NCBI GenBank assembly: GCA_913042035.1
Contig: CAJWIN010000006.1
Location: 1-38,509 of the forward strand
Direction of reading: 5' to 3'
Length of the DNA: 38,509 nt
From: an uncultured Gammaproteobacteria bacterium
Lineage (GTDB): Bacteria; Pseudomonadota; Gammaproteobacteria; Poriferisulfidales; GCA-002705445
The notes under the pieces were generated by a model. That model worked only from the letters and a program-made list of their open reading frames with translations, was not told the DNA's origin and searched no databases. How positions within the stretch are numbered: the first letter of the stretch is position 1; each line of letters begins with the position of its first letter. Of this stretch, positions 1 to 38,509 are shown piece after piece. The position numbers were made by a program, and so were the translations under genes.

Positions 1-3000
1 CTTTAGATGGTGGGAGATTTGCTACATCAGATTTAAATGATTTATACAGAAGAGTTATAAATAGAAATAATAGATTAAGAAGATTATTAGAACTTAATGC
101 TCCTGATATCATAGTAAGAAACGAAAAAAGAATGCTTCAAGAAGCTGTAGATGCATTATTAGATAATGGCAGAAGAGGAAGAGCAATAACTGGCTCTAAT
201 AAAAGACCTCTAAAATCTTTAGCTGAACTTATTAAGGGGAAGCAAGGGCGATTTAGGCAAAATCTTCTCGGAAAAAGAGTAGATTATTCTGGTAGATCAG
301 TAATCGTTACTGGACCAACTTTAATGCTACATCAATGCGGAATTCCAAAAAAAATGGCTTTAGAATTATTTAAGCCCTTTATATTTAGTAAGCTTCATAC
401 AAGAGGTTTGGCTACAACTATAAAAGCAGCAAAAAAACTTGTTGAAAAAGAAGGGGCTGAAGTCTGGGATATACTTGATGAAGTTATAAGAGAGCATCCA
501 GTTTTGTTAAACAGAGCGCCAACTTTACATAGACTTGGCATTCAAGCATTTGAGCCATTATTAATAGAAGGTAAGGCAATACAATTACATCCTTTAGTTT
601 GCGCCGCATTTAATGCAGATTTTGATGGGGATCAAATGGCAGTACATGTACCTTTATCAGTTGAAGCCCAATTAGAGGCTAGATCTTTAATGATGTCCAC
701 CAATAATATTTTATCTCCTGCTAATGGAGAACCAATTATCGTTCCATCGCAAGATATAGTTTTAGGAATATATTATCTAACCAGAGAAGATACGAATGTC
801 AAAGGCGAAGGAATGATTTTTTCTAATATCGATGAGGTTTCTCGTGCATATTATTCTGGCAATGCTCATATTCACGCAAAAATTACTGTAAGAATGGACT
901 TGATTGAATCTGACTCCAGTGAGTTTAAAAATAAACGAGTTGAGACAACAGTTGGCAGAGCCTTATTTTCAAAAATACTTCCTAAGGGATTACCTTTTGA
1001 ACTTGTAAATAAAACAATGGATAAGAAGTCTATATCCGGAGCTATTGATACTTGCTATAGAGTTTTGGGTTTAAAGGCAACGGTAATATTTGCTGATCAA
1101 TTAATGTATTTAGGTTATGAATATGCAACAAAATCAGGAGTTTCATTTTGCTTGGATGATATGATAATTCCAGAGTCAAAAAGTAAAATTTTGTCTGAAG
1201 CTGAATCTGAGGTTCAAGAAATTGAAATGCAATATCAATCAGGTCTTGTAACCAGAGGAGAAAGATATAATAAAGTTGTAGATATTTGGTCAAAAACAAA
1301 TGATCAAGTTGCTAAAGCTATGATGAATAAATTAGGAAAAGATGTTAAAAACGATGCTGACGGAAAAGAAATTGAACAGCCATCTTTTAATTCAATTTTT
1401 ATGATGGCTGATTCTGGAGCTAGAGGTTCTGCAGCACAAATTAGACAACTAGCTGGTATGAGAGGCTTAATGGCAAAACCAGATGGTTCAATTATTGAAA
1501 CTCCAATTACTGCTAATTTTAGAGAGGGTCTAAATGTTCTTCAATACTTTATATCTACACATGGCGCAAGAAAAGGATTAGCAGATACAGCGTTAAAGAC
1601 AGCTAACTCAGGATATTTAACCAGAAGATTAGTTGATGTAGCTCAGGATCTAGTTGTATCAGAAGTAGACTGCGGAACTAAGGAAGGGGTAATAATTAGG
1701 CCAATTATTGAGGGTGGTGATATTACTGTAAAGCTTGCTGAAAGAGTTTTAGGAAGAGTGATTGTGGAAGATGCAGTTTCACCAATTAACAAAGATTATG
1801 TTTTAAAATCAGGTACTCTAATTGACGAAAAGATTGCAAATGAACTAGATATTAACGGGATAGATGAATTAAAAGTTAGAACAGCTATTACCTGTGAGCT
1901 AAAATATGGTGTTTGTTCAATGTGCTATGGAAGAGACCTTGCTAGAGGGCATTTAGTAAATGAAGGTGAATCAGTTGGCGTTATGGCAGCACAATCTATT
2001 GGAGAACCAGGAACGCAATTAACAATGAGAACCTTTCATATAGGCGGAGCGGCAAGTGGTTCTGTAGCTACTAATAGTATAATGGTGAAGTCTAATGGAG
2101 TAATAAAATTCAAAAAGATCAAAACCATTAAGAAAAAAGATGGAACTAATATTACAATCACAAGATCAGCAGAGCTTGCTGTAGTTGACGAAGACGGAAG
2201 ACAAAAAGAATTTTATAAAGTTCCCTATGGCTCTTCTTTAAGTGTTAGCGAAGGTGATAAAGTTGAACCTGGGCAAACCATTGCGACATGGGATCCTCAT
2301 ACAAGGCCAATAGTTACAGAGCAAGCTGGTAAAGCTAAACTTATTGATTTTGAAGATGGCGTAACTGTAAATAAAAAGACAGATGAAATTACAGGGCTTT
2401 CCTCAACAATAGTAATTGATTCAAAAAATAGAACTGGCGCAAAAGATATTAAGCCAGTAATTCAACTTTCTAACTCAAAAGGAAGTGTTGATTATAATTT
2501 GCCAGATGGGTCTATTATAACGTTGTCTGATGGAGATAAAGTAGAAATAGGAGATATTATTGCAAGAATACCTCAAGCTGTAACTAAAACAAAAGATATC
2601 ACCGGAGGGCTTCCTAGAGTTGCCGATTTATTTGAGGCAAGAAAACCAAAAGAACCTGCAATATTAGCTGAATCATCTGGTGTTGTTAGTTTTGGAAAGG
2701 AAACAAAAGGTAAGTTAAGACTAGTGATTACTAATGAGTCGGGCGAAAGCACCGAAACATTGATTCCAAAATATAGAAATATAGGAATTTATGAGGGTGA
2801 GAGTATAGAAAAAGGCGAAGTGGTTGTTGATGGCGAATTAACACCTCATGATGTATTAAGGTTACTTGGAATTCCTGCACTTGCAGATTATTTAGTAACT
2901 GAAGTACAAAATGTATATAGACTGCAGGGGGTTAAAATTAACGATAAACATATAGAAGTTATTGTCAGGCAAATGTTACGAAAAGTAGAAATTGTAGAGC

Positions 3001-3431
3001 CTGGAGATTCAAATTATTTATCTGGTGAGCAAGCCGAAAGAGCAAATGTTTTAGAGGAAAATAAAAAATTATCGGAAGAAAATAAAAATCTTATTACGTT
3101 TAATCCAGTGTTATTAGGAATAACTAAAGCTTCATTAGTTACTGAGTCATTTATATCTGCAGCTTCTTTCCAAGAGACTACAAGAGTTCTTACCGAAGCT
3201 GCTGTTAGAGGCGCAAGTGACAGCCTTAAAGGCTTAAAAGAAAACGTCATAGTTGGAAGATTGATACCTGCTGGAACAGGGTTAGATTTTCATAAGGAAA
3301 GAAAATTATCGAGAAGTGCTGTATCAAGCAATATTTCTTTAGATGATTCTAATATCGAGTCTAATGAAGATATTATGCAAAAAGAAATGGCGGAGGCTTT
3401 ATCAGAGGAAAAAGGATTAAATGTAGAATAA
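1..3431 (+). CDS. rpoC: RNA polymerase subunit beta' (5'-partial)
   Basis: This is the catalytic beta' subunit of RNA polymerase. The reading frame is already open at base 3 ([14 protein letters not shown]), so about the first 250 residues, including the N-terminal zinc finger, lie upstream of the window. The Mg-binding NADFDGDQM motif is at about 612-638. The second zinc site is visible as a Cys in EVDCGTKEG and the [11 protein letters not shown] cluster near 1890-1925. A lineage-specific insertion in the trigger-loop region (about 2090-2580) is present, as in other proteobacteria. The C-terminus (EETTRV-like [14 protein letters not shown] segment near 3175) is complete. rpoB should lie upstream. 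A strong promoter for rpsL begins four bases after the stop codon. Confidence 0.98.
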
Positions 3432-3434
3432 TCC

Positions 3435-3463
3435 TTGACAGTAGGCCTTGCTATTCCTACAAT
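3435..3463 (+). promoter_or_regulatory. Sigma70-type promoter of the str genes
   Basis: TTGACA at 3435-3440, a 17-base spacer, then TACAAT at 3458-3463: a perfect -35 and a 5/6 -10 at ideal spacing. It starts only four bases after the rpoC stop. Bases after the -10 (CCGC at 3464-3467) are G+C-rich for this genome, which is typical of ribosomal promoters under stringent control. Transcription would start near 3470, about 30 bases before rpsL. Inference from sequence only. Confidence 0.75.
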
Positions 3464-3500
3464 CCGCAAGCGTATTAATTTTGATAGAAAGTATAAATTT

Positions 3501-3881
3501 ATGACAACAATTAATCAGTTAGTTAGAAAACCTAGAAAAACAAAAAAGGCTAAAAGTACTGTGCCGGCATTAGAATCGTGCCCTCAAAAAAGAGGTGTAT
3601 GCACAAGGGTCTACACAACTACTCCAAAAAAACCAAACTCGGCTTTAAGAAAAGTTGCAAGAGTGAAATTAACTAATGGATTTGAAGTTACTAGTTATAT
3701 CGGTGGAGAGGGACATAATCTTCAGGAACACTCTGTTGTATTATTAAGAGGAGGAAGAGTAAAAGATTTACCTGGAGTAAGATATCATATTGTAAGAGGT
3801 AGCTTAGATACACAGGGAGTTGAAAATAGAAAACAAGGAAGATCAAAATACGGATCTAAGAAAGCTAAAACTAAAAAATAA
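3501..3881 (+). CDS. rpsL: Small ribosomal subunit protein S12
   Basis: S12 is part of the decoding centre of the 30S subunit. The 126-residue product is the usual length (E. coli 124) and carries the [14 protein letters not shown] signature. Lys43 and Lys88, the classic streptomycin-resistance positions, are both wild type, and the [10 protein letters not shown] loop is intact. The ATG at 3501 was chosen because [13 protein letters not shown] matches the family N-terminus. The frame is open back to a TTG at 3435, but that TTG is the -35 box of the promoter and the extra residues have no family counterpart. First gene of the str group, followed nine bases later by rpsG. Confidence 0.97.
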
Positions 3882-3890
3882 ATAATTAAT

Positions 3891-4364
3891 ATGTCAAGAA
3901 GAAGAGAAGTTCCAAAAAGAGAAATATTGCCAGATCCAAAATTTGGAGATATACAATTAGCAAAATTTATTAATGCTTTAATGATGCATGGAAAAAAATC
4001 TGTAGCTGAAAATATAATTTATGAAGCTTTGGATGAATTAGCAAAAAAAACGAATTCCAAAGATGGGTTGCAAATTTTAAATAAGGCCCTAGAAAATGTT
4101 CGCCCACAGGTTGAAGTAAAGTCAAGAAGAGTAGGAGGGGCTACATACCAAGTTCCTGTAGAGGTTAAATCTTCAAGACAAAATACTTTGGCGATGAGAT
4201 GGTTAATTGACTCAGCAAGAAAAAGAAATGAAAAATCGATGATGCGAAAACTTGCAGCAGAAATTTTGGATGCATCAGAAAGCAAAGGTGCAGCAATGAA
4301 AAAGCGAGAAGACACACTGAAAATGGCTGAAGCAAATAAAGCATTTTCACACTTCAGGTGGTAG
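3891..4364 (+). CDS. rpsG: Small ribosomal subunit protein S7
   Basis: S7 nucleates assembly of the 30S head and contacts tRNA at the exit site. The product has 157 residues, close to the shorter form of E. coli S7, and begins [12 protein letters not shown]. The [16 protein letters not shown] segment and the [12 protein letters not shown] beta-hairpin are typical. There is no clear Shine-Dalgarno sequence before the start; the AT-rich nine-base gap after rpsL suggests coupled or leaderless-like initiation. In E. coli S7 is the translational autoregulator of the str operon through the rpsL-rpsG gap, but that gap is much shorter here and a similar binding site is not evident. Confidence 0.97.
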
Positions 4365-4377
4365 CCAAGGAAAAATA

Positions 4378-6474
4378 ATGTCTAGAGAAACACCCTTAGA
4401 GAGATATCGTAATATTGGCATCATGGCCCATATTGATGCAGGTAAAACTACAACATCTGAAAGAGTTTTATTTTATACAGGTTTATCTCATAAAATAGGT
4501 GAGGTCCATGATGGAGCAGCAACAATGGATTGGATGGAACAAGAGCAAGAACGCGGTATAACAATTACTTCTGCGGCAACAACATGCTTTTGGCAAGGAA
4601 TGGATAAAACATTTGATCAACATAGAATAAATATTATTGATACTCCTGGGCACGTTGATTTTACAATCGAAGTTGAAAGATCATTAAAAGTTTTAGATGG
4701 TGCTTGCGCTGTTTTTTGTGCTGTAGGTGGTGTAGAACCTCAATCAGAAACAGTATGGAGACAAGCATCAAAATATAATGTCCCAAGAATGGCTTTTGTA
4801 AATAAAATGGATAGATCGGGAGCTGATTTTTTAAGAGTAGTAAATCAAATTAAAGAAAGACTAGGTTCAAATGCTATTCCTGTACAGATACCAATTGGTG
4901 CAGAAGACAATTTTAAAGGTATAGTTGATTTAATCAAAATGAAAGCTATATATTGGAACGAAGATGATATGGGAACAACATACGAAGAAAAAGATATTCC
5001 CGCAGATCTTGAGGAAACCTGTAATAATTATAGAGAAGAAATGGTTGAAGCAGCAGCAGAAGCAAATGAAGAGCTTATGGATAAATATCTCAATGATGGA
5101 GATTTATCGTCCGACGATATACATAAAGGCCTAAGAATTAGAACTTTGGCGAATGAAATTGTTCCAGCACTATGTGGATCTGCTTTTAAAAATAAAGGTG
5201 TTCAGGCTATGCTTGATGGTGTAATCAGATACCTTCCTTCCCCATTAGACATTCCTGCTATTAAAGGAATAAATGACAGTGAAGAAGAAGTTGAAAAAGA
5301 GGCATCTGATGACGAAGGATTTTCTGCCTTGGCTTTTAAAATAGCAACAGATCCTTTTGTGGGAACATTAACATTTTTTAGAGTTTACTCTGGAGTTTTG
5401 TCAGCAGGATCTGCTGTAACAAATTCTACAAAAGGTAAAAAAGAGAGAGTTGGAAGAATACTGCAAATGCATTCAAATTCAAGAGAAGAAATTAAAGAAG
5501 TTAGAGCTGGAGATATAGCTGCAGCCGTAGGTTTAAAAGATGTAACTACCGGAGACACACTATGTGATCCTTCTAAGTTAGTTACTTTAGAAAGAATGGA
5601 ATTCCCAGAACCAGTTATTGCTGTAGCAGTAGAACCAAAAACCAAAGCCGATCAAGAAAAAATGGGAATAGCTCTACAAAAGCTAGCCCAAGAGGACCCT
5701 TCCTTTAGAGTTAAAACAGATGAGGAGTCAGGGCAAACAATTATTTCTGGTATGGGTGAATTACATCTAGAAATTATTGTTGATAGAATGAAAAGAGAGT
5801 TCAGTGTTGAAGCAAACGTAGGGGCACCACAAGTAGCATATAGAGAATGCATTAGAAAACCAGTAGATCAAGAAAGTAAATTTGTTAGACAAAGTGGGGG
5901 ACGAGGTCAATATGGACATGTATATTTAAAAATCGAGCCTCAAGAAGCAGGTTCAGGTTATGAATTTGTTAATGAAATTGTTGGTGGAGCAATTCCTAGA
6001 GAATATATTCCAGCTGTGGACAAAGGAATACAAGAACAAATGCTTAATGGTGTAATTGCTGGATACCCTGTAGAAGATATAAAAGTTACTTTATATGATG
6101 GAACTTTTCATGATGTAGACTCATCTGAGATGGCATTTAAAATTGCTGGCTCAATGGGTTTTAAAGAGGGAGCAAAGAAGGCTGACCCCGCATTACTTGA
6201 GCCAGTTATGAAGGTAGAAGTTGTCACACCTGAGGATTATATGGGCGATGTTGTTGGTGACTTGAATAGAAGAAGAGGTATAATAGGTGCTATGGAAGAT
6301 AGCCCCGCTGGAAAAGTTATTAGAGGAGAGATTCCGCTTAAAGAAATGTTTGGTTACGCAACTGATTTGAGATCAGCAACCCAAGGTAGAGCTACTTATT
6401 CAATGGAGTTTTCAAAATACATGGAAGCCCCAAGAAACATAGCAGATGAAATAATAAATAAACACTCAGGATAA
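4378..6474 (+). CDS. fusA: Elongation factor G
   Basis: EF-G is the GTPase that drives translocation of mRNA and tRNA. Its 698 residues are close to the usual length of about 700. The GTPase motifs are intact: P-loop AHIDAGKTT at residues 17-25, DTPGHVDF from residue 88, and NKMD at 142-145, followed by the beta-barrel and the RNA-recognition-like domains ([15 protein letters not shown] in domain IV). A Shine-Dalgarno AAGGA (4367-4371) sits six bases before the ATG. The usual next gene, tuf, is missing; rpsJ follows directly. Confidence 0.98.
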
Positions 6475-6479
6475 AAAAA

Positions 6480-6812
6480 TTGGTAAAAAAATCTGAAAAC
6501 GCAACAAATCAAAACATTCGAATCAAACTTAAAGCGTTTGACCATAAATTAATTGATCAATCAGCAGTAGAAATAGTTGAAACTGCGAAAAGAACAGGGG
6601 CAAGAGTTAAAGGCCCAATACCGCTTCCCACAAAGATGGAAAGATTTACAATACTGATTTCGCCTCATGTAGATAAAGATGCTAGAGATCAGTACGAAAT
6701 AAGGACTCATAAGAGAATCATGGATATATTGGACCCTACTGATAAGACTGTAGACGCCCTTATGAAATTAGATTTGGCAGCTGGTGTTGACGTGCAAATC
6801 AAGCTAAATTAA
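6480..6812 (+). CDS. rpsJ: Small ribosomal subunit protein S10 (NusE)
   Basis: S10 is a 30S head protein and also the NusE partner in transcription antitermination. The core starts at [15 protein letters not shown] and contains GPIPLPTK, so identity is secure. I place the start at the TTG at 6480, since no in-frame ATG or GTG lies nearby and an AGGA at 6468-6471 is eight bases upstream. This gives 110 residues, with about seven more at the N-terminus than E. coli S10 (103). It lies five bases after fusA, in the slot normally held by tuf, and is followed by a 109-base gap carrying regulatory-looking structure. Confidence 0.95.
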
Positions 6813-6814
6813 GC

Positions 6815-6842
6815 TTTTATCCCTTATTTATTAGTGTATAAT
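6815..6842 (+). promoter_or_regulatory. Possible promoter upstream of rplC
   Basis: A perfect TATAAT at 6837-6842 follows the rpsJ stop by 24 bases. The best -35 is poor (TTTTAT at 6815-6820, 16-base spacer). If used, transcription would start near 6849 and make a leader of about 70 bases containing the hairpin at 6862-6890. Weak because of the -35 and because AT-rich DNA produces TATAAT by chance. Confidence 0.4.
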
Positions 6843-6861
6843 CAGCAAACTAACTTAGATA

Positions 6862-6902
6862 GTCTAGGTGATGGATTTTATTACCTAGGCTTTTTTATTT
6901 TT
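6862..6902 (+). terminator. Hairpin plus T-tract between rpsJ and rplC
   Basis: Bases 6862-6872 (GTCTAGGTGAT) pair with 6880-6890 (ATTACCTAGGC) in an 11-bp stem containing two G-U pairs, with a seven-base loop, followed at once by a run of T (6891-6902, interrupted by one A). This is the form of an intrinsic terminator. It may end the str-rpsJ transcript, or act as an attenuator of the S10-type operon from the TATAAT just upstream. Confidence 0.65.
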
Positions 6903-6921
6903 ACATTTAGAAGAGAATTAA

Positions 6922-7569
6922 ATGATGACAGGCTTAATAGGCAAAAAAATTGGTATGACTAGGGTATTCAATGAGAATGGCCAATCTGTACCTGTAACCG
7001 TTTTAAAGATAGAAACAAACATAGTTTCAATGATAAAAACAATTGAATCAGATGGTTATAATGCACTTCAAATCTCCTCTAATGAACAGAAAGAAACAAA
7101 AGTAAATAAATCTAAATTAGGTCACTTCAAAAAAAACAATATCACTCCGCAAAAAGACTTAAAAGAATTTCGTGTTAAAGACACATCGGGTATTGAAATT
7201 GGGCAAAAATTTGAAGCAGATCATTTTGAGGAAGGAGCATTTGTTAATGTTCGCTCAAGATCAAAAGGTAAGGGTTTTGCTGGAACAATAAAAAGACATA
7301 ATTTTAAAGGAAAAGATGCTACGCACGGAAATTCAATTTCACACAGAACTCCAGGGTCAACTGGACAATGCCAATTTCCTGGTAGAGTTTTTAAAGGTAA
7401 AAAAATGGCAGGACAAATGGGAGATGTTATGGTGACAAGAAAAAATCTCCAAATAGTTAAAATTGATGCTGAAAAAAAATTAATTTTAGTTAAGGGCGCG
7501 GTTCCAGGATTCAAAGGAAGATTAGTCGAAGTGACTCAATCAGCAAAAAGAAAAAAAGGTAATAACTAA
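6922..7569 (+). CDS. rplC: Large ribosomal subunit protein L3
   Basis: L3 is an early-assembly 50S protein whose long loop reaches towards the peptidyl transferase centre. The product is 215 residues (E. coli 209). It opens with GLIGKKIGMTRVF and contains the loop GSTGQCQFPGRVFKGKKMAG, which includes the Gln that PrmB methylates in E. coli. Two adjacent ATGs (6922 and 6925) are possible; the purine-rich AGAAGAG (6910-6916) suits either. It heads the rest of the S10 operon here, separated from rpsJ by the hairpin region. Its stop overlaps the rplD start by one base (TAATG). Confidence 0.97.
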   Translation: MMTGLIGKKIGMTRVFNENGQSVPVTVLKIETNIVSMIKTIESDGYNALQISSNEQKETKVNKSKLGHFKKNNITPQKDLKEFRVKDTSGIEIGQKFEADHFEEGAFVNVRSRSKGKGFAGTIKRHNFKGKDATHGNSISHRTPGSTGQCQFPGRVFKGKKMAGQMGDVMVTRKNLQIVKIDAEKKLILVKGAVPGFKGRLVEVTQSAKRKKGNN

Positions 7570-8177
7570 TGGAAATTAATATATTGCCAAAAAACGAAAA
7601 AATAAATTTATCAGATAATTGTTTTGGTGTTGATTACAAGAAAACATTGGTTCATCAGGTAATAACATCATATTTTTCTAATGCTAGAGAAAATTATAGC
7701 TCACAAAAAAATAGATCCGATGTAAGAGGTGGTGGTAAAAAACCATGGAGACAAAAAGGCACTGGAAGAGCGAGAGCGGGAACAACCAGGGGCCCAATAT
7801 GGAGGGGTGGAGGTGTAACTTTTGCATCAGGCAAAAGAAATTTTTCAGAAAAAATTAATAAAAAAATGTATAAAGTTGCTATGAAATCAATAATGTCAGA
7901 GCTCTTGAGGACAGATAGGGTAGTAGCAATAGATAAAATTGCATTAAAAGAAATTAAAACAAAGGAAATGCATAAAATATTAAAAAAATACGATCTAAAA
8001 TCAGTTCTAATAGTAACGAACGAAATTGACGAGAAGTTATTTCTTTCGGCCAGAAATATTAAAGATGTTGGTATTGCAACAGTAGATTATTTAGATCCTC
8101 CATTAATGCTTTCTTATAAAAAAATATTAATTGTGAAGGATGCACTTTTAAGCTTTGAAAAAAGGTTTGGAGCATAA
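7569..8177 (+). CDS. rplD: Large ribosomal subunit protein L4
   Basis: L4 helps shape the polypeptide exit tunnel; in E. coli it also represses the S10 operon by attenuation at the rpsJ leader. The 202-residue product (E. coli 201) contains the conserved tunnel-loop segment GGGKKPWRQKGTGRAR and GPIWRGGGVTF. Translation is coupled to rplC through a TAATG junction. If autoregulation is conserved, the target could have moved to the hairpin leader before rplC (6862-6890), since there is no leader at rpsJ; this is an inference. Confidence 0.97.
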   Translation: MEINILPKNEKINLSDNCFGVDYKKTLVHQVITSYFSNARENYSSQKNRSDVRGGGKKPWRQKGTGRARAGTTRGPIWRGGGVTFASGKRNFSEKINKKMYKVAMKSIMSELLRTDRVVAIDKIALKEIKTKEMHKILKKYDLKSVLIVTNEIDEKLFLSARNIKDVGIATVDYLDPPLMLSYKKILIVKDALLSFEKRFGA

Positions 8178-8178
8178 A

Positions 8179-8475
8179 ATGGATATTAATAATCTATCAA
8201 AGGTAATTCTAATGCCACACGTTTCAGAAAAATCAGTCATGATTGCTGACAACGTTAGGCAACAGACTTTCAAGGTAGCTTCTAACGCAACAAAAAGCGA
8301 TGTCAAAGAAGCTATTGAAAAATTATTTGATGTTGAGGTTGTGAATGTAAATATATTAACCGTCACAGGAAAACAAAAAGTCTTTGGTAGAACTAAAGGT
8401 AAAAGAAAAAATTATAAAAAAGCTTATGTTACGTTAAAAGAAGGTCAAGATATTGATTTAGGAGGAGCTAGTTAA
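8179..8475 (+). CDS. rplW: Large ribosomal subunit protein L23
   Basis: L23 lies at the tunnel exit and is the docking site for trigger factor and SRP. The 98-residue product (E. coli 100) shows the MPHVSEKS N-terminal motif and the [17 protein letters not shown] basic C-terminal segment. The start is set at ATG 8179, one base after the rplD stop, with GGAG at 8169-8172. The frame is open to an earlier ATG at 8155 inside rplD, but the extra residues match nothing in the family. Confidence 0.96.
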
Positions 8476-8477
8476 AT

Positions 8478-9299
8478 ATGGCTACTATTTTACAAAAACC
8501 AACATCACCAGGAAAAAGATTTACAGTAAGTGTAAAAACTGAAGGTCTTCATAAGGGAAAGCCATACTCTAAACTTTTGCAAAAAAAGTCGAAAACTGGC
8601 GGAAGAAATAATAGTGGAAAAATTACAACTAGACATGTTGGTGGTGGCCATAAACAAAAATACAGAGTTATTGATTTTAAAAGAAATAAGTATGACGTTA
8701 CTGGTAAAATTGAAAGACTAGAATACGATCCTAATAGATCTGCTCATATAATGCTTGTTTTATACAGCGATGGTGAAAGAAGATATATTATTGCACCTCA
8801 TAAATTAAAAGTTGGGGATGAAATCCAATCTGGAAAAAATGTCCCAATTAAAGTTGGTAACTGCATGCCTTTAAGCCAAATACCATTAGGAACAAGTATT
8901 CATTGCGTTGAAATGAAGCCAAACAAAGGTGCTCAAATTGCTAGAAGCGCTGGAGCATCGGTTCAATTGGTTGCAAAAGATGGACCTTACGCATTAATAA
9001 GACTTCGTTCTGGGCAAATGAGAAAAATACCACAGGAATGTGTTGCAACAATTGGAGAAGTGTCAAACCCAGAACATAATTTAGCAAAACTTGGAAAAGC
9101 TGGTGCTAAAAGATGGAGAGGCGTCCGTCCAACTGTAAGAGGAGTAGCAATGAATCCAGTTGACCACCCGCATGGAGGTGGTGAAGGAAAAACTTCTGGA
9201 GGGAGACATCCAGTTTCGCCATGGGGAACACCAACAAAAGGTTTTAAAACAAGATCTAATAAAAGAACAGATCATTTAATCATTAAGAAGAGAAAATAG
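8478..9299 (+). CDS. rplB: Large ribosomal subunit protein L2
   Basis: L2 is a core 50S protein needed for subunit association and peptidyl transferase activity. The length, 273 residues, equals that of E. coli. Conserved parts include [19 protein letters not shown] near the N-terminus and the essential [17 protein letters not shown] segment, which contains the His equivalent to E. coli His229. The GGAGGAG at 8461-8467, inside the end of rplW, gives a good but distant Shine-Dalgarno. It sits in the standard S10 operon order between rplW and rpsS. Confidence 0.98.
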
Positions 9300-9310
9300 G
9301 TAGATAAAGA

Positions 9311-9583
9311 ATGTCAAGATCAATTAAAAAAGGGCCATTTATAGATCATCATTTAATGAAAAAAGTTGATGATGCTGTAAAAAACAATAATAAAAAACCA
9401 ATAAAAACTTGGTCTAGAAGATCTATGGTAATTCCTGAAATGGTTGGTCTTACTATTGCTATCCATAATGGCAGACAACATATACCTGTATTAATATCAG
9501 AGAATATGGTTGGACATAAGTTAGGAGAATTCTCGATTACCAGAACATTTAAAGGACACTCCGGAGACAGAAAGGCAAAATAA
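9311..9583 (+). CDS. rpsS: Small ribosomal subunit protein S19
   Basis: S19 forms a complex with S13 in the 30S head and touches tRNA. The 90-residue product (E. coli 92) starts [19 protein letters not shown] and holds [22 protein letters not shown] and [16 protein letters not shown], all diagnostic. Its stop shares a base with the rplV start (TAATG), so the two are translationally coupled. Confidence 0.97.
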
Positions 9584-9915
9584 TGGAAGTTAAAGCAAAT
9601 TTAAAATATGTAAGAGTGTCACCGCAAAAATGCAGGCTGATCGTTGATACCATCAGAGGTAAAAAAGTTTCTGATGCTTTAGATATATTAAATTTCAGTA
9701 AGCAAAAAAGTTCTGACATTGTTAAAAAAGTTTTAGAGTCGGCAATTGCAAATGCTGAACATAATAATGGTGCTGATATTGATGCATTAATGGTAAAAAC
9801 CGTTTATGTAAATGTTGGTCCTACTTTAAAAAGATTTAGAGCAAGAGCCAAAGGTAGCGCAAATAGAATTTTAAAAAGATCAAGTCATATAACAATAGGT
9901 TTATCAGACGAGTAA
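9583..9915 (+). CDS. rplV: Large ribosomal subunit protein L22
   Basis: L22 contributes, with L4, to the narrow part of the exit tunnel, where macrolide-resistance changes map. Its 110 residues are the E. coli length. Visible landmarks are the [18 protein letters not shown] start and the tunnel hairpin [18 protein letters not shown] followed by the [10 protein letters not shown] end. No insertion or deletion is seen in the tunnel hairpin by eye. Confidence 0.97.
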
Positions 9916-9920
9916 ATATT

Positions 9921-10583
9921 ATGGGACAAAAAGTACATCCAATAGGTTTTAGGTTAGGAGTTTCAACTGAGCACACATCTAAGTGGTATGCTGAAGGAAA
10001 AGAGTACCCTGAATTTTTATTGAAAGATTTAATGGTTAAAGATTTTTTAAAGAAAAAGCTTTCACAAGCGTCTGTAAGTAAAATAACTATAGAAAGACCT
10101 ACAAAAGCAGCAGAAATTACAATACATACAGCAAGGCCTGGAATTGTAATAGGAAAAAAAGGAGAAGATGTTGAAGTTCTCAGAAAAAAAGTAGCTTTAA
10201 TGATGGGCTTAAATTTGAATAATGTAAAAATAAATATCGAAGAAATAAGAAAGCCAGAAGTTGATGCACAGCTTGTTGCAGAAGGAATAGCTTCTCAATT
10301 AGAAAGAAGAATAATGTATAGAAGAGCAATGAAACGAGCTGTACAGAATTCAATGAGACTAGGAGTATTGGGTATCAAAGTAAATATTGCTGGAAGATTA
10401 AATGGTGCCGAGATTGCAAGATCAGAGTGGTATAGAGAGGGAAGGGTCCCATTGCACACCCTAAAAGCAAAAATTGATTATGGTTTTGCTGAAGCTATGA
10501 CAACATATGGAATAATTGGTATTAAAACCTGGATTTATAGTGGTGAAACAGATGAAGAATCAAATAAGGATAAAGGTAAATAA
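9921..10583 (+). CDS. rpsC: Small ribosomal subunit protein S3
   Basis: S3 surrounds the mRNA entry channel and takes part in mRNA unwinding. The product is 220 residues, slightly shorter than E. coli (233) at the C-terminal tail. It begins [14 protein letters not shown]. The KH domain GxxG loop appears in [14 protein letters not shown], and the C-terminal domain contains [20 protein letters not shown] and [11 protein letters not shown]. It lies five bases after rplV and five before rplP. Confidence 0.97.
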
Positions 10584-10588
10584 AAACT

Positions 10589-11002
10589 ATGTTGCAACCA
10601 AAAAAAACAAAATATCGTAAGCAGCAAAAAGGTAAGAATAGAGGCCTGGCTCTTAGAGGTTCAAAAGTAAGCTTTGGTGAATATGGTTTAAAAGCTACAA
10701 GCAGAGGTCGACTTACAGCTAGGCAGATTGAGTCTGCTCGTAGAGCTATGACAAGACATATTAAAAGAGGCGGTAAAGTTTGGATAAGAGTTTTCCCAGA
10801 TGTTCCAATTACCAAGAAGCCTCTCGAAGTAAGGCAAGGAAAAGGAAAAGGGAATGTAGAATACTGGGTAGCAAAAATTCAGCCTGGTAAAGTACTTTAT
10901 GAAATGGAAGGTGTTGAAGAAGATATTGCTAGGCAAGCTTTTAAACTCGCTGCAGCAAAACTACCTTTTCAAACTCAGTTTGTAATTAGGACAATAATGT
11001 AG
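10589..11002 (+). CDS. rplP: Large ribosomal subunit protein L16
   Basis: L16 binds near the A site and organises 25S-like elements of the 50S late in assembly. The length, 137 residues, fits the family (E. coli 136). It opens [19 protein letters not shown] and carries the conserved [20 protein letters not shown] segment and the [11 protein letters not shown] region. The start at ATG 10589 lies five bases after the rpsC stop. Confidence 0.97.
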
Positions 11003-11011
11003 GTATAAATA

Positions 11012-11215
11012 ATGTTAGCAAAAGAAATAAGAGAAAAATCGGTTAAAGAACTTGTAAAACTTTTAGATGAAACAAGTTTAGAATATTTTAAGTTGAAAAT
11101 GCAGCTAACAACTGGGCAGCTTCCTACACATAGACAAATTAGAAATTCTAGAAAAGATATTGCATTAATTAAAACTATTATTAACGAAAAAAGGTTAAAT
11201 GATGGAGCAGAGTAA
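11012..11215 (+). CDS. rpmC: Large ribosomal subunit protein L29
   Basis: L29 is a small two-helix protein beside L23 at the tunnel exit. The 67-residue product (E. coli 63) has the typical [16 protein letters not shown] first helix, the [20 protein letters not shown] turn and the [14 protein letters not shown] second helix. Its end overlaps the start of rpsQ by 14-17 bases, depending on which of the two ATGs rpsQ uses. Confidence 0.95.
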
Positions 11216-11459
11216 AAAAATAAAAACACTTACTGGAACAGTAATAAGTGACAAAATGGATAAAACTGCTGTTGTTCTTTTCGAAAGAAAAGTAAAGCAC
11301 CCAAAGTATGGGAAATATGTAAAGAAATCGACAAAATATAAAATTCATGATGAAAAAAATGAGTGTAAGACTGGAGATGTGGTAACAATAGCTGAAGTTA
11401 GACCTATATCAAAAGATAAGTCATGGAAACTGATAGGTATTTTAGGGAACAAGGAGTAA
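11199..11459 (+). CDS. rpsQ: Small ribosomal subunit protein S17
   Basis: S17 is a primary 16S rRNA-binding protein with an OB fold. The 86-residue product (E. coli 84) contains [32 protein letters not shown] and [13 protein letters not shown], a full-length match. Two ATGs in tandem (11199 and 11202) are possible; the AGG at 11192-11194 sits seven bases from the second, which may be the true start. The reading frame begins inside rpmC. Confidence 0.96.
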
Positions 11460-11463
11460 TAAA

Positions 11464-11832
11464 GTGATTCAAGTACAAACAGTATTAACAGCGGCAGATA
11501 ACAGTGGAGCAAAAAAGATCCAGTGCATTAAAGTACTTGGTGGGTCTAAAAGAAGATATGCCAGAATTGGTGATGTAATAAAAATTAGTGTCCAAACAGC
11601 AATACCAAGAGGTAAAGTGAAGAAAGGTGAAGTGCTTAACGCCGTTGTAGTTAGAACTGCAAAAGGTGTAAGAAGAAATGATGGATCTTTAATAAAGTTT
11701 GATACAAACGCTGCAGTTTTACTAAATGCTCAATTACAACCAATAGGAACCAGAATATTTGGACCAGTTACAAGAGAACTAAGAAACGAAAAATTTATGA
11801 AGATTATTTCACTAGCACCAGAAGTACTTTAG
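11464..11832 (+). CDS. rplN: Large ribosomal subunit protein L14
   Basis: L14 lies at the subunit interface and binds the silencing factor RsfS, which is encoded at 32499 in this same window. The 122 residues match E. coli L14 (123) from end to end: [19 protein letters not shown] at the start and [13 protein letters not shown] near the end. The start codon is GTG (11464), supported by a strong AAGGAG at 11451-11456. In E. coli this is the first gene of the spc operon; here no separate promoter is evident in the four-base gap after rpsQ. Confidence 0.97.
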
Positions 11833-11842
11833 GTAAAAAATT

Positions 11843-12160
11843 ATGAATAGATTAAAAAAAGGCGATCAAGTTTATATTATTTCTGGAAAAGACAAGGGAA
11901 AGCTTGGAATTATTTCCAAAATAGTAAGTGAGGAAAAAATACTGGTTGATGGGATAAATTTAGCTAAGAAACACGTAAAGCCAAATCCTAATAAAAATGA
12001 AACTGGTGGTGTGGTTGAAAAAGAAATGCCGATTCATGTATCAAATGCAATGATTTATAATGTTAAAACAAAAAAACCAGATAGAGTAGGTGTTCTTAAG
12101 TTAAAAAATGAGAAAAAAGTTAGAGTGTTTAAATCAACAGGGGAACAAATTGATTTATGA
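11843..12160 (+). CDS. rplX: Large ribosomal subunit protein L24
   Basis: L24 initiates 50S assembly. The product has 105 residues (E. coli 104) and a KOW motif near the start ([20 protein letters not shown]). The segment [18 protein letters not shown] is typical. Its TGA stop overlaps the rplE ATG (ATGA at 12157-12160), so translation of L5 is coupled. Confidence 0.96.
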
Positions 12161-12699
12161 GTAGTAGACTTAGAAAAATTTATGATGAAGAAATAAAAAT
12201 TTCATTACAAGAAAAAATGAAATATAAATCTTCAATGGAAATACCAGCAATAACAAAAATTACAATTAATGTTGGTCTTGGGCAAGCTGTGAAAGATAAA
12301 AAAGTTATAGAGCATGCCGTAGGAGACATTGAGAAAATTTCTGGGCAAAAACCTATTATCACTAAAGCAAAGAAATCTATAGCTGCTTTTAGCTTGAGAG
12401 AAGGTATGCCAATTGGATGCAAAGTTACGTTAAGAAAAGATAGAATGTATGAATTTTTAGACAGGTTAATAACTATTGCTATTCCAAGAATTCGTGATTT
12501 TAGAGGCTTTTCTAGGAAAGCTTTTGATGGTCGAGGTAACTATACATTAGGTATAAAAGAACAAATTATATTTCCTGAAATAGATTATGAAAAGATAGAC
12601 AGCGTTAGGGGTTTAGACATAGCTATTACAACATCTGCAAAAAATGATGATGAGGCTAGGTTATTACTTGAAGAATTTAACTTTCCTTTTAGGAGATAA
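12157..12699 (+). CDS. rplE: Large ribosomal subunit protein L5
   Basis: L5 binds 5S rRNA and forms a bridge to the small subunit. Its 180 residues match the family (E. coli 179). Diagnostic segments are [57 protein letters not shown] and the ending FNFPFRR. It starts within the last bases of rplX and is followed four bases later by rpsN. Confidence 0.97.
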
Positions 12700-12703
12700 A
12701 GAT

Positions 12704-13009
12704 ATGGCTAAGGCATCAATGATAGAAAGAGAAAAGAAAAGATTAAAGCTAAGTAAGAAACTATATACTAAAAGAAAAGCTTTAAGAGATATTTTAAATA
12801 ATCAAGATGCAACAATAGACGAGAAGATGGATGCTTCTATGAAATTACAGAAACTTCCTCGTGATTCAAGTTTAAGTAGAATAACAAATAGATGCGCAAT
12901 TACTGGAAGACCAAAAGGTTTTTATAGAAAATTTGGTTTAGGAAGAATAAAAGTTAGAGAAGCAGCAATGCGAGGAGATATCCCAGGTCTAGTTAAGGCT
13001 AGCTGGTAG
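12704..13009 (+). CDS. rpsN: Small ribosomal subunit protein S14, zinc-free type
   Basis: S14 is a late-binding 30S head protein. The start at ATG 12704 gives 101 residues, identical in length to E. coli S14, beginning [13 protein letters not shown], with AGGAG at 12691-12695. The C-terminal [18 protein letters not shown] has a single Cys and lacks the CxxC pairs, so this is the long zinc-independent (C-minus) form. An in-frame ATG at 12644 inside rplE is not the start. Zinc-free S14 together with a zinc-type L36 at 16710 is the normal proteobacterial combination. Confidence 0.97.
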
Positions 13010-13020
13010 AGGAAATTATT

Positions 13021-13419
13021 ATGAGCATGAGTGACCCAATAGCAGGAATGTTAACAATTATAAGAAATGGACAAATGATTAATAAGACATTTGTATGTAC
13101 TGATATGTCAAAAACAAAAGAATCAATTCTTAAAGTATTAAAAGAAGAAGGATATATATTAGATTTTGAAGTAAAAGATATAGAAAATAATAAAAAAAGA
13201 TTAAAAATAAAATTAAAATACTTTCAAGGTAAGCCAGTTATTAGCAATATAAAAAGAATAAGTAAGCCAAGTTTAAGAATATATAAAAATAAAGATGATC
13301 TGCCTAAAGTTTTAAATGGTCTTGGAGTAGCAATAGTTTCAACTTCTAAAGGAGTTATGACTGCAGATGCTGCAAGAAAGCAAAATTTTGGTGGTGAAGT
13401 ATTATGTACTGTGGAGTAA
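13021..13419 (+). CDS. rpsH: Small ribosomal subunit protein S8
   Basis: S8 is a central 16S rRNA-binding protein; in E. coli it represses the spc operon at the rplE start. The 132 residues (E. coli 130) begin [18 protein letters not shown] and end with the conserved [21 protein letters not shown] region. The middle is more Lys/Asn-rich than usual, in keeping with the base composition. AGG (13008-13010 region) precedes the start. Confidence 0.96.
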
Positions 13420-13426
13420 TATTAAA

Positions 13427-13951
13427 TTGTCAAGAATAGCCAAACAACCAGTTCAAATTCCAAATGGTGTAGAAGTAACCATTAAGAATAACTTGATTTT
13501 ATTCAAAGGTCCAAAAGGTGAGACGGAAATGAATGTTCACGAAAGTGTAACTATAAATAAAGAAGAAAATATAATTAATTTGGAAATTAATGAAACGAAT
13601 AGTGCTATGGCAGGAACCATGAGGTCGTTAATAAATAATAATGTAATTGGAGTTAGCGAAGGGTATGAGAAAAAATTAAATTTAGTTGGTGTTGGATACA
13701 AAGCGGAAATAAAAAATAAACAATTACATTTAGCTTTAGGTTTTTCGCATCCTGTAATTTATGAATACGAAAGCGAAATTGAGATAACAACCCCATCTCC
13801 AACAGAAATAATAGTTAAAGGCATTAATAAACAGAGAGTTGGGCAGATATCAGCAGAAATAAGAGCTTTTAGACCGCCCGAGCCATACAAAGGAAAAGGC
13901 GTTAAGTATAGCGATGAAAATATTATTAGAAAAGAGGCTAAAAAGAAATAA
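13427..13951 (+). CDS. rplF: Large ribosomal subunit protein L6
   Basis: L6 lies near the factor-binding site of the 50S subunit. I assign the start to TTG 13427, which gives MSRIAKQPVQIPNGVEV, the exact family N-terminus, and 174 residues (E. coli 177). GGAG at 13413-13416 is ten bases upstream. The frame is open to ATG 13367 inside rpsH, but that would add 20 residues unknown in L6. The C-terminal PEPYKGKGVKYSDE motif is present. Confidence 0.96.
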   Translation: MSRIAKQPVQIPNGVEVTIKNNLILFKGPKGETEMNVHESVTINKEENIINLEINETNSAMAGTMRSLINNNVIGVSEGYEKKLNLVGVGYKAEIKNKQLHLALGFSHPVIYEYESEIEITTPSPTEIIVKGINKQRVGQISAEIRAFRPPEPYKGKGVKYSDENIIRKEAKKK

Positions 13952-13953
13952 CA

Positions 13954-14304
13954 ATGAAAAATAAATTAGCAAGGCTTAAGTCTGCAAAAAAAATAAGATC
14001 AAAAATTTTACCCGGTGATAAGCACAGACTTACGGTATTTAAAACAACAATGCATACGTATGCTCAGTTATTTTCTCCTTCAGGAGAAATCATTACATCC
14101 GCAAGCACTTTAGAAAAAAAGATTTTGAAAGAAAAAAATCATACTGGTAATATTGAGACCGCAAAAATTATAGGTAAAGTTATCGCTGAAAGAGCAATTG
14201 AAAAGAATGTTAAAGAAGTTGCATTTGATAGAAGTGGCTTTAATTATCACGGTAGAATTAAAGCATTAGCTGAATCTGCTAGAGACAATGGATTAAAATT
14301 TTAA
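13954..14304 (+). CDS. rplR: Large ribosomal subunit protein L18
   Basis: L18 binds 5S rRNA and delivers it to the 50S subunit with L5. The 116 residues (E. coli 117) contain [18 protein letters not shown] and the C-terminal [20 protein letters not shown] with the usual DNGLKF end. It starts two bases after the rplF stop. In the position of the common Arg-rich N-terminus there is a Lys/Arg-rich stretch, as expected for this base composition. Confidence 0.96.
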
Positions 14305-14315
14305 TAGAGAAAAAA

Positions 14316-14843
14316 ATGTCATCAAATATAGATAAATACCAAGGTAGCGAAGAATTATTAGAAAAACTTGTTAAAGTTAATCGTGTCGCAAAAGTTGTTA
14401 AAGGTGGACGACAGTTTGGTTTTACCGCATTAACTGTAATAGGTGATGGAAATGGAAGAATTGGTTATGGATATGGAAAAGCTAAAGAAGTACCTTTGGC
14501 GATTCAAAAAGCTATGGAAAAAGCAAGAAGAGATATGACAAAAGTAGCAATAATTAATAGCACTTTGCATTACCCATTGGTTGGTAAACACGGGGCAGCA
14601 AGAGTATACATGCAACCTGCATCTGAAGGTACGGGAATTATTGCAGGTGGAGCAATGAGAGCTGTATTTGAAGTGGTAGGAATTAATAATGTTTTAGCCA
14701 AATGTATTGGCACAACAAATCCAATTAATATAGTTAAGGCTACAATCAATGGATTAAGATCTGTTCAGTCACCACAATATGTTTCAAACAAACGAGGAAA
14801 AACCATAGAGCATATTTTAGGGATAGAAAATGTCAAAGATTAA
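14316..14843 (+). CDS. rpsE: Small ribosomal subunit protein S5
   Basis: S5 acts at the mRNA entry site and in decoding fidelity. The product is 175 residues (E. coli 167), with a slightly longer N-terminus. The double-stranded RNA-binding domain ([21 protein letters not shown]) and the spectinomycin loop region are intact, followed by [20 protein letters not shown] and [17 protein letters not shown]. The last 14 bases overlap rpmD. Confidence 0.97.
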
Positions 14844-15006
14844 AATAACATTGGTAAAAAGTTTAGCAGGAAGATTGAAAGCCCATCAAGCTTGCGCAAG
14901 AGGTCTTGGTATAAGAAAAATACACAAGACAATAGAAATAAATGATACTCCTGAAAATAGAGGGATGGTAAATAAAATTAATTACTTATTAAAAGTTGAG
15001 AAATAA
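14830..15006 (+). CDS. rpmD: Large ribosomal subunit protein L30
   Basis: L30 is a small 50S protein found in the bacterial spc operon between rpsE and rplO. The ATG at 14830, inside the end of rpsE, opens 58 residues (E. coli 59): [20 protein letters not shown], then an [19 protein letters not shown] segment and a hydrophobic [13 protein letters not shown] end, all typical. It ends two bases before rplO. Overlap by 14 bases in another frame indicates coupled translation. Confidence 0.95.
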
Positions 15007-15008
15007 TA

Positions 15009-15434
15009 ATGGAATTTAATACTATAGCACCTGAGGTTAAAAAGAAAAATGCCAAAAGAGTTGGTAGAGGTATTGGTTCGGGCAATGGCAAAACTGCTGG
15101 CAGAGGTCATAAAGGGCAAAAAGCTAGAGCAGGTGGTTTCCATAAAGTTGGGTTTGAGGGTGGACAAATGCCATTACAAAGAAGATTGCCGAAGGTAGGT
15201 TTTACTTCGAGAAAAAATACTACTGCTAGAGTAAGGCTTGGTGAGTTAGAATTTGACGGAAATGAAAATATTACAATTGAAATTTTAAAAACTAAGAAAA
15301 TAATTTCGCATAAATCTAAAGACGTTAAAGTTTTTTTATCTGGTGAGTTAAAAAGTAAAATAAATCTTGATGGAATTAATGTTACTAAAGGTGCTAAAAA
15401 AGCAATAGAAGATTTAGGTGGAAAAATAAAATAA
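15009..15434 (+). CDS. rplO: Large ribosomal subunit protein L15
   Basis: L15 is a late-assembly 50S protein. The 141 residues (E. coli 144) have the Gly-rich, basic N-terminal extension, [20 protein letters not shown], and the [20 protein letters not shown] motif, then the globular C-terminal half ending [17 protein letters not shown]. It is followed four bases later by secY, the normal order. Confidence 0.97.
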
Positions 15435-15438
15435 TATT

Positions 15439-16713
15439 ATGGAAGAGTTAAGAAAAAGACTATTATTTGTTTTTGGTGCAATTCTTGTTTATAGAATTGG
15501 CACATACATCCCTGTGCCAGGAATAAATCCGGCAGCATTAGCATCTTTCTTTGAGCAACAAAGTGGAACAATAATTGATATGTTTAATATGTTTTCTGGG
15601 GGTGCTCTTGAGCGTTTTAGTATTCTTGCTCTTGGAATCATGCCTTATATTTCAGCTTCTATAATAATGCAGCTAATGTCAGCTACTATGCCAGCTTTAA
15701 AAGAAATTAAAAAACAAGGAGAAGCAGGAAGGAAGACAATAACACAATATACTAGATATGGAACATTAGGTTTGGCTACTCTTCAAGCAGGTGGGGTTGC
15801 TGTTGCACTTCAATCTCAAGGCATAGCTTTATACAGCGGTTCAGGCTTTGTATTTTCAACTATAGTTACTCTTGTTACAGGAACAATGTTTTTAATGTGG
15901 TTGGGTGAGCAGATATCTGAAAAAGGTATAGGTAATGGAATCTCAATAATTATATTTATCAGTATAGTTTCAGGATTACCTACAGCAGTAGGTGGAACAT
16001 TAGAACTAGCTAGTACTGGAGAACTTAATTCAGCATTAGTTGTTATGATTTTAGTTTTAGCGGTTGCTGTAACTGCATTTGTTGTGTTTATAGAACGTGG
16101 ACAAAGAAAAATCACAGTTAATTATGCAAGAAGACAACAAGGAAGAAAATTAGTGCAAGCCCAGTCAAGTTACTTGCCATTAAAGCTCAATATGGCGGGA
16201 GTTATACCCCCGATTTTTGCATCAAGCATAATTTTGTTTCCATCGACACTTGGTCAGTGGGCGGGCTCAGCTGATAGCATGAGTTGGTTAAAAGATATAT
16301 CATCAACTTTAGCCCCAGGACAACCTTTATATGTTATTTTTTATGCAGCAGCAATTATATTCTTTTGCTTCTTTTATACAGCGCTAGTATATGATTCTAG
16401 GGAAACCTCAGATAATCTAAAAAAATCAGGCGCTTCTATACCTGGCGTAAGACCTGGAGAGCAAACATCAAAATATATAGATAGTGTTTTAACAAGATTA
16501 ACTGCGGTTGGAGCAATTTATATAACTTTTGTTTGTCTCGTTCCAGAATTTTTAATTATTGGTCTAAATGTGCCGTTTTACTTTGGTGGTACATCACTAC
16601 TAATTATTGTTGTAGTAATAATGGATTTCATAGGCCAGTTACAGTCTCATATGATGAATTATCAATACGGGAGTTTAATGAAAAAATCAAACTTACAGGG
16701 TTATAAAAGATGA
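15439..16713 (+). CDS. secY: Protein translocase channel subunit SecY
   Basis: SecY forms the inner-membrane protein-conducting channel with SecE and SecG. The 424 residues contain the expected ten hydrophobic helices and conserved segments such as [37 protein letters not shown] (written [16 protein letters not shown] at about 15899-15946) and [17 protein letters not shown]. It starts at [14 protein letters not shown], so the roughly 20-residue cytoplasmic leader of E. coli SecY (443 residues) is missing; a four-base gap after rplO leaves no room for more. The last four bases overlap rpmJ (ATGA). Confidence 0.97.
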
Positions 16714-16823
16714 AAGTAAGAGCATCAGTAAAGAAAATATGTAGAAATTGCAAGGTCATTAGACGAAATAGGGTGATCAGAGTAATCTGTGTTAACCCGA
16801 GACACAAACAAAGACAAGGATAA
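16710..16823 (+). CDS. rpmJ: Large ribosomal subunit protein L36, zinc type
   Basis: L36 is the smallest 50S protein and binds zinc. The ATG overlaps the secY stop (ATGA). The 37-residue product begins [19 protein letters not shown] and has the zinc ligands Cys11, Cys14, Cys27 and His32, so it is the zinc-binding paralogue. No infA lies between secY and rpmJ. It is separated from rpsM by 58 bases filled by a short open frame. Confidence 0.94.
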
Positions 16824-16825
16824 TA

Positions 16826-16882
16826 ATGATTGAAGAAATTAACCATATTGTTAGAATACATAACATTTTTCAGGAAATATAA
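16826..16882 (+). other. 18-codon open frame in the rpmJ-rpsM gap
   Basis: An ATG at 16826 with AAGGA five bases upstream (16816-16820) opens [18 protein letters not shown] and stops at TAA 16880-16882, which shares its last base with the rpsM ATG (TAATG). The frame spans nearly the whole gap. It may be a leader peptide coupling rpmJ to rpsM translation, or chance in a short AT-rich spacer. In E. coli this position holds the S4-binding leader of the alpha operon. Confidence 0.25.
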
Positions 16883-17238
16883 TGGCTAGAATAGCAGGAA
16901 TAAACGTATCAGATAATAAGCATACAGTAATTGCTTTGCAGTCTATTTATGGTATTGGTGCAACAAGAGCAAAAGATATTTGTAAAACATCCAATATTAA
17001 ACCTGAAACAAAGATTAAAGAATTAACTGAAGAAGAGTTAGAGATATTGAGAAACCAAGTCCTGAAGTACAACATAGAAGGCGATCTTAGAAGAGAAGTT
17101 ACGTTAAATATTAAAAGGTTAATGGATCTAGGAACTTATAGAGGAATCAGACATAGAAAAGGTTTGCCTTTAAGAGGCCAGAAAACAAAAAATAATTCAA
17201 GAACAAGAAAAGGCCCAAGAAAGGCTATAAGAAAATAA
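16882..17238 (+). CDS. rpsM: Small ribosomal subunit protein S13
   Basis: S13 sits in the 30S head and contacts P-site tRNA and L5. The 118 residues match E. coli length. The N-terminal [19 protein letters not shown] and the C-terminal [19 protein letters not shown] followed by RTRKGPRK are diagnostic. AGGA at 16872-16875 is six bases before the start. First gene of the alpha-operon part; no promoter is visible in the short gap upstream. Confidence 0.97.
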
Positions 17239-17253
17239 ATTAGGATACTTTTA

Positions 17254-17643
17254 ATGGCAAAAACAAATTTAAAAACTAAAAAGAAAGTAAAAAAAGTAGT
17301 ATCAGATGGCATAGCTGTTATTAATTCAACTTTTAATAATACAATAGTAACTATTACAGATAGACAAGGTAATACGCTTTGTTGGGCAACCGCAGGAGGA
17401 TCTGGATTTAGAGGATCAAGAAAAAGCACTCCATTTGCTGCCCAAGTCGCTGCTGAAAAAGCTGGAAACTTAGCTAAGGAATATGGTTTAAAAAATCTAG
17501 TGGTATTAGTTAAAGGCCCTGGGCCTGGAAGAGAATCTGCTGTAAGAGCTTTAAATAATATTGGTTATAAAATTACAGATATTAATGATGTTACACCAAT
17601 TCCGCATAATGGCTGCAGACCGCCTAAAAAGAGGAGAGTTTAA
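17254..17643 (+). CDS. rpsK: Small ribosomal subunit protein S11
   Basis: S11 lies on the 30S platform near the E site. The 129 residues equal the E. coli length. The protein shows [43 protein letters not shown] and the C-terminal [18 protein letters not shown], all characteristic. It is followed four bases later by rpsD. Confidence 0.97.
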
Positions 17644-17646
17644 AAA

Positions 17647-18270
17647 GTGGCAAGATATATTGGACCAAAATGTAAGTTAATGAGAAGAGAAGGTACAGAT
17701 CTTTTGCTTAAAAGCAGAAGTAGATCTCTTGAGTCAAAATGCAAAATTGATACGCAACCAGGACAGCATGCTGATAAAAAACCAAGACTATCAGATTACG
17801 GCTTACAACTTAGAGAAAAACAAAAACTTAAAAGAATATATGGCGTACTTGAAAAGCAATTTAGACTATATTATAAAAAAGCAGCTAGACAAAATGGTTC
17901 TACGGGTGAAAACCTTTTAAAGCTACTTGAAAGAAGACTAGATAATGTTGTTTACAGGATGGGTTTTGGGTCAACAAGAGCTGAAGCAAGACAACTCGTG
18001 AGTCATAAGTCAGTTTTAGTAAATGGAATCATAGTTAACATAGCTTCATATCAAGTATCCGCTGAAGATGTCATATCAATAAAAGAAAAATCAAAAAATC
18101 AATTAAGAATAAAAGATTCTTTAGCAATAAGTGACCAGTTAGGATCAGTATCTTCGTGGATTACTGTAGATAGCAAGAAGATGGAAGGAGTTTTTAAATC
18201 TATACCTGAAAGAATGGATTTACCTTCAGATATAAACGAATCATTAGTAGTTGAATTATATTCTAAATAA
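17647..18270 (+). CDS. rpsD: Small ribosomal subunit protein S4
   Basis: S4 starts 30S assembly; in E. coli it also represses the alpha operon. The start is GTG 17647 ([19 protein letters not shown]), with GAGGAG at 17631-17636 upstream, and gives 207 residues (E. coli 206). The N-terminal helical domain is followed by the S4 RNA-binding domain, [20 protein letters not shown] and VLVNGIIVN. The C-terminal half is more divergent, with a Ser/Lys-rich segment. A shorter open frame inside it is a shadow. Confidence 0.97.
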
Positions 18271-18285
18271 AAGAGGTATTATATT

Positions 18286-19287
18286 GTGTCAAATTTTAAT
18301 AATTTATTAAAACCAAGAATAGTTAACATTGAAGATGTAGGACCAAATACTACTAAAGTGACACTCGAGCCATTAGAGAGAGGTTTTGGTCACACTTTAG
18401 GAAGCGCACTAAGAAGAATAATGCTTTCATCAATAGTTGGATCGTCTGTAACAGAAGTTACAATTGAAGGTGTTCAACATGAGTATAGTGCAATTGAGGG
18501 TATTCAGGAGGATGTGATTGATATAATGTTAAATCTAAAAGAAGTTGCTTTTAAAATGAATGGTAACTCTTCTGCAACATTGAATTTATCAAAAAGTGAA
18601 ACAGGACTGGTTACAGCTTCAGACATAGAGTTAAAAAACGACATCGAAATTGTTAATCCAAATCATGTTATTGCTAATATTACAACAAAAGGAGCATTAC
18701 TTAATATGCAAATTGAGGTTAGCGAAGGGATAGGTTATTCATCTGCAGGACAAAGACTACATGATTCAAATAGAACAATTGGATCATTACTAATAGATGC
18801 TAGCTATAGTCCAATAAAAAAAGTTTCTTATAAAGTAGATTCTGCAAGGGTTGAACAAAGGACTGACTTAGATAAGCTTATTATAGAGCTTGAGACTGAT
18901 GGAACTATTGATCCGGAAACTTGTATAAGAGAGGCAGCAACAATACTACATGATCAAGTATCTGTATTTGTAGATTTAAAAGCGATTGAAGAAACTGAAC
19001 AAAAAGAAGTACAGGCAGAAATAGACCCTAATCTACTAAGACCAGTAGACGATCTAGAGTTAACAGTTAGGTCAGCAAATTGCCTAAAAGCTGAAAATGT
19101 TTATTATATTGGAGATTTAATTCAAAGAAGTGAAAACGAATTACTAAAGACTCCTAATTTAGGAAAAAAATCTTTAACAGAGATAAAAGATATATTGGGA
19201 ACATATGGACTAAGTCTAGGAATGAAACTAGATAATTGGCCACCTAGTAATTTAAATGAACAAGATAATCAAGCCAAGAAGTTTTAG
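18286..19287 (+). CDS. rpoA: RNA polymerase subunit alpha
   Basis: The alpha dimer is the scaffold for RNA polymerase assembly, and its C-terminal domain touches UP elements and activators. The start is GTG 18286, nine bases after AAGAGG, and the product has 333 residues (E. coli 329). The N-terminal domain includes [21 protein letters not shown]; the C-terminal domain includes [19 protein letters not shown], in which the DNA-contacting Arg (E. coli Arg265) is kept, and [17 protein letters not shown]. The position between rpsD and rplQ is standard. Confidence 0.98.
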
Positions 19288-19295
19288 GAGAAAAT

Positions 19296-19676
19296 GTGAG
19301 ACATAAATACTCTGGTAGAAAACTTAACAGAACATCGTCACATAGAACATCAATGTTTAAAAACATGATGGCGTCTTTAATAGAGCACGAAGAAATAAAA
19401 ACAACTGTGCCAAAAGCGAAAGAATTAAGAGGTTTTGTAGAGCGATTAATCACAATATCTAAAGTTGATACTGTTGCAAAAAGAAGAATAGTTTTTTCAC
19501 GTATAAGATCTAAAGAAGCTGTAGCAAAACTTTTCAATGACCTCGGGCCAAGATTTAAGGAGAGACCAGGTGGATATCTAAGAATCTTAAAATGTGGTTA
19601 TAGAGCAGGTGACAAGGCCCCTATGGCTATTGTACAGTTAGTTGATAAACAGCAAGAAGTTAAAGAAGAGTCATAA
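19296..19676 (+). CDS. rplQ: Large ribosomal subunit protein L17
   Basis: L17 is a 50S protein at the tunnel exit face. The GTG at 19296, with AGGAG at 19286-19290, starts [20 protein letters not shown]; the ATG two bases earlier is followed at once by a stop and cannot serve. The 126 residues match E. coli (127) through ELGPRF-like [20 protein letters not shown] and [15 protein letters not shown]. It is the last gene of the 33-gene cluster, and its last six bases overlap the end of the convergent uvrA. Confidence 0.97.
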
Positions 19677-22481
19677 AATACTCTTTAAGTATTTTCCTGT
19701 AAAAGATTTTTTATTCTTAGAAACTGTTTCAGGAGAACCCTCAGCAATAACTGCTCCTCCATTTATTCCGCCTTCAGGCCCCATGTCAATTATCCAATCT
19801 GCAGTTTTTATTACATCTAAATTATGTTCGATAATGATTATTGTATTTCCTTTATCTCTTAATTTATAAATAATTTTCAACAGTTGATCTACATCATGAA
19901 GATGTAAACCAGTAGTTGGCTCATCAAAAATATATATAGTTTTACCAGTATCTTTTTTTGATAACTCTTTAGCTAATTTAACTCTTTGGGCTTCTCCACC
20001 AGATAATGTTGTAGCATTTTGACCAACAGTTATATAAGAAAGTCCAACATCCATAAGAGTTTTTAGTTTTCTTTTAATAGTTGGGACATTATCAAAAAAA
20101 CTATAAGCTTCTTCAACTGTCATTTCTAAGACTTCAGAAATATTTTTATTTTTATATAAAATTTCTAATGTAGAATTATTATATCTTTTACCTTTACAGA
20201 TATCACATTGAACATATATGTCTGGCAAAAAGTGCATTTCAACTTTAATAACTCCATCACCATGGCAAGCTTCACATCGCCCACCTTTCACATTGAAGCT
20301 AAATCTTCCAGGATTATAGCCTCTCGATCTGGACTCTTTAGTCGCAGAAAATAAATCTCTAATTAATGTAAATAGACCTGTATAAGTCGCAGGATTTGAT
20401 CTTGGAGTTCTTCCAATTGGGCTTTGATTAATTTCTATAATTTTGTCAAATTGTTCCCATCCTGCTATATCTTTAACTTCTCCATGATAATTACTATTTT
20501 TATTTATTTTATTACTTAAAAATTTATAAAGTGTTTCGTTAATTAACGTTGATTTCCCAGACCCAGAAACTCCTGTGACACAAGTTAATAAGCCTATAGG
20601 TATATCAACATCTAAATTTTTTAAGTTATTTGAGCATGCGTCGTGAATTTGTATTTTCTTAGAGTTTGGTTTTAACCTTTTTTCAGGTATATTTATTTTT
20701 TTCTTTCCAGATAAATATAGCCCAGTTATAGATTTATTATTTTTTTCTACCTCCTTTGGAGAACCCTCTGCAATAACTTCTCCTCCGTAGACCCCAGCTC
20801 TTGGACCAATATCTATTACGTGATCTGCAGCTCTAATAGTACATTCATCATGTTCAACAACAATTACCGTATTACCTAAATCTCTTAATTTATATAAAGT
20901 TTCTATTAATTTATCATTATCTCTTTGATGAAGTCCTATTGAAGGCTCATCTAAAATATAGGTTACGCCTACTAATCCGGCTCCAATTTGGCTTGCTAGC
21001 CTTATTCTTTGATTTTCGCCTCCTGATAATGTTTCTGCACTTCTATCTAAGCTTAAATAATTTAGCCCAACATTATTTAAAAAACTTAATCTAGAGAATA
21101 TTTCTGTAATTAGTTTGTCGGCAATTTTCTTTCGTTTGCCTGACAAAGAAATATTTTTAAAAAATTCTAGACATTCTCCAATAGGCAAGTGAGAAATATC
21201 TGCAATATTTTTATCATTGATAAAAACATTCCTAGCATCTTCACATAATCTAGTTCCATTACAATCTGCGCATACTTGTTTAGAAAGATATTTATTTAAC
21301 TCCTCTCTTACAAAATTAGATTCTGTATTATTATACCTACGTTCAAAATTATTAATTACGCCTTCAAAACTTTGCATTTTTGAAATTTTCTTTCCATTAT
21401 TATTATAATAAATAAACTTTATTTCTTCATCGCCAGTACCATATAAAATAATTTTCTGTATTTTTTTACTTAAAGAGGAAAACGGCTTTTCTGTATCAAA
21501 TTTGTAATACTCCGCCAATGATTTTATTATTTGAAAGTAAAACTCATTTCTTTTGTCCCAGCCTTTAATAGAGCCTGATGATAAGCTGAGGTCTTTGTTT
21601 ATAATTTTATTTTCATCGAAAAACTGGTTTACTCCAAGACCATCACAAGATTTACATGCACCAATTGGGCTATTGAATGAAAAAAGTCTTGGCTCTAGTT
21701 CTTCTATACTATATCCACATTTCGGACATGCAAATTTCGATGAATAACTCTCATTTGTTTTTTTGTCTAGAGAATAAATTAATACCGTATCATTTTTAAA
21801 GTTAAGTGCTGTTTCTATTGATTCTGTAAGTCTAATTTTTGAATTTTTATTAATTTTTAATCGGTCTAAAACGAGTTCAATTGTATTATTTTTTTTAGGG
21901 TCAATTTTTGGAAGTTCCGTAATATTATATATTGTATTATTTATTCTTAGCCTTACAAACCCCCTCATTTTAATATCTTCTATAATATTTTTGTGTTCGC
22001 CTTTTCTATTGCTAATTAAAGGTGTAAGTATTATTAATGATTCATTTTCATCGTATTTTTCATATAGATCCTCCACAATCTCCGATGCTGATTTTCCTTC
22101 TAAACTATCTCCATGTATAGGACACTTTGGTATCCCAGCCCTAGCAAAAAGTAGTCTTAGATAATCATGAATCTCTGTTATTGTTCCAACTGTAGATCTT
22201 GGATTGTGCGATGTTGTCTTTTGTTCTATTGATATCGCGGGAGATAAACCTTCAATATGATCAACTTCTGGTCTTTCCATTCTTGTTAAGAACTGTCTTG
22301 CATATGCAGATAGTGACTCTACATATCTTCTTTGTCCTTCAGCAAAAATAGTGTCGAATGCCAGTGTGGATTTACCAGAACCAGATAATCCTGTTATTAC
22401 GATTAACTTGTCTCTAGGGATAGTTATATCTATATTTTTTAAATTATGGCTTCTCGCGCCCTTAATTACTATATTATGCAT
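19671..22481 (-). CDS. uvrA: Excinuclease ABC subunit A
   Basis: UvrA is the damage-sensing ATPase of nucleotide excision repair. The 936-residue product (E. coli 940) has two ABC modules. The first Walker A, GLSGSGKS, is at residues 31-38, with signature [14 protein letters not shown] and Walker [15 protein letters not shown]. The second has [28 protein letters not shown] and [14 protein letters not shown]. Zinc modules appear as CPKCGY with CKSCDG, and as CEACHGDG with CDICKGK. It is convergent with rplQ (six-base overlap) and divergent from ssb, the same uvrA-ssb pairing as in E. coli. No CTGT-N8-ACAG LexA box is seen in the shared intergenic region. Confidence 0.98.
19675..19695. terminator. 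Perfect inverted repeat at the rplQ/uvrA convergence
   Basis: AAAATACT (19675-19682) and AGTATTTT (19688-19695) form a perfect 8-bp palindrome with a five-base loop. It lies exactly where the rplQ and uvrA transcripts meet, and each direction ends in a short U run. The stem has a single G-C pair, so it would be a weak intrinsic terminator. It is inside the last codons of uvrA. Confidence 0.35.
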
Positions 22482-22496
22482 TTACATATGATATTA

Positions 22497-22524
22497 TTGT
22501 TAGACCAACTAGTTAGAATATAAT
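22497..22524 (+). promoter_or_regulatory. Probable ssb promoter
   Basis: TTGTTA (22497-22502), a 16-base spacer and a perfect TATAAT (22519-22524) lie in the 115-base uvrA-ssb gap. Transcription would start near 22531 and leave a leader of about 65 bases before ssb. No equally good promoter for uvrA was found on the other strand. Confidence 0.5.
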
Positions 22525-22596
22525 GACTACCCAGAAAGGTATAGTATTAATTGCAAATATATGAATAATGTATAACAGACTATAGGAGTTTAAAAT

Positions 22597-23040
22597 ATGG
22601 CAGGTGTAAATAAAGTTATAATTTTGGGAAATCTCGGTGCCGATCCAGAATTAAGATCATCTCCATCAGGAATAACTACATGCAGATTAAGTATTGCTAC
22701 CTCTATGAATTGGACTGATAAAAATTCTGGTGAAAAGAAAGAAAAAACAGAATGGCACAGAATAGTTTTTTTTGGTAGAAGTGCAGAAGTTTTAGACCAA
22801 TACGTAAAAAAAGGCCAACAACTGTATGTTGAAGGAAGATTACAAACAAATAAATATGAAAAAGATGGCATAGAAAGGTATTCAACAGATATTATTGGAG
22901 AATCTTTTAATTTTATTAGTGGCTCAGGATCAGGGTCATCGAACAATAATCAATTTCAGGAAGATATGAATCAGGACACAAATAATAATAAGAAAAAAGA
23001 ATCAAATACCGATGATTTTGAAGATGACATTCCTTTCTAA
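22597..23040 (+). CDS. ssb: Single-stranded DNA-binding protein
   Basis: SSB coats single-stranded DNA in replication and repair and recruits partners through its C-terminal tip. The 147-residue product has the OB fold at residues 1-110 (VNKVIILGNLGADPELR, TEWHRIVFFGRSAEV, GQQLYVEGRLQTNKYEKDG), then a Ser/Asn/Gln-rich linker, and ends in the acidic peptide DFEDDIPF that binds partner proteins. AGGAG (22584-22588) lies eight bases before the ATG. Shorter than E. coli SSB (178) because of the linker. Confidence 0.97.
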   Translation: MAGVNKVIILGNLGADPELRSSPSGITTCRLSIATSMNWTDKNSGEKKEKTEWHRIVFFGRSAEVLDQYVKKGQQLYVEGRLQTNKYEKDGIERYSTDIIGESFNFISGSGSGSSNNNQFQEDMNQDTNNNKKKESNTDDFEDDIPF

Positions 23041-23067
23041 ATACTTTAAATAAATCTCATATATTTA

Positions 23068-24096
23068 ATGCTAATAACTATATTTTTAATCACAATATTG
23101 TCGTCTTTATTGATCACAATGATCTTAGAAAAATTTTTTTCGAAAAAAAATATTTTTATAGATTCTCCAACAATTACCAGTATTCATAAAAAACCTACAC
23201 CGAGTGCAGGTGGTATTTCTATTTTAATATCATATCTAATTTTTGTTTGCGTCCTAGTTAATTACGTTTTATTTGATTATGATGCTTTTTTAGTCTTACT
23301 ATCTGCTTTGATCCCTATAATACTTATTGGTTTATTAGATGATTATTACAGTGTAAGTATATATATAAGGCTTTTTGTACAATTTTTTTCTTCAACTATA
23401 ATTATTTATCATTTTCAAACTGATACTAATGTTTTAAATTTTCAAATATTTAGTGAGCAGTCAATTATTATTATTTTTATCTTTTCAATAATTTTATCTA
23501 TTTGGCTAATGAACCTTTATAATTTTATGGATGGCATTGATGGTTATGCGTCTAGTGAGTGCATATTTGTATCGTTTTCAGCTTCTTTGATAGCCTATTT
23601 GAACAGTCCTGAAAGTTTAATGTATCTATATTTAGCTGGAATTGGAGCTGCAAACGTAGGATTTTTTATAAGAAATTGGTATCCAGCCAAAATCTTTATG
23701 GGCGACACTGGCAGTGTGTCAATAGGCTGCATATTTGCTTTTTTTATATTTTATAGTGCGTCTGAGTCAATTATTAGTATCTATACTTGGCTCATACTTT
23801 TGTCAGTTTTCATTGCTGATGCAAGTTATACACTTGCAGTAAGGGTGGTAACCAAAAAAAATATCACCAAAGCACATTTAACGCATGCTTTTCATATGTT
23901 GGCATCAAGAAAAAATTCGCATAAATATGTAACAAAATTTTTAATAAGTATTAATCTTTTTTGGGTTTTACCTTTAGCGCTATTATCAAATGCATATATG
24001 GATTATCATGTAATAATAACAATTTTGGTATATTTACCGTTACTTATTTATTTAATAAAAATAGGTGCGGGCTTAGAAGAGCAAGGAATAATATGA
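23068..24096 (+). CDS. WecA/WbpL-like polyprenyl-phosphate sugar-1-phosphate transferase
   Basis: This membrane enzyme belongs to the MraY/WecA superfamily, which moves a sugar-1-phosphate from a UDP-sugar to undecaprenyl phosphate. The 342 residues contain about ten hydrophobic segments. Key motifs are present: HKKPTPSAGGI (residues 40-50), the Asp pair LLDDYYS (Asp91-Asp92), NLYNFMDGIDG, PAKIFMGDTGS and the cytosolic His-rich LTHAFHMLASRK. The NFMDGIDG and HAFH motifs place it with WecA/WbpL (O-antigen or capsule initiation) rather than with MraY. The sugar cannot be told from sequence. Its stop overlaps the miaB start (ATGA). An O-antigen-type gene between ssb and miaB is not a position I recognise. 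Confidence 0.85.
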   Translation: MLITIFLITILSSLLITMILEKFFSKKNIFIDSPTITSIHKKPTPSAGGISILISYLIFVCVLVNYVLFDYDAFLVLLSALIPIILIGLLDDYYSVSIYIRLFVQFFSSTIIIYHFQTDTNVLNFQIFSEQSIIIIFIFSIILSIWLMNLYNFMDGIDGYASSECIFVSFSASLIAYLNSPESLMYLYLAGIGAANVGFFIRNWYPAKIFMGDTGSVSIGCIFAFFIFYSASESIISIYTWLILLSVFIADASYTLAVRVVTKKNITKAHLTHAFHMLASRKNSHKYVTKFLISINLFWVLPLALLSNAYMDYHVIITILVYLPLLIYLIKIGAGLEEQGII

Positions 24097-25421
24097 AGAA
24101 AAAATATTTTATAGAAACTCAAGGTTGTCAGATGAATGAGTATGATAGCGATAAAATGAAAGACCTGCTTTCAAAAGAAATGGACTTTGAGAATACAAAC
24201 AATAAAGAAGATGCAGACATATTGATAGTAAATACTTGTTCAATTAGAGAAAAAGCACAAGAAAAAGTCTTTTCTCTTCTAGGTAAATGGCGCAAATTAA
24301 AAAATAAAAAGCCGGATTTAGTAATCGGCGTTGCAGGATGCGTAGCATCACAGGAAAGCACAGCAATTACTTCAAGAGCACCATATGTAGATATGGTAAT
24401 TGGCCCACAAACAATTCACAGACTGCCAAAAATTTATGAACAATCTTTAAAATCAAAAAGTACTATTGTAGACGTAGAGTTTCCCTTGATTGAAAAATTT
24501 GATAACTTACCACGTCTATCAAATTCAAAATTTTCAGAGTTTGTAACTATTATGGAAGGATGTAGTAAATATTGTTCTTATTGTGTAGTGCCATACACTA
24601 GAGGAACCGAAGTAAGTAGACCATTAAATGATATATTGAAAGAAATAGAAAATCTTGTAGAAAATGGAACAAAAGAGATTACTTTGCTTGGTCAAAATGT
24701 AAATGCATATTTTTATAAAGATAAAGAGGGCAATATTGTAAATTTTGGATTACTTCTATTTTACATAGCAAGAGACAAAAGAATTAAAAGAATTAGGTAT
24801 ACAACATCACACCCAAATAACTTTGATGAGCAAACATACTTAGCTTATGAAAAAATACCCCAATTGGTTAGTCATTTGCATTTACCAATACAAAGTGGTT
24901 CAGATAAAGTTTTGGCAGCAATGAAAAGAGGATACACAGTTCTAGAGTATAAGTCTGTAATAAGAAAACTTAGAAAAGCTAGACCAGATATAACTTTTTC
25001 ATCAGATTTTATAGTAGGATTTCCAGGAGAAACCGAAAAAGACTTTATGAAAACAATAGATATTATAAAAGAAGTTAATTTTGATCAGTCATATAGTTTT
25101 ATATACAGCAAAAGACCAGGAACTCCTGCATCAGCAATAGAGGATAATATTTCACTAAAAGAAAAAAAAGAAAGGTTGAATTTCTTACAAGAGACTATAA
25201 ATCAGTTATCAAAAAATAAATCTAAATCAATTTTAGGAGAAAAAGAAGAAATATTAGTTGAAGGAGTATCTTCAAAATATAATAATATGGTTACAGGAAG
25301 AACAAAGAATAACAAAATAATAAGTATACCTGGAAATAAAAATTTGATAGGTGAAATTCTTGACATTAAAATTACAGAGCTAAATAATAGATCATTAAAA
25401 GGTGAAGTCTTCGAAAAATAA
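24093..25421 (+). CDS. miaB: tRNA-2-methylthio-N6-dimethylallyladenosine synthase
   Basis: MiaB adds a methylthio group to i6A37 of tRNAs reading UNN codons, using two iron-sulphur clusters. The ATG at 24093, overlapping the previous stop, yields 442 residues beginning MKKKYFIETQGCQMNEYDS. The N-terminal cluster Cys residues are Cys12, one in NTCSIREK and one in AGCVAS. The radical SAM CxxxCxxC is Cys157, Cys161 and Cys164. A TRAM domain forms the C-terminus (about residues 375-440). An upstream open extension from 23961 lies inside the previous gene and is not part of the protein. Confidence 0.97.
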   Translation: MKKKYFIETQGCQMNEYDSDKMKDLLSKEMDFENTNNKEDADILIVNTCSIREKAQEKVFSLLGKWRKLKNKKPDLVIGVAGCVASQESTAITSRAPYVDMVIGPQTIHRLPKIYEQSLKSKSTIVDVEFPLIEKFDNLPRLSNSKFSEFVTIMEGCSKYCSYCVVPYTRGTEVSRPLNDILKEIENLVENGTKEITLLGQNVNAYFYKDKEGNIVNFGLLLFYIARDKRIKRIRYTTSHPNNFDEQTYLAYEKIPQLVSHLHLPIQSGSDKVLAAMKRGYTVLEYKSVIRKLRKARPDITFSSDFIVGFPGETEKDFMKTIDIIKEVNFDQSYSFIYSKRPGTPASAIEDNISLKEKKERLNFLQETINQLSKNKSKSILGEKEEILVEGVSSKYNNMVTGRTKNNKIISIPGNKNLIGEILDIKITELNNRSLKGEVFEK

Positions 25422-25428
25422 TTTAGGT

Positions 25429-26376
25429 ATGGAAAAAATTCAAATTACACTTGAGCCAGAAGATAATAATAGATTGTTGAATTTGTGTGGACCACTAAAC
25501 TCTAATTTAAAAGAAATAGAGTTAAGATTCGATGTTGAGATTAATCAAAGGGGAAATTCGTTTAATTTTCTTGGTGTTAAAAAAAATATTGATCTTGCGT
25601 CAAATTTTATTAAAAATTTATATATTGAAACAGAAAAGAATATTATATCAATTCCGGAATTGAGAAATTATCTCCAGCAGCCTAAAGTTTTTGACAGTGA
25701 CACAGAAATTAAAAATAATAAAAATGTATTTTTCAAGTTTAAGAATTATCGTATTAATATCGATAAGCCAAATCAGCTCAAATTCTATAAATCGATTTTA
25801 GAGAATGATATTGTATTTTCTGTCGGTTCTGCAGGTTCGGGAAAAACTTTTCTCTCTATTGGGGCAGCTTTGCATTGTTATGAGCTTGGTTTGGTTAAAA
25901 AAATTGTTTTAGTAAGGCCTGCTGTGGAAGCGGGGGAAAATCTTGGATTCTTGCCTGGAGATCTTTCGCAGAAAATTGATCCGTATCTAAGACCAATGTA
26001 TGACGCATTGAACTCTATTATGGGGTCAAATTTACTTAATAAAATGATAGAACAAAATATAATTGAAGTTGCACCGCTTGCTTACATGAGAGGAAGGACA
26101 TTAAATGATTCTTTTATAATATTAGATGAGGCTCAAAATAGCACAAAAGAGCAAATGAAGATGTTCTTAACCCGTTTAGGCAAAAACTCAAAAGCAGTTA
26201 TAACTGGTGATATTACTCAAATTGATCTTCCAAATGCTTTTTCTGGACTAGTACATGTGCTTCCACTTTTAAAAGATATAACTGGCATCAGTATTTGTAA
26301 ATTTACCGATAAAGACGTTATGCGTCATCCTTTAGTAAAAAAAATTATAAATGCTTATGAAAGTAAATCATCATGA
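25429..26376 (+). CDS. ybeZ: PhoH-like ATPase YbeZ
   Basis: YbeZ is a PhoH-family NTPase that works with the RNase YbeY in RNA metabolism. With the start at ATG 25429 (AGG at 25425-25427 close upstream) it has 315 residues, slightly shorter than E. coli (346). The Walker A GSAGSGKT lies at residues 133-140, the Walker B FIILDEAQNST includes Asp233, and the VITGDITQIDLP sensor region follows. A KH-like N-terminal segment covers residues 1-70. It overlaps ybeY (ATGA), keeping the phoH-ybeY-corC-lnt order seen in many proteobacteria. The earlier possible start at 25402 is inside miaB. Confidence 0.95.
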   Translation: MEKIQITLEPEDNNRLLNLCGPLNSNLKEIELRFDVEINQRGNSFNFLGVKKNIDLASNFIKNLYIETEKNIISIPELRNYLQQPKVFDSDTEIKNNKNVFFKFKNYRINIDKPNQLKFYKSILENDIVFSVGSAGSGKTFLSIGAALHCYELGLVKKIVLVRPAVEAGENLGFLPGDLSQKIDPYLRPMYDALNSIMGSNLLNKMIEQNIIEVAPLAYMRGRTLNDSFIILDEAQNSTKEQMKMFLTRLGKNSKAVITGDITQIDLPNAFSGLVHVLPLLKDITGISICKFTDKDVMRHPLVKKIINAYESKSS

Positions 26377-26816
26377 TAAAATGCTTAATCATAAATAGTA
26401 CTGAGGGAGAATATGTTCCTGAAACAACACATTTTTATCGTTGGGCTAATGCAATAAAGTATGAAAACGAAGGTGAGGTAACTATTAAAATAATAACTCC
26501 AGACGAGATGAGAGGTTATAATAAATTATTTAAGAATCAAGATAAAGTTTCAGACACACTTGCTTTTCCTGCAGATAATATAATTATTGAAAATAAAGTC
26601 ATTTTAGGAGATATTGCAATGTGTGCAAGTAAAATTAACTCTGATTCCGAATTATACAATAAAAAAAAACTTGAAAGGTGGGCTCACTTAACTATACATA
26701 GTTTACTTCATATATATGGATATGATCACGATAGTAAAACTAATAGAAAAAAAATGGAAGATATTGAAATTGATATATTAAAAGGCTTTAATATTTTTAA
26801 TCCATATGAAATATAA
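26373..26816 (+). CDS. ybeY: Endoribonuclease YbeY (16S rRNA maturation factor)
   Basis: YbeY is a zinc-dependent RNase involved in 16S rRNA 3'-end maturation and ribosome quality control. The 147 residues (E. coli 155) carry the metal triad His109, His113 and His119 in HSLLHIYGYDHD and the VSDTLAFPAD motif. Arg47 fits the conserved basic position of the active site. It is translationally coupled to ybeZ through an ATGA overlap and followed three bases later by corC. Confidence 0.95.
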   Translation: MIKCLIINSTEGEYVPETTHFYRWANAIKYENEGEVTIKIITPDEMRGYNKLFKNQDKVSDTLAFPADNIIIENKVILGDIAMCASKINSDSELYNKKKLERWAHLTIHSLLHIYGYDHDSKTNRKKMEDIEIDILKGFNIFNPYEI

Positions 26817-26819
26817 ATT

Positions 26820-27626
26820 ATGAATATACTAAAAAAATTATTTATAAAATTTTACGAAGATAATCTAGATAGAAAAAAAATTGTTTCACAATTAAGAAGG
26901 TATCACGAAAAAAAATATATTAATATGGAATTACTTTCTATGCTTCTAGGTGTATTTAAAGTTCAGGAAACTAGAGTGAAAGACATAATGATACCGAGAT
27001 CTAGAATGGTGATTATTAGAAAAAATTCTTCTATTGATGAAATATTACCATTAATTATTAACTCATCGCATTCTAGATTTCCAGTTATTCTTGAAAATAA
27101 AGATGAAATAGTTGGAATTCTATTGGCTAAGGATTTACTGAAATATATAAAAAAAGATAACGATAATTTTAATATTGAGGAAATAATAAGGCCAAGTGTT
27201 ATTATTCCAGAAACCAAGAAGCTCAATATTCTTTTGAGTGAATTTAAATCAGGTAGAAATCATCTGGCAGTTGTCGTTGACGAGTATGGAGGAGTATCTG
27301 GCTTAATAACTATTGAAGATGTTTTGGAGCAAATTGTTGGAGATATTATTGATGAACATGATTCTGTCAAATCCAATAATAATATTAAAAAAATTAAGAA
27401 GTCCATATATGTAGTGTCTGGTTCGACAACACTAACTGAATTTAATGAGTTTTTTAATAGTAATTATAAAAATGATAAATTCGACACAATTAGTGGGTTA
27501 TTAATTCATAATTTTAAAAGTCTTCCTAAGACTCATGATGAAATATCTCTAGACAATTTTAAATTTCAAATAAAAATATCAGATCAGAGAAGAATTCATA
27601 GCATTCAAGTAGAAGTTAAAGAATAG
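26820..27626 (+). CDS. corC: CorC/YbeX-type CBS-domain protein
   Basis: CorC/YbeX is a cytosolic CBS-pair protein linked to Mg/Co efflux and, in recent work on E. coli, to ribosome metabolism. The 268 residues (E. coli 292) have no transmembrane segment. The order is a short helical N-terminus, the CBS pair at about residues 50-185 (VKDIMIPRSRMVII, SRFPVILENKDEIVGILLAKDLL, AVVVDEYGGVSGLITIEDVLEQIVGDIIDEHD) and the CorC_HlyC domain to the end. Its place between ybeY and lnt is the standard one. Confidence 0.94.
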   Translation: MNILKKLFIKFYEDNLDRKKIVSQLRRYHEKKYINMELLSMLLGVFKVQETRVKDIMIPRSRMVIIRKNSSIDEILPLIINSSHSRFPVILENKDEIVGILLAKDLLKYIKKDNDNFNIEEIIRPSVIIPETKKLNILLSEFKSGRNHLAVVVDEYGGVSGLITIEDVLEQIVGDIIDEHDSVKSNNNIKKIKKSIYVVSGSTTLTEFNEFFNSNYKNDKFDTISGLLIHNFKSLPKTHDEISLDNFKFQIKISDQRRIHSIQVEVKE

Positions 27627-27636
27627 ATAGGTCCCT

Positions 27637-29118
27637 ATGAAATATATTGCATATTTTTTATTAGGCGGGTTATACACACTATCCTTTTCACCCTATAACA
27701 TTGGTATATTTTCTATTATAAGTGTTATGTTATTTTTATTTTTTATTAACCTTGATGATGTAAGATCGTCAATTTATAAAACCTTATCTTATTCATTAGG
27801 ATATTTTTCTATTGGAACTTATTGGTTATATAATGTTATTATTAACTATGCTGAAATAAATAATTTCCTAGCAATTTTTTTAGTTATATTCTTTACCATA
27901 TATTTATCTATTTTTTTTGTTATTCCAATGTGTTTTACATTGTTTGCTCGCCACAAAATAAAAATTAATGAAAATTATTCATTTATAATATTATCAATTT
28001 TAATAACAGTATTTGAAATTATTAGAGCGCATTTATTTACTGGTTACTCGTGGTTTAATTTTGGTCAGGCCGCTTTAAACACTCCTTTAGATTATTATTT
28101 TCCAGTTTTTGGTGTTCATGGACTAACTTTTATCATTTTTTTAATATCACTTATATCGATTAATATATCTATAAATAAAGATAGATCATTCTCTTTTATT
28201 TTAGCAATTTTTTTGATAATTATTTATTTAGGAGTTTATAAAAAAAATTGGACCTACGAAACTGGTAATATTTCAACTATTTCTATAGTTCAACCAAATA
28301 TTGAAAATAAAAAAAAATATAGTAAGCAAGATATAGAAAATCGAATGAAAATCTTAAAGAATTTAACTTTGTCATCTATAAAAAATTCATCTGATATTAT
28401 TCTTTGGCCAGAAGCACCATTACCAATTTTATATAAAAATTTAGAAAAAAATTATTATGAAAATATTATTAAAAATATTCCTAAAAAAACTACTCTTATA
28501 GCTGGTTCTTTTTATAAGAATAATAATAATATTTATAATTCAATCATTAATATTTCTGATAAATCTACTAATGTATATAGTAAAAGACATTTGGTGCCAT
28601 TTGGAGAGTTTCTTCCATTTAGAAATAAGTTCTCCAATATTTATAAAACACTTGGTATAAATACTTATGATATTACACCTGGAGATTCTAATAAGAAATT
28701 TAGTATTAATAGTTTAATTGCTCAACCTTTAATTTGCTATGAAAGTATTTTCTCTTCTGAGTCTCTTGTATTAGATGAAGATGTGGATTTTATTTTGAAT
28801 GTTTCAAATGATGGATGGTTCGGCGATACTTTAGCTCCGTATCAACATCTTGATGCCTTGGTAATGCGATCTCTAGAGAATCAAAGATATTCAATCAGAT
28901 CTACTAATACTGGAATCTCAGCTATTATTAACCATAAAGGTGTAATTGAAGACTTTATACAGTTCAATAAGACTGGGATCATAAACAAAAAAATTATTTC
29001 AAGAAATGGAAACACACCTTTATCAAGTCATGGGTATGACATTCTTTATTCTTTATTTTTTATAGTATTCTTATACAGTACAGTTTATTTCAATATAAAA
29101 TTATTTAGGCGTTTATAA
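27637..29118 (+). CDS. lnt: Apolipoprotein N-acyltransferase
   Basis: Lnt adds the third acyl chain to lipoproteins at the periplasmic face of the inner membrane. The 493 residues (E. coli 512) have about six N-terminal hydrophobic segments, a nitrilase-fold periplasmic domain and a C-terminal helix. The catalytic triad is Glu259 (WPEAPLP), Lys316 (YSKRHLVPFGEFLPF) and Cys367 (PLICYESIF). It closes the phoH-ybeY-corC-lnt operon and its last 14 bases overlap the convergent mfnB-like gene. The usual neighbours leuS, lptE and holA do not follow. Confidence 0.96.
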   Translation: MKYIAYFLLGGLYTLSFSPYNIGIFSIISVMLFLFFINLDDVRSSIYKTLSYSLGYFSIGTYWLYNVIINYAEINNFLAIFLVIFFTIYLSIFFVIPMCFTLFARHKIKINENYSFIILSILITVFEIIRAHLFTGYSWFNFGQAALNTPLDYYFPVFGVHGLTFIIFLISLISINISINKDRSFSFILAIFLIIIYLGVYKKNWTYETGNISTISIVQPNIENKKKYSKQDIENRMKILKNLTLSSIKNSSDIILWPEAPLPILYKNLEKNYYENIIKNIPKKTTLIAGSFYKNNNNIYNSIINISDKSTNVYSKRHLVPFGEFLPFRNKFSNIYKTLGINTYDITPGDSNKKFSINSLIAQPLICYESIFSSESLVLDEDVDFILNVSNDGWFGDTLAPYQHLDALVMRSLENQRYSIRSTNTGISAIINHKGVIEDFIQFNKTGIINKKIISRNGNTPLSSHGYDILYSLFFIVFLYSTVYFNIKLFRRL

Positions 29119-29797
29119 TAACGTTCTTTGAAATTTTTACTAAGTTAACAATATTATTAACATTAGTAGCTGAGATTTTCGAACTTCTCATTTTTTTATC
29201 TTCACAAAGTGCTCCTCTAAAACCCATATAATTTGGATTAAGTTTTACTATTTGATTTATATGTGAACTATTTATAGAACCTGCAATACCTGTTAACAAA
29301 TTTAAATTTTTAGCGTTTAATATGAAATTATGAACATCAATATCGCTGACATGATTAAAAAGGTTTCCAGAATTCTTATTAGAGGTGTCAATCATGACTC
29401 CAGAAAAACCAGATTTTTTTAATATTAGAATCTCTTCATTTGTAGGTAGAAACTTATCAGCAAAAAAAACTGCTATAAGTTTTTTACATGATTTAATTTT
29501 TGATAATGTATTAATATAATTATTTTCATAAACTCCAATTTTTATAAAATCTACATCCGTATTACTGAGCTCTCCAACAATTTCAGAAATTAAATCTTTA
29601 TTATTTGGCAAATCTCCAATTGTAGAGCTTGTTAATTTTTTTTTATCTATAAAGTTAATAATATCTTTTATATCATTATTTTCTAGCTTTCCTAATGCGC
29701 CATTTGATGGATCTTTTAAATCTATAATATCTATTTCAGTATCAATGAGAATTTTTGCTTCTGATATATTTTTTATGCTAGCTAATATTTTAGACAT
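29105..29797 (-). CDS. MfnB-like (5-formylfuran-3-yl)methyl phosphate synthase
   Basis: MfnB makes the furan precursor of methanofuran from two molecules of glyceraldehyde 3-phosphate. The 230-residue product aligns, from memory, with the archaeal MfnB all along: DIIDLKDPSNGALG (Schiff-base Lys28, archaeal Lys27), SSTIGDLP, DFIKIGVY (Lys86), VMIDTSNKNSGNLF (Lys141), GIAGSINSSHI and FRGALCEDKKMRSSKIS. It is a cytosolic TIM-barrel protein. It starts inside the DUF447 stop (TAATG), so the two are coupled. In bacteria this family is known almost only from methylotrophs using tetrahydromethanopterin and methanofuran. It is as AT-rich as its neighbours, so any transfer was not recent. Confidence 0.85.
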   Translation of the reverse strand: MSKILASIKNISEAKILIDTEIDIIDLKDPSNGALGKLENNDIKDIINFIDKKKLTSSTIGDLPNNKDLISEIVGELSNTDVDFIKIGVYENNYINTLSKIKSCKKLIAVFFADKFLPTNEEILILKKSGFSGVMIDTSNKNSGNLFNHVSDIDVHNFILNAKNLNLLTGIAGSINSSHINQIVKLNPNYMGFRGALCEDKKMRSSKISATNVNNIVNLVKISKNVIINA

Positions 29798-30366
29798 TAT
29801 TTTATGTTTTTCCTATATGTATTTATATAATCGTTCAACCATTTCCAAGCTTCCAACTCATTTCTTCCTGCAGTTTTTTCAATTGCTATATTTAAATATT
29901 TAATTTCATTTTTTATCTTTTCGTCATCAATTATGCCTAATCTAGAAGCAAGTATACAAAGCTCTAAAACTGCTGATTTTGCTCTATTTAGACCATAGTA
30001 CATTCTATGTATTTCTTCGTTCACAGGCTTACATATAATAGTTGGTCTCAAATTATCATCTTTTACATGGTCTATAATAAACTCTGTATGAGAAACTGCT
30101 GATTTTATTCTAGAGCAGTCAATTTTATCAACTTTTGTTAATTCTATCTTTAGGTCGTTTTTAACTATGCATGATGCAAATACTCTTACATCGTCTACGT
30201 AGTTTATCACACCTGATTTATTTCTTAATATGTTATCTAATGAAATGGATGGCTTAAATGGTTTTATTCGCAAAATCTCTTCGTCAATATATATTCCAAG
30301 AGGAGATATTTTTATTGTATTATCAATATTTTTTGTTGTAACTATAGTTTCTCTTACGTAAGTCAT
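29797..30366 (-). CDS. DUF447-family protein
   Basis: I recognise this as a member of the DUF447 family, which is predicted to have an FMN-binding split-barrel-like fold and is found in methanogens and in the tetrahydromethanopterin gene clusters of methylotrophic bacteria. Its reaction is not known. The 189 residues begin MTYVRETIVTTKN and include ISPLGIYIDEE, a VRVFASCIVK strand near the middle, and the ending AGRNELEAWKWLNDYINTYR. No signal peptide or membrane segment is seen. It lies between the DHPS-like and MfnB-like genes, one base overlapping the latter and 13 bases from the former, which supports a cofactor-synthesis role by association only. Confidence 0.75.
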   Translation of the reverse strand: MTYVRETIVTTKNIDNTIKISPLGIYIDEEILRIKPFKPSISLDNILRNKSGVINYVDDVRVFASCIVKNDLKIELTKVDKIDCSRIKSAVSHTEFIIDHVKDDNLRPTIICKPVNEEIHRMYYGLNRAKSAVLELCILASRLGIIDDEKIKNEIKYLNIAIEKTAGRNELEAWKWLNDYINTYRKNIK

Positions 30367-30379
30367 TTTTGATACACTT

Positions 30380-31777
30380 TTACTTTAATTTTCTCATCGT
30401 GTGGCCAGCTGTCTTAAATTTCATTATATCATCTTCCGATATTTCAACAGAACAGCCCCATTTAAGAATTTCATCCTGGTCGTACCTTTTTCCCAATAGA
30501 AAGGCAATTTCAGCTCTTGCTAGCTCCATACCTAAGTAATAAGCATGTCCGTCATCATTTTTAATATCTAGATGCTGATAAAATTCAGCTGCATCTTGTT
30601 CGGTATAAAAGTTTTTATTATTGAAGACATGAATTCCATCTTGATTAACGTAAATTCTATAGTTTTTATCCTTAACATTGCTCCACATTTCTTTAAGTTC
30701 GCTTGTTGAATATGGAAATGGTTTCCTTTCATGTAAATTAAGTAATTTATTTGAAATATCTTTTGGCGGCATACTATATGTTTTGGTTGTGTGCATAATT
30801 CTTCTTGCAAAATTTCCTTCAATAATGGCTTTATTACAATGTTCGCTTACCTGAGTACATAAAGCATAATTAATTTCTAATTCTGATGCTATGCCAAAAA
30901 GTAAAGCATTCATCCCAGCAGTATCTGCATGGGTAAGTTCTGTGAGATTGCCTATGCCCATCATTATTTCCACACTGGGGAAATTTTTTCTAAAGCTATG
31001 ATATCTTACTATTGAATCAGTAAATCCAAAGTTTATTGGTTCTAATATTGAATCAGCAATAAATTCTTTATCATCTTTTAACAATTTTTCTATTAGTTTA
31101 TAGAATTTTTTTTCTTCCCTAGGATAGTCTGGTATCACAATTGGAATAGCTTCTACTTCATCCATTATCCAGATAGACTTTTCTTGTAAGCTTAGTAAGA
31201 AATCTGCACCTGCTTTCGCACCACTAATTAAATTTTTTTCATCGAGTGAATCAATACTTACCATAAAATTTTGATTTTTTAATTCCTGTATAGTTTCAGA
31301 TAAATGTGGAAACTCAGTACTTGGCAGGCAACCAATATCAATTATATCTGCTCCATCTTTTTTATAAGTATTTGCTTGTTTAATTATTTCTTTTACTGAC
31401 ATATTCGGAGCTTCAGTAATTTCACCAATAATTTTTGTATCATATTTACTTAGATCTAAATTTTTACCTTGTAAACCTAAAAATCTAGGAATATCTTTTA
31501 GCTCTTCTGGCCCTCTAACACACTTTTTTCCTGAGTAATTTTCTAAATCTTTTATTTCACCTCTGCATCTTCCAGGAATAATAATCTTTGTTGCCGCGAG
31601 AACATCTTTCAGATCAAGTTTTTTTATAATTATATTAACAGTTGCTAAAGCCGCAACGTTTACACCTATATCTATAACATCATAGGTGAATTCGTTTTTA
31701 GAGCTTATATCAGACAAGACTTTTTCAAGTGATATTTTTGCAAGCTTGCCTGTTAAAAATACTATATGTTCATTCAT
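30380..31777 (-). CDS. Dihydropteroate synthase-like protein (DUF6513 type)
   Basis: This 465-residue protein is first in the minus-strand trio. It has an N-terminal domain with the PGRCRGE motif, a pterin-binding TIM barrel in the middle (about residues 110-345: GADIIDIGCLP, MVSIDS, MGIGNLTELTHADTAGMNA) and an alpha/beta C-terminal domain. The barrel resembles dihydropteroate synthase, but the flanking domains and the length (folP is about 280 residues) mark it as the archaeal and methylotroph type believed to act in tetrahydromethanopterin synthesis. It should not be taken as folP. The exact reaction is not established. A promoter must lie in the 90-base gap shared with nadD, but none is clear on this strand. 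Confidence 0.8.
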   Translation of the reverse strand: MNEHIVFLTGKLAKISLEKVLSDISSKNEFTYDVIDIGVNVAALATVNIIIKKLDLKDVLAATKIIIPGRCRGEIKDLENYSGKKCVRGPEELKDIPRFLGLQGKNLDLSKYDTKIIGEITEAPNMSVKEIIKQANTYKKDGADIIDIGCLPSTEFPHLSETIQELKNQNFMVSIDSLDEKNLISGAKAGADFLLSLQEKSIWIMDEVEAIPIVIPDYPREEKKFYKLIEKLLKDDKEFIADSILEPINFGFTDSIVRYHSFRKNFPSVEIMMGIGNLTELTHADTAGMNALLFGIASELEINYALCTQVSEHCNKAIIEGNFARRIMHTTKTYSMPPKDISNKLLNLHERKPFPYSTSELKEMWSNVKDKNYRIYVNQDGIHVFNNKNFYTEQDAAEFYQHLDIKNDDGHAYYLGMELARAEIAFLLGKRYDQDEILKWGCSVEISEDDIMKFKTAGHTMRKLK

Positions 31778-31801
31778 AAATCTTATTTTAATACTCCAGA
31801 A

Positions 31802-31830
31802 TTGTATATTTTATTTTGTTTTAGCATAAT
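31802..31830 (+). promoter_or_regulatory. Possible nadD promoter
   Basis: TTGTAT (31802-31807), a 17-base spacer and CATAAT (31825-31830) lie in the divergent gap. Transcription would begin near 31837, about 30 bases before nadD. No Shine-Dalgarno sequence precedes the nadD ATG. The mirror strand has only weak -10-like elements for the DHPS-like operon. Confidence 0.4.
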
Positions 31831-31867
31831 GTACACTAATTAAAAATAATTATTTAATTTTGTTTAT

Positions 31868-32506
31868 ATGATAGGAGTTTTCGGCGGTAGTTTTGATCCA
31901 ATCCATTTTGGACATATAAATCCTTTAATAGATCTCTCAAAACAGTTTAATTTATCAGAAATTAAGCTAATCCCAACTTATCGCTCAGCTGTTGGTAAAA
32001 CATTCCATGCAGATTTTAAACACAGATTGAATATGGTCTCAATAATAGCTTCATCAGAAACAAATAATTTTAGAGCAGAGGATCTAGAAATAAGAAAAAA
32101 AGGCATATCATATACACATGAAACTATCAAAATTCTTAAAAAAGACAATAAAAAAGAAGATATTTGTCTAATAATGGGATTAGATGTATTTCTAAATATT
32201 GAAACTTGGTATAATTACGAAAAAATTTTAAAAGAAGTTAATATTTTGGTAATCAATAGACCTGGATTTGAAATAAATAAGATGAATAGCATGGGAACTC
32301 TTATTAGGGATAGGATTTCAAAAAATAAAAAAGATTTTTTAGAAAGTAAAGAGAAAAATATTTTTTTTCATCAAGCACCTCTTATTGATATATCATCGTC
32401 GTCTATAAGAGATATAATTAAAAAAGATAAAGATCCAATAAAAAAAATTCCAGGATCAATAATGTCATATATTAAAAGAAATAACCTATATGTAGAATAT
32501 GAGTAA
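31868..32506 (+). CDS. nadD: Nicotinate-nucleotide adenylyltransferase
   Basis: NadD converts nicotinate mononucleotide and ATP to deamido-NAD. The 212 residues (E. coli 213) begin with the nucleotide-binding motif GGSFDPIHFGHI and end with the SSSSIRDIIKKD motif that contacts ATP, both diagnostic. The HETIKIL segment and WYNYEKIL fit the family. It starts the nadD-rsfS-rlmH order, and its last eight bases overlap rsfS. Confidence 0.95.
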   Translation: MIGVFGGSFDPIHFGHINPLIDLSKQFNLSEIKLIPTYRSAVGKTFHADFKHRLNMVSIIASSETNNFRAEDLEIRKKGISYTHETIKILKKDNKKEDICLIMGLDVFLNIETWYNYEKILKEVNILVINRPGFEINKMNSMGTLIRDRISKNKKDFLESKEKNIFFHQAPLIDISSSSIRDIIKKDKDPIKKIPGSIMSYIKRNNLYVEYE

Positions 32507-32861
32507 TACTGAATTTAAAGAAATTAAAAATATTATTTTAAAAGCTTTGGATGACTTAAAAACTTTAGATGTAGTTTCAATAGATGTCAGTAAAAAATCA
32601 AATTTTACAGATCTATTGTTGATTGGAACTGGCACGTCGTCTACTCACATTAAAGCCATCTCCAACGAAGTAATTGAAAAAATAAAAAAAAATGGTTTTG
32701 AGAAAACTATTAGAGGTGTTGAAGTTGACAATGAATGGGTGTTGATAGATCTTTACGATATTGTCATCAATTTAATGATAAATGAGACTAGAGAATTTTA
32801 TGGCTTAGAAAAACTTTGGTCTATAGATAATAGTTATAAATCTGAAATTACATCGTCTTAA
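32499..32861 (+). CDS. rsfS: Ribosomal silencing factor RsfS
   Basis: RsfS binds L14 and blocks subunit joining when nutrients are short. The 120 residues (E. coli 105) contain the family signatures DVVSIDVSKKSNFTDLLLIGTGTSSTH and GVEVDNEWVLIDLYDIVINLM. The C-terminal YGLEKLWS is also conserved. The start lies inside nadD, indicating coupled translation. Confidence 0.95.
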   Translation: MSNTEFKEIKNIILKALDDLKTLDVVSIDVSKKSNFTDLLLIGTGTSSTHIKAISNEVIEKIKKNGFEKTIRGVEVDNEWVLIDLYDIVINLMINETREFYGLEKLWSIDNSYKSEITSS

Positions 32862-32866
32862 AAATT

Positions 32867-33328
32867 ATGAAAATTTTTGTTATTACAATATGTAATAAAA
32901 ATGAAAATTATGAAAAGCTGTTAACTGAAAAATATAACAAATTAATTAGAAAGTTTTATGATATAAGCTTTATTAACATAAATTTTAAAAAAGATAAAAA
33001 AAATAAGAATATATACAAGGAGGAATATCAAAAAGCTATTTCTTTAATAAAGCCAAATTCTATCGTAGTAGCTTTAGATGAATTAGGCAAAGCCTGCAAA
33101 TCTGTTGAATTCTCGAAAAAAATGAATTTTTGGCTAGAAAATTCTTCCAATATATATTTTTTTGTAGGAGGACCAGACGGGTTATCTGAAGAAGTACTAA
33201 ATAAGGCAGATTACGTATTTTCTTTATCAAATTTAACTTTTCCGCATTTATTAGCAAAGATTATACTAATTGAACAAATATATAGATCAATATGTATAAT
33301 GAATAATCATCCTTATCATAGGTCGTAA
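32867..33328 (+). CDS. rlmH: 23S rRNA pseudouridine-1915 N3-methyltransferase
   Basis: RlmH methylates pseudouridine 1915 of 23S rRNA in assembled ribosomes. The 153 residues (E. coli 155) show the SAM-binding knot motif FFVGGPDGLSEEV, the LTFPHLLAKIILIEQIYRS helix and the invariant end NNHPYHRS. It is five bases after rsfS and one base before the yhdP-like gene. The usual neighbour mrdA is not here. Confidence 0.95.
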   Translation: MKIFVITICNKNENYEKLLTEKYNKLIRKFYDISFININFKKDKKNKNIYKEEYQKAISLIKPNSIVVALDELGKACKSVEFSKKMNFWLENSSNIYFFVGGPDGLSEEVLNKADYVFSLSNLTFPHLLAKIILIEQIYRSICIMNNHPYHRS

Positions 33329-33329
33329 A

Positions 33330-36300
33330 ATGAAGATTTTAAAATATTTTTTTCTAATATTAATAACATATTTAGCGATAAGTCTATCAGTATCAAGATT
33401 ATTAATATTTTATATAGATGATAACCCAGGCTTTTTTCAGGATCTTATTAGCAAAAAGAGCGCAATTAACTTACAAATAAAAGCGATAAATAGTAACTGG
33501 AAAGGAATATATCCCTCTATTGAGACAGAAATAAGCTATAACGATAAAAATTCACAATTAAATTATATAGGAAGGATTCAATTACAAGTCAATATATATA
33601 AATCAATAATATTTTTAAAACCAGTAATAAAATCAATTTATGCTGACAATATAAAATACACGGGCAATATAATAAATTTAATAGCCGAAAATAGTAAAAG
33701 CAAAAGAATTGATAGAATAATAGTAGAAAGTATAGTGATAGAAAACTCAGAATTTTACATATGGCACAATAAAAATAAATTTGAACTTAAAAATACAAAT
33801 ATACTAGTAGATAAAAATAATATAAATATTTCTTCAAATTTAGACAAAGATAAAAAAATTATTATTGCAATTAGAGATCTAGAGATTAAAAATAATAAAG
33901 TAAATAAAGCTAGTTATAAAGCAGAGATTCAAGGAGATTTTAATTATAAGCTTGAAAATTTTTTTATTAATCACGATTTAAAAATTAACGGAACTAATTT
34001 ATTTATGAAAATAAATGGTGAATATGAAAATAATAATTTTACTAGTAGTAAGATCTCAATTAAAACAATTGGAGAATCGTTAATATATTTTAACGATAGT
34101 TTATTTAAAGACATTAATTTAAAAGTTGCCTTTTCAGGAGATATAAAAAATAAATTTAATTTTGAAATTATAGAATTTTATTCAAAATCTAAAAGTAATA
34201 GTATCTATAAATTCGATAATATTTCTGTTTCTTACGAAAATAATAAAAAAATGAATATTTATGCTAATAATATTAGTATTGATACAAAAAAAATATTTAA
34301 AGATTATAATTTTATTAAAAAAAATAATTTTAACTTTATTGGTAATGTAAAAAATTTAAAAGTTATATTCTTTCCTAATAAATCTAATAGTAAATTTTTC
34401 TTGAGTGGAAATTTTGAAAATTCATCTTTTTTTTCAAATACAAGCTATGTTAAAAACTTTTCTGGATTTATTAGTATTGATGATTATAAGGCTTATATAA
34501 ATTCAAATTCAAATGATATTGAAATCTTAAATAATGCAATAATAAATAAAAAGCTAAGCTTTGATAATGTTAAGGGTGAAATTTCAATATCTAATTTTAT
34601 TTCTCCAGATATAAATCTTTCTAATCTTAAAATATTAAATAATCAATTGGATTTATCAATTTCTGGGAATATAGATAAACAGTCTGATAGCATTAGTATT
34701 TTTACTACTTTAAATTATGTTGATATGAGATATGTAACTGACTATTTTCCTAAGAATTTTATAACCAAAAAAACTTCAAAATACTTTAGTAAAGCATTTT
34801 TGAAAGGCCAAACAAATAATGGTTATGTCTTTATTAATGGAAGATTATCAAAGTATCCGTTTTACGATGATTATTCTGGTATATCATATGCAGTATTCCC
34901 CATAAAAGATCTTAAGGTTGACTATAAAAAAGGGTGGATTCCATTTGATGATATAAGCGGAATTGCATATTTTAAAAAAAGGGAGGCACATTTTATATCA
35001 AATAGTTTTGAGATTTTGGATTCTGAAGTAAGTAAATCTAGCTTATACATTAAAAACGTTAAAAGCACAGAACTTTTACTTAAAGGGGATTTGAAAGGAC
35101 CTTTAAAAGATTTATTAATTTATTCAAACAAAGCAGGCTTATCAAAAGTTGAAAAAAATAATATTAATAAAATAAAAGGTAGTGCTAATACAGAATTCAA
35201 TATAAAACTAGCCTTCAATGGAAATGATAATTATTATGAAAGTCAAATACAACTTAATAATATAAATTATAGTGCAAATGAATCATATAATTTTAAAAAA
35301 ATTAAAGGTATTGTGAAATTTAAAAATAATAATTTTTATACTGAAGACGGAAAATTTATAGAAGCTTTTTATAATAATCTTAAAGTAAAATTTAAACTAA
35401 ATACTGATGAAAATGGAAATTTTATTTTATCAGGCAATCAAAATATTAAGCTAAATAAATATATTGAAAATAAAAATTTTAAAAATTATATTAGTGGAAA
35501 ATCTAATTGGAATTATAAAATAAATATTCCAAGCTTTAATAGCACTAATAAAAGTATAAAAATTCTTGCTAAATCTAAATTAGATGGAACAGAGATTAAC
35601 TTACCAGAGCCTTTTAAAAAGAAAAAAAATATAAGATCTAAAACTGTAATAAGTGCACTATATAAAGAAAATGAATTTAATGACATATCGATAACCTACA
35701 ATGGTATTTATTCAAGGCTTAGGTCTTTAGATAGCCTAAATGGTTACATAGATTTTTCCGGTAAAATACATAACATGCCAAATAATAAACTAAATATATT
35801 TGGTAATATAGATACTGTAAATATTAACGAATGGAAAAAAATTAATGGTGAAAAGAAAAGTAATATTAATTATCTGCAATATATAAATACTATAAATATA
35901 AATGTTAGCAAATTGATAAGCGATAAAATAATTCTTGATAATTTTCATGCTAAAGGATTTTCATCAGATAATGCCTTTACTTTTAATGAACTTACATCAT
36001 CCTCAGATAATTTTAATATTAAGGCTTCAGGAGATGTTGAAAATAATAATGTCTCATCATTTAAAATATATTTAAAAAGCAATAACTTAGAAAATTTATT
36101 AAATTATTGGAATTTCACTCACAGTTTAAGAGATTCTTCTTTAGATAGTAATTTTGATATTACTTGGAAAGGAAATTTATTTGATTTTAGTTTGAACAAA
36201 GTATATGGTAATTTTTCTACAAATATGAAAGATGGCAGAATTAAAAAAGTCGGCAATAGAGTGACTAGAATTTTTGGGCTATTTAATATTGACCTTCTTG

Positions 36301-36719
36301 CAAAAAGATTGTCATTAGATTTTGATGATGTTACAAAAAATGGTTTTTATTATAATACTTTGGATGGCGATTTTAGAATTGACAGTGGTAGTATTTTTAC
36401 TACAAATTTATTCGTTAAGGGACCGTCTGCCGAACTGTTAGCCGTTGGTACAACTGACATTATAAATGAAACATATGACATGCAAGTAGTAGCCAGCCCA
36501 GAATTTGGTGAAACTCTTCCAGCTATAGCTTTATTGGGTGGGCCAATTACAGCTGCTGCGACTTTTGCCGCTGAGAAACTTGCAAAAGCCTTTGGAAAAG
36601 ATATTAACGATTTAATAAAAATAAGATATAAAGTTTCTGGCTCTTGGGATAACCCAGTTATAAAAGTTATTAGAAGAAAAAATGATCCGCTTGATGATGT
36701 TCAGGAATTATTGCAATGA
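33330..36719 (+). CDS. yhdP: YhdP-like AsmA-family envelope protein
   Basis: YhdP belongs to the AsmA-like bridge proteins that help carry phospholipids between the inner and outer membranes. The 1129 residues (E. coli 1266) begin with one transmembrane helix (residues 4-28) and continue as a long periplasmic repeat-rich beta structure. The C-terminal signature is clear: GRIKKVGNRVTRIFGLFNI, GPSAELLAVGTTDI, FGETLPAIALLGGPITAAA and the ending KVSGSWDNPVIKVI. The middle is very rich in Asn, Lys and Ile and poorly conserved by eye. It is one base after rlmH and overlaps the following gene by ATGA. Confidence 0.88.
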   Translation: MKILKYFFLILITYLAISLSVSRLLIFYIDDNPGFFQDLISKKSAINLQIKAINSNWKGIYPSIETEISYNDKNSQLNYIGRIQLQVNIYKSIIFLKPVIKSIYADNIKYTGNIINLIAENSKSKRIDRIIVESIVIENSEFYIWHNKNKFELKNTNILVDKNNINISSNLDKDKKIIIAIRDLEIKNNKVNKASYKAEIQGDFNYKLENFFINHDLKINGTNLFMKINGEYENNNFTSSKISIKTIGESLIYFNDSLFKDINLKVAFSGDIKNKFNFEIIEFYSKSKSNSIYKFDNISVSYENNKKMNIYANNISIDTKKIFKDYNFIKKNNFNFIGNVKNLKVIFFPNKSNSKFFLSGNFENSSFFSNTSYVKNFSGFISIDDYKAYINSNSNDIEILNNAIINKKLSFDNVKGEISISNFISPDINLSNLKILNNQLDLSISGNIDKQSDSISIFTTLNYVDMRYVTDYFPKNFITKKTSKYFSKAFLKGQTNNGYVFINGRLSKYPFYDDYSGISYAVFPIKDLKVDYKKGWIPFDDISGIAYFKKREAHFISNSFEILDSEVSKSSLYIKNVKSTELLLKGDLKGPLKDLLIYSNKAGLSKVEKNNINKIKGSANTEFNIKLAFNGNDNYYESQIQLNNINYSANESYNFKKIKGIVKFKNNNFYTEDGKFIEAFYNNLKVKFKLNTDENGNFILSGNQNIKLNKYIENKNFKNYISGKSNWNYKINIPSFNSTNKSIKILAKSKLDGTEINLPEPFKKKKNIRSKTVISALYKENEFNDISITYNGIYSRLRSLDSLNGYIDFSGKIHNMPNNKLNIFGNIDTVNINEWKKINGEKKSNINYLQYINTININVSKLISDKIILDNFHAKGFSSDNAFTFNELTSSSDNFNIKASGDVENNNVSSFKIYLKSNNLENLLNYWNFTHSLRDSSLDSNFDITWKGNLFDFSLNKVYGNFSTNMKDGRIKKVGNRVTRIFGLFNIDLLAKRLSLDFDDVTKNGFYYNTLDGDFRIDSGSIFTTNLFVKGPSAELLAVGTTDIINETYDMQVVASPEFGETLPAIALLGGPITAAATFAAEKLAKAFGKDINDLIKIRYKVSGSWDNPVIKVIRRKNDPLDDVQELLQ

Positions 36720-37531
36720 GTAATTTTAAAATATCCTGTGTTCAAATAGCCTCGGGTCCTAATATAGATGCAAACTTATTAGAAGTTAAAAAATACATTG
36801 AAAAATCAAAAAAGCTAGGTGCCAAGATTGTCGTTTTGCCAGAAAATTTTGCAATGATGGCTGCAAATGACCTTAAGTATTTAGATATTCAAGAAGAATT
36901 TGGGAATGGTAAAATACAGGAATTTATAAGTAATGTTGCTGAAAAAAATGATATATGGGTTGTAGCTGGAACTATACCAATTAAATCTAAAAATGAAAAA
37001 AAAGTATACTCAGCATGTATAGTTTTTGATAATAAAGGAAAAATTGTTTCTTCATATAATAAAGTTCATTTATTTGATGTTAATATAGTTGAATCTAAAG
37101 AAAAATATAATGAGTCAGATATATATGTTCACGGAGATTCAATAGTCACTTTAGATACACCATTTTGTAAAATTGGTTTATCAATATGCTATGACTTGAG
37201 ATTTCCTGAATTATTTAGGGATTTATCGAGACAAGGCGTAGAGTTGGTATGCATGCCTGCAGCTTTTACAGCCGTAACAGGAAAAGCTCATTGGGAATAT
37301 TTGATAAAATCTAGAGCCATAGAAAATTTAGTATATTTTGCTGCGAGTGCGCAGGGTGGATATCATGTTAGCGGGAGAGAAACTTACGGTCACTCAATGA
37401 TTGTTAACCCATGGGGAGAAACTTTGGATATAATAAAGAATAAATCTGGAATTATAATATCATCTATTGATCTAAAATCTCAATCCAAATTAAGAAAAAA
37501 TTTTCCCTGCCTAGATCATAGAAAATTTTAG
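36716..37531 (+). CDS. Nit-type carbon-nitrogen hydrolase
   Basis: The 271 residues have the nitrilase fold with catalytic Glu43 (VVLPENFA), Lys116 (YNKVHLFDV) and Cys158 (LSICYDLRFPEL). The FDVNIVESKEKYNESD and GSIC-like loop, and the RETYGHSMIVNPWGE end, look most like Nit1-type deaminated glutathione amidases, which repair a side product of transaminases; other C-N hydrolases remain possible. In many proteobacteria this gene follows yhdP, before tldD, as here, except that tldD is absent and the opposite-strand purN fragment follows, overlapping by four bases. Confidence 0.85.
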   Translation: MSNFKISCVQIASGPNIDANLLEVKKYIEKSKKLGAKIVVLPENFAMMAANDLKYLDIQEEFGNGKIQEFISNVAEKNDIWVVAGTIPIKSKNEKKVYSACIVFDNKGKIVSSYNKVHLFDVNIVESKEKYNESDIYVHGDSIVTLDTPFCKIGLSICYDLRFPELFRDLSRQGVELVCMPAAFTAVTGKAHWEYLIKSRAIENLVYFAASAQGGYHVSGRETYGHSMIVNPWGETLDIIKNKSGIIISSIDLKSQSKLRKNFPCLDHRKF

Positions 37532-37990
37532 ATATATTTTATGGGTTTTTTTAGAACGACACCGTCCAAAATAACTTCATTATTCAATAAAACAATCCTA
37601 TCATTTTCAATAATTTTTAATACTTCGTAATAAAGTTTGTGCTCGAGAGGAAGTAATTTTTCAGCTATCGAAATTTTGTCGTCAGAAGGTTTAATAGGCA
37701 AATGGTATTGAGCAATAATTGGACCATCATCAATATTACTAGTCACAAAGTGAACTGAACAGCCATGTTCAGTATCATTATTTTGAATAACTTTTTCATG
37801 AGTATTAAGGCCTTTGTATTTTGGTAATAATGAAGGGTGAATATTAATAATATTTCCATTATAAGCATTTATCAGGTGCTCAGGTATTTTATTCATGTAC
37901 CCGCATAATAACAAAATATCATTTTTTTTTGGACTTAAAATATTTTTTAATTCGATATTAAAATCAATTTTGTTAAATATAACAAATGTG
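37528..37990 (-). CDS. purN: Phosphoribosylglycinamide formyltransferase (5'-truncated)
   Basis: PurN adds a formyl group from formyl-tetrahydrofolate to GAR in purine synthesis. The visible part, about 155 residues, covers the C-terminal two thirds: LLCGYMNKIPEHL, INIHPSLLPKYKGLNTHEKV and HGCSVHFVTSNIDDGPII, the catalytic Asn/His/Asp region. The first 50 or so residues with the GxGSN loop are missing. The frame runs to an ATG at 38007, but only residues up to about 37985 look bacterial. Upstream sequence belongs to a different gene. It should be a complete gene in the real genome. Confidence 0.85.
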
Positions 37991-38509
37991 TAGTCACTAT
38001 TGTACAATTGCTTGTATAACTAGCTAACTTACTTAAAATAGCATAAGCACCCGATATACCTTCAACAATGTTTGTGCTACTAAAAACTTCGTCTAGAACA
38101 ATGAAAGATGGTTTGTTGTTCAGTGTCTTCAACATATTTAAATTATACTTGCAGCGAAGCATTTCCGCTTCGAATAAGGATGCATGTCCTTTAATATCAG
38201 GTACATTGATTTGTGAATTAATATAATGAAATGGTGTAATACTAAACGATGTAGCATTAGCCAATCCAATACTTTGTGAAAACAAGACATTTAAGATGAC
38301 ACTCTTAATTAACGTCGATTTTCCTGCAGCGTTCGGACCCGTGATGAGATATCCTTTGTTGATTAATTCAATATCGTTTTTAACTGAATTTTTTATACAA
38401 ATATGATACGTATTCTTTCCAACAATTCTAAAATTATCCTCTGTTTCATATTCCGTGAAACACATATCATAAGCTATTTGTAATTTGGCAAATGTATAGT
38501 ATGCAAATT
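37947..38509 (-). CDS. MutS-like ATPase domain, foreign (partial)
   Basis: The frame is open to the window edge, so the N-terminal part is missing. It encodes the C-terminal ATPase of a MutS-family mismatch-repair protein: P-loop GPNAAGKST, the SQSIGLANATSFSITPF segment, Walker B FIVLDEVFSSTN and EGISGAYAIL, and the ending TIVTTHLLYLTKL. The form DEVFSSTNxxEGISGAY, recalled rather than searched, is that of MutS-like proteins of large eukaryotic DNA viruses, not bacterial MutS (DEIGRGTST). The product ends abruptly after THLLYLTKL, at the point where purN begins. Base use also differs from the neighbours. Most likely a chimeric tail. Confidence 0.7.
   Translation of the reverse strand, partial: FAYYTFAKLQIAYDMCFTEYETEDNFRIVGKNTYHICIKNSVKNDIELINKGYLITGPNAAGKSTLIKSVILNVLFSQSIGLANATSFSITPFHYINSQINVPDIKGHASLFEAEMLRCKYNLNMLKTLNNKPSFIVLDEVFSSTNIVEGISGAYAILSKLASYTSNCTIVTTHLLYLTKLILISN
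37960..37990. other. Probable chimeric junction
   Basis: Within these bases the MutS frame (THLLYLTKL) and the purN frame (FVIFNKID) use the same DNA in different frames. Above this interval only the MutS frame looks conserved; below it only purN does. This is what a false join through a short shared word of about 20 bases would give. Confidence 0.65.

Follow-up and report, generated by a model that had tools for sequence, protein, structure and literature searches.

The three genes at positions 29105-31777 of the window (the whole 38,509-nucleotide stretch of DNA analysed) very probably constitute a conserved operon for the biosynthesis of two cofactors, tetrahydromethanopterin (H4MPT) and methylofuran. 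Together with mfnE-, mfnF-, mfnD-, and orf17-like genes and pabB on another contig of the same genome, the trio would supply the coenzymes used by the Fae, MtdB, Mch, Ftr, and Fwd enzymes of related genomes, which were probably missed in the window genome through gaps in its assembly. A near-complete H4MPT/methylofuran system is retained in a streamlined marine gammaproteobacterial genus without PQQ methanol dehydrogenase, which contrasts with the planktonic Methylophilaceae, in which H4MPT/methylofuran functions were lost during genome reduction (PMC5020050). The trio and its neighbours were assigned to families by profile searches with Pfam and NCBIfam as follows.

27637-29118, plus strand, lnt (PF20154 and PF00795), the convergent left neighbour of mfnB
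29105-29797, minus strand, mfnB, encoding (5-formylfuran-3-yl)methyl phosphate synthase of 230 aa (PF04476, E = 2.5e-54)
29797-30366, minus strand, gene for a DUF447 protein of 189 aa (N-terminal PF04289, E = 9.6e-22; C-terminal PF20766, E = 8.1e-17)
30380-31777, minus strand, gene for a DUF6513 and DHPS-like protein of 465 aa (PF20123, E = 1.2e-20; TIGR00284, E = 9.7e-59)
31868-32506, plus strand, nadD (PF01467), the divergent right neighbour of the DUF6513 gene

All three ORFs of the trio are intact. The Pfam and NCBIfam matches bear out the three families (DHPS-like/DUF6513, DUF447, and MfnB-like) named in an earlier note on this DNA, which had also described the genes as adjacent, overlapping, and located on one strand; the adjacency and the common strand hold, but the overlap is slight, with a single base (TAATG) shared by the DUF447 gene and mfnB, and 13 nt separate the DUF6513 and DUF447 genes. 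The 3' ends of mfnB and lnt overlap tail to tail by 14 bp, and the 90-bp interval separating the trio from nadD (31778-31867) probably contains both promoters.

MfnB matches PF04476 over its full length (184.9 bits against a cut-off of 22.4). Its score against NF002576, a model named 'hypothetical protein', is 205.6 bits, below the equivalog cut-off of 297; the equivalog label is withheld, and the family assignment is kept on the basis of the Pfam match and the predicted active-site residues. The protein also matches the structures of MJ1099, the MfnB of Methanocaldococcus jannaschii (4rc1 and 4u9p; E = 9.4e-18), and residues D26, K28, K86, D137, and K141 correspond to D25, K27, K85, D151, and K155 of MJ1099, the first four of which we take from the MfnB literature to be active-site residues. 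Lys155 has been named as a catalytic residue of MfnB (PMC11365854). All five residues are invariant in 22 of 22 homologues. The window protein and MJ1099 share the family and these five residues, but they are distant in sequence. The condensation of glyceraldehyde-3-phosphate is a known step of archaeal MfnB, and the family and active-site residues suggest that the window MfnB would likewise convert two molecules of glyceraldehyde-3-phosphate into the furan precursor of methylofuran, which would be the first committed step of furan synthesis.

The DUF6513 protein scores 199.2 bits against TIGR00284, below the hypothetical-equivalog cut-off of 256.65, and hence is referred to only as DHPS-like; it shows 78-87% identity within the genus. 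Because the relative G008 encodes a separate FolP, this protein is not regarded as the folate DHPS. It would most likely join the pterin and the ribofuranosyl-aminobenzene half of H4MPT, or act in a neighbouring step. MJ0301, a shorter archaeal DHPS, is a biochemical precedent for such a coupling step; the DUF6513 protein more closely resembles the TIGR00284 type, the function of which is unproven. Both the N- and C-terminal domains of the DUF447 protein score above the Pfam cut-offs (77.5 and 61.4 bits, respectively), and it has solved but uncharacterised structural relatives (3b5m, E = 1.2e-14; 2nr4, E = 0.0034). Its position in the gene order suggests that it may act in the same pathway as MfnB and the DHPS-like protein. 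We take the DUF6513/DHPS-like protein to be of the orf19 type and the DUF447 protein to be of the orf20 type; a literature search on DUF447 and DUF6513 yielded nothing relevant in open-access papers. MfnB is homologous to Orf22 of Methylorubrum, in which Orf21 and Orf9 are the homologues of MfnE and MfnF, respectively (PMC8141765).

The trio is located between lnt and nadD in seven other assemblies, six from the same genus as the window genome (G001, G003, G004, G006, G007, and G008) and one from a sister genus of the same family (G011). Including the window genome, the arrangement was found in eight genomes of the family and in all seven genomes of the genus that contain lnt and nadD. The genomes of the genus without MfnB and DUF447 (G002, G005, G009, and G010) lack lnt and nadD as well, so the absence of the trio is attributed to assembly gaps. 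In family f2, the trio adjoins lnt, and HTH-like and recJ-like genes (named by eye) precede nadD; in the f3 genome G014, the trio is at another site, and in a genome of another family (G062), it lies beside a recJ-like gene (also named by eye). The trio has probably occupied this site at least since families f1 and f2 diverged. Many families of the class have loci with the fixed gene order DUF6513-DUF447-MfnB, and the grouping is therefore not due to chance. In a three-protein tree, the genus and f2 were grouped with strong support, and the window sequences clustered with the genus at 99-100% support; the deep branches lack resolution, and the composition of the sequences is uneven. Neither this tree, with the lack of resolution of its deep branches, nor the G+C content (28.6% in the trio versus 29.3% in the genome) gives any sign of a recent transfer. 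These data, like the recurrence of the site in eight genomes of the family, agree with the earlier note, in which the composition was said to match that of the neighbours and a recent arrival was discounted. The note had proposed searching for the trio at the same locus in relatives, and both this location and the contiguity with lnt and nadD were confirmed in the other assemblies. It had also placed the trio where leuS-lptE-holA would join lnt to nadD; the trio does lie between lnt and nadD, but leuS has not been lost, nor has an lptE-like gene (identified by eye), and both are located beside the mfnE cluster on contig C1 of the window genome (11390-21184). In Escherichia coli, leuS and lptE adjoin nadD. 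Misassembly or contamination as the reason for the position of the trio, conceivable in a draft genome of 37 contigs, is refuted by the identical arrangement in the seven other assemblies, and the matching G+C content and the clustering with the genus also argue against it; its probability is negligible.

The window genome (G000; a 720-kb draft assembly, 73.5% complete) carries a second biosynthesis cluster beside leuS, which contains an orf17-like gene and the following genes.

C1:16577-21184 cluster, MfnE-like protein (NF040622, 63 bits)
C1:16577-21184 cluster, PabB (TIGR00553, over the cut-off)
C1:16577-21184 cluster, MfnF-like protein (TIGR03123, 207 bits)
C1:16577-21184 cluster, MfnD-like ATP-grasp protein (NF040722, 90 bits)

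The scores of the MfnE-, MfnF-, and MfnD-like proteins are below the NCBIfam equivalog cut-offs, whereas that of PabB is above. The product of PabB is a precursor of p-aminobenzoate, which is needed for H4MPT. Methylofuran formation in Methylorubrum or Methylobacillus requires orf5, orfY, and orf17 (PMC8141765). No match to Fae, Mch, or Ftr was found in the 720-kb, 73.5% complete assembly, and an AfpA-type flavoprotein (the reductase of the last H4MPT step) was not found in the whole assemblies of G008 or the window genome. The first of these results is what would be seen if formaldehyde oxidation had been lost in this species and only scattered biosynthesis genes had been kept, but such a loss is very unlikely, considering that the three ORFs of the trio are intact and conserved, that the second biosynthesis cluster is intact, and that the gaps with the missing genes end at contig ends. 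In a whole-genome comparison with G008 (577 reciprocal best hits with a median identity of 73% and long collinear runs), the G008 blocks missing from the window genome were those at 437-529 kb (fae-mch, mtdB, and RFAP synthase), 300-349 kb (second fae), and 34-58 kb (serine cycle), together with contig C6 (fwd/ftr). The genes flanking these blocks are situated at the very ends of window-genome contigs, and the blocks also hold housekeeping genes, e.g. genes judged by eye to be gltX-like and purL-like. Because the gaps match contig ends, the absence of the central genes points to incompleteness rather than loss. A role of the trio in the synthesis of some other pterin or furan cofactor is also highly improbable. 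Neither DUF447 nor DUF6513 has a proven function, and some archaea of the control set, e.g. Haloferax and Sulfolobus, have DUF447 but no MfnB match; nevertheless, the association of MfnB with MfnE-, MfnF-, and MfnD-like partners and the presence in the order of Fae, Mch, and Ftr (19, 18, and 18 of 20 genomes, respectively) directly fit H4MPT and methylofuran. With biosynthesis of H4MPT and methylofuran as the preferred role, the link to a C1 pathway drawn in the earlier note is upheld, and its wording that the organism 'has or had' this pathway can probably be sharpened to 'has'. A search for the remaining genes in the same genome, also proposed there, failed to recover fae, mch, and ftr but recovered the MfnE-, MfnF-, MfnD-, and Orf17-like genes and pabB.

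The trio itself is an unremarkable, well-conserved component of a pathway of a known kind, whereas the surrounding pathway is unusual: the genus has no PQQ methanol dehydrogenase, FwdABCD is of the archaeal type, the gene for a formyltransferase paralogue (FTR2) lies next to those for 5-formyl-H4F cyclo-ligase (MTHFS) and FolD in a serine-cycle cluster, and formate-H4F ligase is absent. The host is an uncultured marine gammaproteobacterium of an order that includes Candidatus Porisulfidus. The suggestion that it is SAR86-like found no support among the relatives compared: the near ones are marine MAGs and single-cell genomes of uncultured Gammaproteobacteria, including two records filed as Thiothrix, and the most complete relatives have genomes near 1.1 Mb. 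The marine group E01-9C-26 (PMC6003095), another candidate for the host clade, was discounted on account of its genomes of about 5 Mb. In G008, fae, a citG-like gene, a myfB/mptN-like gene, mch, a myfA-like gene, mtdB, and the RFAP synthase gene lie in a row. PQQ alcohol dehydrogenase (TIGR03075 over the cut-off) was found in no member of the genus and, among the 20 genomes of the order, only in G016; XoxF, considered as a formaldehyde source, was found in neither G008 nor the window genome.

The genes for FwdABCD and Ftr are located together on contig C6 of G008 (L201:3982-9143), beside ferredoxin-like and ferredoxin-NADP-reductase-like genes (both named by eye). FwdB of G008 scored 319-384 bits against archaeal and other Fwd-type structures (372 bits for 5t5i) but only 52 bits against the hydrolase subunit FhcB of Methylorubrum extorquens (6s6y), and it retains the archaeal SVCHGPS metal-ligand motif and a CxxCxxxC motif. 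With this FwdB and a separate FwdD, the system resembles archaeal FwdABCD and differs from it in being bacterial. Stand-alone FwdD is encoded in the relatives, including G008; FwdD-sized ORFs scoring >50 bits were detected in 9 of the 10 other genus members, G011, 5 of 6 f2 genomes, G016, and three genomes of other families. This differs from a 2016 article, according to which Proteobacteria lack FwdD (PMC5020050).

FTR2 lies next to the MTHFS gene at C2:41079-42633 of G008 (L206:1079-2633), and further loci were identified (L255 and L260-L301). It shares 36-38% identity with Fwd/Fhc-linked formyltransferases and forms a separate clade (support 100/100) together with Planctomycetota sequences. 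MTHFS precedes FTR2 in 35 of 42 loci, and FolD follows FTR2 in 29 of 42; serine-cycle genes lie beside FTR2/MTHFS in most of the gammaproteobacterial loci, and in G008 no MTHFS gene other than the one adjoining FTR2 was found. Formate-H4F ligase over the cut-off was found in none of the 20 genomes of the order and was absent from 29 of 30 genomes with FTR2, although a control search showed it to be absent from E. coli as well, and its absence alone is weak evidence. This context suggests, as the simplest reading, that formyl groups are shunted from methylofuran to folate. We give an even chance to the prediction that FTR2 moves the formyl group from formyl-methylofuran to N5 of H4F, after which MTHFS would form methenyl-H4F and FolD would lead to the serine cycle, replacing formate and formate-H4F ligase, while the archaeal-type Fwd, with ferredoxin-like genes alongside, would process the other formyl groups as CO2, perhaps in a reversible manner. 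Alternatively, FTR2 may act on H4MPT. A literature search for a route from formyl-methylofuran to folate yielded nothing relevant in open-access papers, and its novelty is provisional; if the shunt exists, FTR2 would connect the methanogen-type C1 system directly to the folate-type one at the formyl level.

The gene families are those of the archaeal-like cluster of M. extorquens and other methylotrophs (orf5, 9, 17, 21, 22, and orfY; PMC8141765), with MfnB, DUF447, and DUF6513 adjacent and MfnE-, MfnF-, and Orf17-like proteins and PabB present. Unlike in that cluster, the genes are split, with the trio at lnt-nadD, mfnE-pabB-mfnF-mfnD-like near leuS, and fae-mch-mtdB elsewhere (in G008), and unlike methylotrophs with the M. 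extorquens-type cluster, the genus has no PQQ methanol dehydrogenase. TMED127/Methylaequorales, an order of streamlined marine methylotrophs with an H4MPT island, likewise combines small marine genomes, H4MPT genes, and the serine cycle, but its members are Alphaproteobacteria with xoxF5 (PMC12542740), whereas the genus described here has no PQQ alcohol dehydrogenase over the cut-off. A second, divergent fae, absent from f2 and f3, is present in most f1 genomes and is located in G008 at C2:331248-331796 (L220:11248-11796), away from the C1 clusters.
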